Assembly (NCBI GenBank): GCA_017551925.1
Contig: JAFZKA010000063.1
Span: forward strand, 1-61,429
Reading direction: 5' to 3'
Origin: Bacteroidaceae bacterium
GTDB taxonomy: Bacteria; Bacteroidota; Bacteroidia; Bacteroidales; Bacteroidaceae
DNA: 61,429 nucleotides
The notes beneath the pieces are model-generated. The model made no database searches. It was not told the origin of the DNA and saw nothing but the letters and a program-made list of their open reading frames with translations. Below are positions 1-61,429 of the stretch, one piece after another; position 1 is the first letter of the stretch; every line of letters begins with the position of its first letter. Both the position numbers and the translations under genes were made by a program.

Positions 1-18
1 CTATCGCAAAACTGAACG

Positions 19-26
19 CAAAGATA
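19..26 (-). promoter_or_regulatory. -7 box of a leftward promoter for a gene outside the window
   Basis: On the minus strand this reads TATCTTTG, a perfect match to the Bacteroidetes -7 consensus TAnnTTTG. No ORF lies between it and the window edge, so the gene it serves would lie outside. The -33 element is not clear. Confidence 0.45.
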
Positions 27-37
27 GTATTATTTTT

Positions 38-99
38 GAACACGAACCCCACGAATCTCACGAATGTTTTATTCGTGTCAATTCGTGGGATTCGTGTTC
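38..99. repeat. imperfect palindrome built of CACGAAT units
   Basis: The arms at 38-65 and 71-99 are near-perfect reverse complements, differing at one base and a 2-3 base bulge around a 5-base loop. Both are made of short CACGAA or TTCGTG blocks. It lies between the end of the DUF4301 gene and the promoter of a gene leaving the window to the left. It could form a cruciform or act as a transcript-end structure. Palindromes with this composition are familiar from Bacteroidetes intergenic regions, but the assignment rests on memory. Confidence 0.6.
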
Positions 100-129
100 T
101 GTATTATATCTGCGCTTTCTGCGAGAGGT

Positions 130-1671
130 TTACGCGGGTTGATGTTGTGGGCGCAGCAGATCGTTGACGGTCTTGACGGGATTGAAGGTGCTGAGCGGAA
201 CCTCAACGAATATGGTGTTCCAGTCACTCATTGCACCGTTCCACAGACCTGGCAGTTCAAGGGCCTTTAGTTCACGCCCGTTCTTGGATTTGCTGGAGAT
301 AAAGCCGGTAGCCTTGTCAACGTACTGTGGCAGGTTGAATTTATTCCCCTTATAGTCACGTACTGCACAGACCAGATCTACAGGGTTGAAGTGAGTACCA
401 TTAGTGAACATCTCCTTTTTGCGCGGATCATTCAGATCAATCTGTGAACTTTCCAGTATCTGGAGTGATACGGTACCGTCACTGTTGTATGCCAGGAACG
501 GTCCGCCACCGGGTTCGCCAACGTTCTTGACCATGCCACATACGCGTATGGGGCGGTTGAGTTTGTTGTGGAGCCACTCTGCCAGTTGCTTGCTGTCAAG
601 GGTATTAATGTCTTTCCTGCGGCAGCAGAGAGTCTCAGATACATACTTGGATATTGTCTTTAGTTGGGCATCGGTGTATTTGCCGCTGTCAAGAATATGC
701 AGATAATCATATATCTTGCTCTGCACAGTCACCAGAATACCTGCCAGCAGTTTCTTGTACGTAACAGTGTCAGTCTTGAGATGATCAGGCACCACATTGT
801 CAATGTTCTTGATAAAGACTATATCCGTGTCAAGTTCATTGAGGTTCTCAATGAGTGCTCCGTGGCCTCCGGGACGGAACAGTATGGAGCCGTCGTCATT
901 GCGGAACGGAGTGCCGTCAGCGGCAGCGGCAACGGTGTCAGTGCTGGGCTTCTGCTCAGAGAAAGATATGTCATATGTAGTGCCGAACCGCTTGGAAAAA
1001 CTCTTGCTGCATTTGTCGGCCAGTTTCTTGAACATAGGCCAATGTTCAGGTGATACGGTGAAGTGAATCTGTACTATGCCGTCAACACCTGATGCGTACA
1101 TGGAACTCTCAGCCATATGCTCTTCAAACGGAGTACGCTGACTGGAACCATAAGCGTGGAATTTAAGCAGACCTTTGGGCAGTGAACCATAATTCAGTCC
1201 CTTGGAAAGCAGCAGATTGGACACAACGTCCTTATAATTGCCATTTGCAATCAGTTCACGGATTGATTTGCCTTGATTGGAGATACAGGCGGCATCAAGA
1301 TCCTTGTAGAATGCAAACTTTTCAATACCGTCAAAGAAAGCCTTTTCAAATTTTGTGGTGGGAACATCATAATCGGCATCAAGGAATGCGAACAGGTCCT
1401 TGAACATACGGCTGGCTGCACCTGATGCAGGTACGAATTTTGTGATGGAGTGCCTCTTACTACTACTACTACTACTACAGTAGGCGTCCCACATCTTTAT
1501 ATACTTGTTCAACTGTGTGTCATCGACAGCCATGATTCCATTACCGATTGATGCGGCTGCCTCCAACTCCAAAAATGGAAATCCTTTTTTAATCAGTTCC
1601 AACTGTGCTTTTACACTCTCAGCGTCAGTCCCTTTCTTTTTAAACTGTTCCAGGTCTTTCTCGTCAAACAT
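130..1671 (-). CDS. DUF4301 family protein
   Basis: A 513-residue protein recognised as DUF4301, a conserved Bacteroidetes family of unknown function and roughly this length. There is no signal peptide or membrane segment, so it is probably cytoplasmic. Glycine-rich stretches around residues 260-275 (RPGGHGALIENL) and 395-400 (GEPGGGPF) resemble nucleotide-sugar or phosphosugar binding loops, but no reaction can be assigned. An oddity is a run of six serines near residue 68, all encoded by AGT, a trinucleotide repeat likely to vary in length. The ATG at 1671 is the first Met and starts MFDEKDL. The gene stands alone, with DUF1573 divergent on its 5' side. Confidence 0.85.
   Translation of the reverse strand: MFDEKDLEQFKKKGTDAESVKAQLELIKKGFPFLELEAAASIGNGIMAVDDTQLNKYIKMWDAYCSSSSSSKRHSITKFVPASGAASRMFKDLFAFLDADYDVPTTKFEKAFFDGIEKFAFYKDLDAACISNQGKSIRELIANGNYKDVVSNLLLSKGLNYGSLPKGLLKFHAYGSSQRTPFEEHMAESSMYASGVDGIVQIHFTVSPEHWPMFKKLADKCSKSFSKRFGTTYDISFSEQKPSTDTVAAAADGTPFRNDDGSILFRPGGHGALIENLNELDTDIVFIKNIDNVVPDHLKTDTVTYKKLLAGILVTVQSKIYDYLHILDSGKYTDAQLKTISKYVSETLCCRRKDINTLDSKQLAEWLHNKLNRPIRVCGMVKNVGEPGGGPFLAYNSDGTVSLQILESSQIDLNDPRKKEMFTNGTHFNPVDLVCAVRDYKGNKFNLPQYVDKATGFISSKSKNGRELKALELPGLWNGAMSDWNTIFVEVPLSTFNPVKTVNDLLRPQHQPA
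1458..1478. repeat. trinucleotide (TAC/GTA)7 microsatellite inside the DUF4301 gene
   Basis: Seven perfect TAC units on the plus strand, read on the minus strand as six AGT serine codons. Gain or loss of units keeps the frame, so slippage would change only the length of the serine linker. Confidence 0.9.
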
Positions 1672-1821
1672 ATAGTGAATCCGTTTAATTGAATCTGTTT
1701 GAATTACAGACAGATTCTTATTACGAAATCAAAAATAGCGTTGTTTTTTTGAATAGGCAAAGAAAAGCGGATTTTATTCAGAAATGTTTCATAACTTAGC
1801 GGCGATAAAATAAAGGGAACT

Positions 1822-2280
1822 ATGAAAAAGATTTTTTTGACTGTCATGACAGTTGCCTTTGCTCTTTACGGCTTTGGAGTCCGTGCTGAGAATGTTAAGA
1901 CAGATGTAAATGAAAATGATGAGGAATATCCTGAAATAACATTCGTGGAGACGTCACATAATTTCGGCATATTTGACAGGGAACACGGCGACCAGATGTG
2001 CTGGTTTGTGTTTACCAATACCGGGAAAAAGGATTTGTTGATACTTGATGCAACATCGACCTGCGGGTGTACCGTACCGGAATTTCCCAAGACTCCCATA
2101 CAGCCGGGTAAGTCTGACTCCATAAAGGTCAGTTACAACGGCAGTACCAAACGTCCCGGCGTATTCAAAAAGACCGTGTCACTTAAGACCAATTGCAAGA
2201 TCAACTCCACTTATCTGTATATAGGTGGTGAGATGGTTGAGAAACTGGTTGAGGAGAGAGTGACTAAGAACGGGAACTGA
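1822..2280 (+). CDS. DUF1573 domain secreted protein
   Basis: A 152-residue protein with a Sec signal peptide (about residues 1-22, basic start then hydrophobic core ending VRA) followed by one DUF1573 domain, an Ig-like fold common in Bacteroidetes envelope proteins. Typical family features are the HNFG stretch, FTNTGKKDLLI and the STCGCTVPEFP segment with two cysteines. The function is unknown; a periplasmic or surface location is inferred. The 3' end overlaps the convergent trmO gene by 17 bases, so neither transcript can end before entering the other gene. A weak -7-like TAACTTAG lies near 1792. Confidence 0.85.
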   Translation: MKKIFLTVMTVAFALYGFGVRAENVKTDVNENDEEYPEITFVETSHNFGIFDREHGDQMCWFVFTNTGKKDLLILDATSTCGCTVPEFPKTPIQPGKSDSIKVSYNGSTKRPGVFKKTVSLKTNCKINSTYLYIGGEMVEKLVEERVTKNGN

Positions 2281-2953
2281 GTCTGTTCTTTTTCAGTTCT
2301 GTGACGGTGAGAGTATCGCCTTGTACCTTAAATTTTACAGAACAGTTTTCAAAATCAAATCCATATTCGCGGTCGGGATCGTCATGAAAACGGGGCCGCG
2401 GATCTTCGGCAAGAATACCCTGGAGCGCAGTCAGCGTTCCGGGGTCTGTTTTTGATGTCAGTTCAGACGGAATGCTGACGTTAAGCCTGTGCATACCGAC
2501 TGTACCTGTAAAACCTTGTGTCGCACTGGGTTGACAGTCTGTGTATGGTATGTATGGCTTAATGTCGTAGATGGGCGTGCCGTCCATGAGGTCTGCGCCG
2601 CTGACGTGCAGGACCGGTCCTTGGGGTGTGCTCAATTCAATTGACTCCAATTTTACACATGACAGACCGATGGGGTTCGGACGAAATGGAGAACGGGTTG
2701 CAAAAACCCCCAGACGTGTATTGCCTCCGAGACGCGGCGGACGTACCGTAGGAGACCAATCCTCTCTTATGGCTTCAGAGAACTCCCATATAAGCCATAT
2801 ATGACTGAATCCTTCAAGACCTCTCAGAGCATCGGCATTACGGTACTCCGGGTTGAAAACAACAGTTCCTTTAAGTTCAGGTACCAGTCCGCTCTGTCTT
2901 GGAATTCCGAATTTACTGTGGAACCCTGTTCTGATCTTGGCAATCTCAATCAT
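2264..2953 (-). CDS. trmO: tRNA (N6-threonylcarbamoyladenosine(37)-N6)-methyltransferase TrmO
   Basis: A 229-residue protein of the TsaA/YaeB (TrmO) family, which uses S-adenosylmethionine to methylate t6A37 in threonine tRNAs. Recognisable family blocks are the N-terminal IAKIRTGFHSKFGIPRQSG, LEGFSHIWLIWEF around residue 45, and RPPRLGGNTRLGVFATRSPF followed by RPNPIGLS around residues 72-102, which form the cofactor site of the beta-barrel domain. The length fits the family. The first Met (2953) is consistent with the start MIEIAKI. It faces the DUF1573 gene tail to tail and is divergent from the secreted protein at 3011. Confidence 0.93.
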   Translation of the reverse strand: MIEIAKIRTGFHSKFGIPRQSGLVPELKGTVVFNPEYRNADALRGLEGFSHIWLIWEFSEAIREDWSPTVRPPRLGGNTRLGVFATRSPFRPNPIGLSCVKLESIELSTPQGPVLHVSGADLMDGTPIYDIKPYIPYTDCQPSATQGFTGTVGMHRLNVSIPSELTSKTDPGTLTALQGILAEDPRPRFHDDPDREYGFDFENCSVKFKVQGDTLTVTELKKNRLSSRS

Positions 2954-3010
2954 ATTGTTTTTTCAATTCGCTTAGACGAAGGTACGGAAAAAAAGAATAA
3001 TTTTGTATTT

Positions 3011-3811
3011 ATGGTAATAACAAAACTGTTATCAAGGTTGCGTGTGCTGCTTGCAGTATTTGTCTGCCTGACGGCAAACGGCATGTCTGCTCAGGTGTTG
3101 CCTGTTCTTAACAGTTTTACCGGGAGGACATTTGACGGAACTGTTGACGTGTCATGGCCTGTGGAGTTTGACGGTTGCACTTTTGTTACAGACAGCATTG
3201 TGTTACGCCATTCATACGGAGTGTTGTTCAGGAACTGTAATTTTGTGAGCAGAAGCGGTGTGTTGTATTTTGCTGAAAGCGGTGACGGAATGATTGTGGC
3301 GAATTGCTCAATAATCGGTTGTGATGAGCCGGAATTCAGCAGAAACAGGCTTTTGTCAGACAGGAATTATGTTACAGGATCATCTGTCAACGATGAAGAG
3401 TGGCTTGTATCTGATGAACAGGAACAGATAATTGATATTGACGGTCTTGCTCTTTCTGAAAGCATCAGAAGTAACAAAAAAGGACCGCTGATAATGGTAG
3501 TCAGTGCAGACCGTAAGGAGTTGGAAGGCGGTGAAACAGCCAGACTTATGGTGCGCGGACTGGAAAAGGATATGTTTGTAGGGTGGCAGTCATCGGATTC
3601 TATTGTGAAACTGAGTGTCGATGATGAGTCTGTCTGCACCGTATATGCCCCTCAAACAGTTGCAGACAGGATTAGAGTGGTGGTCGCGGCATATACGGAA
3701 TACGGACTTGAAGCGGCCTGTACATTGGCTCTTATGCCTGAGAAATCCGCTCAGAAGTCTGTCAAGGGGGATAAAAAGGTCAAAACATCACGCAAAAGAA
3801 AGAAAAAGTGA
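3011..3811 (+). CDS. secreted protein of unknown function, first gene of the kinase operon
   Basis: A 266-residue protein starting MVITKLLSRLRV. The ORF is open further upstream (to 2801), but that part is antisense to trmO, and the ATG at 3011 is directly followed by a convincing signal peptide ending GMSAQ, so 3011 is chosen. The region after the signal (residues 45-110) looks like a short beta-helix or right-handed repeat, with phrases such as VSWPVEFDGCTFV and FRNCNFVSRSGVLYF. The C-terminal third is charged and ends in a Lys/Arg tail. No family was recognised. Its stop overlaps the next gene's GTG start by four bases (GTGA), so translation is coupled to the kinase, and a role as a cell-surface partner of it is possible but unproven. 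Confidence 0.7.
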   Translation: MVITKLLSRLRVLLAVFVCLTANGMSAQVLPVLNSFTGRTFDGTVDVSWPVEFDGCTFVTDSIVLRHSYGVLFRNCNFVSRSGVLYFAESGDGMIVANCSIIGCDEPEFSRNRLLSDRNYVTGSSVNDEEWLVSDEQEQIIDIDGLALSESIRSNKKGPLIMVVSADRKELEGGETARLMVRGLEKDMFVGWQSSDSIVKLSVDDESVCTVYAPQTVADRIRVVVAAYTEYGLEAACTLALMPEKSAQKSVKGDKKVKTSRKRKKK

Positions 3812-6800
3812 AGTCTGGAGGTCTGAAATATTTTTTTGTATGTATCGTGATTTGTCTTGCGTCCTGCAGACAGAATCAGGTATATGATTCAGGACAAACA
3901 TCATTTGACCTGAACGAGAAAGCCATATCATACCTTTGGAATAATCTGGACTCTGCAGAACTTTATGCCCGATTCGCATTTGAGGCATCGGGCCATCATT
4001 CCGATGAACGCGCAAAAGCAGTTAACACTCTTGCCCGCATAGCGTTTCTTAAGATGGATTTTACGCAGGCATGGGAACTGTACAACTCTGTACCGTCCAT
4101 TACAGGCAATCTGCTTGAGGTGGTGGCATCGGAGATAGGGCTGATGCGTATCTGCCAACGGACATCGGATAATGTCTCATTCTATGAATACCGCAACAGC
4201 ATCCTGCTGCACTTGCGTTCCATTCATGAAGAGCAGGGAACTCTGAATGATGTCCAGACGGAGCGTTTGCTGTCACTTGAACGTTCGTTCAGAATGGAGT
4301 CTGCCAGATACTGGTTTGAGTTGGAACAGTTGGGACAGGCGGGACGGGAGATGTCATATGTCGTGCCTGACAACCTGTTGCGTGAGGATCATGACCGTTT
4401 CCTGACTTATACCTACATGCATGGATTGGGGATAGGCCTGGAAAACTATGGCTCTGAGGATATGATTTCACAGAGACTCCGCAGTCTGGATAATTGCCTG
4501 AGGAGTGCTGTGCGATATAATAATGTAAGGATGCAGGCGCTCAGTATAAGTGCCATCTGCTCATTGCTGCTGGAGTTCGGACCTGATAAGGTTCTGGCGG
4601 GTGTGAGTGATGATATGCTGTCCAGGCTTAATGCATCGGACGTACATCCGGAACTGTTACCTACCCAGTTGGCTCTCAAGGCATTGCAATTGTCGGCATC
4701 ATACGGAGGACAGTATGAGATAATAGAGAGTGAGAGACTGCTGGCATCATGCTATATCCAGCGCGGGCTGTATGATGAGGCTCTTGGAGTACTCAGAACT
4801 GCGCTTGATATGCTTAATGACAATTACCGTCTTAACAGCACCGGAACAGATGGATTTGAACCTCTTGAAATGTTCCGTCCCGACGGGGTCGTTGTTGAGG
4901 AACAATGGATGGCAAGATTGCCGCACGGCGTGGTTCCTGAGTGCATGTCTTCACTACGTGAGCAGATGAGCCTGGCATTTTCAGGATTGGACAATAAACT
5001 TGCATCAGATTACAACAGGACTGTTTATCTGGAATTGCAGAAGAATATACGTTTGGACCGCCGATATGAGGCTCGTACCATTTTGCTGGAGCGTTCCAAC
5101 CGTCGTCTGATGGGCATCCTATATGCCACTGCGGCGGCAATTGTCCTGTTGATGGTATTTATCTTACTGTTCCATAAGCGAATAAATGCAGCCAACCGCA
5201 AGTATGTTATATTGATGCAGAAGACTGTGCGATTGTGTGAGGACATTCTGAAACCGGTTCCTGTGGGCTCTGATTTGATAGAATGGCTAAACAGTACGGT
5301 GGCTCCCGGACTGATAGAACTGACAGGAGCGGAAAGTGTGGTTATTGATGAAAATGCTGAAATAATCGCTTCATGGGGCAATAAACGGGTCAGTCGTGAC
5401 AACCGGGCTGTGCTGAACACTGTTGCTCCATATCTTAAGGCAGCATTGAGAAATGCCGATGAACTGACAGGACAGGCCGATCGCCTTAAACAGGCTGAGA
5501 AACAGCATTACCTGTATCAGCTTCATGCAGAGAAAAACAAGCGTGAGAATCTGGCTCGCAAAACCTGTTGTCAGGTTGTGGCGGAGTGTCTGCCATACAT
5601 AGACCGCATGCGTTCAGAGATCAGACATCTGGCTGAGATGCCTGCAGACAGTTCTCAGTATGAACAGAGTCTTGAGTATGTCAGGGAACTTGCAGAGCGC
5701 ATAAATCAGTATAACGATCTGCTTTCACAGTGGATACGCATACGTCAGGGTGTTGTGACTCTGAATGTAGAGAGTTTTCCTGTACAAACGCTTTTTGATA
5801 TTGTAAGCCGCGGCAGCCGCAGTTTTTTGCAGAAGGGTGTTGAACTGAATGTGTGTGATACCGATGCTGTCGTACGCGCAGACAGGGTGCTTACATTGTT
5901 CATGATCAATACCTTGGCTGATAATGCACGCAAATTCACTCCGGCTGGAGGTAGGGTTACTGTAGAGGCTTTACAGGCAGATGAGTATGTGGAGATTTCA
6001 GTCTCTGACACCGGTGTGGGCTTGAGTGAGGATGATGTCCGCCAGATTTGCGAGTCAAAGGTGTTTGATCCGGACAGGATAGGACAGGGGCAGCACCAAG
6101 GTAAGGGAAGCGGGTTCGGTCTGATGAACTGCAAGGGTATTATTGAGAAATACCGTAAATCAGATGACCTGTTCCGCGTATGCAGTTTCAATGTGGAGAG
6201 TGTTCCGTGTAAGGGCAGCCGTTTCTCATTCCGTTTGCCTAAGGGAATCAGACGTGCCCTGACTGTATTGCTGATTCTTTTTGCGGGTGTCACCGCTCAG
6301 GCGCAGGATACCGATATGATTCAGGACAGTCTGTTGGTTAAGGCATACAACTACGCCAACCAGACTTATCTGTACAATACCGAAGGACATTTTGCCGATG
6401 CTATAATATATGCTGATTCGGCATTTGATGCTCTCAACAGGGATTATCTCTTGAACGGTGGGACACAGGATCTGCTCTTGTCGGTTTTTGACACGCTGGC
6501 ACCTGCCGAGACTTATTGGCTTGAAGACGGGTTCGCAACCGACTATGAGACCGTTTTGTGGCTTAGGAATGAGATTGCTGTATCGGCTCTCGCAATGCGT
6601 GACTGGGATGTGTACCGGTACAATGATGACGCATATCTTAAGTTGTTCAAATTGTACTATGGCGAATGGCAGATAGAGGAGGATTGCAGGGAACTTCAGC
6701 GCACCAACAGCAACCTGTCTATTGCGGTGATTATGTTTGCCTTGTTGTTCCTGACATTGCTGATAACCCGTTATATACTGCATTCACGTCATTGGTTGAG

Positions 6801-7992
6801 ATTCCGCAGTGATTTGCAGCAGGCTCAGAGGATTATCAACCGCATATCTGAAATAACTGCCGTGACAGACCTGGATCAGTTCAATGCGGAGAATGTGGTA
6901 CGCAACCTGACTGACGGACTGTTCAATGACCTGGATCATCTGATTGATATTCGTCAGTTGATTATTGCATTAAACAATGAGGGCAGGATCATATTCTCAA
7001 CTCATTCAGATTCTGATTCTGATGAATTGCTGACAGACAGGGTAAGAATGTGTATGGAGAGTTCATCGGAACTGATAACATCTGACGGACAGAGACGCGT
7101 TTTGCCGCTTTCTGTAACACTTGATGATGGCGAACATGCTGTCGGTGCAATAGGTTTTCAACTTGAGCATGAGCCTGATGAGTCATGGAATATTGTAAAA
7201 GGTATGGTTGTCAGTTATCTGGCGACAGCCCTATACAGTTGCGTGGTGAGGTTTGAGTCAGGTTTCCGTGATATTGAACAGATTGAGGAGGAGTCACAGA
7301 GAATACATTTTGAGGAGAACCGCCTGCACGTAAGCAATCTGATACTTGACAACTGCCTGTCCACTCTTAAGCATGAAACGGTGTGGTATCCCAACAGGAT
7401 TGTACAGATGGTTGAAGGCATAGAATCCACACCTGTAACAAAACGTACTGCAATTCAGGTGTCGGATATGGAAGAACTGGTCGATTATTATCGTGAAATA
7501 TTCGGCATTCTGAGTCAGTATGCCTTGTCACAGACTACAAGCCAGTTGGTTCACAGAGACGTTTTTGCGGTCAGAGATATTATGGACAAGGTTCGTACAT
7601 ATATCAATAAGGCACAATCCCGTAATGGCTATAGCGGTCAGATAAGCATAGAGGCTGGTGATGAAAAAGTTGTGGCTGACAGCGTTTTGATAGAGTACCT
7701 TGTTGAGAATCTGGTTGACATTGGTATGGCCGATGGAGGTGATATGCTGATCAGGAGTGTTTGTGACGGAAAGTTTGTAAGATTGGAACTTCACCGCAAA
7801 TGCACGGTACCTGATCCGGAGGTGTTGGACGGATTGTTCACTCCGCTGATGAATAAGGAGAATATGGCATATGTATTATGCCGTCAGATAATACGTGAGC
7901 ATGATGAAGCATTTGGGCATCCCGGATGCCGTATCAATGCAGAGAGTGAAACAGATGGTATATCAATATGGTTCACCATTCCTAAAGGATAA
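3808..7992 (+). CDS. double-module histidine-kinase-like lipoprotein (DUF5112/DUF5113 type)
   Basis: A 1394-residue protein with a GTG start overlapping the previous stop. Order: lipoprotein signal with lipobox LASC (about 1-20); helical TPR-like sensor region to about 430; membrane helix 434-458; helical linker; an ATPase domain with N-box (NTLADNARKFTP, D705), G1 box DTGVGL (D734) and G2 box GKGSGFGL (765). A second signal-peptide-like segment at 813-833 ends AQAQD, then comes another helical sensor part, a membrane helix at 971-991 and a second DHp-like region with LKHET (H1189). The second ATPase region lacks the G1 and G2 boxes. In the first module the position matching H1189 is A592 (VVAEC versus LKHET). 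The layout recalls Bacteroidetes proteins annotated DUF5112/DUF5113, from memory. It is followed by its response regulator after 17 bases. An intramolecular or heteromeric phosphotransfer is inferred. Confidence 0.8.
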   Translation: MKSGGLKYFFVCIVICLASCRQNQVYDSGQTSFDLNEKAISYLWNNLDSAELYARFAFEASGHHSDERAKAVNTLARIAFLKMDFTQAWELYNSVPSITGNLLEVVASEIGLMRICQRTSDNVSFYEYRNSILLHLRSIHEEQGTLNDVQTERLLSLERSFRMESARYWFELEQLGQAGREMSYVVPDNLLREDHDRFLTYTYMHGLGIGLENYGSEDMISQRLRSLDNCLRSAVRYNNVRMQALSISAICSLLLEFGPDKVLAGVSDDMLSRLNASDVHPELLPTQLALKALQLSASYGGQYEIIESERLLASCYIQRGLYDEALGVLRTALDMLNDNYRLNSTGTDGFEPLEMFRPDGVVVEEQWMARLPHGVVPECMSSLREQMSLAFSGLDNKLASDYNRTVYLELQKNIRLDRRYEARTILLERSNRRLMGILYATAAAIVLLMVFILLFHKRINAANRKYVILMQKTVRLCEDILKPVPVGSDLIEWLNSTVAPGLIELTGAESVVIDENAEIIASWGNKRVSRDNRAVLNTVAPYLKAALRNADELTGQADRLKQAEKQHYLYQLHAEKNKRENLARKTCCQVVAECLPYIDRMRSEIRHLAEMPADSSQYEQSLEYVRELAERINQYNDLLSQWIRIRQGVVTLNVESFPVQTLFDIVSRGSRSFLQKGVELNVCDTDAVVRADRVLTLFMINTLADNARKFTPAGGRVTVEALQADEYVEISVSDTGVGLSEDDVRQICESKVFDPDRIGQGQHQGKGSGFGLMNCKGIIEKYRKSDDLFRVCSFNVESVPCKGSRFSFRLPKGIRRALTVLLILFAGVTAQAQDTDMIQDSLLVKAYNYANQTYLYNTEGHFADAIIYADSAFDALNRDYLLNGGTQDLLLSVFDTLAPAETYWLEDGFATDYETVLWLRNEIAVSALAMRDWDVYRYNDDAYLKLFKLYYGEWQIEEDCRELQRTNSNLSIAVIMFALLFLTLLITRYILHSRHWLRFRSDLQQAQRIINRISEITAVTDLDQFNAENVVRNLTDGLFNDLDHLIDIRQLIIALNNEGRIIFSTHSDSDSDELLTDRVRMCMESSSELITSDGQRRVLPLSVTLDDGEHAVGAIGFQLEHEPDESWNIVKGMVVSYLATALYSCVVRFESGFRDIEQIEEESQRIHFEENRLHVSNLILDNCLSTLKHETVWYPNRIVQMVEGIESTPVTKRTAIQVSDMEELVDYYREIFGILSQYALSQTTSQLVHRDVFAVRDIMDKVRTYINKAQSRNGYSGQISIEAGDEKVVADSVLIEYLVENLVDIGMADGGDMLIRSVCDGKFVRLELHRKCTVPDPEVLDGLFTPLMNKENMAYVLCRQIIREHDEAFGHPGCRINAESETDGISIWFTIPKG

Positions 7993-8009
7993 CAGAAAGA
8001 GTTCAAGAT

Positions 8010-8735
8010 ATGGAGAAATTCAAGACAATTGTGGTTGAGGACGTGTCATTGGAGTTAAAGGGGACACTGTCAATTATCAGGAATGATATTCCTGAAATAG
8101 AGGTTATAGGTACTGCACAGACAGAACGTGAGTTCTGGGCCCTGATAGACGGCGGCGCCTGTCCTGATCTTGTATTACTTGATCTGGGTTTGGGCGGTTC
8201 CACTACGGTGGGAGTGGATATCTGCCGGAAACTGACACAAAAGGAGAACTCCGGTGTCAAGGTGCTGGTATTTACAGGTGAGTTGCTCAATGAAAAACTG
8301 TGGGCCGATGTCCTGGATGCCGGTGCTCATGGAATAGTACTCAAAACAGGTGAACTCCTGACCCGCAGTGAGGTGATGGATGTGATGTCAGGCAAGCATT
8401 ACGTTTTCAATGAACCGGTATTGGAGAAACTTGTCGAGCGTTTCCGCAAGGCTGTGACTGATGAGAAACTTCAGCGTAGTGCAAGTATAGAATATGAGAT
8501 AGATGAATATGACGAGCGCTTTCTGCGTCATCTGGCATTAGGATATACCAAGGATATGATAAGTGAGTTGCGCACCATGCCTTTCAGCAGTAAGTCACTG
8601 GAAAAACGCCAGGCCGATCTGGTATCACGTCTGTTTCCTGAGGGGGAGCAGCGTGGCGTTAACGTTACGCGTCTTGTAGTCAGAGCCATTGAGTTGCATA
8701 TTATAGATCCTTCAAATCTCATTGCTGATGAATAG
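8010..8735 (+). CDS. response regulator with receiver and LuxR-like C-terminal region
   Basis: A 241-residue protein. The receiver domain spans residues 1-125 and carries the acidic pair E10/D11, the probable phospho-acceptor D58 (LVLLDLG), T89 (VFTG) and the conserved lysine K112 (GIVLKTG), so it looks phosphorylatable. The C-terminal 80 residues contain DERFLRHLALGYTKDMISE and SSKSLEKRQADLVSRLF, resembling a diverged LuxR-type helix-turn-helix. It lies 17 bases after the double kinase and overlaps the membrane-protein start by 8 bases, so the three are one operon and it is the likely output of that kinase. Its targets are unknown. Confidence 0.88.
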   Translation: MEKFKTIVVEDVSLELKGTLSIIRNDIPEIEVIGTAQTEREFWALIDGGACPDLVLLDLGLGGSTTVGVDICRKLTQKENSGVKVLVFTGELLNEKLWADVLDAGAHGIVLKTGELLTRSEVMDVMSGKHYVFNEPVLEKLVERFRKAVTDEKLQRSASIEYEIDEYDERFLRHLALGYTKDMISELRTMPFSSKSLEKRQADLVSRLFPEGEQRGVNVTRLVVRAIELHIIDPSNLIADE

Positions 8736-9453
8736 ACGTTCAAGGTGGCTGTTGCATCCGGCTGTCATATATCTGATACTGCTTATCCTGATCATTCTTA
8801 TCTCATGGATAGGCAGTGTGATAGAGATAAAACACTCCAGCGGTAATACTGATCTTGCTATCAGAAGTGCATTGGGCGCATCGGGTGTAAGATGGGCCGT
8901 AAGGAGTGCGGCAGATTGCCTGCGGAATGCTCCAATAGGAAATGCCATTATGCTGTTTCTGACAATAGGAGTGTTTAAGGGGTGCGGGGCGCAGCGGGCT
9001 CTGCTTAATTATAAGAGCCTTTCGCCAAAGGAACGTACGTCATTGCATTTGGGGCTTATAGTCCTGATTGTTTGCATTGTAGTTGTTATACTGGGTCTGT
9101 TTGCCGGAAGCCGTTTGCTTTTGAGCGTGACCGGCAGATTGCATGGCAGTCCGCTGTTTGACGGTTTTATCTTTCTTCTGTTGCTTACAGTTGCTGTTCC
9201 GTCATTGGTTTACGGTTTTTCATCAGACAATATACGCAACCTGAATGATTGCATGAATGCTTTTGCTTCAATGGCAGTTCAAATGACTCATTTTATTATT
9301 ACGCTGCTTTTGGCTGCCCAACTGATTCAGGTAATAGAATATACCAATTTATATCAGTTTGTGGGTCTGAGTGCAAATGCGTTCAGATATATCGCATTTA
9401 TCGTATATTGGCTGCCGTTGCCGGTAATTATGTATATGTACAGAGGTCTGTGA
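8728..9453 (+). CDS. half-length AbgT-like integral membrane protein
   Basis: A 241-residue, very hydrophobic protein with about six predicted membrane segments. The N-terminus (HPAVIYL, LISWIGSV, GVRWAVRSAADCL, NAPIGNAIM) resembles the start of AbgT-family p-aminobenzoyl-glutamate or drug transporters, which are about 500 residues, so this is at most half a transporter. ATG 8728 is chosen over the in-frame TTG at 8722. It overlaps the regulator gene by 8 bases. Its constant position behind the kinase and regulator suggests a membrane sensor, accessory or effector of that pathway. The AbgT resemblance is weak and by eye only; a family unique to Bacteroidetes is equally possible. Confidence 0.6.
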   Translation: MNRRSRWLLHPAVIYLILLILIILISWIGSVIEIKHSSGNTDLAIRSALGASGVRWAVRSAADCLRNAPIGNAIMLFLTIGVFKGCGAQRALLNYKSLSPKERTSLHLGLIVLIVCIVVVILGLFAGSRLLLSVTGRLHGSPLFDGFIFLLLLTVAVPSLVYGFSSDNIRNLNDCMNAFASMAVQMTHFIITLLLAAQLIQVIEYTNLYQFVGLSANAFRYIAFIVYWLPLPVIMYMYRGL

Positions 9454-9570
9454 TTCAAATTTTCATGTCTGTTTTCTCATTTCTGAAAAAATCCATATCC
9501 ATTTTTTGAACTTCAATGCCAAACTAAACAGAACTTTTGCTAAATTTGTGCCCGCTAAAAGATAAGGTCT

Positions 9571-9644
9571 GGCTCCGTAGCTCAGCTGGATAGAGCAACA
9601 GCCTTCTAAGCTGTGGGTCTTGGGTTCGAATCCCAACGGAGTCA
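9571..9644 (+). tRNA. tRNA-Arg (anticodon TCT)
   Basis: A complete cloverleaf of 74 bases. The acceptor stem GGCTCCG pairs with CGGAGTC (one G-T pair), the D stem is GCTC/GAGC, the anticodon stem ACAGC/GCTGT has loop CTTCTAA, giving anticodon TCT, and the T arm is TTGGG-TTCGAAT-CCCAA. The discriminator base is A and the CCA end is not encoded. It reads AGA codons. Its 3' end sequence recurs downstream (see the repeats at 9682-9902). Confidence 0.97.
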
Positions 9645-9652
9645 CAAAGCCA

Positions 9653-9685
9653 AAAATGCCCGAAATCGATGATTTCGGGCATTTT
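9653..9685 (+). terminator. intrinsic terminator of tRNA-Arg
   Basis: A perfect 15-bp inverted repeat (9653-9667 and 9671-9685) with a 3-base loop and a T-rich end, starting 8 bases after the tRNA. Because the arms begin with A4 and end with T4 it could work in both directions. Confidence 0.8.
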
Positions 9686-9751
9686 CGTCTCCGCGCCTCC
9701 GTTGGGATAAAGCCGTCAGGATTTATCCCAACGGAGGAATGGAGACGAAAA
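9682..9751. repeat. long palindrome containing copies of the tRNA-Arg 3' end
   Basis: The outer arms 9682-9692 and 9741-9751 (11 bp) and inner arms 9696-9711 and 9722-9737 (16 bp) are both perfect, separated by a symmetric 3-base internal loop and a 10-base apical loop. The inner arms contain TCCCAACGGA (right, 9726-9735) and its complement (left, 9698-9707). This is the T-arm/acceptor end of the adjacent tRNA, found in full at 9631-9640. Confidence 0.85.
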
Positions 9752-9752
9752 C

Positions 9753-9774
9753 AATCTCGCTGAAAAGCGAGATT
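9753..9774. repeat. short hairpin with GAAA loop
   Basis: A perfect 9-bp inverted repeat (9753-9761 and 9766-9774) closed by a GAAA tetraloop, immediately after the long palindrome. It is part of the hairpin-rich island after tRNA-Arg. Confidence 0.7.
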
Positions 9775-9804
9775 ATAATTTTTGGCTTTATGTCAACTAG
9801 CCCC

Positions 9805-9896
9805 CCGCAGGGGTAGGGATGCGGCAAAAACAAAGTTTTTGGCGAATCCCCCGCAGGGGTAGGGATGCGGCAAAAACAAAGTTTTTGGCGAATCCC
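9805..9896. repeat. two tandem copies of a 46-bp hairpin unit
   Basis: Identical 46-bp units at 9805-9850 and 9851-9896 with no spacer. Each contains a hairpin of CAAAAAC and GTTTTTG around AAA and ends in GCGAATCCC. At the end of the second copy this joins AACGGA, so 9889-9902 is a 14-base identical copy of the tRNA-Arg 3' segment 9627-9640. Two copies without spacers do not make a CRISPR array. Confidence 0.9.
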
Positions 9897-9997
9897 AACG
9901 GAATTCGTCAATCACCGACCTCAATCACCCCTCTCCGTTATCAACGGATATCAAGCCCCCGGTCGTCCAAAGAACTAACATTACTTGTAAATAACTA

Positions 9998-10066
9998 TTA
10001 ATCAGAAATGTCGCGGAAAAGGACCCATGCAACAATACCTGTAATAGCAAAAACTATTGCAACCAT
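9998..10066 (-). CDS. candidate 22-residue hydrophobic membrane microprotein
   Basis: On the minus strand an ATG opens 22 codons ending TAA; the peptide starts MVAIVFAITGIVAWVLF and ends RDISD. That is one membrane-spanning segment followed by a short charged tail, with a Trp near the tail. A perfect -7 box (TATCTTTG, 10082-10089) lies 16 bases before the ATG and the short leader is A-rich, as expected for Bacteroidetes translation starts. There is no supporting homology, and so short a frame could occur by chance. It lies between LMW phosphatase and the tRNA-Arg repeat island, in the same direction as the phosphatase. Confidence 0.4.
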   Translation of the reverse strand: MVAIVFAITGIVAWVLFRDISD

Positions 10067-10081
10067 CTATTGTATTTTTTG

Positions 10082-10089
10082 CAAAGATA
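10082..10089 (-). promoter_or_regulatory. -7 box before the candidate microprotein
   Basis: Reads TATCTTTG on the minus strand, a perfect TAnnTTTG. Transcription would begin near 10076, about 10 bases before the small ORF's ATG. The -33 element is TTC rather than TTG. Confidence 0.45.
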
Positions 10090-10143
10090 AATAAAAATGA
10101 TGAACTTGAACGTATTAATGCTTTGGTGTTTTATGTCTTGTGT

Positions 10144-10602
10144 TCAGATTTTTTCCTGAGTGTCAAGAAATGCGTTGCAAGCCTCCAAAATGTCATTGTA
10201 TGTTGTCTCAAAATCTCCCGTATACCATGGGTCTGCTACGTCGCGGTCACGACCTGCGAATGACATCATCAGTTTGAATTTGTTTTGCGGATCGTCAGGG
10301 ATTATGTACTTGAGCCATCTCAAGTTCATACGGTCCATATAGATAATCAGGTCAAAACGGTTATAATCGGCTCGTGTTACCTGGCGTGCAGTCTTGTTTC
10401 TGTCAAAAGGTATGCCATGCGCGTTGAGGCATCTTTTGGCCGGAGGGTAAATGGAGTTGCTTATTTCCTCTGTCGATACGGCTGCCGATTCTATATGGAA
10501 ATGTTCCTCAAGTCCGCGTAATCGGACAAGTTCCTTTAATATGAACTCTGCCATAGGCGATCGGCAGATATTTCCATGACACAAGAACAAAATTTTCTTC
10601 AC
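10144..10602 (-). CDS. low-molecular-weight protein-tyrosine phosphatase
   Basis: A 152-residue protein when started at the GTG at 10602, giving VKKILFLCHGNICRSP; the ORF extends further upstream, but the added 30 residues are unlike the family, whose members are about 150-160 residues with the catalytic loop near residue 10. The loop CHGNICRS is the CX5R(S/T) signature of LMW-PTPs. DPWYTGDFETTY near residue 120 supplies the general-acid Asp. These enzymes dephosphorylate tyrosine, in bacteria often on kinases of capsule or exopolysaccharide export, and act in the cytoplasm. No cognate kinase gene is nearby. Confidence 0.88.
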   Translation of the reverse strand: MKKILFLCHGNICRSPMAEFILKELVRLRGLEEHFHIESAAVSTEEISNSIYPPAKRCLNAHGIPFDRNKTARQVTRADYNRFDLIIYMDRMNLRWLKYIIPDDPQNKFKLMMSFAGRDRDVADPWYTGDFETTYNDILEACNAFLDTQEKI

Positions 10603-10711
10603 AATGAAATATAAGAATATGATTTTGGAACCAAAGATACATAAAACTGCTCCAGAATGTTGTGAAAGGGGATTTTTTGGTGAAAAATCCAATTAATTTG
10701 GAACATATCAT

Positions 10712-10822
10712 AAAAAAACAAGAGACTCGCTTGCGCAGCGCGTCTCTCGTTCTCAATAGTCCTTTTCCAATAATTGAAATTTAGATGAACCGGTTTCACA
10801 ACCAATCTTCTCTCCTTGTTTG
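10712..10822 (-). ncRNA. candidate small RNA ending in an intrinsic terminator
   Basis: On the minus strand a -7-like TATATTTG (10828-10835) is followed by about 110 bases with no ordinary gene, then a GC-rich hairpin (10722-10746, GAGAC.CGCT stem) and a run of T. A nine-codon frame MQTRREDWL starts close to the expected 5' end. A leader peptide or a structural RNA are both possible. No -33 TTG is found at the usual distance, which lowers confidence. The unit lies directly downstream of another short unit at 10971-11043. Confidence 0.4.
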
Positions 10823-10970
10823 CATGACAAATATAAGTGCTATTTTTCAACATTCATCACTTTTTTACAAAAATTATCACTAAAAAATGATATTTATTTA
10901 TTTTAATGCAACAAATCTTGCAAAATTGTCGTATTGAGTATGTTTATAATTCTTTTGATATCGTAAATTA

Positions 10971-11043
10971 GTAAAAAAAGCAGGTGAGCGGGACTTCACA
11001 GTTCCGCTCACCTTGAAATAAAATCTAATACCATGAAAAACAC
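10971..11043 (-). ncRNA. candidate small RNA, copy A of a two-copy family
   Basis: A promoter (TTG at 11076-11078, 20 bases, TATCTTTG at 11048-11055, minus strand) should start transcription near 11043. The transcript begins ACGTGTTTTTCATGG, contains TATTAGATTT, then forms a perfect 10-bp hairpin extended by three pairs (10982-11013) and ends in a run of seven T. The first 44 bases from the -7 box match 48312-48355 with only three differences. There is no ORF of note. It is divergent from the pseudouridine synthase gene. Confidence 0.6.
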
Positions 11044-11047
11044 GTGG

Positions 11048-11078
11048 CAAAGATAACATCCCGTTTGAATATATCCAA
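11048..11078 (-). promoter_or_regulatory. promoter of small RNA copy A
   Basis: TTG (11078-11076) and TATCTTTG (11055-11048), minus strand, separated by 20 bases: both elements match the primary sigma factor consensus of Bacteroidetes. Confidence 0.7.
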
Positions 11079-11141
11079 GCGATACGAACTTTTTTTAGTA
11101 ATTTTGTTTCGTATTTGTATTAAAATGGTCTATTTGAGAAT

Positions 11142-12056
11142 ATGGCGCGTAATAAATCAGGTCGTAGGCTGACTGCAGACAATATCAAGCAATTTGAGGT
11201 AAATGAAGAAACAACCCTTCTTCAGTTTCTTTTCAAATCATTGCCGAACCTTAGTAAGTCTGAAGTCAAGTCCATGCTTAAATACAAACATGTAGCAATA
11301 AAAGGTTCTGCAGTTACCCAGTTTGATATTCCGCTTTATCCGGGTGATGTTGTCGATATAAATTTCGGTCGCTCATTTTATAAATTCAATAATCCTCAGG
11401 TTAAAGTCCTTTTTGAGGACCAATGGTTTGTTGTTATTGAAAAGGCTTCGGGCCTGTTGTCTGTTGCAAATGATTCTTCACGTGAAAAAAACGCCTTTCA
11501 TATAATCAGGGATTATGTCCGCCACGATAATCCTGAGGCGAATCTTTACGTATGTCACAGGTTGGATCAGTTTACTTCGGGCATTCTGATTTTTGCCAAA
11601 GATGAAGCGCTTATGAATGAAATGCGTGCCAACTGGGATTTCTATGTCAAAGAAAGGCGTTATATGTGTGTGACTGAGAATATTCCTGCACGTCCTGAAG
11701 ATACGATTGAGAGTCTGTTGACTCAAAATGAGCACCTTAGAGTCCATTCTACCAATGATGAGACTGTCGGCAGACTTGCCATAACACATTATAAGGTGGT
11801 ACAGACCCGTGGACGCTATGCTCTTATTGATGTGGAAATCTTTACCGGAAAAAAGAATCAGATTAGAGTACATATGTCTGAAATGGGCTGTCCGATAGCC
11901 GGAGACATTAAGTATGGTGCTGAAACGAATCCGGTACGCAGGCTTATGCTGCATAACTATCGTTTATCTTTTATACACCCGATAACAGGTGAAATGATGC
12001 GTTTTACCTTATCAACTCCATCTGTTTTCAGAAAACTGACTCAACCGGACAAATGA
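11142..12056 (+). CDS. RluA-family pseudouridine synthase with S4 domain
   Basis: A 304-residue enzyme that converts specific uridines of rRNA (or tRNA) to pseudouridine. The N-terminal 75 residues form an S4 RNA-binding domain (LLQFLFKSLPNLSKSEVKSML). The catalytic motif HRLDQFTSG carries the essential Asp at about residue 143. KNQIRVHMSEMGCPIAGDIKYG is the C-terminal family block. It cannot be assigned to RluC, RluD or another target by eye. A -7 box TAATTTTG (11099-11106) precedes it. The stop overlaps the next gene's ATG by four bases, so it is an operon with the flavin reductase. Confidence 0.9.
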   Translation: MARNKSGRRLTADNIKQFEVNEETTLLQFLFKSLPNLSKSEVKSMLKYKHVAIKGSAVTQFDIPLYPGDVVDINFGRSFYKFNNPQVKVLFEDQWFVVIEKASGLLSVANDSSREKNAFHIIRDYVRHDNPEANLYVCHRLDQFTSGILIFAKDEALMNEMRANWDFYVKERRYMCVTENIPARPEDTIESLLTQNEHLRVHSTNDETVGRLAITHYKVVQTRGRYALIDVEIFTGKKNQIRVHMSEMGCPIAGDIKYGAETNPVRRLMLHNYRLSFIHPITGEMMRFTLSTPSVFRKLTQPDK

Positions 12057-12637
12057 AAAGAAGTTTTAAACCTGGTACAATGATCTATCCGCTGCCGGCG
12101 GTTCTGGTAAGTTGCGGTGCGACCCCTGACGAGTATAATGTCCTGACAGTATCCTGGACAGGCACGGTATGCAGTAATCCTCCAATGTGTTATGTGTCAA
12201 TAAGGCCTGAGCGTCATTCATATGACATAATCAAACGTAACGGCTGTTTTGTCATTAATTTGACCACAAAGACTTTGGCGCGTGCTACTGATTTTTGCGG
12301 AGTGCGTTCCGGACGCGATTGCAATAAGTTCAAGGAGGCTGGCATCACTCCCGGAAAGGCCGAAGTCGTAGCTGCGCCTACAATTGAGGAATCACCGGTT
12401 TCAATAGAGTGCAGAGTGGTGGATATCAGACCGCTGGGCTCTCATGATATGTTTCTGGCTGAGGTGGTCAATGTCCTTGTCGATGATAGGTTCATTGATG
12501 AGAATGACAAACTTGATATGGCGGGTATGGATCTGATTGCATATACTCACGGTGAGTATTTTGACGTATCAAACCCTAAAGGTTTTTTCGGTTGGTCCGT
12601 ACGCAAGAAAAAGGTTATCAAGCGCGAAAGAAAGTAA
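12053..12637 (+). CDS. flavin reductase family (FMN-binding) protein
   Basis: A 194-residue protein of the flavin reductase-like split-barrel family that binds FMN. Typical features are PLPAVLVSCG at the N-terminus, the segment NVLTVSWTGTVCSNPP, and the motif SIRPERHSYDIIKRNGCFVINL at about residues 48-70 that contacts the flavin phosphate. The family is about 170-200 residues and cytoplasmic; substrates are not predictable. Its ATG overlaps the end of the pseudouridine synthase gene by four bases. The 3' end faces dsbD with 12 bases between, where a weak CTCG.AGAT/ATCT.CGAG hairpin includes the end region. Confidence 0.87.
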   Translation: MKRSFKPGTMIYPLPAVLVSCGATPDEYNVLTVSWTGTVCSNPPMCYVSIRPERHSYDIIKRNGCFVINLTTKTLARATDFCGVRSGRDCNKFKEAGITPGKAEVVAAPTIEESPVSIECRVVDIRPLGSHDMFLAEVVNVLVDDRFIDENDKLDMAGMDLIAYTHGEYFDVSNPKGFFGWSVRKKKVIKRERK

Positions 12638-12649
12638 TCCCTCGAGATT

Positions 12650-14560
12650 TTATATCTGCGAGATGAATTTGAGGAAGTGGTCGGGATTGGGATCGAAGGT
12701 GTAGGGACCTTTGAGGAGGTTTCCTTTGGAGTCAATGATTACGTAGAACGGTTGGGCGTTCGCTCCGAATTTGTATCGCTGCAGCAGGCTCCATTTATCA
12801 CCCACTGTACGGATCTTCACTTTTGTGTCGTTTTCAACGATTGATACAGGCTGTTTGAGAGGTGTCTTGTCATCGACGAAAAGAGAGACAAGAATATACC
12901 GTTGCTTTATTATTTCTGATACTCTGGGGTCTGTCCAGACCGATGCCTCCATCTTGCGGCAGTTTACGCAACCGTAGCCGGTAAAATCAATCAGTATGGG
13001 TTTGCCTGTTTGTGAAGAGGCTTTCAGGGCTTCATTGTAGTCTGTAAGCTGCGGTTCAACTATTTGTGTGCTGCGTCCCAATATCTGTGTGTTCATGGGG
13101 GGCGTGAAGGCGCTTATTGCTTTGAGCGGCGCGCCCCACATGCCTGGTATCAACCATACGGCAAAGGCCAGTGAAACGATTCCTGCTGTGATACCGGCAA
13201 TACCTGGTTTTGCTTTATCGCTTTGTTTCTTTCCGAATATCCCAAGCAGATACAGGCCAAGGAGCAGGGCCATCAGAATCCATAGGAATATGAAAAGGTC
13301 ACGAGGCAATATGCCCCAGCCGTATGCCATGTCGGCCACGGACAGGAATTTCAGGGAGAAAGCCAGTTCAATTACTCCAAGCGTAACTTTTACCTTGTCC
13401 ATCCAGCCGCCTGACTTCGGCATTGACTTGAGCCATCCGGGGAACATGGCAAAAAGTGTGAATGGTATGGCCATAGCGACAGAAAAACCCAACATACCAA
13501 TGGCCGGTGCCATGATACTGCCGTTTGATGCTGCATCAACCAGCAGAAATCCTATGATTGGACCGGTGCATGAGAATGATACGATAGTCAGGGTCAATGC
13601 CATGAAGAAAATTCCTCCTAATCCTGCGGCAGAGGCTTTGCGGTCTGTTTGTGTGCTCCAGCCTGACGGCAGGGTTATTTCAAACAATCCGAAGAAAGAC
13701 AGGGCAAAAGCAACCAGGATCAGGAAGAACAGTATGTTTACTATCGCATTGGTAGCAAGTGCGTTCAGGGTGTTGGCTCCAAAAATTACGGTGACGGCAA
13801 GTCCGAGCAGCAGATAGACGGTTATAATTGAAACTCCGTATAAAACAGCGTCTGCTATAACTTTTTTCCGTTTTGCGGAACGCTTGAAAAAGAAACTGAC
13901 CGTCATGGGGATTATTGGCCATACGCAAGGCGTTAACAATGCAATGAGACCACCCAGGAAACTTGTCAGGAACAGTCCCCACAAAGTGTTCCTGTTTCCG
14001 GTTTCTGCCAGGTTCCCAATCCGGACGGGTTGCCATGTGGCGTAATCAAAGCCTTCAATTTGTGACAGGTCTGTTCCAGCCGATATCATGTCAGTAGTGC
14101 CATTCGAAGGCTGTTCTGGAGTACCTCCATATTTGAACTCAATATGTTGTGGCGGCAGACATTGGCTGTCATCACAGGCACCGTATGTAAGGGCGCCCTC
14201 AACACTCCAATTATTGTCTGTTATGTATAGTTTCTGATAAAAACGGACCTGATGTTCAAAGAACCTTACTTTCATCTTGAATACGGGGTCGTCATTTGCG
14301 GTTTCATGCCCAACGAACTGAAGTTTGTCAAGCGGCTCGACTCCCCGAATGGAGTCAAAACTTATTTCTGCACTTGTCGGCCCGCCTGGAGGTAAGAGGG
14401 TTGAATATACGTGCCACCCGTTGGAGATGTTGAGATCAAATGTCAGAATTGCTGTGTCGGGGGCAATGTAATCAATGCTTTTAGTTGCCGTTACCGGTTT
14501 GGAACTTATTCCAAACGGTATTGCCGTCAGGATTGATATGATGATGCAGAATAGTGACAT
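12650..14560 (-). CDS. dsbD: thiol:disulfide interchange protein DsbD
   Basis: A 636-residue inner-membrane protein passing electrons from cytoplasmic thioredoxin to the periplasm. There is a signal peptide; an N-terminal Ig-like DsbD-alpha domain (about 25-150) with the cysteine pair GACDDSQC; a central eight-helix membrane domain whose redox cysteines lie in TPCVWPIIPMT and SFSCTGPIIGF; and a C-terminal thioredoxin-like domain with GCVNCRK near residue 535. All expected redox cysteines are present, so the protein appears functional. Its electron source, thioredoxin reductase, is encoded at 41798-42727, not linked. It is divergent from the S9 peptidase gene. Confidence 0.93.
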   Translation of the reverse strand: MSLFCIIISILTAIPFGISSKPVTATKSIDYIAPDTAILTFDLNISNGWHVYSTLLPPGGPTSAEISFDSIRGVEPLDKLQFVGHETANDDPVFKMKVRFFEHQVRFYQKLYITDNNWSVEGALTYGACDDSQCLPPQHIEFKYGGTPEQPSNGTTDMISAGTDLSQIEGFDYATWQPVRIGNLAETGNRNTLWGLFLTSFLGGLIALLTPCVWPIIPMTVSFFFKRSAKRKKVIADAVLYGVSIITVYLLLGLAVTVIFGANTLNALATNAIVNILFFLILVAFALSFFGLFEITLPSGWSTQTDRKASAAGLGGIFFMALTLTIVSFSCTGPIIGFLLVDAASNGSIMAPAIGMLGFSVAMAIPFTLFAMFPGWLKSMPKSGGWMDKVKVTLGVIELAFSLKFLSVADMAYGWGILPRDLFIFLWILMALLLGLYLLGIFGKKQSDKAKPGIAGITAGIVSLAFAVWLIPGMWGAPLKAISAFTPPMNTQILGRSTQIVEPQLTDYNEALKASSQTGKPILIDFTGYGCVNCRKMEASVWTDPRVSEIIKQRYILVSLFVDDKTPLKQPVSIVENDTKVKIRTVGDKWSLLQRYKFGANAQPFYVIIDSKGNLLKGPYTFDPNPDHFLKFISQI

Positions 14561-14652
14561 GTGCTCTATTTTTCTGCGAAGATAACAATTATCACTTTCC
14601 GTTTTGTCAATAATAAATGATATATTCGCGTTTCAAACGGTTTATAAAAAAT

Positions 14653-16767
14653 ATGGACAGAAAACGTGAAATATTTATCAAGGTACTGCTTATCGCAGTT
14701 TTGTTTACAGTTTTAATATATATGGTAACAGGGAAAGAAGAGAATAAGACCAATATAGGTAAAAGCGATATTCGCATTGAAAACGGACGCCTCACGCCGG
14801 AATCTTTATGGGCAATGGGACGAATAGGCGGAGTCGCTGTTTCACCTGACGGTAACAGGATAGCATATCAGGTGTCTTACTACAGCGTTCAGGAAAATGC
14901 AAGCCATACAGTCATTTATGTGATGGATTCAGATGGCGGCAATGTTAGGCTTCTGACTAAAACCGCTGTCTCAGAACACAGTCCGGCATGGATTGACAAT
15001 GAGCATATAGCCTATCTGTCACTCAGAAAGGGTGTGCAGCAGATCTGTTCCATGGATGTTAACGGCAAACAACGCAAACAGCTTTCATATTCGGACCGCG
15101 ATATAGAGGGATTCCTTTTTTCACCTGATCTGAGTCATGTCCTGACAGTTATGAGCGTACCCAATCCGCTTGTCAGGGAGAAACAGTATGAAGATCTGCC
15201 TAAAGCCACCGGTATGATAGCCGATGACCTTATGTTCCGTCATTGGGACAGTTGGACGACAGAGATACCGCATCCGTATATTGCCGGGTTTGACGGAAAA
15301 AAGGTTGCTGCAGCGCAGGTTGACCTGCTTGATGGCGAACCGTATGAGAGTCCGATGCTGCCATTTGGCGGTATTGAACAGTTTGCATGGAGCCCCGACG
15401 GTAAGAGCATAGCCTATACCTGCCGCAAAAAAACAGGTCTGGATTATACCAGGAGCACAGACTCTGACATATACCTTTATTATATAGAGAGCGGAAAAAC
15501 CGTCAACCTGTGTAAAATGGATGGTGCCGATGACAGGAATACGGGCTATGACACCAATCCTAAATTCAATTCAGACGGACGCTACATTGCATGGCAGAGT
15601 ATGGAACGTGACGGATATGAAAGCGACATCAACCGTCTTTATGTAATGGACCTTAAGGAAAACCGCAAATGGTCAGTTTCAGATGGCTTTGACAGCAATG
15701 TGGATGAGTATATCTGGGCACATGACAGGGATTATTTCTATTTCATCGGTTCATGGCAGGGACGTATGTCTCTGTTCTCAGTTGACCTTAACGGTAATGT
15801 CATAACAATTAATGCTGATGCGTGTGATTATAATTCGCTGGCCGATGCCAACAACAAAAGCCTGATAGTGACACGCCAGTCAATGAGGTTTGCCACAGAG
15901 ATATTCTCTATTGACGTAAGGCGCGGACTTGTTGAGAAACTGTCACATGAGAACGACCATATTTTCAGTCAACTTGATAACATAAAAGTAGAGGCGCGCG
16001 CAGTAAAGACAACCGATGGCAAGGATATGCTCACCTGGGTCGTGTTCCCGCCGGATTTTGATGAGACAAAAAAGTATCCCGTAGTCCTGTTCTGTGAGGG
16101 TGGCCCTCAGAATATGGTTTCACAGTTCTGGAGTTTCCGCTGGAATTTCAGGATTATGGCTGACCAGGGTTATATTATTGTGGCTCCCAACCGCAGGGGA
16201 TTGCCTGGATTCGGCAAAAAATGGCTTGAAGATATCAGCGGAGATTACGGCGGGCAGTGCATGAAGGACCTGTTGTCAGCAATTGATGATATTTGCAACG
16301 AACCGTATGTTGACAAGGATCGTCTGGGCTGCGTGGGCGCAAGTTTCGGCGGCTACTCGGTATATTGGCTTGCCGGTCATCATGACGGACGTTTCAAATG
16401 CTTTATAGCGCATGACGGAATATTCAACCTGGAGCAGCAATATGTCGAGACTGATGAAATGTGGTTCCCGCAATGGGATCTGGGTGGTCCGTATTGGGAG
16501 AAAAACAAAACTACAGAAAAGACATATGCTTCATCACCGCATCTGTTTGCCGACAAATGGGACACTCCCATACTTTGCATACATGGTGAGAAAGATTACC
16601 GTATTCTCTATTCTCAGGCAGTATCGGCATTCCAGGCCGCCAGGTTACGTGGCGTTCCTGCAGAACTGTTGCTGTTCCCTGATGAGAATCACTGGGTGCT
16701 TAAGCCTCAGAACGGTATCCTGTGGCAGAGAACCTATTTCAACTGGCTTGACAGGTGGTTGAAATAA
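14653..16767 (+). CDS. S9 family prolyl oligopeptidase-type peptidase, membrane-anchored
   Basis: A serine peptidase of 704 residues from the ATG at 14653 (MDRKREIF); the frame is open to an ATG at 14617, but a promoter-like TATATTCG overlaps that, so 14653 is preferred. An uncleaved N-terminal anchor (about residues 8-28) precedes a WD40-like beta-propeller (about 50-430, with the SPDG repeats of this family) and an alpha/beta-hydrolase domain. The nucleophile is in GASFGGYS, the catalytic Asp in HGEKDYRI and the His in DENHWVL. It likely trims peptides in the periplasm. The stop lies two bases from the end of convergent yidC. Confidence 0.9.
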   Translation: MDRKREIFIKVLLIAVLFTVLIYMVTGKEENKTNIGKSDIRIENGRLTPESLWAMGRIGGVAVSPDGNRIAYQVSYYSVQENASHTVIYVMDSDGGNVRLLTKTAVSEHSPAWIDNEHIAYLSLRKGVQQICSMDVNGKQRKQLSYSDRDIEGFLFSPDLSHVLTVMSVPNPLVREKQYEDLPKATGMIADDLMFRHWDSWTTEIPHPYIAGFDGKKVAAAQVDLLDGEPYESPMLPFGGIEQFAWSPDGKSIAYTCRKKTGLDYTRSTDSDIYLYYIESGKTVNLCKMDGADDRNTGYDTNPKFNSDGRYIAWQSMERDGYESDINRLYVMDLKENRKWSVSDGFDSNVDEYIWAHDRDYFYFIGSWQGRMSLFSVDLNGNVITINADACDYNSLADANNKSLIVTRQSMRFATEIFSIDVRRGLVEKLSHENDHIFSQLDNIKVEARAVKTTDGKDMLTWVVFPPDFDETKKYPVVLFCEGGPQNMVSQFWSFRWNFRIMADQGYIIVAPNRRGLPGFGKKWLEDISGDYGGQCMKDLLSAIDDICNEPYVDKDRLGCVGASFGGYSVYWLAGHHDGRFKCFIAHDGIFNLEQQYVETDEMWFPQWDLGGPYWEKNKTTEKTYASSPHLFADKWDTPILCIHGEKDYRILYSQAVSAFQAARLRGVPAELLLFPDENHWVLKPQNGILWQRTYFNWLDRWLK

Positions 16768-16768
16768 A

Positions 16769-18664
16769 TTATTTGCGCTGCTGTTTCTGCAGTCTTTCCT
16801 GCTCTTTCTGAAGGGCCTCCAGACGGGCCATCATTCCGCTTCCGCCTTGCTTGCGCTTGGTGGGGTCATTGCGGCTGGCTTCATAATCAGCCTCCAGTTT
16901 GGCCAGAATGGCTTTGTCATCGGTCGAGCGGCGCAACCATATCATTGTCAGGATACCGATCAGACCTGATACAAAGTAGTAGTAGCACAGACCTGATGAG
17001 TAGTTGTTAAATGAGAAGAAGAATATTACCGGCATGATATACATCATCCAGCGCATCATCTTCATGCTGTCCTCCTGTCCGGGGGCCATCTGCTGCTGTT
17101 GCATAGAGTAGATGGTATTGATTATATTGGTAAGGCAGAACAGCAGACAGAATATACTCAGATGGTTACCGATGAGCGGTATGTTGTTGGTCCAACTGAT
17201 TATGTCATCAAATCCTGTTAGGTCTGTTGCCCAAAGGAAACTCTGCTGACGAAGTTCTATAGCATTGGGAACAAAGAAGAAGAAAGCCATCCATACAGGC
17301 ATCTGTATGAGTGAGGGCAGGCATCCGCCCATGGGGCTCACGCCGTACTTGCTGTAAACAGCCATGGTCTCCTGCTGCTTTTTCATTGCATCCTCTGGTT
17401 TGGGATATTTTGCGTTGACCTCATCGACATACGGTTTGAGCGCGCGCATCTTGGCTGAGGACATGTATGATTTGATCTGCGCAGGCATGACCAGCATCTT
17501 TACGATTATGGTCATGAGCAGAATCACGATACCCATATTGAGGTTCCACCTGGAAAGCAGATTGAACAGAGGGATTATAAGGAAACGGTTAACCTCACGG
17601 ACAACAGGCCAACCAAGGTCAATAACACGGTTGAGTCTTACTTTCTGATCACCGTGTGCCAGTTTGCTGTTGTGCTTGAGTATCTTATAGTCATTCGGTC
17701 CGATATAGAACTGGAACTGTGTGGGCCGGTTCCCGTTGGGATCAAACGCGGTACGGGTCTCAGTCATGAGTTTTTTCATGTAGCCGTTGCCTTTGGCGTA
17801 TGATATACCTGACAGATGTGTATTTGCATCATATGTGTCAGAGGCAATCATTATGCATGAAAAGAACTGGTTCTTGTATGCCACCCAATCCAAACGCTCC
17901 TCAATAGTCTTGTCTGACGCCTTAGTGGCTTTGCTGCTGGCCGGTGATATATTGAGGACTTTTGATTTGGCTTTGTCATTGCGCTTGTAGGTTAGGGTAG
18001 TGTAACGCTGCTCAAACTCAAATCCCTTTTCCTGTTGACGCAGGTTCTGTATCCAATCTATGGCAAGAGTCTTTAAGTCAGAAGAAAAGAAATTGTCCAT
18101 GCCTGTGGCTTTGATGTCCAGATTGAGCATGTAACTTTCAGGGAGCAGGGTGTAGGTGAAATCCATGTAGCCGTAACCGTTGGTGTTGAGGCGCATGATT
18201 ACTGAGTTCGCTCCGTTGTTTATGGTTTCAAAGTAGAGTTTCCTGCTCTGTATGTTCTGGTTCTTGCCGTCAAGTTTGAAGTTGAGGCTAATCTCATCAT
18301 TACTGAACAGAGTTACGTTCTGTCCCTGCTGGTCATTGTAACCGCTAAGTTGTGCAAAGCAGGGAGCAGCACCTTTTGACGAGATGCCTATTTTTACCAG
18401 ACCGTTGTCAAGAACCGTGATCTTTTCTGAACCGTTCATGGCGGGGAACAGTGGTGACAGTGAGTCCTGCTGTGACATAATGCTGGCGGCGGTTGACTCT
18501 TGTGTCAACTGCGGATTCTCAACTTCAGATTTTGCCGCATTAAGTACCTGCTCATATTTCGCCTTGGCAGTTGCAGTTTTCTTCTGGTTGCTGTTGGACC
18601 ATAACATCACCATGAATAAGATTGCGGTGATTGATAATAAGCCGATAAATGATCTTCTGTCCAC
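16769..18664 (-). CDS. yidC: membrane protein insertase YidC
   Basis: A 631-residue protein inserting proteins into the inner membrane alone or with SecYEG. The Gram-negative architecture is clear: an N-terminal membrane helix (residues 5-22), a large periplasmic beta-sandwich domain to about 345, then the conserved five-helix insertase core. Core features are LLMTIIVKMLVMPAQIKSYMSSAKM, with the hydrophilic-groove region, the cytoplasmic hairpin MRALKPYVDEVNAKYPKPEDA, and YGVSPMGGCLPSLIQMPVW. The C-terminal tail is basic and Gln-rich. It is divergent from the DUF3078 gene at 18790. Confidence 0.95.
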   Translation of the reverse strand: MDRRSFIGLLSITAILFMVMLWSNSNQKKTATAKAKYEQVLNAAKSEVENPQLTQESTAASIMSQQDSLSPLFPAMNGSEKITVLDNGLVKIGISSKGAAPCFAQLSGYNDQQGQNVTLFSNDEISLNFKLDGKNQNIQSRKLYFETINNGANSVIMRLNTNGYGYMDFTYTLLPESYMLNLDIKATGMDNFFSSDLKTLAIDWIQNLRQQEKGFEFEQRYTTLTYKRNDKAKSKVLNISPASSKATKASDKTIEERLDWVAYKNQFFSCIMIASDTYDANTHLSGISYAKGNGYMKKLMTETRTAFDPNGNRPTQFQFYIGPNDYKILKHNSKLAHGDQKVRLNRVIDLGWPVVREVNRFLIIPLFNLLSRWNLNMGIVILLMTIIVKMLVMPAQIKSYMSSAKMRALKPYVDEVNAKYPKPEDAMKKQQETMAVYSKYGVSPMGGCLPSLIQMPVWMAFFFFVPNAIELRQQSFLWATDLTGFDDIISWTNNIPLIGNHLSIFCLLFCLTNIINTIYSMQQQQMAPGQEDSMKMMRWMMYIMPVIFFFSFNNYSSGLCYYYFVSGLIGILTMIWLRRSTDDKAILAKLEADYEASRNDPTKRKQGGSGMMARLEALQKEQERLQKQQRK

Positions 18665-18789
18665 TGTTTTTACTTATTGTTGGTTAACGGAGTGCGAAGG
18701 TACAAAAAAAACATATACTTGACATTGCAGATGTTATACATGCAAGCGGTTTTTATTGTATTTTTGCAGTTGACCACACGTGAAGACTT

Positions 18790-20142
18790 ATGAAAAAACG
18801 TTTAGCGGTCATTGCATTGCTGCTATTGTCAATTACAACCATTGCACAGGAGGTCTCTGATTCTGTTCCTGAGATTCTCCGTGATTCTGTTTTTATATCT
18901 GATGAACTGAATGCCGGCCTGGATACCTTGCCGTATTATCCGAATGATGTCTGGGATATTTCTTTTGAGGATCTGTCAGACAATCCTCTTTATTATAAGT
19001 TGTTCATGCCTATAGTCCTGTATCGGTCTGCAGTGGCCGAGGCCATTACGCCCGAAGAGAATGACCGTCGTAATCCTGATGACGGACTTCTGCCTCTTGA
19101 TTCCCTGCCTTCGGCAATCGACATGACTCTGGCCAGAATGATAGATGAGACTCTGGTACGGATATATCTGGAACATCCGGAACTGGTTACGATGACAGAG
19201 CAGGAACTTATGGGAGTGCCCGGCATTGTTCCTATTTCTGATAAGATGACAAGGGGAATAGAAGTTGGTACGCAACTGTCATCGGTACGCAATCCGGGAA
19301 AAGAGGATGCGTTGGATTTCAAGCGCAAGAAACCGCGTTATTGGAAAACTTTTGGAAATTTCCAGGGTAAATACACGCAGAGTTACTACTCTGACAACTG
19401 GTATAAGGGCGGTGAAAGTAACCATTCCATTTTGGGACAGATCAACATGGAGGCGAATTATGCCAAGAACAACACCTCACTTGACAACAAACTGGAACTT
19501 AAACTCGGTTTTTACACCACAGAGATAGACGGGGAAAGAAAAGTCAGGACAAATGACGACCTTATCCGTTTTACATCAAAGTATGGCCTCAAGGCGTTGA
19601 AAAACTGGTATTTCTCTTCACAGTTCCAGGGATATACCCAGTCTATGCCTGTGTATGATACCAAGGTTTCCACTAAACTGAAATCAAAGTTCTTTGCTCC
19701 GGCTTACGGTAACCTGTCAATAGGTATGGATTACAAGCCCAAGTTCAAAAAGAACAACATTAACCTGTCAGTGTTGCTGTCTCCTCTTTCTTATAACTGT
19801 CGCTACGTGAGCGTTGACAGCATTGCAACGAATTTCGGTATAGATAAAGGTGAGAACTTCAAGTACACAATCGGTTCGCGTTGTGATGCAAATATCAAAT
19901 GGACATTCCTTGAGGACTTTACCTGGACATCAAAAGCCCAATTCTATTCCAGTTATGAAACAACGGAGTTCAACTGGGAGAACACAGTTGATTACAAACT
20001 TTCCAAATATCTGTCATTGCAGTTTTTCTGTCATTGGAGGTTTGATGACAGTGTGAACCGTAAACTTGACAAGGATGGTAATCTTATGGGATACGGCCAG
20101 TTCAAGGAGTTCTTGACCCTGAACTTTAACTATGCCTGGTGA
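18790..20142 (+). CDS. DUF3078 outer-membrane beta-barrel-like protein
   Basis: A 450-residue protein with a signal peptide (about 1-19, ending TIAQ). The C-terminal two thirds match DUF3078, with the family hallmark NWYKGGESNHSILGQINMEA and alternating strands through to a terminal aromatic strand LNFNYAW, typical of an outer-membrane barrel. The N-terminal 130 residues are a separate acidic region of unknown role. The function is unknown. A -7 box TATTTTTG at 18759-18766 gives a short leader. Its stop overlaps the end of the convergent SDR gene by 13 bases. Confidence 0.85.
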   Translation: MKKRLAVIALLLLSITTIAQEVSDSVPEILRDSVFISDELNAGLDTLPYYPNDVWDISFEDLSDNPLYYKLFMPIVLYRSAVAEAITPEENDRRNPDDGLLPLDSLPSAIDMTLARMIDETLVRIYLEHPELVTMTEQELMGVPGIVPISDKMTRGIEVGTQLSSVRNPGKEDALDFKRKKPRYWKTFGNFQGKYTQSYYSDNWYKGGESNHSILGQINMEANYAKNNTSLDNKLELKLGFYTTEIDGERKVRTNDDLIRFTSKYGLKALKNWYFSSQFQGYTQSMPVYDTKVSTKLKSKFFAPAYGNLSIGMDYKPKFKKNNINLSVLLSPLSYNCRYVSVDSIATNFGIDKGENFKYTIGSRCDANIKWTFLEDFTWTSKAQFYSSYETTEFNWENTVDYKLSKYLSLQFFCHWRFDDSVNRKLDKDGNLMGYGQFKEFLTLNFNYAW

Positions 20143-20996
20143 TTTGCTTTTCTTTCTTTGAGAATCTCAGAGCGACGCTTGAATGGGGAATCCGGCTCAC
20201 GGGCCATATACCAGTACTCCATATGGTCTGTTATTGTGGGGAACAGTCTGGTAAGCACAAGCAGCAGTTTGCTGGTGAATGTGAGAGTGGCTCGTCTGGA
20301 ACGTTTGCGTATATGATTCAGCATGATCTCTGCTACACGCTCTGAGGTCATCATTTTTCCTTCTTCACGAGGGGTCTCGCCCTGTTGGCTGCCGTCTGCC
20401 ATGAGAGCAGTCTTTCTGATGTTTGATGACGTAAAGCCAGGAGCATATATCATTACATGCAGCCCGTCATACAGATGTTCTGAACGCAGTGTGTCCAGGA
20501 ATCCGTTTATGGCGAATTTTGATGCGGAATAGCCTGTACGGCCCGGCAGACCTTTATATCCGGCAGTTGATATGACTCCGACTATCGAGCCTTTGTTTTC
20601 AAGGATGTAGGGCAAGGCATATTTGGTGCAATATACCGTTCCCCAGAAATTCACATCCATAAGGCGGCGTATAACGTTGAGATCCAGGTCTTTGAACATG
20701 GCACGCATTGAAATGCCGGCATTGTTTATCAGTATGTCTATGCGTCCGAACCTTTTCACGGTCTGCTCAATGAGATTCCGGCAGTCACTCTCTACGGAGA
20801 CATCGGTTTTGACACTTATGACTTCGGCATATTGTGAAAGATTCTTGCAGATTTCATTGAGTTTGTCCTCAGATCTTGCAGCAAGTACCACCTTGGCCTT
20901 GTATTTGGCCAGCAATGTGGCGGTTGCAAGTCCTATTCCGGAACTCGCTCCGGTTACAATGGAAACTTTTCCTTCAAAATATTGTCTGTTGTTCAT
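20130..20996 (-). CDS. short-chain dehydrogenase/reductase
   Basis: A 288-residue classical SDR. The Rossmann cofactor motif TGASSGIG is at about residues 16-23, NNAG at about 91-94, and the catalytic triad is Ser in STAGYKG with Y-x3-K as YSASK near residue 157. The C-terminal extension includes a hydrophobic stretch (LLLVLTRLFPTI) followed by WYMAREPDSPFKRR, seen in membrane-associated SDRs such as DltE/DHRS7B-like enzymes. The substrate is unknown; a lipid or long-chain alcohol/ketone would fit. A single gene, tail to tail with DUF3078. Confidence 0.88.
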   Translation of the reverse strand: MNNRQYFEGKVSIVTGASSGIGLATATLLAKYKAKVVLAARSEDKLNEICKNLSQYAEVISVKTDVSVESDCRNLIEQTVKRFGRIDILINNAGISMRAMFKDLDLNVIRRLMDVNFWGTVYCTKYALPYILENKGSIVGVISTAGYKGLPGRTGYSASKFAINGFLDTLRSEHLYDGLHVMIYAPGFTSSNIRKTALMADGSQQGETPREEGKMMTSERVAEIMLNHIRKRSRRATLTFTSKLLLVLTRLFPTITDHMEYWYMAREPDSPFKRRSEILKERKANHQA

Positions 20997-21128
20997 GTTG
21001 TGTCTTTGAAATATGTTGTAAAGGTAATGATATTTTATTTACTATGGCTTTTGCAGTTGTTTTCTGCGCCAAATTAATATAAAATTACCCGTTTTTGTGT
21101 AATTTCGCGCCTTGAAAAACAATTAACA

Positions 21129-21980
21129 ATGACCGTAACACTATTATTGCACTGTCCCGACAGGCCGGGAATCATTGCAGACATAACCAATTTCATAACT
21201 GAGAACCGCGGTAATGTGGTTTATCTGGCGCAGTTTGTTGATCATGTAGAGAACGTTTTCAATATGCGTATAGAGTGGAATATTGACAACTTCCTTATTC
21301 CCAAGGATAAGATTTCCGATTACTTCGGCACCCTGTATGCAAAGAAATACGATATGAATTTCCGCCTCTACTACAGTGATACCAAACCGCGCATGGCCAT
21401 ATTCGTGTCAAAGATGTCACACTGCCTGTTTGACCTGCTGGCACGTTACAGCGCAGGTGAATGGAACGTGGATATTCCCCTTATTGTCAGCAACCATCCC
21501 GATATGAAGCATGTGGCTGATATGTTCGGCATACCTTATTACGTATATCCCATTACAAAAGAGAATAAGTTGGAGCAGGAGACTGCAATGATGGAACTCC
21601 TCAAAGAGAACAATATTGATTTTATTGTACTTGCCCGCTATATGCAGATTATAGGAGACCGTATGATTGCCGCTTATCCCAACAAGATAATCAATATACA
21701 TCACTCGTTCCTGCCGGCTTTTGTGGGTGCCAAGCCTTATCAGGCCGCTTTTGACCGTGGTGTTAAGATTATCGGTGCCACCAGTCACTATGTGACTGCT
21801 GAACTTGATGCCGGTCCTATCATCTGTCAGGATGTGGTGCGTATCTCACACAAGGATATGCCAAAGGATCTGGTCAACAAGGGCAAGGATCTGGAGAAGA
21901 TAGTTCTGTCACATGCTGTGCAGAAGCATATTGAACACAAGATTCTGGTGTACAAGAACAAAACGGTGGTTTTCAGTTGA
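21129..21980 (+). CDS. purU: formyltetrahydrofolate deformylase PurU
   Basis: A 283-residue enzyme hydrolysing 10-formyl-THF to formate and THF, which supplies formate to PurT and balances one-carbon pools. The N-terminal ACT domain (residues 1-80: LHCPDRPGIIADITNFI) fits PurU and separates it from PurN. The C-terminal formyltransferase fold carries IHHSFLPAF with the catalytic His and ATSHYVTAELDAGPII with the catalytic Asp. The length matches the family. The strong terminator hairpin at 21968-21996 contains the stop codon. Confidence 0.94.
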   Translation: MTVTLLLHCPDRPGIIADITNFITENRGNVVYLAQFVDHVENVFNMRIEWNIDNFLIPKDKISDYFGTLYAKKYDMNFRLYYSDTKPRMAIFVSKMSHCLFDLLARYSAGEWNVDIPLIVSNHPDMKHVADMFGIPYYVYPITKENKLEQETAMMELLKENNIDFIVLARYMQIIGDRMIAAYPNKIINIHHSFLPAFVGAKPYQAAFDRGVKIIGATSHYVTAELDAGPIICQDVVRISHKDMPKDLVNKGKDLEKIVLSHAVQKHIEHKILVYKNKTVVFS

Positions 21981-22010
21981 TTTTCAACTGAAAACCATTT
22001 TCCTTTTTTT
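21968..22010 (+). terminator. intrinsic terminator overlapping the purU stop codon
   Basis: A perfect 13-bp stem (21968-21980 and 21984-21996) with loop TTT, followed by ATTTTCC and a run of T. The left arm includes the purU TGA stop (21978-21980). It could also serve the convergent uvrB transcript. Confidence 0.85.
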
Positions 22011-22036
22011 ATTTTGCTATTGCAAAAGCGCTTCGC

Positions 22037-24082
22037 TTAGCTCCCTCCGGTCGCGTTTGTCGCAAATGGACGCTCTTTCTTGAGCTCTTCAAGCTTAAAC
22101 ATTTCGTCACGATATTGGGCGGCCTCCATGAAGTCCATTCTGGAGGCTGCTTCATTCATCAGCCGGCGCGTGCGGGCAATGGCCTTGTCAAGTTGCTGCG
22201 GGGTCATGTAAGCCAAAACCGGATCCTGGGCCACAGACTTGATGCTATCCTCCATAACATACGGCTTAGGTTCTTCATCCTGTGCTCCCTGTACCAGAAG
22301 TGAGGTATTCAGAGCCTTTTCAATCTGTTTTGGTGTAATACCGTGTTCCTGATTGTAACGCATCTGTTTTTCGCGGCGACGGGTGGTCTCTGCAATGGTC
22401 AGGCGCATACTTTCAGTTATCTTGTCAGCGTACAGTATTACTTTGCCGTTGACGTTACGGGCGGCACGCCCGGCGGTCTGTGTGAGTGAACGGTGATCGC
22501 GCAGGAATCCCTCCTTGTCTGCATCGATTATCGCTACCAGCGATACTTCGGGCAGGTCCAGTCCTTCACGAAGCAGGTTCACGCCCACAAGCACGTCATA
22601 AAGGCCTTTGCGCAGGTCTGTCATTATCTGGATGCGCTCCAGAGTATCTACGTCACTGTGTATGTAGTTGCAGCGAACTCCGTTCTTGAGCAGGTAGTCA
22701 TTGAGTTCTTCGGCCATACGCTTGGTAAGCGTGGTCACAAGCACACGTTCGTCACGTTCTGATCTGATGGCAATCTCCTCAAGCAGGTCGTCAATCTGGT
22801 TCTTGCTGGGACGCACCTCAATTTCAGGGTCAAGAAGTCCGGTGGGACGTATCACCTGATCAACTACGACTCCCTCACTTTCTGCAAGTTCATAATCGGC
22901 TGGAGTGGCGCTTACGTATATTGTCTGTCCGGTCAGTTCCTTGAACTCCTCAAACTTGAGGGGACGGTTGTCAAGCGCGGCAGGCAGACGGAATCCGTAT
23001 TCAACAAGGTTGATCTTGCGTGCGCGGTCACCTCCGTACATGGCATGAAGTTGCGGAACGCTTACGTGACTCTCATCAATGACAGTCAGGTAGTCTTTTG
23101 GAAAGAAATCAAGCAGGCAGTATGGGCGGGAGCCGGCCTGACGGCCGTCAAAGTATCGGGAGTAGTTCTCTATGCCGCTGCAGTGGCCCAGTTCGCGGAT
23201 CATCTCAATGTCATACTCCACACGCTCCTTGAGACGCTTTGCTTCAAGCGGTTTACCTATCTCCTGAAAGTATTCCACACGCTGCACCAGGTCATCCTGT
23301 ATGGCGCGGATTGCCCGTTCCTGGCTCTCTTTTGTGGTCATGAACAGGTTGGCCGGGTAGATGCGGTAAAACTCATATGTATCCAGACGCTCACCTGTGA
23401 GTACATCAAACTCTTCAATTGAGTCTATCTCGTCATCCCAGAACTGAATGCGTACGGCGGTGTCATTATAGGCCAGGTTTATGTCAACGTTCTCACCCTT
23501 GACCCGGAAACAGCCTCGGCCCAGTTCTATGTCATTGCGTGTGTATAGGGAATCCACTAACTTGCGCAACAGTGCATTACGGTCTATGTGGTCTCCCTTG
23601 TGCAACTCTATTACGTTGTTGTAGAAATCGGCAGGATTGCCCATTCCGTATATGCATGAAACCGATGATACCACAATTACGTCATTGCGCCCGGATAACA
23701 GGGCCGATGTTGCCGACAGACGTAACTTGTCAATCTCATCGTTGATGGAGAGGTCTTTCTCTATGTAGGTATCTGTAGATGGAATGTAGGCCTCAGGCTG
23801 ATAGTAATCATAGTAAGAGACGTAATACTCAACGGCGTTGTCGGGGAAAAAAGCCTTGAATTCACTGTACAACTGGGCGGCCAGCGTCTTGTTGTGGCTC
23901 AGGACCAGTGTCGGGCGGCCTATGTTCTTTATGACATTGGCTATGGTGAATGTTTTGCCGGAACCGGTCACGCCGAGCAGAGTCTGGGCACGTGCTCCAC
24001 TCTGCAATCCTTCTGTGAGTTGCCGGATAGCCTGCGGCTGGTCGCCTGTAGGCTCAAATGGTGAGACAAGTTTGAAATCCAT
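22037..24082 (-). CDS. uvrB: excinuclease ABC subunit UvrB
   Basis: A 681-residue DNA damage-recognition helicase of nucleotide excision repair, full length. Walker A is GVTGSGKTFT (about residues 38-47), the beta-hairpin region is YYDYYQPEAYIP, the DEAD-like box is VIDESH, helicase motif VI is QTAGRAARN, and the C-terminal UVR domain (about 630-665: NEAASRMDFMEAAQYRDEMFKLEEL) binds UvrC. It works with UvrA encoded at 31657-34521 in this window but not in the same operon. A -7 box TACCTTTG lies at 24102-24109 on the minus strand. Confidence 0.97.
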   Translation of the reverse strand: MDFKLVSPFEPTGDQPQAIRQLTEGLQSGARAQTLLGVTGSGKTFTIANVIKNIGRPTLVLSHNKTLAAQLYSEFKAFFPDNAVEYYVSYYDYYQPEAYIPSTDTYIEKDLSINDEIDKLRLSATSALLSGRNDVIVVSSVSCIYGMGNPADFYNNVIELHKGDHIDRNALLRKLVDSLYTRNDIELGRGCFRVKGENVDINLAYNDTAVRIQFWDDEIDSIEEFDVLTGERLDTYEFYRIYPANLFMTTKESQERAIRAIQDDLVQRVEYFQEIGKPLEAKRLKERVEYDIEMIRELGHCSGIENYSRYFDGRQAGSRPYCLLDFFPKDYLTVIDESHVSVPQLHAMYGGDRARKINLVEYGFRLPAALDNRPLKFEEFKELTGQTIYVSATPADYELAESEGVVVDQVIRPTGLLDPEIEVRPSKNQIDDLLEEIAIRSERDERVLVTTLTKRMAEELNDYLLKNGVRCNYIHSDVDTLERIQIMTDLRKGLYDVLVGVNLLREGLDLPEVSLVAIIDADKEGFLRDHRSLTQTAGRAARNVNGKVILYADKITESMRLTIAETTRRREKQMRYNQEHGITPKQIEKALNTSLLVQGAQDEEPKPYVMEDSIKSVAQDPVLAYMTPQQLDKAIARTRRLMNEAASRMDFMEAAQYRDEMFKLEELKKERPFATNATGGS

Positions 24083-24101
24083 CTGGTTCGGTTAGAAAGT
24101 A

Positions 24102-24109
24102 CAAAGGTA
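24102..24109 (-). promoter_or_regulatory. -7 box of the uvrB promoter
   Basis: TACCTTTG on the minus strand, 20 bases upstream of the uvrB start; fits TAnnTTTG. No clear -33 TTG. No LexA-like palindrome was recognised. Confidence 0.5.
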
Positions 24110-24156
24110 CTGCATTTTTCATCAAGGACAAACATGCAGCCATTGTGACAATCGGT

Positions 24157-24186
24157 TTGTAAAGTAACTTATTATTTGTAAATTTG
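24157..24186 (+). promoter_or_regulatory. promoter of the C_GCAxxG_C_C gene
   Basis: TTG (24157-24159), 19 bases, TAAATTTG (24179-24186): both elements match the Bacteroidetes consensus. Transcription would start near 24191, giving a leader of about 18 bases. Confidence 0.65.
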
Positions 24187-24208
24187 AGGTTCAAAATAAT
24201 ATACGACT

Positions 24209-24661
24209 ATGACTGTAGAAGAGAGGGAACAGAAAGCGCGTGAACTGTTTGGTTCAGGATATAACTGCTGCCAGGCGGTGGCTATGACGTTTGCCGATGT
24301 GATAGGGTTGCCGGAGAGTGAGGTGGCTCGTCTTGCCAGCGGATTCGGCGGCGGAATGGGCCGCATGCGTGAAGTCTGTGGAACGGTATCGGCCATGACT
24401 ATGGTTGCCGGTGCCATGATTCCGGCAAATGATGTCAGTGACAAGACTGCCAAGACTGCGAACTATGCTTTAGTACAGGATATGGCAGGTGAGTTCAGGC
24501 AGATGAACGGCAGCATAATATGCCGGGAACTGTTGGGATTAAGCAAACCTGAAGGTACTCCGGTGCCGTCGGACCGTACTCCGGAATACTATAAGAAACG
24601 TCCCTGCGGTGAACTGTGCGCTATTGCTGCGGGGATTATTGCGAGGAAATTAAATAAGTAA
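24209..24661 (+). CDS. C_GCAxxG_C_C family (redox-associated) protein
   Basis: A 150-residue protein of the family named for its conserved cysteines. YNCCQAV is at about residues 20-26, the glycine-rich SGFGGGMGRMREVCGTVSAM at about 47-66, ICRELLG near 112 and PCGELCAIAAG near 132. The family is a putative redox or metal-binding protein of unknown function. No signal peptide is seen, so cytoplasmic is likely. It is 23 bases before the C69 peptidase gene and in the same direction, so they may be co-transcribed. Confidence 0.85.
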   Translation: MTVEEREQKARELFGSGYNCCQAVAMTFADVIGLPESEVARLASGFGGGMGRMREVCGTVSAMTMVAGAMIPANDVSDKTAKTANYALVQDMAGEFRQMNGSIICRELLGLSKPEGTPVPSDRTPEYYKKRPCGELCAIAAGIIARKLNK

Positions 24662-24684
24662 AAAGCAACGCCAACGTTAGAAAT

Positions 24685-26334
24685 ATGAGAAAACTGATCC
24701 TGACATTTGTTTTTGCTGCAGGCTTTATGTTGCCTGCTTCGGCATGTACCAATCTGATTGTGACAAAGGGAGCGTCAACCAATGGGTCGAACATGTGCAC
24801 ATACGCAGCAGACTCGCATCAGTTGTATGGCGCATTGCATTATACGCCTGCGGCAGATTATCCTGCAGGGTCATATAGGGAGATCAGAGACTGGGACAGC
24901 GGCAAACTGCTTGGTCGGATACCTCAGGCAGCTCATGTCTATTCCGTTATCGGAAATATGAACGAGCACCAGCTAGTCATAGGTGAGACCACCTATGGCG
25001 GTCGTGAGTTCATTGACTCGACTGCTATACTTGACTACGGCTCGCTGATATGTATCGCATTGGAACGCTGCAAGACTGCCCGTGAGGCTATACTGCTGAT
25101 AGATAAACTTGTACAGGAGTATGGCTATGCTTCAGAGGGTGAGTCATTTACGTTATGTGATCCCAATGAGATATGGATAATGGATATAATCGGCAAGAAT
25201 CCCAAGTTTGACAAGAAAGGGCGCAATGTGAACAAGGGTGCCGTATGGGTGGCAAAGCGTATTCCTGACGGTTATATTTCAGGCCATGCAAATCAGTCCC
25301 GTATAACGACAATTGATTTCAACGATCCTGAAAACTGTCTTTACTCCAAGGATGTAATAAGGCATGCCCGTGAGCAGGGTATATTCAGCGGCAAGGATGA
25401 TGAGTTCAGTTTCTGTGATGTGTATAATCCGATAGATTTCGGCGGTGCGCGCGGATGTGAGGCACGCGTCTGGTCATACTTTAACAGATTTGCTGACGGA
25501 ATGGATGAATATCTGGATTACGCAATGGGATATGATCTGAATAAACATATGCCGCTATATGTCAAGCCGAACAAAAAAATCTCAACAAAAGACTTGGCGG
25601 ACATGATGCGCGACCACTATGAGGGAACACCTATGGATATGACCACCGATATAGGTGCGGGCGGCAGCCATCTGCCTTATCGCTGGCGCCCTATGGAGTT
25701 TGAGTATCAGGGTTGGGAGTATGTGAATGAGCGCGCCATAGCAACGCAGCAGACAGGATGGTGGTATGTGGCTCAGTCCCGTGCCGACAAAAAATACGGT
25801 ATTTTCTGGTTTGGCGTTGATGATGCCGCCACTTCACCGCTCATGCCTTTCTTCAGTTGCACAAATAACGTACCGGAATGCCTCAGAGAGGGAAACGGAT
25901 CGCTTATAGAATACTCTGAAACTTCAATGTACTGGATTGTGAGCCGTATAGCCCAGTTTGCATATCTGCGTTATGATAAGATAGGTGCAGAGGTTCGCGG
26001 AATCATTGATGAGTATGAAAATGAGATGATAAGGAGAGTTGATGAAGCGTATGAGCATGCATCGGGAATCAGCGGTGATGAGGCATCGGCCTATCTTACC
26101 GGTTTCTGTGTGGGAAACGCAGAATCGCTTTTTGCGCGGTGGCAGGACCTTGATAAATATCTGTTGGTAAAATATATTGACGGAAACATAAAACGTCAGA
26201 ATGAGGACGGATCGTTTGTGACTAACGGTTATGACGACCATATTCCCGCATACCCCATTTGGGAGGACTATTCCGACAAGTGGAAGGAGAACGTGGTTCG
26301 TGACAACGGTGATGTCCTGCGCATACGTAAATAA
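24685..26334 (+). CDS. C69 family dipeptidase, secreted
   Basis: A 549-residue member of peptidase family C69 (PepD-like Ntn-hydrolases). A signal peptide of about 20 residues ends SA, directly before C21 (CTNLIV), the residue that becomes the N-terminal nucleophile after processing. Further family features are GSNMCTYAADSH, NEHQLVIGETTYGGR and WWYVAQSRAD. Such enzymes release dipeptides from N-termini; a periplasmic or secreted nutrient-processing role is likely. Whether signal peptidase itself exposes the nucleophile is an inference. Confidence 0.88.
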   Translation: MRKLILTFVFAAGFMLPASACTNLIVTKGASTNGSNMCTYAADSHQLYGALHYTPAADYPAGSYREIRDWDSGKLLGRIPQAAHVYSVIGNMNEHQLVIGETTYGGREFIDSTAILDYGSLICIALERCKTAREAILLIDKLVQEYGYASEGESFTLCDPNEIWIMDIIGKNPKFDKKGRNVNKGAVWVAKRIPDGYISGHANQSRITTIDFNDPENCLYSKDVIRHAREQGIFSGKDDEFSFCDVYNPIDFGGARGCEARVWSYFNRFADGMDEYLDYAMGYDLNKHMPLYVKPNKKISTKDLADMMRDHYEGTPMDMTTDIGAGGSHLPYRWRPMEFEYQGWEYVNERAIATQQTGWWYVAQSRADKKYGIFWFGVDDAATSPLMPFFSCTNNVPECLREGNGSLIEYSETSMYWIVSRIAQFAYLRYDKIGAEVRGIIDEYENEMIRRVDEAYEHASGISGDEASAYLTGFCVGNAESLFARWQDLDKYLLVKYIDGNIKRQNEDGSFVTNGYDDHIPAYPIWEDYSDKWKENVVRDNGDVLRIRK

Positions 26335-26363
26335 GTAAATAATATTAAATAACTTGATACGGT

Positions 26364-26394
26364 TTGTTCTATTCAGTCAAAAAGAGTAATTTTG
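26364..26394 (+). promoter_or_regulatory. promoter of the bamD-rpoZ-DUF4293 operon
   Basis: TTG (26364-26366), 20 bases, TAATTTTG (26387-26394). The in-frame TTG codon at 26399 lies at the expected transcription start, which is why ATG 26414 is chosen for bamD. Confidence 0.7.
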
Positions 26395-26413
26395 CAGGTT
26401 GAAAAATAACAGG

Positions 26414-27250
26414 ATGAGCAAGACCGCTATTAAAATAGGCATATTGGCATTGGCTGCAGTTGTTTTGTCGGGTTGTTCAGGATATAACAAGATCCTTAAG
26501 GCATCAGACTATAACACCAAATACAGCCTGGCAAAAGCACAGTTTGCCGAAGGGCGTTTTACCACTTGCAGTTCAGTCCTGGAGGAATGTGTGGCATATC
26601 AGCGTGGTACAGCCCAGGCTGAGGAATCAATGTTCCTGCTGGCAACATGCTACTATAATTTGGGCGATTATCTGTCTGCTTCACAGTATTATATGGCTTG
26701 TTACAGGTCATTCCCGGGCAGCACATACTCTGAAAACTGTTTGTTCTGGTCAGGAAAGAGCCTGTTTCTGGATACCCCTGACCCCAGGTTGGATGCAACG
26801 AGCACAAGCAATGCCATTATGCAACTGCAGCGTTTTGTTGAGACCTATCCTGAGAGCAAGTTCCGTCCTGAGGCAGAGGATATGATCTACACCATGTACG
26901 ACCGTCTTGTGGAGAAGGAAAAAAGTTCGGCAGAACTCTATTTCAATATGGGTAATTACATGGGAAACAATTACAGGTCCTGCATAATAGTTGCCCAGAA
27001 TGCACTTAGGGATTATCCCTATACCAAGTATCGTGAGGATCTCTCCCTATTGGTCCTGAAGGCAAAATTCCAGATGGCGCAGGAGAGTGTGCTTGACAAG
27101 AGAGATGACCGTTATCGCGACGCTATTGATGAATATTACGCTTTCAAGAATGAATTTCCTGAAAGTTCACATATGAAAGAGGCCGACAGGATATTGCGTG
27201 TCTCAACCAAGAATTTAGGAAACAAGAATCAAATAATAGAAGAAGATTAA
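26414..27250 (+). CDS. bamD: outer membrane protein assembly factor BamD
   Basis: A 278-residue lipoprotein of the BAM complex that folds beta-barrel proteins into the outer membrane. The signal peptide ends in lipobox LSGC (Cys about residue 21). The rest is made of TPR-like helical repeats, e.g. AKAQFAEGRFTTCSSVLEE and LLATCYYNLGDYLSASQYY, as in BamD. ATG 26414 is used because the upstream TTG would lie at the transcription start. It is followed after one base by rpoZ, a gene order common in Bacteroidetes. Confidence 0.9.
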   Translation: MSKTAIKIGILALAAVVLSGCSGYNKILKASDYNTKYSLAKAQFAEGRFTTCSSVLEECVAYQRGTAQAEESMFLLATCYYNLGDYLSASQYYMACYRSFPGSTYSENCLFWSGKSLFLDTPDPRLDATSTSNAIMQLQRFVETYPESKFRPEAEDMIYTMYDRLVEKEKSSAELYFNMGNYMGNNYRSCIIVAQNALRDYPYTKYREDLSLLVLKAKFQMAQESVLDKRDDRYRDAIDEYYAFKNEFPESSHMKEADRILRVSTKNLGNKNQIIEED

Positions 27251-27251
27251 C

Positions 27252-27584
27252 ATGGATTTCAAGAAGACAAATGCTCCGACCAACACCGTAACCCGTGACC
27301 TGGTCGATTTTGTAAAGGACACAAACAACATTTACGAGAGTGTTGCAATCATGGGCAAGCGTGCCAATCAGATTTCCGTTGAGATGAAGGAAGAACTCAA
27401 ATCAAAACTTGAGGAGTTCAGTTCAACGACAGACAATCTGGAGGAGATGTTTGAGAACAGGGAGCAGATTGAGATTTCACGCTACTACGAGCGTCTTCCA
27501 AAACCCACCCTTATTGCGGCTCAGGAGTTTGAGGAGGGTAAGATCTATTTCCGCAATCCCGCCAAGGAAAAAGATAATTTCTGA
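27252..27584 (+). CDS. rpoZ: DNA-directed RNA polymerase omega subunit
   Basis: A 110-residue Bacteroidetes-type omega subunit. The segment NIYESVAIMGKRANQISVEM (about residues 26-45) corresponds to the conserved RA.Qi core that clamps the beta' C-terminus. The protein is longer than the Proteobacterial form (about 90 residues), as usual in this phylum. It assists folding and stability of RNA polymerase. It sits between bamD and the DUF4293 gene with gaps of 1 and 31 bases. Confidence 0.9.
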   Translation: MDFKKTNAPTNTVTRDLVDFVKDTNNIYESVAIMGKRANQISVEMKEELKSKLEEFSSTTDNLEEMFENREQIEISRYYERLPKPTLIAAQEFEEGKIYFRNPAKEKDNF

Positions 27585-27615
27585 TTCCTTCCGGTTTTGA
27601 CACCGGGTATGTGAT

Positions 27616-28089
27616 ATGAAGATAGAATTCTACCTCCATCAGGTATGGCTGGCTCTCATCTGTGTACTGATGTTTGCCGGCCTTCTTCTTCCCATTGGCC
27701 AGTTGGTCAGTGCGGACGGAGCATCGGCTGAACTTACCAATTTCCGCCTTAATTTCATTGAGGGTGACAGCAGCAGTGCCATGTGGGCTCTTGGTGTAAT
27801 AATGATTGTTATACTCGCAGTGGGAGTGTTTGAACTCCTGCTTTCAGGATTCCGCAATTTTGTGCTTCAGAAACGTTTGCTTGTTTTCATGATGCTGCTG
27901 ACGGCGGGTTACTATATCATTTTTGTGATTTATGTATTGCTGCTCAAGGGCGATGCGTCCTTCGGTCCGTGTATAGGGGCATCATTCCCGCTTATAAGCC
28001 TTATCCTGGAGTATATGAGCATTCATGGAGTATCAAAGGCTGAGGCTGCAATCATTGCCCGTGCCAGCGGTTTCCGCCTGAGAGACTGA
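27616..28089 (+). CDS. DUF4293 integral membrane protein
   Basis: A 157-residue protein with four predicted membrane helices (about 10-28, 53-75, 83-103 and 112-132). It matches DUF4293, a Bacteroidetes-only family of about this size usually found next to rpoZ. The function is unknown. Its TGA stop lies in the outer arm of the long hairpin at 28086-28192. Confidence 0.85.
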   Translation: MKIEFYLHQVWLALICVLMFAGLLLPIGQLVSADGASAELTNFRLNFIEGDSSSAMWALGVIMIVILAVGVFELLLSGFRNFVLQKRLLVFMMLLTAGYYIIFVIYVLLLKGDASFGPCIGASFPLISLILEYMSIHGVSKAEAAIIARASGFRLRD

Positions 28090-28192
28090 TTTTGAGATTC
28101 TTTTTTCTATAGTTTTACCGTTCTGATGGGAGTAATGGGGGCCATTATGACCGAGGAACGGTGAAAGCAGGGGAAAAAGAGGCCAAAATCAG
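28086..28192. terminator. nested long hairpin between convergent genes, probable bidirectional terminator
   Basis: Three collinear stems: outer CTGATTTTG (28086-28094) with 28184-28192, middle ACCGTTC (28117-28123) with 28156-28162, and inner TAATGG (28133-28138) with 28142-28147. T-rich and A-rich tracts flank the middle stem. The outer arms contain the stop codons of both convergent genes. A structured RNA is an alternative. Confidence 0.5.
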
Positions 28193-28881
28193 AATAGATT
28201 GAAAGAGTAGGTGGCGCGTACAGATATCGTGCTGTTTGCGCAACGGGCAAAATAGTCTTTCTTGGTTATGCCGTATATGTTGCCCAGTCCAAAATAATAG
28301 CGGCCTTCAATTCCGAAATTACCTGCACCGGTACGCATTTCAAGTCCGACACTTGCTGTGATTCCATAGTCAAGTTTGTTTTCTATATCCCTGCCATACT
28401 GATAGGTAACCTGATTCGGACGGTTGCTGACATCCCATGGATCCTTTCCGCCGTATATCTCTTTTTCGCCTAACAGATATCCTATCTGCGGCCCCAGATT
28501 TATGTGGCCCTGAAAACCTCTGAATTCACGCCCGAATCCTATGTGTGCCAGAAACGGTATCTCAACGTAGTTGAGTATGCGGGTATATTCATTGCCGGAA
28601 CCGTCTTCAATCCGTTCTGTCCAGCCGCGACTGGCAAAGTTGCACTCAATCTGTGTGCCGCATATCAGGAAAAAGTATTTTTCAGAGATATGGCGTATGC
28701 TGACTCCGAATGTGGGGCCGAGACTTGTTTTCTGTTTGATTGAAGGTATAAAGGAGACACTGCTTGTGCCCATACCGCCGCTGAAGCCTATGGAAAGGTT
28801 ATTGCGCGCATCACCTACCTGTGCTGTGGCGGTGACGGCTGCAAATGATATTGAAAGTATTATTGAGAGCAGGCGTTTCAT
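28189..28881 (-). CDS. outer membrane beta-barrel (porin-like, PorT-type) protein
   Basis: A 230-residue protein with a signal peptide (ending TATAQ) and alternating amphipathic strands with short turns up to a terminal strand RATYSFNLF, ending in Phe as usual for outer-membrane barrels. NLSIGFSGGMG, VEIPFLAHIGFG and LNLGPQIGYLLGEKE are typical of the Bacteroidetes outer-membrane beta-barrel (PorT) family with eight to ten strands. The role is unknown. Its ATG overlaps the end of the upstream LysM gene by four bases, so the two are translationally coupled and may act together in the envelope. Confidence 0.82.
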   Translation of the reverse strand: MKRLLSIILSISFAAVTATAQVGDARNNLSIGFSGGMGTSSVSFIPSIKQKTSLGPTFGVSIRHISEKYFFLICGTQIECNFASRGWTERIEDGSGNEYTRILNYVEIPFLAHIGFGREFRGFQGHINLGPQIGYLLGEKEIYGGKDPWDVSNRPNQVTYQYGRDIENKLDYGITASVGLEMRTGAGNFGIEGRYYFGLGNIYGITKKDYFARCANSTISVRATYSFNLF

Positions 28882-30704
28882 CGGTCAAAATCTATTTTTT
28901 CAACCTTGTAGTCATTTGAAAAGTGAACAAGGAATACTTTGCGGTTTATGAAACCACCCCAGTTGTTGACTCTCTCGAATTTGAATCCCATCTGTACCGG
29001 ATGGGTTTTCAGGGTTTCAAGGTGATTCTCAAAGTCCTTGCCGTAGATGGAAAGTCCTTTAAGGAAATAATAGCCTGTGTCATAGCCGTATGATGCATAA
29101 CTGGGATAACTGACCATCATCTGGCGGCTGAACGCGCGACGGAATGCCGCATTGAACTCAACTGCTTCAGGGAGCATGTTGTTTGTGTAGAACCAACTGT
29201 AGAACCAGGTGTCAACCTCATACATCTCATCAAGGTGGTCTGATGCATAGTATTGGTATTGAGGATAGCCGAACAGGTGGGTCTCAATCTCAGGCGCTTT
29301 GTTGCGTGTTACCAGTTGCAATACGGGCAGCATGGTGTTGAGCGGTTCGCTGTTGGGCGTGTTTATTATGAATATATTCTGTTTGTCAGGTACCAGCGCA
29401 TTCATAATCTCCTGATAGGCTGTGTCAACCATAATGGTGGTATATGGTATATTACGGTCTGTCAGCACTATTTTCAGTCCGTCTATAAAATCGTTTCTGC
29501 TATAGTCATCGGCATCAAGCAATATTACGTTGGGCTTTTTGAACTGCTTAAGGAAATGACTGTATATCTCCTGATGGAAATATGACTGCGGCGTATTGAG
29601 TTGGAATATGTAGGGGTTGTTATATACATCATCTACATTGGAGTTCAACGGGAGCGGAACCAGCGGAATCTGGTGGGCGGTTGACCACTGGGCTGCGGTG
29701 GTTATGTGGCTGGCATGCCTGGGGCCGAATATTATGTCAACATCATCAAGTTCACCGCTATCAAACAATGGCTTGAGAGATGTCTCTTCACCCTTTGAAT
29801 CAATCACTTTCAGATTGACAGAGACTTTTTCATTTTTGAGTTTGTCAAGCGCCAGGAGCATTCCCTGGTAAAACTCTACCATTCTTTTCTGTTCAACCGA
29901 AGCGGAGTCTTCAAGTGACAGCGGAAGTATGAGAGCGGCATTGATGACATCGTCTTTTTTCTGTTCTACAACTTCAACCATCTGAAAGAGAGCATCGTCA
30001 GAGATTGACTCGATTCTTTCCTGAGCCTTTTGTTTTGCGTTCCTGAATGCCTCAAGTTCCTTTGCAGAGTAGGGGATCCTGACTGTCGCTCCTTTACGGA
30101 GTTTTGCACGCCGGTATTCGGGATTGGCTTCAAGGAACTCTTCTTGTGTGATTCCGTAGTTTTTGCAGATCCTGTAAATTGTTTCACGACGTTCCACTAC
30201 ATGCTCGGTCTTGTACTCCGGAATCTGTTGGGAGAGGGTCTCGACATCCTTGACGGTCTGTTTGGGAGCCAGATTGCCGGCAGCCTCAAGAGTGGACTGA
30301 AGGGGATCTTCATCAGATGTTGCGGGAATCACAATAACCTGACCTATTTTGAAGTTGTCGGCCGATAACCCTGGGTTCGCGTCACATATCTCCTTTACTG
30401 AAACACGGTTCTCAACTGACAGGCGATAAAGGGTCTCACCTTTCTGAATGGTATGGAAATGACCTGTGGCGGTTTGCTGCTTATTGGGAATGCGCAACTG
30501 TTCACCTACTTTGATTACGGTTTCACTTCCGGGATTGAGTTTGATTATATCGTTCTCTGTTACACCATACATTCTTGAAATGGAGTAGAGACCCTGTCCT
30601 TTTGTTACGGTGTGCAGAAAATATTCGGATTGTTGTGCGACTGCATTCAAGGCTGTTGCTGCCACGAGCAGTACCGTCACTATGATGTGTTTAAATCTGT
30701 TCAT
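28878..30704 (-). CDS. LysM domains plus type 1 periplasmic ligand-binding-like domain
   Basis: A 608-residue secreted protein. After a signal peptide (about 1-24) come three LysM repeats, at about 30-73 (VTKGQGLYSISRMYGVTEND), 83-127 (IQKGETLYRLSVENRVSV) and 168-212 (ERRETIYRICKNYGITQE), which bind peptidoglycan glycan strands. Residues about 250-600 resemble a type 1 periplasmic-binding or receptor ligand-binding fold (e.g. DDVDIIFGPRHASHITTAAQW, like LpoA and amino-acid receptors). This combination is widespread in Bacteroidetes and may monitor or regulate wall synthesis, which is an inference. It is the first gene of an operon with the beta-barrel protein. Confidence 0.88.
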   Translation of the reverse strand: MNRFKHIIVTVLLVAATALNAVAQQSEYFLHTVTKGQGLYSISRMYGVTENDIIKLNPGSETVIKVGEQLRIPNKQQTATGHFHTIQKGETLYRLSVENRVSVKEICDANPGLSADNFKIGQVIVIPATSDEDPLQSTLEAAGNLAPKQTVKDVETLSQQIPEYKTEHVVERRETIYRICKNYGITQEEFLEANPEYRRAKLRKGATVRIPYSAKELEAFRNAKQKAQERIESISDDALFQMVEVVEQKKDDVINAALILPLSLEDSASVEQKRMVEFYQGMLLALDKLKNEKVSVNLKVIDSKGEETSLKPLFDSGELDDVDIIFGPRHASHITTAAQWSTAHQIPLVPLPLNSNVDDVYNNPYIFQLNTPQSYFHQEIYSHFLKQFKKPNVILLDADDYSRNDFIDGLKIVLTDRNIPYTTIMVDTAYQEIMNALVPDKQNIFIINTPNSEPLNTMLPVLQLVTRNKAPEIETHLFGYPQYQYYASDHLDEMYEVDTWFYSWFYTNNMLPEAVEFNAAFRRAFSRQMMVSYPSYASYGYDTGYYFLKGLSIYGKDFENHLETLKTHPVQMGFKFERVNNWGGFINRKVFLVHFSNDYKVEKIDFDR

Positions 30705-30822
30705 AATAACTGAATATAAATCGGATGCGAAGATACAAAAAAGCGTTCAGTCTCCGTTTATAATATCTATAACAATTATTCCGTCAAGGTTAGAATAACG
30801 GTCCGTGTAAATCAGACTTGCT

Positions 30823-30852
30823 TTGACGTGAAGATTATTTTGAGTACTTTTG
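30823..30852 (+). promoter_or_regulatory. promoter of the CHU_C protein/uvrA operon
   Basis: TTG (30823-30825), 19 bases, TACTTTTG (30845-30852). It places transcription start near 30857, so the ATG at 30872 is the start rather than the TTG at 30857. Confidence 0.68.
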
Positions 30853-30871
30853 CGTTTTGAAACGGACAGAT

Positions 30872-31657
30872 ATGAAAAAGCGTGTTGTCATAGGGCTTTT
30901 ATTGGTTGCCGCAGCGGCCGTATTACCATGTTTCAAGGTGTCGGCTGATGTGCCTAATGTGCAGGTTAAGGTAATTCTGATATCCTTGTCAGGTGATTCT
31001 ACCGTACTTTCACCTGATGATAAAGCACCGTCAGACCTGAACGTTCCGCTTCATGCGGTGTTTGTTTCAGAGTTGGTATCCAATGACGGCAAGGATTATG
31101 TGCTTTTCCCGCAATGGACGGTGACACGCAATTATTCTGACGGCGAGACATCGGTAACAAGTGACTATCTGAAACGTCAGGAAAGTACCACTGAGTATGA
31201 TTTCACTGATTACGGTACGTTTATTGTGAATTATGAATGGTCATACAGGGAAAAGGATTCCCTTGAGACAATTCCCGGTAATGACGTGCAGTCAATGAAA
31301 TTTACCATTGATGACTCTGAGGTACGCCTGTTCAACGCTTTCTCTCCAAATGGTGACGGAATAAACGATGTGTATAAGATTTATACCCGCTCCATTGTAA
31401 ATATCAGGATTGCCATATTCAACCGCTGGGGCCAGACCATCAAGACTCTTTCAGGTGATATGAGTCAGGTTCTGCCGGCTGATGCCGATCAGGACAATGA
31501 CGGAGGCTACACATTTGAAATATGGGATGGCACGTATAACGGTGAGATAGTGAATGACGGAGTCTATTTCATTAATGTGCAGGCTACAGGTGCCGGTGGC
31601 AAAACATTTGAAAGCAAGGGCGATATCAATGTCCTTAAAGGTCTGGGTGTCAAGTAA
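30872..31657 (+). CDS. secreted protein with gliding-motility-type C-terminal domain (CHU_C)
   Basis: A 261-residue protein with a signal peptide (ending VSA). The C-terminal 90 residues match the CHU_C / gliding motility-associated domain, with [45 protein letters not shown] and a final strand; this is a type B sorting signal of the type IX secretion system. The N-terminal part is a beta-rich region of unknown family. Export to the surface would need T9SS genes elsewhere. Its TAA and the uvrA ATG share one base, an unexpected pairing of a surface protein with a repair gene. Confidence 0.82.
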
Positions 31658-34521
31658 TGGATAAATCAAAGATTGTTGTTACAGGTGCCAGGTCAAACAA
31701 CCTGAAGAACATAGATGTTGAGATTCCGCATAAGTCACTTACCGTGGTGACAGGACTGAGCGGAAGCGGCAAATCATCATTGGCATTTGATACAATCTAC
31801 GCTGAAGGTCAGAGACGTTACATAGAGACTTTTTCAGCATACGCACGCAACTTTCTGGGTAATCTGCAGCGTCCCGATGTGGACCGCATTACGGGATTAA
31901 GCCCTGTCATTTCAATAGAACAGAAGACCACCAACCGCAATCCGCGTTCAACCGTAGGTACTGTCACTGAGGTGTATGACTATCTGCGTCTGCTTTTTGC
32001 AAGGGCGGGAGAGGCCTTTTCTTATCTTTCAGGTGAGAAAATGGTCAAGTTCACAGAGGAGCAGATTGTGGAACTTGTGATGAATGAGTACAGCGGGCAG
32101 CGTATTTATGTGCTGGCCCCGTTGGTGCGCAACCGTAAGGGCCATTACAAGGAACTGTTTGAGAGCATACGACGCAAGGGTTATCTTAATGTCCGTGTCG
32201 ATGGTGAACTGCGTGAGGTAAAGCCCGGAATGAAACTGGACCGCTACCGCAACCATGACATAGAGGTAGTTATTGAGAAACTCATTGTAAATGACAAATA
32301 CAGACACCGCCTTGCTGACAGTGTTTCATTGGCCATGAAGCAGGGCGACGGTCTCATGATGATACTCTCTATGCCACAGGAGACCATTCCAGGCCGTCCT
32401 GAGCAAGGCGTGCTCCGCCATTACAGCAAACGCCTGATGTGTCCTGTAACGGGTCTTTCATACCATGATCCCGCTCCGCACAATTTCTCTTTTAACTCGC
32501 CGCAGGGATTCTGCCCCAAGTGTAAGGGCCTGGGATACATATCGGCTGTTGATGAGGAAAAAGTTTTGCCGGACCGTTCGCTGTCTGTACGGCAAGGTGC
32601 GATAGCGCCTCTTGGACCTTTCAAGAACACGCTTATATTCAGACAGATAACGGCTCTGCTAAACAAATATGACTTTACTCTGGATACTCCGATATCAGAG
32701 ATGACCAATGATGTGATTGACGAGTTGCTCAACGGCAGTGACGAGCGCATCAAGGTACAGATAACCGGCATAAACAGTGAGGCCGATGCCGTATTCATGG
32801 AGTATGAAGGCGTGGTCAAGTACGTCCGTTCATTACAGCAGCAGACTGACCTCACTGCCGCCGAGCAGAAATGGGCTGACCAGTTTGCTGTAACGCGGGT
32901 ATGCCCTGAGTGCGGCGGCGCGAGGCTTAATAAGGAGGCGCTTAATTTCAGGATTGACGGCAAGAATATTTTTGAGTTGGCGTCAATGGACATTCAGGAC
33001 TTGTATGAATGGGCCTGCAATGTTGAGCCTCGTCTTAACGACCGCCAGCGTACCATAGCGACTGAGATTCTTAAAGAGATACGTACCCGTTTGCAGTTCA
33101 TGCTTGACGTGGGCCTTGACTATCTGTCACTTAACCGCCCGGCAGAGTCTCTGTCAGGCGGAGAGGAGCAGAGAATACGTCTGGCCACACAGATAGGCTC
33201 CAAACTGGTAAATGTGCTATATATTCTTGACGAGCCGAGTATAGGGCTTCATCAGCGTGACAATGTGCGTCTGATAGATTCGCTCAAGCAGTTGCGTGAC
33301 GGCGGCAATACCGTACTTGTGGTGGAACATGACCGCGATATGATGCTGGCTGCAGACTGGATAATAGACCTGGGTCCGCGTGCAGGGCGCAAGGGTGGTG
33401 AAGTGGTGTTCCAAGGTACTGCTGAACAACTGCTCAAGACAGATACCTTAACTGCCGGCTATCTGAACGGAAAACTTGATACAGCATCGGGCAAACTGTC
33501 TGAGCGACGTGCAGGAAACGGTCAAAGTATTGTGCTGCATGGTTGCCGTGGAAATAACCTTAAGAATATTGATGTGGAGTTCCCGCTGGGTAAACTTATA
33601 TGTGTGACCGGTGTATCGGGCAGCGGCAAGTCAACCCTTGTCAATGAGACTCTGCAACCCATACTTTCACAAAAATTCTACCGTTCACTTAAGGAACCGC
33701 TTGAATATGACTCTGTTGACGGTATAGAATACATTGATAAGGTTGTTGATGTTGATCAGTCACCTATAGGCCGTTCACCGCGTTCCAACCCCGCCACATA
33801 TACGGGAGTTTTCAGTGACATCCGCCAGTTGTTTGTGGAGTTGCCCGAGTCAAGGATTCGCGCATATAAGCCCGGCCGTTTTTCATTCAATGTATCGGGT
33901 GGCCGATGCGAGGCCTGCGGAGGCAATGGCTACAAGACCATTGAGATGAATTTCCTGCCTGATGTTATGGTGCCATGCGAGGTATGTCACGGCAAACGTT
34001 ACAACCGCGAGACGCTTGAGGTTCGCTACAAGGGTAAATCCATAGCCGATGTGCTTGACATGACCATCAACATGGCTGTGGAGTTCTTTGAGAATGTGCC
34101 AACCATACTGAACAAGATCAAGGTGCTTCAGGATGTAGGCTTGGGCTATCTCAAACTTGGACAACCCTCTACCACCATATCGGGAGGTGAGAGCCAGCGT
34201 GTAAAATTGGCCACTGAACTTGCCAAACGTGATACCGGCAAGACACTTTATATTCTTGACGAACCTACTACAGGTCTGCATTTTGAGGATATCAGGGTAC
34301 TTATGAGCGTACTGAACCGTTTGGTTGACAAAGGCAATACGGTCATAGTGATAGAGCACAATATGGATGTCATCAAGCAGGCTGACTGGGTTATCGATAT
34401 AGGTCCTGAAGGAGGCCGTGGCGGTGGAATGATTGTAGCAGAGGGCACTCCTGAGCAGATTGCCGCATCAGGCAAGGGCTACACTTCACGTTTCCTTGCA
34501 GAGGAACTCACTCGCTTTTGA
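31657..34521 (+). CDS. uvrA: excinuclease ABC subunit UvrA
   Basis: A 954-residue damage sensor of nucleotide excision repair, full length. It has two ABC ATPase modules with Walker [10 protein letters not shown] and GVSGSGKST and signatures [12 protein letters not shown] and [12 protein letters not shown]. The zinc modules include CPKCKGLGY and the pair [18 protein letters not shown]. It binds DNA as a dimer and loads UvrB (22037-24082). It overlaps the CHU_C gene by one base and the convergent permease gene by 14 bases at the 3' end, so expression depends on the promoter at 30823-30852 unless an internal promoter exists. Confidence 0.97.
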
Positions 34522-36880
34522 CAACATCGGCGGGATTGGTGCGCATTATTGCGCGAACCTTCCAGAATATGGACAGGATTACAATCAGCGCAATTATTAC
34601 GAGTACAACCGGAGCAATCCAGGTCAGGATTCTTTCTCCAAGCCAACCTCCATAGCAGAAAGCAACTACCGATGCATAGCCTATAATCCATGCTGTCACT
34701 ACCATTATCCCGTATGGCTTGACAAACAGGTTGGCTATATCCCTGGCCTTGGCTCCGTTTATTTTACGTAGAGCAACCTCCTTGCGGCGGCGTGCGGTAT
34801 CGGCGGTTATTGATGATGATATGCTCAGTACTATAAGCAGTATGCAGATAACAGCGGCTCCCAGGAAAATGAACATATACTGTTTGTTGTCATCATCTTC
34901 CCACTTAGGCAGTTCTTTCAGCCGTAAGGTTACGGATTCCGGGAGATAGCGGGTCAACACATCCTTTACAAGTTCCTCTGCTTGCGCCTTGCTTGTTCCG
35001 GGTACAAACTTGAGATAACATACCCTGTCCGCTTTGTCATTGGGTATGTAAGCGGTTCCCTGTCCTAATTCCTGGACCTGTTTGTATGTCCCGAAGTCTT
35101 TCTCATATACTCCGGCAACGCGATAAGATTTCCTTTTTTCAGGTGCAAATCCTGACGAAGTCAATCCTCCTGATATGATTAATTCCACATTGTCAGAGTA
35201 AACGCCGTCAGAAACCAACAGATTATAAATATCCTGTCCAAGATAAATGGCGTTTTCATCAGGTACCGTCCCGTTCTTTTCAAACGGGATATTGAAGAAA
35301 CTGAAATAGTTGCCCGATGCTTCAATGGTACGGACTGTGTGTGAGTAATCATTGATATTGGCTATGTCAGTAAACAGTCCGCCATATTCCGAACAGCACA
35401 TGTCCTCAACCTGTGCAATGGATTTCAGATCACTCAACAACTGGGATACAGGTACATATTCTTCAATAATTTTCCTGTCGTTCTTGAAATCAAGACAGAA
35501 TGTACGTTTCTGCTCATCGCGTGGCATGGGATTGTATCTCCTTTCTGCAAACGCCAGTATGATAAGTGATATGCTCAGTCCAAATACCGCCACGGCAAGT
35601 TCTATGCAAATCAGTGCGTTACGGAAAATATGTCTCTCCTTGCGCGTTAAGGCCTCTTTGCCTGTTATCGCTTTCAGATTCAAACGTGTAGCAATGATAA
35701 TCACAATGCCGGTTATAAGCATCAGCCCGACAAATGTTATCAGTTCCACCCGTGCTACGCTTTCAAAATAGAACCTGTGTACAGGCTTAAAGTCAACATT
35801 GTTGTTGAGCAAATCAATGGCAAAATATGATCCATACAAAGCCAGTCCGAGTGAAAGTACAAGCATAATCGTGGCCTCAATCATCTGCATCCATGAAATG
35901 CTGCCACGGCTTGCACCTATGCAGTAACGCAACAGGGTGCCGCGTCTGTTTGCATCAAGTGTCATGACCAGCCGTTTAAGGAAACAGATCATTCCCACTA
36001 TCAGCACAAGCATGAATACCAGCATGATTTCCACGTCGTCATGTTTGAGTTTCAGATATGTGTTCTGGAGTTCAAGATACGGGTGGACATTTTTGCCCTG
36101 CGGATCAAACATGTTGCTGTAATGGTAACTTCTCTGTTTGAGCAACCCGTTGATGGCATCCACGTCGGCATCGGGCGAAAGAACTGCATAGGGTATTGCG
36201 ACGGCGTCATTCTCAGGATGCGCGCTGGCAATATACATATAGATATCCACCTTGTCCTGTGCACTCCATGTATCATCCTTAACCACGTTGACAACCCTGT
36301 ATGTCTCACTGACCGGAGTGCCTGAATCAAGAATGGGCATGACCTCAAGTGAATGTATATCACCCTTGAAATTTATTTTATTAAGAAGGTATTCTGAGAC
36401 GATGATCTCATAAGGGTTTGAAGGATAACTGTCACCATACAGAAGAGTGAGGTTCTTATATCTGAAATATGAGGGTGATACCATTGCCTCTGCCCTCCTG
36501 AGTGTTGTACTATATACAGGGTATTTGTAGCCATCGGCTGAATCAAATGAATAACCTATCAAATCATTAGTAAAGCCATTGGAATGATTCTGATTTCCTC
36601 CTGAACTGAAGATGAAATCCTGAATGCCGGGAGCGTCAAACAGTTCGTAAACCTTTTCAGCACTTAATGAGGGATAGACAACCCTATCTGTTGAATCCTT
36701 GAAAACGCAATTGTATGTGCGCTCCGTTTCCGGCAGGCGGTTGTAATAATAGCGGTCACGTGTAAAGAACAGTATTGCAAACAATGATATACCCACTGCA
36801 AGGCAGATTACCGTAATAAGGTTGAACACCCATTCGTTCCTGAGATTCCTAAGAGCAATCTTAATGTAATGCTGAAACAT
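34508..36880 (-). CDS. FtsX/MacB-like ABC transporter permease
   Basis: A 790-residue permease with two MacB-type halves: an N-terminal membrane helix (about 20-40) and a periplasmic core region, a block of three helices (about 280-400), a second half starting near 425, and three C-terminal helices (about 670-780) with the family motif RRKEVALRKINGAKARDIANLF. Proteins of this build pass mechanical force to the periplasm or export peptides and drugs, with a separate ATPase. No ATPase gene is next to it, so it must borrow one encoded elsewhere. A sigma-54-like promoter and a palindrome lie about 80-120 bases upstream. Confidence 0.88.
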   Translation of the reverse strand: MFQHYIKIALRNLRNEWVFNLITVICLAVGISLFAILFFTRDRYYYNRLPETERTYNCVFKDSTDRVVYPSLSAEKVYELFDAPGIQDFIFSSGGNQNHSNGFTNDLIGYSFDSADGYKYPVYSTTLRRAEAMVSPSYFRYKNLTLLYGDSYPSNPYEIIVSEYLLNKINFKGDIHSLEVMPILDSGTPVSETYRVVNVVKDDTWSAQDKVDIYMYIASAHPENDAVAIPYAVLSPDADVDAINGLLKQRSYHYSNMFDPQGKNVHPYLELQNTYLKLKHDDVEIMLVFMLVLIVGMICFLKRLVMTLDANRRGTLLRYCIGASRGSISWMQMIEATIMLVLSLGLALYGSYFAIDLLNNNVDFKPVHRFYFESVARVELITFVGLMLITGIVIIIATRLNLKAITGKEALTRKERHIFRNALICIELAVAVFGLSISLIILAFAERRYNPMPRDEQKRTFCLDFKNDRKIIEEYVPVSQLLSDLKSIAQVEDMCCSEYGGLFTDIANINDYSHTVRTIEASGNYFSFFNIPFEKNGTVPDENAIYLGQDIYNLLVSDGVYSDNVELIISGGLTSSGFAPEKRKSYRVAGVYEKDFGTYKQVQELGQGTAYIPNDKADRVCYLKFVPGTSKAQAEELVKDVLTRYLPESVTLRLKELPKWEDDDNKQYMFIFLGAAVICILLIVLSISSSITADTARRRKEVALRKINGAKARDIANLFVKPYGIMVVTAWIIGYASVVAFCYGGWLGERILTWIAPVVLVIIALIVILSIFWKVRAIMRTNPADVVKSE

Positions 36881-36961
36881 ATTAAGGACTTTTTTTGATT
36901 TTGCTTTCGGCTCAAAATTATTCCATCCTCAACCTATATTCCAAGAAAAAAAAGCAAAATC

Positions 36962-36976
36962 GCACATTTTCTGCCA
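36962..36976 (-). promoter_or_regulatory. candidate sigma-54 (-24/-12) promoter
   Basis: On the minus strand TGGCAG, six bases, TGC. GG (36975-36974) and GC (36963-36962) are separated by exactly ten bases, as required by sigma-54. The match to TGGCACG-N4-TTGC is good at -24 and partial at -12. It would drive the permease gene with a leader of about 70 bases. Confidence 0.5.
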
Positions 36977-36978
36977 AT

Positions 36979-36999
36979 AGTGTCCAATTTTTAGACACT
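36979..36999. promoter_or_regulatory. palindromic operator-like site AGTGTC-N9-GACACT
   Basis: A perfect 6-bp inverted repeat with a 9-base spacer, two bases upstream of the -24 element on the minus strand. It resembles the site of a dimeric regulator. Its spacing is closer than usual for a sigma-54 enhancer, so it might be a repressor site or an activator half-array. Confidence 0.5.
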
Positions 37000-37015
37000 C
37001 TCCCCATTCGCAGGA

Positions 37016-37252
37016 GCCGTACTGTTTCGTTTTTAGAGCATCAGCGTAGGGCGTAAAGCGTAGAGCCCCGGAGACCCCGTAAAAAACGGCGCCTGTCCGA
37101 CGACGAATAGACACCGCCGGTGGCTATGATGGAGGAGTTCGCCGTTTAGGGTCTGGAGAGGGGCGGAGTCGCCATGGAGCGTTCGGCTCCCATAAAGGGA
37201 TAGTACGGCGGAGTAGCCCGGAGGTTCTGCTCTAAAAACGGAACAGTACGGC
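37016..37252. mobile_element. 237-bp MITE-like element with 25-bp terminal inverted repeats
   Basis: The terminal repeats 37016-37040 and 37228-37252 match at 24 of 25 positions (GCCGTACTGTTYCGTTTTTAGAGCA split across arms). Both ends are flanked by GGA, a possible 3-bp target duplication. The interior is GC-rich relative to its surroundings, holds no real gene, and repeats AGTACGGCGGAG at 37202-37213 and 37245-37256. The element ends six bases from the MFS stop codon. It is likely non-autonomous, since no transposase is present. Confidence 0.65.
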
Positions 37253-37257
37253 GGAGC

Positions 37258-38448
37258 TTATCTTAATTTGTTGGACTCAAAGTGCCCCCGAATGGCCCCG
37301 AAATAATATATAACCCCAAAGAGATTGACAATCCATGATGCCCAGAACGCACTGTGATACCCCATGAATTCCGCACATAGCCCGCCAATGAGTACGCCCA
37401 AACCTACACCGGCATCCCATGAGGTAAGGATAGAGGAGTTCGCGGTTCCGCGCTGCGAGTGTTCAGCCAGGTTGATGAACATGGTCTGGAAAGCCGGGTA
37501 CATGTGTCCGTTGCCAAGACCGATTATAAGTGCGGCTCCGTAATACCCGACAGGGTTGTGCAGGGCTGCAAAAAGAAAATAGCCCACCAGTGATACGCAC
37601 ATGCCCATAGAGGCGTTTCGTGACACCTTGCCGTCACGCAGATAACGTGCCCCGGTAAGCCGTGAAAGAATGAGACCTATGGCGCAAAGCCCAAAGAAAA
37701 GCCCGGTTCCGCCGGTGATACCAAGTTCCTCCTTGCCGTATATGGCCACGTAGGTGGATAAAATGCCGTAACTGAAAGCAAAACAGGCAATTCCGATAGC
37801 CTCACGCCAGCCATGAAGCAGAAAGAACCGGTCAAATGAGAGAACTTTCTTTTCAGGTACAAAGTCACGTTTTGGAATGCGTATTGAAAGTTCCAACAGC
37901 AGGCCGATAAACGATGCTCCAAGTGAAACCCAGAACAGAGCCTTGTAGTTGCCATAGAATGCTTCAAGAAGTACAATGGCAAGTGCCGGTCCCAAAGCCA
38001 TAGCCAGGTTGTTGCTGAGACCGTAATATCCGATGGCCTCGCCGCGGCGTGAAGACGGAACCACATCAATGGCAACCGTACTTGCGGCTACGGTGGTAGC
38101 GCCGAAGGGTGCTCCGTGTATGGTACGGAATATGGCAAAAGCGGCTAATGAGCCGGCGGCCAGATATCCTGCAAAAATACCGAAGAACAGCAGACCGCAT
38201 ATCACCAGCACGGTCTTGCGCGGAAAACTGTCAACCATATAACCGCTGAACGGTCTTATGAGCAGCGCCATTATGCTATATCCGGTCAGAACCATACCAA
38301 TGGTATCCTTGGTGGCACCGAATGTTTCACTAAGATAGAGCGGAAGCAGTGGAACAATCAGCATAAAAGAGAAATGGACCAGAAAATTCACGGTCCATAT
38401 CTTAATGTAGTTAGCGTTCCAGAGTTTTTCCTGACTCATAGGACTCAA
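37258..38448 (-). CDS. MFS transporter
   Basis: A 396-residue major facilitator with twelve predicted membrane helices. Loop motif A appears as GYMVDSFPRKTVLVI (about 68-82) between helices 2 and 3, and RTIHGAPFGATTVAAS is the helix 4-5 region. It resembles drug-efflux type permeases (YfmO/Bcr-like); the substrate is unknown. It overlaps the metH stop by four bases, so it is translated with methionine synthesis genes. That linkage might suggest export or import of an amino-acid related compound, but this is a guess. The MITE-like element starts directly behind its stop. Confidence 0.88.
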   Translation of the reverse strand: MSPMSQEKLWNANYIKIWTVNFLVHFSFMLIVPLLPLYLSETFGATKDTIGMVLTGYSIMALLIRPFSGYMVDSFPRKTVLVICGLLFFGIFAGYLAAGSLAAFAIFRTIHGAPFGATTVAASTVAIDVVPSSRRGEAIGYYGLSNNLAMALGPALAIVLLEAFYGNYKALFWVSLGASFIGLLLELSIRIPKRDFVPEKKVLSFDRFFLLHGWREAIGIACFAFSYGILSTYVAIYGKEELGITGGTGLFFGLCAIGLILSRLTGARYLRDGKVSRNASMGMCVSLVGYFLFAALHNPVGYYGAALIIGLGNGHMYPAFQTMFINLAEHSQRGTANSSILTSWDAGVGLGVLIGGLCAEFMGYHSAFWASWIVNLFGVIYYFGAIRGHFESNKLR

Positions 38449-40802
38449 TCAACAGTTTGACATATCTGCTGCATGAGGTGGGCTGTCTCCAAGGCATCCT
38501 TGGAGTAATAGGTGGCACCTATGGCCGATGCAATATCGGGCGTCATTACGGCTCCGCCCACGATGATAGGACAGGTTATGCCATTGGCACGCAGGTGCTC
38601 AATGGTCTCCTTCATGGAGTCAACGGTGGTGGTCATAAGGGCACTCAGACCAACGGCATTGGGATGCTCGTTCAGGGCAGCCTCAAGGACAGTCTCTTTA
38701 GGTACGTCCTTGCCAAGGTCTGTCACGCTGAAACCGTGACTCTGTACAACCACCTTGACAATATTCTTGCCAATATCGTGTACATCGCCCTTTACGGTAG
38801 CAATGACAAGATGTCCTTTGGCGGTCTCCTCGGAACCTGTCTGCGTGAACTGCTCCGTGATTACGGCAAATGCCAGTTTTGCAGCCTCGGCAGAACGTAT
38901 AAGTTGCGGCATGAACACCTCATTGCGGGCAAAACGTGCACCTACATCACCCAGAGCCGGTATGAGAACCTCATTGATGATGCGGTCCTTGCCCATTTCC
39001 GGCATTTCACGCTCCAAACACTCCTTTACACGGTCTTTAAGACCTTGCGATACGGCGTTGAAGAGGTTGTCAACGGTTTGTTCCTCTGATGCCTGAGTGT
39101 TGAAGTATATGAATCCTGAGCAACCGGGATCATTGCCTGTAAGTGCCATTGATGCACGCACGGTGGCAACGGTATCATGATCCAACGGATTCATGATAGG
39201 CATGTCAAGACCTCCCATAAATGCCATAGCCAGGAAGTTGCGGTTAAGTGTGCCGCGTTCCGGCAGACCGAATGATACGTTTGAAAGGCCTACGGTTGTC
39301 AATACCCCCAGTTCCTTAAGCGCTGTAAGGGTGTTGATGGTTATCTTGGCGTACTGCTGGTTTGATGAGATGGCCATAACCAGTCCGTCAAATACAAGCA
39401 GACGGCGGTCGATACCCATGCTCTCTGCACGTCTGATAATATTTTTGGCAATATCTATGCGGGCCTCGGTGGTCTCAGGTACTCCGCGCTCATCAAGAGG
39501 CAGAGTTACAGAGGGTGCCTGATAACGGGCTATGATGGGCAGCAGGCGTGACATGGACTCTTCGGCTCCGTTCACGGAGTTGATCATAGGCACACCGTTA
39601 TACAGACGTATTGCTGCCTGGATGGCCTCGGGATTAGAGGAGTCAAGTTGAAGCGGCAGGTCACACACCTCCTGTACCTTGCGTACAGCCTGGCAGAGAA
39701 GTGACTTTTCATCAGAATTGGGCACACCGCAGTTCAGGTCAAGAAAATCTGCTCCGGCATCCTTCTGGGCCAGTGCCTCATGCTGCAGGTACTCAAAGTT
39801 GCCTTCTGCAAGTGCTGCCTTGAGTTTTTTCTTGCCTGTGGGGTTGAGGCGCTCGCCGCAAATGAGACCCTTCTCAAGGCGGAGCAGTATTGTCGATGAA
39901 CAGATATATGTGCCGTCAGGCTTTGAAACCTCAGGTGCGGGTTGTCCCTTATAGACCGATATGGCCTTGATGGTTGACGGTGATGAACCGCAGCATCCTC
40001 CTATGATGTCGGCACCGGCCGCAATAAGGTCCTTGGCGGCAGCGGCAAACTGCTCATCGGTCCAGTTATATACCACCTCGCCGTTACGCATCTCAGGCAG
40101 ACCCTTGTTGGGCTGTGCCAGGATGGGGCAGTTGGCAAACGGTTTCATGCGGCGTACTACTTCAATCACGCCGGCAGGGTTTGTGGAGCAGTTTACTCCA
40201 AGCGCATCGACACCGAGTGATGAGAGAGTCAGTGCAACAATCTCAGGTGTGGAACCGGTGAGCGTGCGGGACTGCTCATCAAATGTCATGGTGGCAAAGA
40301 TCGGTTTGCTGCAGACATCACGTATGGCAAGAATCGCGGCACGCAGTTCATACAGGTCGCTGAATGTTTCCAAAAGGAAACCGTCAACGCGGTCAGCGGT
40401 ATATTCGGCCACCTGACGGAAATTATCATATGCCTGCTCAAAGGTAAATGGCCCTACGGGTTCCATGAGTTGGCCCGATGTTGAGACATCAAACATCACC
40501 ATCGCTTTGTTTCCAACGGCTGTGCGGGCATTGCTGATGGCAGCATCGGCTATCTCCTGCCATGTATATTCGGGATTCTGCCACTTGGCGGGATTCAGTT
40601 CAAATGAGTTGCAGGTAATGTATTGTGCTCCGGCCTCCAGGTAGTCAGTGTGCATTTTCTGCACCCGGGCCGGGTTGGTAAGGTTGAGCACGGCAACACC
40701 GTTGTGCTTGGGCTTGCCTTCATCACCGGGTTCATGGGGATGTGCATCGGCAAGCACAGTACCCTGCGCTCCGTCAAATATCTGTATTTTGTCTATTATC
40801 AT
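38445..40802 (-). CDS. metH: cobalamin-dependent methionine synthase lacking the reactivation domain
   Basis: A 785-residue enzyme that transfers the methyl of methyl-THF via cobalamin to homocysteine. Domains: homocysteine-binding (1-295) with the zinc cysteines in NCSTNP and GGCCGSS; pterin-binding (about 315-570) with GERLNPTGKK and NSVNGAEES; cobalamin-binding (about 590-785), with a cap then DVHDIGKNIV, where His is the lower cobalt ligand. The protein ends there, whereas enzymes of the E. coli type continue for about 350 more residues with the AdoMet reactivation domain. It sits between metF and the MFS gene in one operon. Confidence 0.93.
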   Translation of the reverse strand: MIIDKIQIFDGAQGTVLADAHPHEPGDEGKPKHNGVAVLNLTNPARVQKMHTDYLEAGAQYITCNSFELNPAKWQNPEYTWQEIADAAISNARTAVGNKAMVMFDVSTSGQLMEPVGPFTFEQAYDNFRQVAEYTADRVDGFLLETFSDLYELRAAILAIRDVCSKPIFATMTFDEQSRTLTGSTPEIVALTLSSLGVDALGVNCSTNPAGVIEVVRRMKPFANCPILAQPNKGLPEMRNGEVVYNWTDEQFAAAAKDLIAAGADIIGGCCGSSPSTIKAISVYKGQPAPEVSKPDGTYICSSTILLRLEKGLICGERLNPTGKKKLKAALAEGNFEYLQHEALAQKDAGADFLDLNCGVPNSDEKSLLCQAVRKVQEVCDLPLQLDSSNPEAIQAAIRLYNGVPMINSVNGAEESMSRLLPIIARYQAPSVTLPLDERGVPETTEARIDIAKNIIRRAESMGIDRRLLVFDGLVMAISSNQQYAKITINTLTALKELGVLTTVGLSNVSFGLPERGTLNRNFLAMAFMGGLDMPIMNPLDHDTVATVRASMALTGNDPGCSGFIYFNTQASEEQTVDNLFNAVSQGLKDRVKECLEREMPEMGKDRIINEVLIPALGDVGARFARNEVFMPQLIRSAEAAKLAFAVITEQFTQTGSEETAKGHLVIATVKGDVHDIGKNIVKVVVQSHGFSVTDLGKDVPKETVLEAALNEHPNAVGLSALMTTTVDSMKETIEHLRANGITCPIIVGGAVMTPDIASAIGATYYSKDALETAHLMQQICQTVD

Positions 40803-40817
40803 TTGTCTATTCTGTGC

Positions 40818-41702
40818 TTATTTGAAGAAATCCGATGCAACATAACTGATGTTATCCATAAGTTTGCTGATGAATTCGCTCTTGTTCATGGAATAGATGT
40901 GTATGCCGTCAACGTCATTGGCCATAAGGTCCAAAATCTGATAACTGGTAAAGATGAGTCCTATCTCCTCAATGGCAGCCTTGTCATCCTTATAGCGGTC
41001 AAACTGGTTGAGCAGTTTGAGAGGAACCTTGCAACCGCTCATCTGTATCATGCGGCTGAGTTGGTTGTAGTTGGTTACAGGCATGATACCCGGAATAATG
41101 GGTACGGTGATGCCTGCCTTGCGTGCCTTGAGCAGGAAATGATAGAACACCTCATTGTCAAAGAACAACTGGCTGTCAAAGAACTCCATTCCGGCATCCT
41201 GTTTTACCTTAAGGAATTCAATGTCAGAGGCTATGGTCTCAGCCTCGGGGTGTTTCTCAGGATAGCATGCTCCTGCCATTCCGAACTTACCGTTATATTT
41301 GGCTTTTATATATGATGCAAGATCACTGGCATGTTTGAAATCGGAGAAAATGGGGGCGGTAGTATCCTTGGGTATATCACCGCGCAGCGTTAGTATGTTC
41401 TCTACGCCGTATGAACTGAGTTCATCGCATACGCTGTCAACCTTTTCACGGGTGGATGCCACGCAGGTGAGGTGGGCCAAGGGCTGTGCATCGGTGTTCT
41501 CCTTGATGGTCTTGGCTATCATGGCGCTGTTGGTCAGGGTGTTGCCCAGCGCCCCGTAGGTGACGCTCATATAGTCGGGCTTATAACTTGCCAACTTCTT
41601 GATAGTCTTGTCAATGAGAGTAAATGTATCTTCCTCTCTCTTGGGAGGAAAAATCTCAAACGATAAAGTCTTCTTCTTGGCCAGAATCTCTGAAATCTTC
41701 AT
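40818..41702 (-). CDS. metF: methylenetetrahydrofolate reductase MetF
   Basis: A 294-residue flavoprotein (TIM barrel with FAD) reducing 5,10-methylene-THF to 5-methyl-THF, the methyl donor used by MetH encoded next. Family features are FEIFPPKREE near the N-terminus (catalytic Glu), MSVTYGALG, HLTCVASTREKVD and the LRGDIPKD motif near residue 103. It is first in the metF-metH-MFS operon, with 15 bases before metH. The leader contains a hairpin directly before the start codon (41708-41729). Confidence 0.95.
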   Translation of the reverse strand: MKISEILAKKKTLSFEIFPPKREEDTFTLIDKTIKKLASYKPDYMSVTYGALGNTLTNSAMIAKTIKENTDAQPLAHLTCVASTREKVDSVCDELSSYGVENILTLRGDIPKDTTAPIFSDFKHASDLASYIKAKYNGKFGMAGACYPEKHPEAETIASDIEFLKVKQDAGMEFFDSQLFFDNEVFYHFLLKARKAGITVPIIPGIMPVTNYNQLSRMIQMSGCKVPLKLLNQFDRYKDDKAAIEEIGLIFTSYQILDLMANDVDGIHIYSMNKSEFISKLMDNISYVASDFFK

Positions 41703-41707
41703 TCTTT

Positions 41708-41729
41708 CCTGTCATAGTTAAGGGACAGG
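41708..41729 (-). promoter_or_regulatory. hairpin next to the metF start codon
   Basis: CCTGTC (41708-41713) pairs with GACAGG (41724-41729), six bases ahead of the ATG, so it would include the ribosome-binding region. A -7 box TACCTTTG (41781-41788, minus strand) would give a leader of about 70 bases, which also contains the palindrome GGTACC. It does not match a riboswitch class I could recognise. Confidence 0.35.
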
Positions 41730-41797
41730 CTGGGGGTACCGGTCCGTGGGTTCAACAAAATACTTTTTTCTGGTCGGGTGCAAAGGTAACACATTTT

Positions 41798-42727
41798 TTA
41801 TTTGTTGAGGTATCTTTCTGCTTCCATTGCAGCCTTGCATCCGCTTGCGGCGGCGCAGATAGCCTGACGGTAGGTGGGGTCAGCCACGTCGCCAGCGGCA
41901 AACACACCGGGTACGTTAGTGAGCGGACGCGCTCCGTCAGTCTTGATATAGCCGTTTTCATCGGTCTCTATCCAGGGCTTGAACACATCTGAATTGGGCT
42001 TGTGTCCGATGGCCAGGAAGAACCCGTCTATCTCACGCTCGTAATGCTCTTCTGTGGGCAGGCCCAGGTCCTTGACCAGTCTGATTCCCTGTACCTTGTT
42101 CTCACCGGTAAGACCCTCTGTATTATGACCGAACAGAACCTCAATCTTGGGGTTCTCAAGCACACGTTTCTGCATAATATCGCTGGCGCGAAGGTAGTTC
42201 TTGCGTACAATCAGATAGACTTTCTGAGCCAGTGTAGCCAGATATGAAGCCTCTTCACATGCGGTATCACCGCCGCCGACTACGGCCACAACCTTCTTGC
42301 GGAAGAAAAATCCGTCACAGGTGGCGCAGGCGCTTACTCCGCGTCCGGCGTATTTCTTTTCATCTTCAAGTCCCAGATATTTGGCCGATGCACCGGTTGA
42401 GATTATTACTGTGTCAGCCTGCAACTGCGTGCCGTCATCAATTGTGACGGTGTAGGGGGCTGCGCTGAAATCAACAGCGGTGACAATGCCCATGCGTATA
42501 TCGGCACCGAATCTCTGTGCCTGGGCACGCATATCCTCCATCATGTCATAGCCGCTTACTCCCTGCGGATAGCCGGGGAAGTTCTCGACGACGGTGGTGG
42601 TTATGAGTTGGCCGCCTGACTGCGGTCCTTCATATAGCACGGGGTTCAGGTTGGCGCGTGACGCATAGATTGATGCGGTGAATCCGGCAGGTCCGGATCC
42701 GATGATAAGGCATTTTACTCTTTCCAT
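41798..42727 (-). CDS. trxB: thioredoxin-disulfide reductase
   Basis: A 309-residue FAD enzyme using NADPH to reduce thioredoxin. FAD-binding GSGPAGFTASIYA is at 11-23, the redox-active disulfide CATC at about 135-138 (SACATCDGFFF), NADPH-binding GGGDTACEEASYL at about 153-165, and the C-terminal FAD motif GVFAAGDVAD. The length is standard. It is the last gene of ftsK-lolA-trxB and would supply electrons, via thioredoxin, to DsbD (12650-14560). Confidence 0.96.
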   Translation of the reverse strand: MERVKCLIIGSGPAGFTASIYASRANLNPVLYEGPQSGGQLITTTVVENFPGYPQGVSGYDMMEDMRAQAQRFGADIRMGIVTAVDFSAAPYTVTIDDGTQLQADTVIISTGASAKYLGLEDEKKYAGRGVSACATCDGFFFRKKVVAVVGGGDTACEEASYLATLAQKVYLIVRKNYLRASDIMQKRVLENPKIEVLFGHNTEGLTGENKVQGIRLVKDLGLPTEEHYEREIDGFFLAIGHKPNSDVFKPWIETDENGYIKTDGARPLTNVPGVFAAGDVADPTYRQAICAAASGCKAAMEAERYLNK

Positions 42728-42739
42728 ATATATTGTTTT

Positions 42740-43372
42740 TTACCTCAAATCAATAATCTCGGCATCCTTGTAGTCCTTGACGGGACATGTGAACACCTTG
42801 TTGTCAAATTTCTGTTCAGGATTGTAATCCTTGACCGTAACGGTTGCCGATATGTTTCCCAGTTCCTGTGCAAAAACCACGTTAATGCTCTTTAGAACGT
42901 AGGTCTTTGGGTCAACTTTAACGGATACGGTACGTATTCCTTCAACACTGCGCTCGCTGTTTGATGCGGACAGAACAAACGTGTCGGTGCCGTTTCCGCT
43001 TACGCTGAATCCCTGATGTTTGCTGAGCAGGCTGATTATGTCATAACGTGCTTTCTCTTCAGGTGTGGGTTCCGTTATGTAAATCTCTTCAATCCCGTCA
43101 CCGAAATCATTTCCCCGCCACAGAGTCTTACCGTCAAACCACATAAGGTTGTCATCCTCCTCAACATAGAAACTGTTGCCTGACATCTTAAGCACAAGAT
43201 CAATCCTGTCAGTATTGTCATCATTCTTTATCTCAGCATCAAGTGACATGGATATGCCACCGTCTTTCTCCAGTTTGGAGACGGTTTTTTTGAGCAGTTT
43301 CTCTGCGCTGTTCTGGGCCGATAGCGTTACGGTCCAGATTAATGACAATATGATAAGCAGATATTTGCGCAT
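42740..43372 (-). CDS. LolA-like outer-membrane lipoprotein carrier protein
   Basis: A 210-residue periplasmic protein with a signal peptide (about 1-19, ending LSAQ). The remainder is a LolA-type half-barrel: an N-terminal helix with KLLKKTVSKLEKDGG, then strands including GNSFYVEEDDNLMWFDGKTLWR and VSVKVDPKTYVLKSINVVF. LolA-like proteins shuttle lipoproteins across the periplasm; Bacteroidetes have several diverged members, so exact function is uncertain. It lies between ftsK (3 bases away) and trxB (12 bases). Confidence 0.82.
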   Translation of the reverse strand: MRKYLLIILSLIWTVTLSAQNSAEKLLKKTVSKLEKDGGISMSLDAEIKNDDNTDRIDLVLKMSGNSFYVEEDDNLMWFDGKTLWRGNDFGDGIEEIYITEPTPEEKARYDIISLLSKHQGFSVSGNGTDTFVLSASNSERSVEGIRTVSVKVDPKTYVLKSINVVFAQELGNISATVTVKDYNPEQKFDNKVFTCPVKDYKDAEIIDLR

Positions 43373-43375
43373 CGT

Positions 43376-45796
43376 TTACTGAATGTTGTAGGTTTCAAGT
43401 ATCCGGTCCAGTTGGGTGTCATCCATGACAAGTACCGGACGCGGTTTGCTGCCATCGGCCTTGCCGACAACGCCTGTAGCCTCAAGTTGGTCCATGAGTC
43501 GGCCGGCACGGTTGTAACCGATGGCGAACTTGCGCTGAATGAGTGATGTCGAACCGGACTGGCTGGCTACTATCAGGCGGGCGGCCTCGGCGAACAACGG
43601 GTCAAACTTGCCCATCTCGACACCTCCCTCAACAGGTCCGCCCTCATTTTCGTCAACATACTCGGGCAGCGGATAGGCCTCTGTATATCCCTGCTGACGG
43701 CTTATGTACTGACAGATGGCATTGACCTCAGGGGTATCAACGAATGCGCACTGCACACGTACCGGATCGCTGCCTGACAGGAACAGCAGGTCACCGCGTC
43801 CTATCAGCTGGTTGGCGCCCGGACGGTCCAGAATGGTGCGGGAGTCAATCATTGAACTGACGCGGAATGCCATACGGGCCGGGAAGTTGGCCTTGATGGT
43901 GCCGGTAATGATGTTCGTGGTGGGTCGCTGTGTGGCTATTATCATGTGGATACCCACGGCGCGTGCCTTCTGGGCGATACGTGCTATCGGCATCTCTATG
44001 TCCTTGCCTGCGGTCATGATAAGGTCACCGAACTCATCAATTACAACTACAATGTAGGGTAGGTAACGGTGTCCCTTTTCCGGGTTCAGACGGCGGTCCT
44101 TGAACATGCTGTTGTACTCCATGACGGAGCGTACGTTCGCATCCTTGAGCAGTTCGTAACGGCTGTCCATCTCTATGCAGAGTGACTTGAGCGTATGTAT
44201 GACCTTTGTGGTATCGGTTATGATGGCCTCCGAGTCATCAACATCGGGCATCTTGGCCAGGAAATGCTTGATTATGGGTGCATAGATGCTGAACTCAACC
44301 ATCTTGGGGTCAACCATGACAAGTTTCAGTTCTGCCGGATGTTTCTTGTAGAGAAGTGACGTTATCACGGCGTTCAGACCTACAGACTTACCCTGACCGG
44401 TAGCACCGGCAACGAGCAGGTGCGGCATCTTGGCCAGGTCAAACATGAACACCTCATTGGTAATGGTTCGGCCCAATGCAACAGGCAGTTCCATCTTGCA
44501 CTCGGCAAATTTCCTGCTGTTGAGTATGGACTCCATTGATACCATGACGGGTTTTGCGTTAGGAACCTCAATACCTATGGTGCCCTTGCCCGGAATAGGT
44601 GCGATGATACGTATTCCTAAAGCCGCAAGACTCAAGGCTATGTCGGCCTCAAGGTTGCGTATCTTGGATATGCGAACACCGGCGGCGGGGGTTATCTCAT
44701 ATAGCGTTATTGTGGGACCAACGGTGGCGTTGATTGTGTCAATTTCAATGCCAAAGTCTCTTAATACCTGAATTATGCGGTTCTTGTTGGCTTCCTGTTC
44801 GTTTTTGTCAATAGCGGGAGCGTCATTGTCATAATGCTTGAGCAGATCCAGGGTGGGGAACTTGTAGTGTGAAAGGTCCAACCTGGGATCATAGGGCTCC
44901 TGAATCTTGCCTTCGGCTTTCTCACCCTCCTGTGCTGCAGTTATGGTCATAGTGATTTCCTCAGCAGGTTTATCGGGCTTTTCCTTGACAGAGGGTTTGA
45001 CCGGTTCCTTTATCTCTTCAGGTTGGTTGTCAGGAACAGCAAAATCCGCTTTTGCGGCATAAGGATTGTCATCGGCATCATCGGTCTGCGGAGTGAAAGA
45101 GTCTGTTTCATAGGCAGCCGGGGTATCTTTTTCATCTGTGCCGGTCTTTGCATTCCTTTCATGCCGGCGTATGCTGCGTTTCATGCGGTTAGCACCGTCA
45201 CGGATAAGTTCAATTGTCTGACGTGTCAGATAAACGCAGTACAGCAACATGGTGAGCGCGAGCAGCAGAAGAAGCCCCGGAATTCCTATGTAACTGCGCA
45301 GGAAATTCGTAGCGTTCATTCCGTGGCATCCGCCCGGTATGATGAAAGAGTTCTGCATTACGGCCGACAGGATCAACTGCAGGAATACAGATGTCCAAAT
45401 CATAAGAAACGCACAACTGATAAACCATTTCAACAGTCTGAAGTGGGTGATACGCATCATGTTAAGGCCGCAGACCGTCAGAAAAACAGGAATGAGCACT
45501 GATGAAAAACCGAACCATCCGTTCACGATGAACTCCGATGCCCGTGCACCCAGTATGCCGGTGCTGTTTTCAATCTCTGAAGCGCCGTTCATGACAGCAC
45601 TCTGGTCGGTGCCTCCGTTGAACAGGAATGAAATATAGGCCACCAGAAAGAAAATGGCGGCAATTGTCACTACTGCTCCGCTCGTAAAAAGAAATGTTTC
45701 ATTGCGGAATGTATCTGATATGTTTGTCAGACTGAATTTCCTTTCAGGTTTCTGAGTACCTGTGCGAGGTTTTGTATCTTTTTTTGTTATGCCCAT
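43376..45796 (-). CDS. ftsK: DNA translocase FtsK/SpoIIIE
   Basis: An 806-residue septal DNA pump that resolves chromosome ends with XerCD. It starts at ATG 45796 (MGITKKD); the in-frame TTG at 45832 lies inside the -7 box TACCTTTG (45830-45837). There are four N-terminal membrane helices (to about residue 190), an acidic and Pro-rich linker, the alpha/beta motor with Walker A GATGQGKSVG and Walker B VVVIDEFGDL, and a C-terminal gamma winged helix (FAIGYNRAGRLMDQLEATGVVG) that reads KOPS-like sites. The motor motif RVSSMIDSRTILD is also present. Confidence 0.95.
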   Translation of the reverse strand: MGITKKDTKPRTGTQKPERKFSLTNISDTFRNETFLFTSGAVVTIAAIFFLVAYISFLFNGGTDQSAVMNGASEIENSTGILGARASEFIVNGWFGFSSVLIPVFLTVCGLNMMRITHFRLLKWFISCAFLMIWTSVFLQLILSAVMQNSFIIPGGCHGMNATNFLRSYIGIPGLLLLLALTMLLYCVYLTRQTIELIRDGANRMKRSIRRHERNAKTGTDEKDTPAAYETDSFTPQTDDADDNPYAAKADFAVPDNQPEEIKEPVKPSVKEKPDKPAEEITMTITAAQEGEKAEGKIQEPYDPRLDLSHYKFPTLDLLKHYDNDAPAIDKNEQEANKNRIIQVLRDFGIEIDTINATVGPTITLYEITPAAGVRISKIRNLEADIALSLAALGIRIIAPIPGKGTIGIEVPNAKPVMVSMESILNSRKFAECKMELPVALGRTITNEVFMFDLAKMPHLLVAGATGQGKSVGLNAVITSLLYKKHPAELKLVMVDPKMVEFSIYAPIIKHFLAKMPDVDDSEAIITDTTKVIHTLKSLCIEMDSRYELLKDANVRSVMEYNSMFKDRRLNPEKGHRYLPYIVVVIDEFGDLIMTAGKDIEMPIARIAQKARAVGIHMIIATQRPTTNIITGTIKANFPARMAFRVSSMIDSRTILDRPGANQLIGRGDLLFLSGSDPVRVQCAFVDTPEVNAICQYISRQQGYTEAYPLPEYVDENEGGPVEGGVEMGKFDPLFAEAARLIVASQSGSTSLIQRKFAIGYNRAGRLMDQLEATGVVGKADGSKPRPVLVMDDTQLDRILETYNIQ

Positions 45797-45923
45797 AATG
45801 CCAAAAAAGCCCTGTTTGTGCTTAATCTGCAAAGGTAGTAACTATTTGTGATAATAAAAAATCAAAAATAGGGCAGTCTTATCGGCGATTTGTGAGTAAT
45901 TTTGCACTCTGTAACGCAATGAT

Positions 45924-46463
45924 ATGGGAAAACAGACGGCTTTTGAAAAGAACACGGTTGAATTCGTGACGGTTGCGGCTGAGTATTGCGCCTTTCTGGA
46001 ACAGGTCTATGACAAGGAACCTTCAAGGGTGGTTGATATACTCTGCAAGTTGCTGCCATTGGTTTATCTCAAGGCTTCAATGCTTGCAGAGAATGAACCT
46101 GAAGGCCTTTATCTTGAAGAGTTCGTAACTGAGCCGGATTATGATGCCATAAGACAGATGCTCAGTGAAAAGTTCGGTGAGAACGATGATTATCTTGAGG
46201 TTTTTGTGGAGGATATGAAATACAGCGATACTCCTGTACGCAGGTGTATATCCGAAGACCTGGCTGATATATATCAGGCACTCAAGAATTTTGTCCATTC
46301 CTACCAGGGTGGTCTGGATGAGGTCATGGAAGAGTCTGTGGCCGTATGTGCAGAGGGGTTCCGGACCTATTGGGGACAGACTCTGACAAATACCCTGCGT
46401 GCTGTCCACAATGTCAGATACAATTTAGATCAGAATCTTGACGATTCATCACTTTATGATTGA
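45924..46463 (+). CDS. DUF5063 domain protein
   Basis: A 179-residue, acidic, all-helical cytoplasmic protein matching DUF5063 (FVTVAAEYCAFLEQ, ILCKLLPLVYLKASML). The function is unknown. It is preceded by a -7 box TAATTTTG at 45897-45904, divergent from ftsK. The TGA overlaps the ATG of the exonuclease gene by eight bases, so the two and the methyltransferase gene form an operon; in Bacteroidetes this neighbour is often a 3'-5' exonuclease. Confidence 0.83.
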   Translation: MGKQTAFEKNTVEFVTVAAEYCAFLEQVYDKEPSRVVDILCKLLPLVYLKASMLAENEPEGLYLEEFVTEPDYDAIRQMLSEKFGENDDYLEVFVEDMKYSDTPVRRCISEDLADIYQALKNFVHSYQGGLDEVMEESVAVCAEGFRTYWGQTLTNTLRAVHNVRYNLDQNLDDSSLYD

Positions 46464-47097
46464 AATACCCAACAAGATAGACAAATCTGAACTGGCCGAC
46501 AAGCCGAGAGTGGTTTTTGAAGGCATAATAGAGGAGATTGATACTGAGGAAAAGGCTCAGAAGGCCATTGAAATTCTCCGTACACATAAAGTTGTAGGCT
46601 TTGATACTGAAACACGTCCGTCATTCACTAAAGGGCTGGGGCATAAGATTGCCTTGCTGCAACTTTCAACAAATGATATGGCATATCTGTTCCGTCTCAA
46701 CAAAATGGGTATTCCTGATTGCGTGGCCGATTTCCTTTCAGATGCTGGTATTATAAAGGTGGGGCTTTCAGTAAAGGATGATTTCAATTCCCTTGCCAGC
46801 CGCCGTGAGTTGAAGCCTGCCGGTTTTGTTGAATTGCAGGAGTTGTGCGGAAGTATCGGCATTGAAGAAAAAGGATTACAAAAGATGTATGGCCTGCTGT
46901 TCGGTGAGCGTATTTCCAAGAACCAGCAACTGAGCAACTGGGAGATAGAGAGTCTTACCGAGAGCCAGAGACAGTATGCAGCGGTTGATGCGTGGGCTTG
47001 CCTTAAGATATATCATTATGTCATGGAACTCAAGAAATCAGGCGAATACGTATTAATAAGGAAATATGCAGAAGAGAGTAATACTGAAAAAGGGTAA
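46456..47097 (+). CDS. 3'-5' exonuclease (RNase D-like, DEDDy)
   Basis: A 213-residue exonuclease domain from ATG 46456 (MIEIPNKI); the frame also opens with TTG at 46438. Motif Exo I is GFDTETRPSF (Asp and Glu), Exo II lies in VGLSVKDDFNSL and Exo III is YAAVDAWACLKIY with the Tyr typical of DEDDy enzymes. There is no HRDC domain, so it is a short form rather than full RNase D. Substrate (RNA or DNA) is not predictable. It overlaps the next gene by 32 bases. Confidence 0.9.
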   Translation: MIEIPNKIDKSELADKPRVVFEGIIEEIDTEEKAQKAIEILRTHKVVGFDTETRPSFTKGLGHKIALLQLSTNDMAYLFRLNKMGIPDCVADFLSDAGIIKVGLSVKDDFNSLASRRELKPAGFVELQELCGSIGIEEKGLQKMYGLLFGERISKNQQLSNWEIESLTESQRQYAAVDAWACLKIYHYVMELKKSGEYVLIRKYAEESNTEKG

Positions 47098-48247
47098 AGA
47101 GGAGTCGCTCCGCCGTTTCCATCCCTGGATTTTCTCAGGTGCCATAGCAGATATCGAGGGCTCACCCGAGGAGGGCGATGTTGTTGAGGTATATACCCGT
47201 GAAGGTGAATGGATTGCCGTGGGACATATACAGGTTGGCAGCATTGCCGTACGGGTGCTTTCTTTCAAAAAGGAACCTATAGACCATGCTTTCTGGCTGA
47301 AAAGACTCTCTGTCGCTTTTGAACTGCGCCGTACACTTGGTCTTACAGACCGCAAGGACCATAATATATATCGTCTTGTACACGGTGAAGGTGACAATCT
47401 GCCGGGATTGGTAATAGACATCTATGGCCGCACGGCTGTAATGCAGGCTCATTCTGTTGGTATGCATTGTGACCGCGAGACCATAGCCGAGGCTCTGCGT
47501 GAGGTTATGGGCAGTTCCATAAGCGGTATATACTATAAGTCAGAGACTACGCTTCCGTTCAAGGCCGATATTGACCGCGGTAACGGATATATATGGGGAG
47601 GTCCTTCTGATGACACTCCGCTTGAATACGGAATGAAGATGCCTGTTGACTGGATCAATGGCCAAAAGACAGGTCTTTTTATTGACCAGCGTGAGAACAG
47701 GGCGCTTCTTGAAAGGTACGCCAAAGGACGCAATGTGCTGAATATGTTCTGCTATACGGGCGGATTCTCACTGGCAGCCCTGAGAGGTGGTGCCAAACTG
47801 GTGCATTCCGTTGACAGTTCCGCACGTGCCATAGAACTGACATCGGGAGGCGTAAAGGACAATTTTCCGGGTGATGACCGTCACGCGGCATTTGCTGAGG
47901 ATGCGTTTAAGTTCCTGGACCGCATGGAACCCATCTATGACCTTATAATATTGGATCCTCCGGCCTTTGCTAAGCATAAGGATGCTCTTAAACATGCCCT
48001 TATAGGCTATCGCCGCCTTAATCAGAAGGCATTTGAAAAGATACAGCCGGGAGGCATTCTTTTTACATTCTCCTGTTCACAGGTGGTAACCAAGGACCAG
48101 TTCCGTATGGCGGTCTTTACCGCAGCAGCCCAGGCCGGACGTAGTGTAAAGATTCTGTATCAGTTACATCAGCCGGCTGATCATCCAATCAATATATTCC
48201 ATCCGGAGGGAGAGTATCTGAAAGGTCTTGTGCTCTCAGTGGAATGA
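47066..48247 (+). CDS. class I SAM-dependent rRNA methyltransferase, RlmI-like
   Basis: A 393-residue enzyme with an N-terminal PUA domain (about 1-75: RFHPWIFSGAIADIEG) and a C-terminal Rossmann methyltransferase. The AdoMet motif is NVLNMFCYTGGFSLAAL at about 226, the catalytic motif IILDPPAFAKH at about 293 and SCSQVV with the conserved Cys near the end. The RlmI family methylates C5 of cytosine in 23S rRNA (C1962 in E. coli); the target here is inferred. Translation is probably coupled to the exonuclease gene because of the 32-base overlap. Confidence 0.9.
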   Translation: MQKRVILKKGKEESLRRFHPWIFSGAIADIEGSPEEGDVVEVYTREGEWIAVGHIQVGSIAVRVLSFKKEPIDHAFWLKRLSVAFELRRTLGLTDRKDHNIYRLVHGEGDNLPGLVIDIYGRTAVMQAHSVGMHCDRETIAEALREVMGSSISGIYYKSETTLPFKADIDRGNGYIWGGPSDDTPLEYGMKMPVDWINGQKTGLFIDQRENRALLERYAKGRNVLNMFCYTGGFSLAALRGGAKLVHSVDSSARAIELTSGGVKDNFPGDDRHAAFAEDAFKFLDRMEPIYDLIILDPPAFAKHKDALKHALIGYRRLNQKAFEKIQPGGILFTFSCSQVVTKDQFRMAVFTAAAQAGRSVKILYQLHQPADHPINIFHPEGEYLKGLVLSVE

Positions 48248-48291
48248 TGTGAAAAAATGTTAAATGACAAGATTTTTATTCTGAATAAGGA

Positions 48292-48319
48292 TTGTATATA
48301 ATTTAATTACATATCTTTG
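48292..48319 (+). promoter_or_regulatory. promoter of small RNA/leader copy B
   Basis: TTG (48292-48294), 17 bases, TATCTTTG (48312-48319). The -7 box and the 36 bases that follow match copy A at 11048-11055 on the other strand. Confidence 0.6.
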
Positions 48320-48323
48320 CTAC

Positions 48324-48410
48324 GTGTTTTTCATGGTATTAGATTTAATTTGAAACCGAGTTGTCGCGAGACAACTCGGTTTCTACGTTTCAAGAAACGT
48401 TGAAACCGAA
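48324..48410 (+). ncRNA. candidate structured RNA or leader, copy B, with mutually exclusive hairpins
   Basis: Same 5' end as copy A (ACGTGTTTTTCATGG...TATTAGATTT). A perfect 14-bp hairpin with a GCGA (GNRA) loop follows (48352-48365 with 48370-48383). The right arm can also pair with 48402-48409 around a second hairpin (48385-48391 with 48394-48400), giving an alternative stem at 48376-48409 with only one T-T mismatch. It ends close to the bifunctional nuclease gene, so attenuation of that gene or a free small RNA are both possible. Confidence 0.5.
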
Positions 48411-48462
48411 AAACCTTTTCAACTAATTCATTCTTTCTAATATCCCTTTTTAGTATTTTTGC

Positions 48463-49050
48463 ATGAGTATGGAGAAGAATTCCAAGATAGAGTTGGAGGT
48501 GGGCGAAATTCTGAACAGGTTGCCATCGGATTTCGCACTTGTAACGCTGCTCCGCGAAAAGGGCGGTACACGTTGCCTGCCGGTTCTTGTAGGGCCGCTT
48601 GAGGCTCAGGCCATAGCCATCAGCCTGTATAATCACAAGATGCCCCGTCCGGGTATTTATGACCTTTATCTGAAAACACTCAAATCATTTGACGGATCTC
48701 TTGTTGAGGTTGATATCTATAGAATCAAGGGCGGTATTTTCTACTCGCATCTTTATATAGAACGTGACGGTAACGTTACGTATGTTGACAGCCGGACATC
48801 GGATGCGCTCGCTCTTGCGGTACGTACCGGTGTGCCGATATATATTGAGGAGGAACTGCTGGAGCGTAACTGTGTGCGTCTGGAATCAAACGGGGCGTAT
48901 TCGCTGCCTATTGCTACGGCCAGTACCAAAGTTCTTAAGGAGGCTATGGCTCAGGCTGTTGCCAATGAGAACTATGAGTTTGCGGCAAGACTCAGAGATG
49001 AGATAAACAGCCGCAGTCATGGTGATGAAACTGATTCTGACCTTATCTGA
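48463..49050 (+). CDS. bifunctional nuclease (BFN/DUF151) protein with UVR motif
   Basis: A 195-residue protein. Residues 10-140 are the BFN domain (PVLVGPLEAQAIAISLYNHK, SFDGSLVEVDIYRIK, SRTSDALALAVRTGVPIY), a family with reported RNase and DNase activity. The C-terminus contains a UVR-like helix (AMAQAVANENYEFAARLRDEI), as in UvrB/UvrC. A -7 box TATTTTTG occupies 48454-48461, so transcripts from it would begin about 48466. The ATG at 48469 (MEKNSK) might then be used in a leaderless manner, unless the upstream promoter at 48292 is the active one. It is followed by rsmE after six bases. Confidence 0.85.
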   Translation: MSMEKNSKIELEVGEILNRLPSDFALVTLLREKGGTRCLPVLVGPLEAQAIAISLYNHKMPRPGIYDLYLKTLKSFDGSLVEVDIYRIKGGIFYSHLYIERDGNVTYVDSRTSDALALAVRTGVPIYIEEELLERNCVRLESNGAYSLPIATASTKVLKEAMAQAVANENYEFAARLRDEINSRSHGDETDSDLI

Positions 49051-49056
49051 CCCGAT

Positions 49057-49761
49057 ATGTGGTTATTCTATTGCCCGGACATAAAGACTGATATGGAACT
49101 GCCTCAGGAGGAGGCCGGCCATTGTTTGCGTGTACTGCGTATGAAAGAGGGTGACGCCCTGCGTATTGCAGACGGAAAGGGGACTTTCTACAATGCGGTG
49201 ATAAGTGCCGTACAGGGTAAAAGGTGTATGGTCCATATTGAAAGCGAGGAACGGCAGGAGCCCTTATGGAATGGACATCTGCATATCGCAATGGCTCCCA
49301 CCAAACTTATGGACCGCAATGAATGGTTTGTTGAAAAGGCGGTAGAGATTGGTGTTGATGAAATTACGTTCATCAGGACAGATCATTCAGAGCGTGATGT
49401 GATCAAGATGGAACGCATTGAGAAGATAGCTGTATCGGCCATGAAACAGTCTCAGAAGGCTACGCTTCCGGTTCTGAACGGAATGACGGGTTTTCGCAGT
49501 TTTGTTGAACGGGGTTTTGATGGTGACAGGTTTATCGCTCACTGTGAGCCGGGCAGCAAGGTGCTCTTGCAGGACGCTGTTGTTCCGGGGCATGATACTC
49601 TGGTGCTTATAGGGCCTGAAGGTGATTTCAGTCCGTCAGAAATAGAGATGGCTCTGAAAGCGGGCTTCAAACCGATTTCGCTCGGTCCTTCACGTTTACG
49701 TACAGAGACGGCTGCACTTGTGGCGGTGCATATAATGAATCTGGCAGGACAGAAAAGTTGA
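49057..49761 (+). CDS. rsmE: 16S rRNA (uracil1498-N3)-methyltransferase RsmE
   Basis: A 234-residue SPOUT methyltransferase. An N-terminal PUA-like barrel (HCLRVLRMKEGDALRIADGKG) is followed by the knotted domain with EKAVEIGVDEITFI, RTDHSERDVIK, LIGPEGDFSPSEIEMAL and SLGPSRLRTETAALVA at the C-terminus, which forms the AdoMet pocket. The length is normal. The stop overlaps the truA start by four bases. Confidence 0.93.
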   Translation: MWLFYCPDIKTDMELPQEEAGHCLRVLRMKEGDALRIADGKGTFYNAVISAVQGKRCMVHIESEERQEPLWNGHLHIAMAPTKLMDRNEWFVEKAVEIGVDEITFIRTDHSERDVIKMERIEKIAVSAMKQSQKATLPVLNGMTGFRSFVERGFDGDRFIAHCEPGSKVLLQDAVVPGHDTLVLIGPEGDFSPSEIEMALKAGFKPISLGPSRLRTETAALVAVHIMNLAGQKS

Positions 49762-50513
49762 TGAGGTATTTCGCTGACATAGAGTTTGACGGTACGGCAT
49801 ATAGCGGATGGCAGATTCAGCCGCATTCTCCATCGGTTCAACAGACCATTGAAGAGGCTTTGGCGCTGTTTCTGCGTCAGAAGGTTGATATTACAGGTGC
49901 CGGACGTACTGACGCAGGTGTGCACGCTGCCCAGATGATTGCCCATTTTGATCTGGAGGAACCGCGTGATTGCGAATGGATGAAGCATAAACTTAACGGG
50001 ATTCTTCCGCCGGATATTGCAGTACACCGTATTATTCCTGTAAGGCCGGATGCTCACGCACGTTTTGATGCAGTGGCCAGAACATATAAATATTATGTGA
50101 CTCTTGACAAGACTGCTTTCCGTAGAGGATACTCATGGTACCTGTTAAATAAACCGGATTTCGGTCTGATGAACCGTGCGGCTGAAATACTGCTTTCAAC
50201 TGTTGATTTTACCAGTTTCAGTAAACTGCATACAGACACAAAGACCAATGACTGTCATGTGACTGAGGCCGTCTGGGAGAAGCAGTCAGACGGCAGTTGG
50301 GTGTTTACGATAACGGCAGACCGTTTTTTGCGCAATATGGTGCGCGCTATCGTGGGAACCCTTATGGAGGTTGGACGACATCAGATGACAATTGATGAGT
50401 TCAAGGCTGTGGTTCTTAAGAAAGACAGGTGCTCGGCGGGCGATTCTGCTCCTGCACAGGGACTGTTCCTGTATAGGATAGCGTATCCTGACGATATATA
50501 TATTAAAGAGTAG
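49758..50513 (+). CDS. truA: tRNA pseudouridine(38-40) synthase TruA
   Basis: A 251-residue enzyme isomerising U38-U40 in the tRNA anticodon arm. The catalytic Asp is in GAGRTDAGVHA (about residue 52). The N-terminal YFADIEFDGTAYSGWQIQP and the C-terminal FLRNMVRAIVGTLMEVG are family signatures. It overlaps rsmE by four bases, making an RNA-modification operon that continues with the DUF3256 gene one base later. Confidence 0.95.
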   Translation: MMRYFADIEFDGTAYSGWQIQPHSPSVQQTIEEALALFLRQKVDITGAGRTDAGVHAAQMIAHFDLEEPRDCEWMKHKLNGILPPDIAVHRIIPVRPDAHARFDAVARTYKYYVTLDKTAFRRGYSWYLLNKPDFGLMNRAAEILLSTVDFTSFSKLHTDTKTNDCHVTEAVWEKQSDGSWVFTITADRFLRNMVRAIVGTLMEVGRHQMTIDEFKAVVLKKDRCSAGDSAPAQGLFLYRIAYPDDIYIKE

Positions 50514-50514
50514 T

Positions 50515-51141
50515 ATGAAAAGAACCGTTACCATAATAATGATGGCTCTTGCCGTGATGAAGGCAGGCGCAGCCGATTTAAGGACTTTGTTTATTAATAT
50601 GCCTGATTCCATTATGCCTGCGTTGACCAGGAGTGACCGTATGGATTTTCTGGATTATATGGACAGCGGCATGAAGGCAAAAGCAAGGAACAAACTTGGA
50701 GGTGAAAGTGAAATGACATTGTATCAGGATAATATGCTTTCTGTCAAGACTTCACAGTCCGGACGTCTGGATATTGTGTTGTTTCCGCGCAAGAAGGGTT
50801 CAGATCTGATTTGCATTATCAAAACGGTTACAGCCCGATATGATGATTCCAGTCTTTCATTCTATAATGAGGACTGGACACCGGTTGACGGCAAAACTCT
50901 GATTGAACTCCCACGTTTTGATGATTATCTGACAAAAGAGGCGTTGAAGAGTGATTCGTTGGATGTTTTCAGAAAGATGTCCATGTTAAGGCTGCAGTCA
51001 GTAACTGCAGTTGACGGTGCACTTGAGTTCCGATATACCTCACTTGATTATATAGGTGAGGATGCGGAGCGGTATAAGACATGGCTCAAATCAGAGCCTC
51101 TGCGCTATATCTGGAACGGTAAGAGGTTCAGGCGTAAATAA
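50515..51141 (+). CDS. DUF3256 family secreted protein
   Basis: A 208-residue protein with a short signal peptide (about 1-19, ending GAGA). It matches DUF3256, a Bacteroidetes family of about 200 residues, with LFINMPDSIMPALTRSDRMDFLDYMDSG near the N-terminus, then a beta-rich body. The function is unknown; the repeated presence beside truA is operon context only. The transcript ends at the hairpin starting on the last base of its stop codon (51141-51177). Confidence 0.84.
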   Translation: MKRTVTIIMMALAVMKAGAADLRTLFINMPDSIMPALTRSDRMDFLDYMDSGMKAKARNKLGGESEMTLYQDNMLSVKTSQSGRLDIVLFPRKKGSDLICIIKTVTARYDDSSLSFYNEDWTPVDGKTLIELPRFDDYLTKEALKSDSLDVFRKMSMLRLQSVTAVDGALEFRYTSLDYIGEDAERYKTWLKSEPLRYIWNGKRFRRK

Positions 51142-51177
51142 AAAAGAAACCGATGCGTAAGCACCGGTTTCTTTTTT
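51141..51177. terminator. bidirectional intrinsic terminator between DUF3256 and L31 genes
   Basis: A stem of 13 bp with one G-T/A-C position (AAGAAACCG.TGC and GCA.CGGTTTCTT), loop GTAA, flanked by A-run on the left and T-run on the right, so it fits both convergent transcripts. Confidence 0.85.
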
Positions 51178-51192
51178 ATTCGGATTATCTGA

Positions 51193-51450
51193 TCATTTGC
51201 CTCCGCGGCTCTTGGCGTAGCGGCTCATGAACTTATCAACACGACCAGCGGTATCAACCAGTTTAGACTTACCGGTGAAGAACGGGTGTGAAGTGTTTGA
51301 AATTTCAATCTTGATCAGGGGATAGGTCTGACCTTCAAATTCGATTGTCTCCTTGGTTGCGCAGGTAGAGCGTGACAGGAAGCAATCACCGTTTGACATG
51401 TCCTTGAATACTACAGGACGATAGCTCTCGGGATGAATACCTTTTTTCAT
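51193..51450 (-). CDS. rpmE2: 50S ribosomal protein L31, type B
   Basis: An 85-residue protein of the type B (zinc-independent) L31 class. [13 protein letters not shown] at the start, then [27 protein letters not shown]. The cysteines present ([14 protein letters not shown]) are not arranged as the CxxC zinc site of type A. L31 lies at the subunit bridge. The promoter is at 51529-51558 and the 80-base leader includes a CCGCC/GGCGG hairpin. Confidence 0.95.
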
Positions 51451-51528
51451 AATCTATTTTGTTTTTAATTACTCCATTATGTGCCCGCCGGAATATAGGC
51501 GGAGCTATGTTATGGGGGTTTCAGCGCG

Positions 51529-51558
51529 CAAAGGTATGATTATTTCTTGTAACGGCAA
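51529..51558 (-). promoter_or_regulatory. promoter of the L31 gene
   Basis: On the minus strand TTG (51558-51556), 19 bases, TACCTTTG (51536-51529). Transcription starts near 51524, leaving a leader of about 75 bases with a small hairpin of CCGCC and GGCGG near 51486-51502. Confidence 0.68.
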
Positions 51559-51624
51559 AAAGAATTGAGAGTTTTTGAATATTGAATACAACATTGAAGT
51601 AAAAAAAATATATTTGCAGTTAAT

Positions 51625-52422
51625 ATGATAGATATGAAAAAGGCTATAGGATTATCGGCTGTCACTCTGATGTTATCAGACGTTGCTGCTGCGGCTGAAC
51701 GGGGCGTGGCATTGGCTGAAACGGTTGAGCCGGAAGGCATGATGTCAAGGATACATGAGAGCGTAATTTCAAATCTTATACTGGAGGACCGATGGAAACT
51801 TCTGACAGACGGTCTCTTCAACACCCTTAAGGTTTCATTGTGGTCAATAGTGCTTGCCACTCTCCTGGGCGGATGTCTCTGTGCATTAAGGATGAACCGG
51901 CGCAAATGGGCGTTCGTTCCGGTCAAATGGTATGTGGAACTGATGAGAAGCATTCCGCTGCTGGTGCTGCTTCTGCTTATGTTCTATGTGGTTCTGACAG
52001 ACGTTGCGTTGTCATCGGTCTGGATTGCCATTGTAAGTTTCGCTCTCTATTTCGGCGCCTATTTCTGTGAGATTTTCAGGACTGGAGTGGAGGGCGTGAA
52101 CCGGGGCCAATGGGAGGCCGGCTATGCATTGGGGCTGAGTCCGATGCGCACATTCATGAAGGTGATATTGCCTCAGGCGGTAAAACGCATAATACCTGTT
52201 TATAAAGGACAGATGATAACTCTGGTCAAGAGCACCTCAATTGTAGGTTATCTGGCTGTGGTTGACCTGACTAAAGCAGGTGACCTTATACGTTCCCGTA
52301 CGTTTGATGCGTTCTTTCCGCTGTTGCTCGTGTCGGCGGTCTATCTTTTGCTCTGTTGGATTCTGAGTTCAGGGCTTGACCTGCTTGACAGGAGTGTAAC
52401 CCCAAAAAGCCGCAAGATATGA
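51625..52422 (+). CDS. amino-acid ABC transporter permease with orphan signal peptide
   Basis: A 265-residue His/Glu/Gln/Arg/opine-type permease. It has membrane helices from about 65 on and the EAA loop QWEAGYALGLSPMRTFMKVILPQA that contacts the ATPase. Unusually, a signal-peptide-like start (MKKAIGLSAVTL, ending DVAAAAE) and a 25-residue remnant precede the permease. The paralogue encoded directly after has a binding domain there, so this looks like a copy that lost it. A -7 box TATATTTG is at 51608-51615. It overlaps the next gene by four bases. Confidence 0.88.
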   Translation: MIDMKKAIGLSAVTLMLSDVAAAAERGVALAETVEPEGMMSRIHESVISNLILEDRWKLLTDGLFNTLKVSLWSIVLATLLGGCLCALRMNRRKWAFVPVKWYVELMRSIPLLVLLLLMFYVVLTDVALSSVWIAIVSFALYFGAYFCEIFRTGVEGVNRGQWEAGYALGLSPMRTFMKVILPQAVKRIIPVYKGQMITLVKSTSIVGYLAVVDLTKAGDLIRSRTFDAFFPLLLVSAVYLLLCWILSSGLDLLDRSVTPKSRKI

Positions 52423-53915
52423 GGAATCTGTTTCTGTTGATGACTGCTGCAGTCTTGTGGCTGAGTTCCTGCACCGGAAGAAAGGTTCAGGATCTGTCGG
52501 ACGTTAAAAGCGTTGAGGATTTCAGAGGGCACAGTGTGGCCGTTCCCATGGGCAGTTCATATGATCTTATGCTTTCAGAGATTGACGGCATTGAGGTGGT
52601 AAGGCTGGGACTGGGTGAACTGCTGGTCGCTGTGGAAAAGGGTAGGGCGGATTTCTGCATACAAGACCAGTATCTGATGAAAATACTGGATCTTGAATCC
52701 CGCGGTCTGACGTCGCTGTTTGACAATATACTGCCAGGTACTGCCGCAGCAGGATTCCGCAAGCAGGATTCAGTGCTCTGTTCACAGTTCAACGCCTATT
52801 TGAGAGATAAGATGGCATCGGGAGAATATGACCGGTGGAAAGAGAATTGGTTGTCAGCCACGGATTCCATGGCAAGCGTGTCATTCGGTATTCCCGTGCA
52901 CGGTAATGATCCCGATAAGAGATCCCTGAAAGTGGGTGTCACCAATATATATCCTTACATTTACCTGAATGAGGAAGGTATTACAGGTTTGGAGGTTGAT
53001 CTGTTCAACAGATTCTGTTTTAGCGCGGGATATCAGGTGGAATATGAGGTCAATGAATTCACCGCCCTGATTCCGGCATTGAATTCGGGTAAAATTGATG
53101 TGATTCTGTCGCATATGCGTAAGACGGAGGAGCGTGCCAAGCAGGTGCTCTTTTCTGACTCCTATATTGAGGGCGGCGGTGCTGCGGTATGCAGAGACTG
53201 GAACAATCAAGACAGGAAAAACCGTCCCGGACTTGGCAAACGACTTAAGGAGAGTTTCAATGACAATCTCGTAGTGGAACAGCGCTGGAAACTGATGGTT
53301 GACGGATTGTGGGAGACTCTCAGCATATCACTGTTCTCAATTATTGCGGCAATCCTGATGGGCATATTGTTCTGCCGTCTGCATATGAGTGGCAGGAATG
53401 TGGTAAGCAAATCGGCCGGCACTCTGATTGGTTTGTTGCGTGGCATTCCTTTGCTGATCATCCTTATGATCATGTTCTATGTGGTATTTGCATCGTCAGG
53501 GATAACCGGTACGTGGGTTACCGTGATGAGTTTCGGGTTCTACTACGGGGCCTATTTCAGTGAAGTTTTCAGGACAGGAATGGAGAGTATTGATAAAGGA
53601 CAATGGGAGGCCGGATTTGCTCTCGGATTGGGAAAATTCCAGACATTCCACAAAGTGGTGCTGCCTCAGGCGCTCAACCGGATAATACCTGTTCTCAAAG
53701 GTGAGGTGATAGCGCTTATCAAAATGACATCGGTTGTGGGATATGTGGCCGTTATTGACCTGACAAAGGCAAGTGACATTATCCGTTCCCGCACGTTCGA
53801 TGCGTTTTTCCCGCTGATTCTTGTTTCTGTCATCTATATATTATTGTCGTGGCTGGTCGGTATGGGACTGGATGCCATTGACCGGAAACTTACTCCTAAA
53901 AGCAGACAATCATGA
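52419..53915 (+). CDS. fused amino-acid binding protein/permease with reversed binding-domain halves
   Basis: A 498-residue lipoprotein (lipobox LSSC, C18) fusing a binding domain to a permease. Residues 31-147 read like the second half of a family 3 binding protein (DFRGHSVAVPMGSSYDLML, EKGRADFCIQDQYLM, GEYDRWKENWL). Residues 168-258 read like its first half (LKVGVTNIYPYIYL, GLEVDLFNRF, ALNSGKIDVILSHMRKTEER, VLFSDSYIEGG). The usual order is the opposite. The permease (290-490) has the EAA loop QWEAGFALGLGKFQTFHKVVLPQA. It probably forms a heterodimer with the product of 51625-52422 and uses the ATPase encoded next, with four-base overlaps at both ends. Confidence 0.85.
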   Translation: MRNLFLLMTAAVLWLSSCTGRKVQDLSDVKSVEDFRGHSVAVPMGSSYDLMLSEIDGIEVVRLGLGELLVAVEKGRADFCIQDQYLMKILDLESRGLTSLFDNILPGTAAAGFRKQDSVLCSQFNAYLRDKMASGEYDRWKENWLSATDSMASVSFGIPVHGNDPDKRSLKVGVTNIYPYIYLNEEGITGLEVDLFNRFCFSAGYQVEYEVNEFTALIPALNSGKIDVILSHMRKTEERAKQVLFSDSYIEGGGAAVCRDWNNQDRKNRPGLGKRLKESFNDNLVVEQRWKLMVDGLWETLSISLFSIIAAILMGILFCRLHMSGRNVVSKSAGTLIGLLRGIPLLIILMIMFYVVFASSGITGTWVTVMSFGFYYGAYFSEVFRTGMESIDKGQWEAGFALGLGKFQTFHKVVLPQALNRIIPVLKGEVIALIKMTSVVGYVAVIDLTKASDIIRSRTFDAFFPLILVSVIYILLSWLVGMGLDAIDRKLTPKSRQS

Positions 53916-54991
53916 TTAAAGTAAGGCATCTGAAAAAAGTGTTCAAAACGCCAGGCGGTGATGAACTGGCCGTGCTCAAGGATATCAACTGCGATATTGA
54001 AAAGGGCGAGGTAATATCCATTATAGGTCCGTCAGGTACGGGCAAGAGCACATTTCTGCGCTGCCTGAACCGTCTGGAGGAGCCTACGTCGGGAGTGATT
54101 GAAGTGGATGGTATGGATATTCTGGACCGCAAGACCGATATCAGTCTGGTGCGTCGCAGAATGGGTATGGTGTTCCAGAACTTCAACCTGTTTGAACATC
54201 TTACTATACTTGACAATGTCACTCTTTGTCCGATGACACTTCTGGGCAAGAGCCGCGAGGAGGCAGAACAGAAGGGTATGGAACTGCTTGGCAATGTGGG
54301 ACTTCATGAAAAGGCGGGGTGTCTGCCCCGTGAGTTGTCCGGTGGTCAGAAACAGCGTGCCGCCATTGCCAGGTGCCTTGCGATGGAGCCGGATATCATA
54401 CTGTTTGATGAGCCTACATCGGCCTTGGATCCGACCATGGTGAGTGAGGTGCTTGGCGTTATCAGGCATTTGGCAAGCCGTGGCATGACCATGTGCATTG
54501 TCAGCCATGAGATGCAGTTTGTCCGTGATGTAAGTACACGAATTCTGTTTCTTAACGATGGTATTGTATATGAGGAGGGTACTCCTGAACAGATTTTTGA
54601 TAATCCGCAGAAACCTGTCACCAAAGCATTCATAAACAGGATACGTACTCTTGAGTGCCGGTTTGAGGACAAGCGTTTCGATTTGTATGGCCTGTTTGGA
54701 AAAATACATACATTCTGCAGTAAGTACGGACTTGGCATCAAGACTCTTGAAAAGATTCAGCATATAACAGAGGAAATGCTGTGCGGAATAATGCCGTTCC
54801 GCGGGCCGGTGACGCTTCTTATGGAATACAGTGAGAAGACATCAAGACTCTGCATGACGTTCATTGAGGATAATGCCAAGAAGGGAATACTTGACGGGGT
54901 TGACGAAGATTCCCTGTCGCTCATGTTGGTCAGGGGTATGAGCGCTTCGCTGACGGAGCCGCAAAACGGCGTTGTTTCAATAGAAGTCTGA
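53912..54991 (+). CDS. amino-acid ABC transporter ATP-binding protein with C-terminal extension
   Basis: A 359-residue ATPase of the GlnQ/HisP type. Walker A GPSGTGKSTFLRCLN is at about 39-53, signature LSGGQKQRAAIARCLA at about 140, Walker B IILFDEPTSALDP, and the D/H-loop VSHEMQFVRDVS. Family members end at about 245; here about 110 residues follow (from RTLECRFEDKRF to VVSIEV), with a helix-strand pattern vaguely like a GHKL/RsbW fold, but no ATP boxes. The extension may regulate the transporter. It is the third gene of the transporter operon. Confidence 0.9.
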   Translation: MIKVRHLKKVFKTPGGDELAVLKDINCDIEKGEVISIIGPSGTGKSTFLRCLNRLEEPTSGVIEVDGMDILDRKTDISLVRRRMGMVFQNFNLFEHLTILDNVTLCPMTLLGKSREEAEQKGMELLGNVGLHEKAGCLPRELSGGQKQRAAIARCLAMEPDIILFDEPTSALDPTMVSEVLGVIRHLASRGMTMCIVSHEMQFVRDVSTRILFLNDGIVYEEGTPEQIFDNPQKPVTKAFINRIRTLECRFEDKRFDLYGLFGKIHTFCSKYGLGIKTLEKIQHITEEMLCGIMPFRGPVTLLMEYSEKTSRLCMTFIEDNAKKGILDGVDEDSLSLMLVRGMSASLTEPQNGVVSIEV

Positions 54992-55165
54992 CAATTGAGC
55001 CTGGTTATTGTAATGTCATGTTAGCAGTTTGCATTCCAATGGTCATAAACTTTGTGAAAGTTGATAACTTTTTGCTTTCTACATTTTTAAATGGCAATCA
55101 AAGAATGTAATTTTGTGTCCGATTTCTGGCAACAGAGTTTATTAATCACATAAAATATCATCAAT

Positions 55166-56167
55166 ATGGTAAACTACAAAGATCTGGGTCTTGTTAACAC
55201 CCGCGCAATGTTTGCCGCAGCCGTCAAGGGCGGATATGCTATCCCGGCATTCAATTTCAACACAATGGAGCAGATGCAGGCCATCGTTATGGCTGCAGTC
55301 GAGACCAAGTCACCGGTTATCATGCAGGTATCTAAAGGTGCCCGTAACTATGCCAACGCTACTATCCTGCGTTACATGGCCGAGGGTGCTGTTGCATATG
55401 CCAAGGAACTGGGTTGCGCTCATCCTGAGATTGTTCTCCACCTTGACCACGGTGACAGCTTCGAGCTCTGCAAGGATTGCATTGACATGGGCTTCTCATC
55501 AGTTATGATTGACGGTTCTTCACTTCCTTATGAGGAGAACATTGCTCTGGCCAAGAAGGTTGTTGACTACGCTCACAAGTATGATGTAACAGTTGAGGCT
55601 GAGCTGGGTGTTCTGGCCGGTGTTGAGGATGAGGTTTCATCAGCTGAGTCACACTATACCAAGCCTGAGGAGGTAATTGACTTTGCTACCCGCACAGGTT
55701 GCGATTCACTGGCTATCTCAATAGGTACCTCTCACGGTGCTCACAAGTTCACTCCCGAGCAGTGCACACTCGTAAACGGTGTTCTGGTTCCGCCTCCATT
55801 GGCATTCGATGTTCTGGCCGAGATTGAGAAGAAGCTCCCCGGATTCCCCATCGTACTGCACGGATCTTCATCAGTTCCTATGGATGAGGTTAACACCATC
55901 AACAAGTTCGGTGGCAAGCTTGAGGCCGCTATCGGTATTCCTGAGGAGCAGCTCCGCAAGGCTGCCAAGAGCGCTGTCTGCAAGATCAATATTGACTCAG
56001 ACTCACGTCTGGCCATGACCGCTGCCATCCGTCAGCATCTTGCTGAGCACCCGGGTGACTTTGATCCGCGTCAGTATCTCAAGCCCGCCCGCGAGAACAT
56101 GAAGAAGATGTACATCCACAAGATTGTTGAGGTACTCGGTTCAGACGGCAAGCTTCTGCAGCAATAA
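55166..56167 (+). CDS. fba: class II fructose-bisphosphate aldolase
   Basis: A 333-residue zinc aldolase cleaving fructose-1,6-bisphosphate to the two triose phosphates. IPAFNFNTMEQ is near the N-terminus, VLHLDHGDSF carries the zinc His and catalytic Asp (about 92-101), IGTSHGAHKF holds a second zinc His and VLHGSSSVP a third, while KINIDSDSR near the C-terminus binds substrate phosphate. Codon use is strongly biased to AAG, GAG and GTT-rich choices, as in highly expressed genes. A -7 box TAATTTTG (55108-55115) precedes it. The terminator is at 56196-56233. Confidence 0.94.
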   Translation: MVNYKDLGLVNTRAMFAAAVKGGYAIPAFNFNTMEQMQAIVMAAVETKSPVIMQVSKGARNYANATILRYMAEGAVAYAKELGCAHPEIVLHLDHGDSFELCKDCIDMGFSSVMIDGSSLPYEENIALAKKVVDYAHKYDVTVEAELGVLAGVEDEVSSAESHYTKPEEVIDFATRTGCDSLAISIGTSHGAHKFTPEQCTLVNGVLVPPPLAFDVLAEIEKKLPGFPIVLHGSSSVPMDEVNTINKFGGKLEAAIGIPEEQLRKAAKSAVCKINIDSDSRLAMTAAIRQHLAEHPGDFDPRQYLKPARENMKKMYIHKIVEVLGSDGKLLQQ

Positions 56168-56195
56168 GACACACCATAAACACACATAAAAACGG

Positions 56196-56233
56196 TAATG
56201 GAGAGGATAAAACAGTCTTCTCCATTATTTTTT
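56196..56233 (+). terminator. intrinsic terminator after fba
   Basis: Stem TAATGGAGA (56196-56204) with TCTCCATTA (56219-56227), followed directly by T6 (56228-56233). Confidence 0.85.
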
Positions 56234-56303
56234 AATAATAATAGTCGATGCGGAACGTTTTAAATCTGAATAATCATTAAATTTGTAGAATTATTGCTTG
56301 TGT

Positions 56304-59144
56304 ATGAATATCCGGTCGTTAATATTTGCCCCTGTACTCATGATGCTTGCTCTTTGTTCATGTGCGGATAAGGAGTATAAGGCTCTTGATGACGGTGTTG
56401 TGGTCAATGTACGCGAACCTGTGTCGGGAGGACCGCACAGGGTGCGCCTGACTGTAATGTCAGACCGGATTATACGTGTTACGGCTACTCCTGACAAATC
56501 TTTCCATGACCGCAACAGCCTTATCGTTTTGCCGAATGCTGCCGCTGAGTCTGCATTTGCCGTACATAATCACAAGGGTGAGGTTGAACTTCAGACCGCC
56601 GGATTGAGCGCATTTGTTGATAAAAAGGACGGAAAGGTCCGTTTTACAGATGCAGGGGGTAACCGCATAACGAATGAGACGGAGCCTGCCTCTTTCTGTC
56701 CCATTACGGTTGATGATACCCATGGCTATTCCACAATAAACCGTTTCGATACCCAGGAGGACGAGGGGCTTTACGGGTTGGGGCAGCATCAGTCAGACCA
56801 ATGGAACTATAAAGGGCAGAATGAGGAACTTTATCAGTATAACACCAAGATCAGCATCCCGTTTGTTATTTCATCGGCCGGATACGGTATTCTTTGGGAT
56901 TCTTATTCACAGGGAAGGTTCGGCAACACGGAACCGTATCAGCAACTGAACCGTCTGTTCAAACTTTATGACAAGGACGGAAGGCAGGGGAGTCTGACAG
57001 GCACGTATTACAACGGTATGCGCGGCCGCAATGAGGTAAGGCAGGAGGACTCAATCTATTTTGTTGATTCAGAGACGGTAAAGAATCTGCCCCGTTTGGG
57101 ACAGAGAGTGACGTATGAGGGTGCTATTGAGGCGCCTGAATCAGGTACATACAGTTTCATTCTCTATTATGCCGGTTATATAAGGGTGTTCCTTGGTGAT
57201 GAAGAGGTTGTCAAGGAGCGCTGGCGTACTGCCTGGAATCCCAATTCATACAAGTTCAACTTTGAAATGAAGCAGGGACAGAAATATGACCTGCGTATCG
57301 AATGGCGTCCTGATGGCGGTACATCATACTGTGGCTTAAGAGCCTATGCTCCGGTAAGCCAGGAGCAGAAGGATAAACTGACTATGTGGAACGAGATGGT
57401 TCCTGAGTCAGATTACTATTTTATTGCCGGTGATAATATGGACGGTGTGATTCAGGGCTTGCACAGCCTTGTGGGTGGTGCCAATATGCTGCCCAAATGG
57501 GCTATGGGTTTCTGGCAGAGCCGTGAACATTATCAGAATCAGAATGAAGTGGTGCAGACCGTAAGGGAGTTCCGCCGCCGTGGCATCGGCCTGGACAATA
57601 TCGTACAGGACTGGAACTATTGGAAAGAGGATGCATGGGGCTCCCATGAGTTTGATGAGACGCGGTATCCCAATCCTCAGTCCATGATGGACAGGGTCCA
57701 CAATATGAGCGCCCATCTGATGATTTCAGTATGGCCCAAGTTCTATGCATCAACTGAGCACTACAAGGAGTTTGACTCACACGGCTGGATGTACACCCGT
57801 GCCGTTGAGGACAGCATACGTGATTGGGTAGGCCCCGGGTATATAGGTTCATTCTATGATGCCTATTCTGCCGGTGCCCGTGAACTTTTCTGGAACCAAC
57901 TCAAAGACCATCTGTACGGCTACGGAATTGATGCCTGGTGGATGGATGCCAGTGAACCCAACATACGTGACTGCGTTCCTATGGATTACTGGAAGGCTCT
58001 GTGCGGACCCACTGCACTGGGCTCATCGACAGAGTACCTTATGGCTTATTCCCTCATGAACGCGCAGGCCATATATGAGGGTCTTATCAAAGAGGATTCA
58101 ACCAAACGCGTTTTCCAACTTACCCGTTCGGGCTTTGCGGGATTGCAGCGATACTCAACGGCATCATGGAGCGGTGACATCGGCACACGTTGGGAGGATA
58201 TGCGTTCTCAGATAACCGCCGGTATGAACTATTCCCTTTGCGGTAATCCTTATTGGACAATGGATATAGGCGGATTCTGTGTTGAGAACCGTTATGCCAA
58301 CGCCCAGCGTCTGTATGACCGCTCGCGCATTGAAACACCTGACCTCAAGGAGTGGCGCGAACTTCAGACCCGTTGGTATCAGTTCGGCACATTCTGTCCT
58401 CTGTACCGTGCACACGGTCAGTTCCCTCTACGTGAGGTCTGGAATATCGCTCCGGCTGATCATCCGGCCTACAAATCAATTGTCTATTACAACAGAATGC
58501 GTTACAGGCTGATGCCGTATATCTACTCGTTGGCAGGTCGTGCCTGGCTTGACAGCAGGGTCATTATGCGTGGTCTTGTAATGGATTTCTCTGAGGATTC
58601 AGTTGCCCGTGAGGTATCAGACCAGTATATGTTCGGACCGTCACTTATGGTTTGTCCGGTTTATGAATACGGTGCAACTTCAAGAAGCGTCTATCTGCCT
58701 GAGGGTAAGTTGTGGTATGATTATTACACGGATTCCGTTTTTGCCGGCGGTCAGACGATTAAGGCCGATGCTCCTTATGAACGCATTCCGCTGTTCGTTC
58801 CATCGGGCGCAATTCTTGTATCAGGTAATGATGTCAATTATGTCGATGAGCGTCCGGCCGATGAACTGACCATTGATCTTTATGCAGGCAGTGACGGACG
58901 TTTCCTGCTGTATGAGGATGACGGTACTACAAATGCATATGAAAAAGGTGCTTTCTCTATTATTCCGATTTATTTTGTGGAAAATGAGGATGGTTGTATT
59001 TTTACTTTCGGAAATCGCAGAGGAGAATATGACGGTATGATACGTAAGCGGAAATTCAATATCCGTTACCACCTGCCTGACAGGACAGTCGATGTGACAA
59101 CTGAATATTCCGGTTTCCGCATTGATTATGTATTGGCTTTATGA
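56304..59144 (+). CDS. GH31 lipoprotein, probable alpha-xylosidase with PA14 insert
   Basis: A 946-residue lipoprotein (lipobox LCSC, about C21) when started at ATG 56304; the frame opens with TTG at 56298. Order: N-terminal beta-sandwich of GH31; PA14 insert at about 235-350 (ESGTYSFILYYAGYIRVFLGD); TIM barrel with the nucleophile D548 in WWMDASEPN and the acid/base in WSGDIGTRW; C-terminal sheet domains ending in a DUF5110-like part. PA14 insertion is known from alpha-xylosidases of xyloglucan loci such as BoGH31A. The downstream xylB and xylA support xylose as the product. A -7 box TAAATTTG lies at 56278-56285. Confidence 0.9.
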   Translation: MNIRSLIFAPVLMMLALCSCADKEYKALDDGVVVNVREPVSGGPHRVRLTVMSDRIIRVTATPDKSFHDRNSLIVLPNAAAESAFAVHNHKGEVELQTAGLSAFVDKKDGKVRFTDAGGNRITNETEPASFCPITVDDTHGYSTINRFDTQEDEGLYGLGQHQSDQWNYKGQNEELYQYNTKISIPFVISSAGYGILWDSYSQGRFGNTEPYQQLNRLFKLYDKDGRQGSLTGTYYNGMRGRNEVRQEDSIYFVDSETVKNLPRLGQRVTYEGAIEAPESGTYSFILYYAGYIRVFLGDEEVVKERWRTAWNPNSYKFNFEMKQGQKYDLRIEWRPDGGTSYCGLRAYAPVSQEQKDKLTMWNEMVPESDYYFIAGDNMDGVIQGLHSLVGGANMLPKWAMGFWQSREHYQNQNEVVQTVREFRRRGIGLDNIVQDWNYWKEDAWGSHEFDETRYPNPQSMMDRVHNMSAHLMISVWPKFYASTEHYKEFDSHGWMYTRAVEDSIRDWVGPGYIGSFYDAYSAGARELFWNQLKDHLYGYGIDAWWMDASEPNIRDCVPMDYWKALCGPTALGSSTEYLMAYSLMNAQAIYEGLIKEDSTKRVFQLTRSGFAGLQRYSTASWSGDIGTRWEDMRSQITAGMNYSLCGNPYWTMDIGGFCVENRYANAQRLYDRSRIETPDLKEWRELQTRWYQFGTFCPLYRAHGQFPLREVWNIAPADHPAYKSIVYYNRMRYRLMPYIYSLAGRAWLDSRVIMRGLVMDFSEDSVAREVSDQYMFGPSLMVCPVYEYGATSRSVYLPEGKLWYDYYTDSVFAGGQTIKADAPYERIPLFVPSGAILVSGNDVNYVDERPADELTIDLYAGSDGRFLLYEDDGTTNAYEKGAFSIIPIYFVENEDGCIFTFGNRRGEYDGMIRKRKFNIRYHLPDRTVDVTTEYSGFRIDYVLAL

Positions 59145-59170
59145 CAACAACTATTAAAACATAAATAACG

Positions 59171-60670
59171 ATGAAGAAATATCTTTTAGGTTATGACATA
59201 GGCAGTTCTTCAGTTAAGGCCAGCCTGGTGTCAATTGAGACAGGAAAGAGTGTTGCATCGGCTTTCTATCCGGATTCAGAGGCTCCAATCAAGGCTCTCA
59301 ATCCCGGTTGGGCAGAGCAGGAACCTGATGACTGGTGGACATATCTCAAGAATGTGACCGCCAAGGTAATGCAGATGTCCGGTGCCAGCGGTTCAGACAT
59401 TGAGGCTATCGGTATCTCTTACCAGATGCACGGTCTGGTGTGCGTTGACAAGAACGGCAAGGCATTACGTCCTGCAATCATCTGGTGTGACTCCCGTGCA
59501 GTGCCTTATGGCGAGAAGGCTTTCCGTGAGATTGGCAAGGGCCAGTGCCTGACCAATCTGCTTAATTCACCGGGTAACTTTACCGCAGCCAAACTTGCCT
59601 GGGTCAAGGAGAATGAGCCCAAAATCTATGAGAAGATTGACAAGATAATGCTTCCGGGTGATTATATCGCCATGCGTCTTACCGGAACTACCAGCACAAC
59701 CGTTTCAGGTCTGTCTGAAGGTATGATGTGGGATTTCAAGGAAAAGGATGTTGCAGAATTCCTGCTTGATTACTATGGTTTCAGCAAGTCTCTTATTCCT
59801 GAGATCAGACCTACATTCTCAGAGCAGGGCAGAGTGTCTCTCTCAGCAGCCAATGAACTTGGCCTGGAGGCAGGCATTCCTGTAACATACCGTGCCGGTG
59901 ACCAGCCCAACAACGCTCTCTCACTGAACGTGTTCAATCCGGGTGAGATTGCCGCTACAGCAGGTACATCGGGCGTGGTATATGGTGTGAACGGTGCTGT
60001 AAACTTTGATCCGCAGTCAAGAGTGAACACATTCGCTCACGTGAACCATACCAACAAGCAGACCCGTCTGGGTGTGCTGCTCTGCATTAACGGTACAGGT
60101 ATCCTGAATGCCTGGACTCGCCGCAATATCATGCTTGAGGGCCTCTCATACGGTGATATGAACAAGATTGCCCAGAGCATTCCTGTTGGATGTGACGGTG
60201 TAACCGTACTGCCGTTCGGTAACGGTGCAGAGCGTGTGCTGGGTAACCGTAACGTGGGCTGCAGCATACACGGATTCAACTTCAACATACACAACCGCAA
60301 CCATCTGGCACGTGCCGTGCAGGAGGGTATCGTATTCTCATTCAAGTACGGTATGGATGTAATGGTGGAGATGGGTATGGAGATTTCAAAGATCCATGCC
60401 GGCAATGCCAACATGTTCCTGAATCCTGTATTCCGCGATACTCTGGCCGGCATAACAGGTGCTACCATTGAACTTTATGACACTGACGGCTCTGTAGGTG
60501 CAGCCAAGGGTGCAGGTATGGGTGCCGGTGTATATAAGAATCATGATGAGGCATTCGCAACTCTTGAGAAACTCAATGTCATTGAGCCTGACAAGAAACT
60601 TGTTCCGCAGTATGAGGAGGCTTATGCCCGCTGGAAGAGAATATTGAATATGTATCTCAACGAGTTCTGA
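59171..60670 (+). CDS. xylB: xylulokinase
   Basis: A 499-residue FGGY-family sugar kinase phosphorylating D-xylulose to xylulose-5-phosphate. The first domain starts LGYDIGSSSVKASL, with the ATP phosphate loop, followed by GISYQMHGLV, IIWCDSRA (substrate loop) and, in the second domain, ATAGTSGVVYG and VGAAKGAGMGAG. It lies 26 bases after the GH31 gene and upstream of xylA, which supplies its substrate. Confidence 0.94.
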   Translation: MKKYLLGYDIGSSSVKASLVSIETGKSVASAFYPDSEAPIKALNPGWAEQEPDDWWTYLKNVTAKVMQMSGASGSDIEAIGISYQMHGLVCVDKNGKALRPAIIWCDSRAVPYGEKAFREIGKGQCLTNLLNSPGNFTAAKLAWVKENEPKIYEKIDKIMLPGDYIAMRLTGTTSTTVSGLSEGMMWDFKEKDVAEFLLDYYGFSKSLIPEIRPTFSEQGRVSLSAANELGLEAGIPVTYRAGDQPNNALSLNVFNPGEIAATAGTSGVVYGVNGAVNFDPQSRVNTFAHVNHTNKQTRLGVLLCINGTGILNAWTRRNIMLEGLSYGDMNKIAQSIPVGCDGVTVLPFGNGAERVLGNRNVGCSIHGFNFNIHNRNHLARAVQEGIVFSFKYGMDVMVEMGMEISKIHAGNANMFLNPVFRDTLAGITGATIELYDTDGSVGAAKGAGMGAGVYKNHDEAFATLEKLNVIEPDKKLVPQYEEAYARWKRILNMYLNEF

Positions 60671-60696
60671 TGTTGCAAAAAATAACATCTGAAAAG

Positions 60697-60726
60697 TTGA
60701 ATATTTGAATTATAAATGTAACTTTG
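60697..60726 (+). promoter_or_regulatory. xylA promoter
   Basis: TTG (60697-60699), 19 bases, TAACTTTG (60719-60726): a perfect pair for Bacteroidetes. Transcription would start near 60731, inside a small hairpin of GCCTTT (60726-60731) with AAAGGC (60741-60746). So xylA can be expressed separately from xylB. Confidence 0.7.
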
Positions 60727-60792
60727 CCTTTCGCTCGCGCAAAGGCGTAAATAAAGAGTATTTATTCACATTTTATTAATAACAAACAAATT

Positions 60793-61429
60793 ATGGCAAA
60801 AGAGTATTTTCCCGGTTTGAAGAAGATCAAATTCGAGGGTAAGGACAGCAAGAACCCAATGGCTTTCCATTACTATGACGAGAACAAGGTTATCATGGGC
60901 AAGACCATGAAGGATTGGCTTCGCTTTGCAATGTGCTGGTGGCATACACTGTGTGCAGAGGGCGCTGATCAGTTCGGTGGTGGTACCAAGTCTTTCCCCT
61001 GGATGGACGCTGATCCCCTTCAGACTGCTAAGAACAAGGTTGATGCAGGTTTCGAGCTGATGAACAAGCTGGGCATTTCATATTACTGCTTCCACGATGT
61101 TGACCTCATCTCAGAGGGTGCAAACGTTGCAGAGTATGAGAAGAACATGAAGGCTATCGTTGCTTACCTCAAGGAGAAGCAGAAAGAGGCTGGCGTAAAG
61201 CTGCTTTGGTCAACCGCTAACGTATTCGGTAACAAGCGTTACATGAACGGTGCTTCTACCAATCCTGATTTCGACGTTGTAGCTCGCGCTATCGTTCAGA
61301 TCAAGAACGCTATCGATGCAGGTATCGAGCTGGGTGCTGAGAACTATGTATTCTGGGGCGGTCGTGAGGGTTATATGAGCCTTCTGAACACTGACCAGAA
61401 GCGTGAGAAAGAGCACATGGCTACCATGC
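60793..61429 (+). CDS. xylA: xylose isomerase, 5' part (cut by window end)
   Basis: The first 212 residues of XylA, open at the window edge. MAKEYFPGL starts it, and MAFHYYDENKVIMGK and FAMCWWHTLCAEGADQFGGGT are typical of class II xylose isomerases. YYCFHDVDL holds the catalytic His, and YVFWGGREGY the metal-binding region. It converts D-xylose to D-xylulose, used by XylB encoded upstream. About half of the normal length (about 440) is present. The leader of about 60 bases follows its own promoter at 60697-60726. Confidence 0.95.
   Translation, partial: MAKEYFPGLKKIKFEGKDSKNPMAFHYYDENKVIMGKTMKDWLRFAMCWWHTLCAEGADQFGGGTKSFPWMDADPLQTAKNKVDAGFELMNKLGISYYCFHDVDLISEGANVAEYEKNMKAIVAYLKEKQKEAGVKLLWSTANVFGNKRYMNGASTNPDFDVVARAIVQIKNAIDAGIELGAENYVFWGGREGYMSLLNTDQKREKEHMATM

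Follow-up and report, generated by a model that had tools for sequence, protein, structure and literature searches.

A double sensor-kinase gene in Bacteroidaceae with complementary catalytic defects in its two modules

The window, a stretch of 61,429 nucleotides from a Bacteroidaceae bacterium, contains an open reading frame for a membrane-bound sensor kinase, in which two sensor and kinase modules follow each other in a single chain (Table 1). The start of this frame overlaps the stop codon of the upstream gene, and a response regulator and an AbgT-like gene lie downstream on the same strand. The frame has the position given by the first-pass annotation, and the residues named there (A592, D705, D734, G765 and H1189) were all found to be right when checked in the translation. 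From the topology, the DUF5112 domain is probably periplasmic. No Response_reg match was found within the frame by a Pfam scan.

Table 1. Features of the double-kinase locus; positions refer to the window and residues to the double kinase.
Feature	Position	Strand	Residues	Basis
Double sensor kinase ORF	3808..7992	+	1394 aa	GTG start
N-terminal signal peptide, lipobox-like LASC	3808..3882	+	1-25	sequence
DUF5112	3910..4692	+	35-295	Pfam E=9.4e-52
First DUF5113 copy, TPR-like sensor and start of transmembrane helix	4702..5178	+		Pfam PF17140, 90.6 bits
Copy 1 transmembrane helix	5101..5193	+	432-462	hydropathy up to 2.82
DHp1 helices without acceptor His	5515..5751	+	about 570-648	AF2 helices; hhalign to DHp2
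Site of absent acceptor His	5581..5583	+	A592	pairs with H1189
CA1, intact ATP-binding domain	5833..6246	+	676-813	Pfam HATPase_c 699-812, E=2.5e-18
N-box Asn	5923..5925	+	N706	123/123
G1 box	6007..6021	+	D734-x-G736-x-G738	each of three residues 123/123
G2 box	6112..6120	+	G769-F-G771	123/123
Junction, internal signal-peptide-like segment ending AQA/Q	6244..6306	+	813-833	uncharged-run and lipobox statistics
Second DUF5113 copy	6325..6789	+	840-994	Pfam E=2.4e-55 for whole protein; 108.7 bits for this stretch
Copy 2 transmembrane helix	6703..6786	+	966-993	hydropathy up to 2.42
GAF-like cytoplasmic domain	6805..7167	+	1000-1120	AF2 alpha/beta fold, pLDDT mostly >90
DHp2 helices	7183..7533	+	1126-1242	AF2; Foldseek to histidine kinase cores
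Predicted phospho-acceptor, then E1190	7372..7374	+	H1189	H 123/123, E 123/123
CA2, degenerate GHKL domain	7558..7989	+	1251-1394	AF2 pLDDT about 90 in most blocks
Partner response regulator, receiver and DUF5932	8010..8735	+		Pfam; DUF5932 E=2.1e-50
AbgT-like membrane protein of half size, following the regulator	8722..9453	+		Pfam E=3.4e-19

The regulator is a constant companion of the kinase. In all 62 loci with room for it, a regulator recognised by BLAST to that of the window lies directly downstream on the same strand, within 250 nt in 60 loci and at 321 and 364 nt in the other two. The receiver residues E10, D11, D58, T89 and K112 are present in 67 of 67 regulators, and the AbgT-like gene adjoins the regulator in many relatives. 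Across the order, DUF5113 was matched in 10 of 295 genomes at E<=0.001, five of them over the cut-off; the sole over-cut-off match outside the family was a TPR-repeat protein and was taken as chance. Across the phylum, DUF5932 was matched in 18 of 395 genomes; the five strong matches are all in the family of the window, and the remaining 13 genomes match weakly, seven of them over the cut-off and in other families.

The conservation of both modules was examined in a family set of 123 distinct full-length members (the window included), which come from 24 or more genera within a single bacterial family. Members were picked by a length of at least 950 aa, an uncut frame and a summed BLAST score of at least 250 bits, and not by their catalytic sites. 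The effective number of sequences among the 123 rows is 82, and in a set of 75 rows covering the copy-2 part, identity to the window falls to 26%.

The two halves of the protein are copies of one sensor-kinase module and are homologous throughout. DUF5113 matches twice in the frame, once per copy, and an hhalign alignment of copy 1 (299-813) with copy 2 (839-1394) spans 494 columns (E=1.5e-33) and places A592 against H1189. When copy 2 was compared with 15 other kinases, the best E-value was 3.8e-18, far weaker than that against copy 1, although these comparisons had less power, with one or two sequences for each kinase. The first-pass annotation had proposed that two once-separate membrane proteins were fused; the two modules in one chain are evident, but because both halves carry DUF5113 and copy 2 aligns best to copy 1, tandem duplication followed by reciprocal loss is a better fit than a fusion between unrelated proteins.

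The losses in the two copies are complementary. In copy 1, all six ATP-site residues (N706, D734, G736, G738, G769 and G771) are present in 123/123 members, whereas copy 2 keeps between none and three of the six in every member. The Asn of its N-box is usually replaced by E, A, R or L, and the glycines of G1 and the second one of G2 are mostly lost; the first G2 glycine is kept in 74/123 and the G1 Asp in 85/123. A D.G.G string occurs in only two of the 123 copy-2 CA domains, compared with all 123 in copy 1. Conversely, H1189 and E1190 are each invariant (123/123), and the A592 column holds Asn in 34 members, Ala in 28, Thr in 28, Tyr in 8, His in 7, Met in 5, Ser in 4, Gly in 3, Leu in 3 and other residues in 3. 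No conserved His is found at this acceptor position of copy 1, the seven members with His being the exception, and H1189 lies in a module without a recognisable G1 or G2 box. Because the pattern is held by all 123 members, which were chosen without reference to these sites, it is not a product of chance.

Conservation is divided along the same line. The DUF5113 repeats, which serve as an internal control for this comparison, are equally conserved (42% and 43%), while CA1 is more conserved than CA2 (62% vs 37%) and helix 1 of DHp2 more than helix 1 of DHp1 (65% vs 46%), as an ATP site in module 1 and an acceptor His in module 2 would predict. CA1 is also the domain with the most near-invariant columns (48 of 138 at >=95%). 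The earlier proposal of complementary defects is therefore supported by both the reciprocal pattern and the conservation. It was also correct that the boxes of module 1 are intact, with some change in naming: the catalytic N-box Asn is N706, beside D705, and G2 has its glycines at G769 and G771, while G765 is a Gly in the window but not a conserved one (18 of 62).

A possible alternative is that the CA domain of copy 2 still binds nucleotide in an unconventional manner and that copy 2 is itself an active kinase. HATPase_c is matched at E<=0.01 by 56 of 75 copy-2 segments (the copy 2 of the window does not match), and the fold is well predicted; nevertheless, the replacement of the N-box Asn, the loss of most G1 and second G2 glycines and the near absence of D.G.G leave this reading with scarcely any likelihood. 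Copy 2 rather appears to hold a CA fold devoid of ATP-site residues. DHp-CA folds were predicted by AF2 and Foldseek, with Foldseek matches of copy 2 to HK853-type cores at E of about 1e-10 and with TM-scores of 0.3 (query) and about 0.5 (target); in AF2, the two-module chain reached a pTM of only 0.60, and copy 2 one of 0.53. A GAF_3 match was present in seven of the 75 copy-2 segments scanned.

The DHp motif of the double kinase is, by its sequence, atypical. No HisKA (PF00512) match was found in the frame at E<=1, and none among the 75 copy-2 segments at E<=0.01. The fourth position after the His (1193) is Y in 96 members, W in 24, S in two and F in one, instead of T/N, so that the H1189 site does not fit the HE/DxxN/T phosphatase motif as printed in PMC3591291. 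It could also be supposed that copy 1 autophosphorylates on another residue, such as H573, and then relays the phosphate. This His is found in 94/123 members, and the remaining 29 carry R, Q, N, Y, K, D or S instead, which argues that it is not essential; moreover, it is residue 592 that aligns with the acceptor, and a relay through H573 is thus very unlikely.

It is quite probable that the protein is a tandem-duplicated kinase with reciprocal loss, working as follows. A TPR-sensor histidine kinase module would have undergone tandem duplication inside a single reading frame, copy 1 retaining the ATP-binding CA and losing the acceptor His, and copy 2 retaining H1189 and a CA fold without the ATP site. 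The helix pairs of DHp1 and DHp2 would form a hetero four-helix bundle, from one chain or from two cut products, in which CA1 would phosphorylate H1189. H1189 would then hand the phosphate on to D58 in the neighbouring DUF5932 regulator, and the two periplasmic DUF5113 sensors would jointly gate a single kinase. In a direct-coupling analysis of the two DHp-CA parts (123 rows), neither DHp1-DHp2 pairs (18 vs 16 expected among the top 200) nor CA1-DHp2 pairs (26 vs 23.5) stood out from expectation.

Instead of receiving phosphate from CA1, copy 2 might be a phosphotransfer module fed by a separate, complete histidine kinase, with copy 1 as an ATP-sensing or phosphatase subunit. Copy 2 keeps acceptor chemistry only, and there are known cases, DivL among them, of incomplete kinases that act on other partners. 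The term pseudo-histidine kinase has been applied to DivL (PMC9430884). An outside donor would not explain the near-invariance of CA1, with all six ATP-site residues included, and appears unlikely. That the halves share one frame is not independent evidence in this respect, since the members were picked as uncut frames.

With regard to the origin of the double kinase, a candidate complete single-module kinase was found within the same order but in a different family (L236 1257-3386 and L237 3233-5362). It has RHD at the acceptor, where its His pairs with A592, and intact boxes, so that one module holds both the His and the ATP site. It aligns to copy 1 over 631 columns (E=2.9e-34), and its CA to copy 2 with E=3.8e-18. 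Among the control kinases, the ordinary TPR kinase L227 reached E=2.6e-33 against copy 1 and L230 reached 3.1e-17 against copy 2. The regulator adjoining the candidate has a DUF5932 match just over the cut-off and scored 4.5e-13 against the regulator family of the window, compared with 1.4e-10 or worse for 13 control regulators, making it the best of 14 by a margin that is not wide. In a tree of CA domains, for which 34 loci were tried as other-kinase controls and 30 passed the motif filter, the two copies form one group each and the candidate lies with copy 2 (97/81); since the tree was built from few columns and its copy-2 branches are long, the order of events was not rested on it. As proof of ancestry the single-module kinase was rejected, since the scores of 14 control kinases against both copies come near its own, and the weak DUF5932 matches in seven genomes of other families also undercut such a proof. 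It may be regarded only as a candidate relative of the double kinase.

Both modules are encoded by one frame, and the joint between them has the statistics of a signal peptide. The median uncharged run at the junction is 16, compared with 20 and 22 in the transmembrane helices and 17 in the N-terminal signal peptides. A permissive lipobox was found at 53/123 junctions (shuffled mean 19) and a strict one at 13/123 (shuffled mean 3.5, maximum 9); among the family N-termini scored, 51/121 have a lipobox-like motif. The SPase I-type motif (79/123; shuffled mean 67.3, maximum 77) is, taken alone, weak evidence for a signal peptide. In a tighter search range, neither motif occurs in 68/121 junctions, and the same number (68/121) was obtained among true N-termini. 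The segment 813-833, described as signal-peptide-like in the first-pass annotation, is indeed closer to signal peptides than to membrane helices, and it may be more than a relic because the family as a whole retains these features. A precedent for a bacterial internal signal peptide is the cytochrome precursor FbcH of Bradyrhizobium; matches in the PMC literature on the subject were mostly viral or unrelated. Rather than by cleavage, copy 2 might also arise from a translation start inside the frame: in-frame start codons are present at residues 806-822 in 108/123 members (ATG in 55, else GTG in 28, else TTG in 25; none in 15), but the ATG positions are scattered over many offsets with no conserved start, which makes this option less likely. 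On these sequence features, it is conceivable, at somewhat less than even chances, that the chain is a polyprotein cut by signal peptidase I or II near residue 832 into an ATP-binding subunit and a phospho-acceptor subunit. If so, the product would be an obligate heterodimeric split kinase of fixed 1:1 composition in which two differing periplasmic sensors must agree, and this would hold across many genera of one gut-bacterial family.

The hallmarks of a histidine kinase, namely the ATP boxes and an acceptor His-acidic pair, are found in the sequence and, as in a split kinase, lie on different modules. Split histidine kinases have been biochemically characterised in Rhodobacter, are termed rare, and have been proposed to give switch-like, bistable responses (PMC3591291). 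CheA3 and CheA4 of Rhodobacter sphaeroides are similar in that a separated ATP site and phospho-acceptor complement each other in a complex and phosphorylate one regulator, and differ in being two separate CheA-type genes (PMC3591291), whereas in the double kinase a single frame encodes two homologous membrane sensor modules, and the acceptor is of the DHp type. Of the 42417 HisKA proteins counted in the same source, 1556 lack a HATPase domain, and 711 of these are possible split bifunctional kinases; the double kinase has no HisKA match. In the Hik36-Hik43/Rre6 system of Synechocystis, a histidine kinase is likewise split into acceptor and catalytic parts, but it is a split cheA homologue in separate genes (PMC7656254). 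TodS of Pseudomonas putida also has two DHp-CA transmitter modules per chain, with a receiver between them, a His-Asp-His-Asp relay and no transmembrane regions (PMC4321377); unlike TodS, the double kinase has no receiver and each of its modules is half defective. The available sections of the sensor-kinase review PMC8534201 contain no mention of split, heterodimer or two histidine kinase. The Pfam families DUF5112, HATPase_c and DUF5113, together with DUF5932 regulators, are matched by the double-kinase locus, but Pfam assigns no function to this architecture, and the second DHp and degenerate CA2 are unnamed in the scan of the protein. For DUF5113, DUF5112, DUF5932 and DUF6377, no paper was found in the PMC literature searched.

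The double kinase thus shows the division of labour of split kinases within one reading frame, in at least 24 genera of one family. What is new here is the signal-peptide likeness of the joint, by which the chain may be cut into two split-kinase subunits in a 1:1 ratio. Three questions become open to direct test: does reciprocal loss commit a duplicated kinase to being an obligate pseudo-heterodimer, does autophosphorylation of the chain take place across the bundle, and is an internal signal peptide a bacterial means of obtaining equal amounts of two kinase subunits? These findings also supply a testable function for DUF5112, DUF5113 and DUF5932.

The complementary defects of the two sensor-kinase modules (copies 1 and 2) of the double kinase are fixed across its family. 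The family set was drawn from 215 loci, each contributing its best frame provided that this was uncut, had a length of 950 aa or more and matched the window protein with 250 or more summed bits; removal of exact duplicates left 123 members, window included, from 24 genera (a tally of handles). Near copies were kept (effective number 82 at 75% identity), and as a single uncut frame was an entry condition, it is not a finding about these members. Using the residue names that we take to define the N, G1 and G2 boxes and the HE motif, all six residues of the copy-1 ATP-binding domain (CA1; N706, D734, G736, G738, G769 and G771) are present in every member, and the equivalent copy-2 positions (CA2) hold none of the six in 24 members, one in 24, two in 71 and three in 4, in agreement with the first-pass annotation, which had described intact ATP boxes in module 1 and no recognisable G1 or G2 box in module 2. 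H1189, the predicted phospho-acceptor of copy 2, and E1190 were found in 123/123. Its counterpart in copy 1, column 592, usually holds N, A or T, with His in only 7/123, so the proposed absence of a conserved acceptor His from module 1 also stands. The acidic residue after this position has been lost in most members (G in 79/123, E in 22, D in 5). The His carriers comprise all five fetched members of one genus (L110, L124, L172, L175 and L177) plus L129 and L174; they keep H1189, and the residue after their column-592 His is S, A, D, G or N. It is possible that a second site was regained or retained in these seven.

Conservation is mirrored between the copies. Averaged over pairs of members, identity is 0.62 in CA1 versus 0.37 in CA2, and 0.65 in the first acceptor (DHp) helix of copy 2 versus 0.46 in that of copy 1; DHp helix 2 is reversed (copy 1 0.54, copy 2 0.45), and the DUF5113 repeats are equal (0.42 and 0.43). 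Judged from sequence, this pattern is as expected from a division of labor and not as expected if one copy had simply decayed. Shorter chains occur in some genera (L126, 997 aa; L128, 1124 aa; L127, 1177 aa; L125, 1183 aa), which keep both kinase halves and apparently lack some of the variable-domain sequence that separates the membrane helix from the DHp. At locus L067 (G693:C21), the chain lies in two frames of one contig (residues 72-506 and 535-1394), with the break falling within copy 1; the cause may be an assembly frameshift rather than a split between modules.

Profile alignment of residues 299-813 with 839-1394 gave 494 aligned columns (E=1.5e-33), both halves having the order DUF5113, membrane helix, variable domain, DHp and CA, and the two CA domains by themselves matched at E=1.9e-18. 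This alignment sets A592 opposite H1189, the same pairing that had been made by eye. Copy 2 matched the candidate single-module relative and 14 other kinases only at 3.8e-18 to 2.6e-11 over shorter spans, comparisons that are less sensitive because each rests on one or two sequences. A CA tree, too short for ordering events, gave each copy a single origin.

Features of the double kinase locus and of its candidate single-module relatives
Feature	Position	Description
Upstream gene	2801-3811	4-base overlap with kinase start; weak beta-helix match under the cut-off (E=0.0044)
Double kinase ORF	3808-7992	1394 aa; GTG start overlapping upstream gene's stop; DUF5112, HATPase_c, DUF5113 (Pfam)
DUF5113 repeats, in frame	4702-5178 and 6325-6789	whole-genome profile search
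Junction between copies	residues 813-833	GIRRALTVLLILFAGVTAQAQ
AbgT-like protein	8722-9453	after regulator; 243 aa, about half normal length
Locus L236	1257-4222	TPR kinase and weak DUF5932 regulator
Locus L237	2397-5362	TPR kinase and weak DUF5932 regulator

In the window protein, the junction falls below the hydropathy cut-off and both membrane helices lie above it. Across the family, the median length of its uncharged run is 16 residues (121 junctions scored, 2 being too short); N-terminal signal peptides (121) have a median of 17, and the two membrane helices (123 each) have medians of 20 and 22. Two or three Lys/Arg lie within five residues past the FRLP-like end of CA1 in 113/123. A permissive lipobox occurs at 53/123 junctions, where shuffled sequences give 19.1 on average and at most 28; the membrane-helix controls have 3 and 5. 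Other junctions, including the window's (AQA/Q), end in AxA-like sites. Speaking against a signal peptide, the SPase I motif alone barely exceeds shuffles (79 versus mean 67.3, maximum 77), and a 19-residue hydropathy of 1.6 is reached by 58% of junctions, with 64% of N-terminal signal peptides and all of both membrane helices also reaching it. Over a tighter search span, neither motif was found in 68/121 junctions and, likewise, in 68/121 true N-termini. These statistics resemble those of a signal peptide with a site type that differs from one relative to another, and they suggest that the chain may be cut here. FbcH is a precedent for a bacterial internal signal peptide.

Next after the ORF come a response regulator whose output domain is DUF5932 (Pfam) and a half-size AbgT-like membrane protein. 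The regulator was found downstream on the same strand at 62/62 loci where 900 bases or more were available for it, within 250 nt at 60 and at 321 and 364 nt at two; a stricter earlier rule for adjacency missed 5/115. Its E10, D11, D58, T89 and K112 are conserved in 67/67 aligned. In relatives, open frames at the AbgT-like position are mostly of about 210-270 aa, with full forms of 486-506 aa at eight loci (L098, L100, L104, L107, L112, L113, L122 and L131), as if the transporter were under reduction within this array. Genes related to the upstream gene were seen at L018, L133 and L135, three loci of the same genus for which upstream sequence was listed.

The chain was matched (E<=0.001) in 378/399 genomes of the family, some by ATPase-domain matches only; the window's own genome has two other matches, both confined to the ATPase-domain region. 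Among the matches listed, best E-value first, from an order-wide sample of 295 genomes, full-length copy-2 profile matches came from only four genomes, all of the window's family. The top two outside it were L236 and L237 (74.3 and 68.2 bits; next 63.5). Both belong to one genus of another family in the order, of which three genomes were sampled (strong matches in G286 and G101, not in G201). They encode a 710-aa TPR kinase whose acceptor site reads RHD and whose N, G1 and G2 boxes are intact. It aligns with copy 1 over 631 columns (E=2.9e-34) with its His opposite A592, and its CA matches copy 2 at E=3.8e-18. Its regulator scores 25.7 and 26.2 bits against DUF5932 (cut-off 23.7) and E=4.5e-13 against the window's regulator family. 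The case is weakened by controls: other kinases scored nearby (TPR kinase L227 against copy 1, 2.6e-33; L230 against copy 2, 3.1e-17), and 13 other regulators reached 1.4e-10 to 4.1e-5. So this candidate relative is the nearest complete one-module system found and not a proven ancestor.

AlphaFold2 modeled residues 1000-1394 (75 rows chosen from 123; mean pLDDT 87.5, pTM 0.53) as a GAF-like domain, DHp helices and a CA alpha/beta fold, and Foldseek matched this model to histidine-kinase cores (E about 1e-10; TM-score about 0.3 by query, 0.5 by target). For the two-module chain 425-1394 (70 rows; pLDDT 84.8, pTM 0.60), the best match was the kinase-like core of DivL, and in this model the first helix of each DHp breaks directly past the acceptor position. 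Known relatives of the idea include the two-gene split kinases and the TodS tandem kinase, as presented in passages of PMC3591291 and PMC7656254 and of PMC4321377, respectively; the split kinases of those passages occupy two genes, whereas the double kinase here is one frame. A one-frame, reciprocally divided double kinase was not found in the open-licence papers searched.

Against the proposed division of labor stand an uninformative co-evolution analysis and the copy-1 His of the seven members, neither of which favors another model. Should the two DHp domains pair in a hetero four-helix bundle, its geometry would be the same as that of trans-autophosphorylation in ordinary dimers; a cis-type loop handedness is incompatible with such transfer across this bundle. 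We infer the dimer geometry, the direction of transfer, the signal and the cleavage. In the most likely route, CA1 would bind ATP and phosphorylate H1189 of DHp2, from which the phosphate would pass to D58 of the adjacent regulator.
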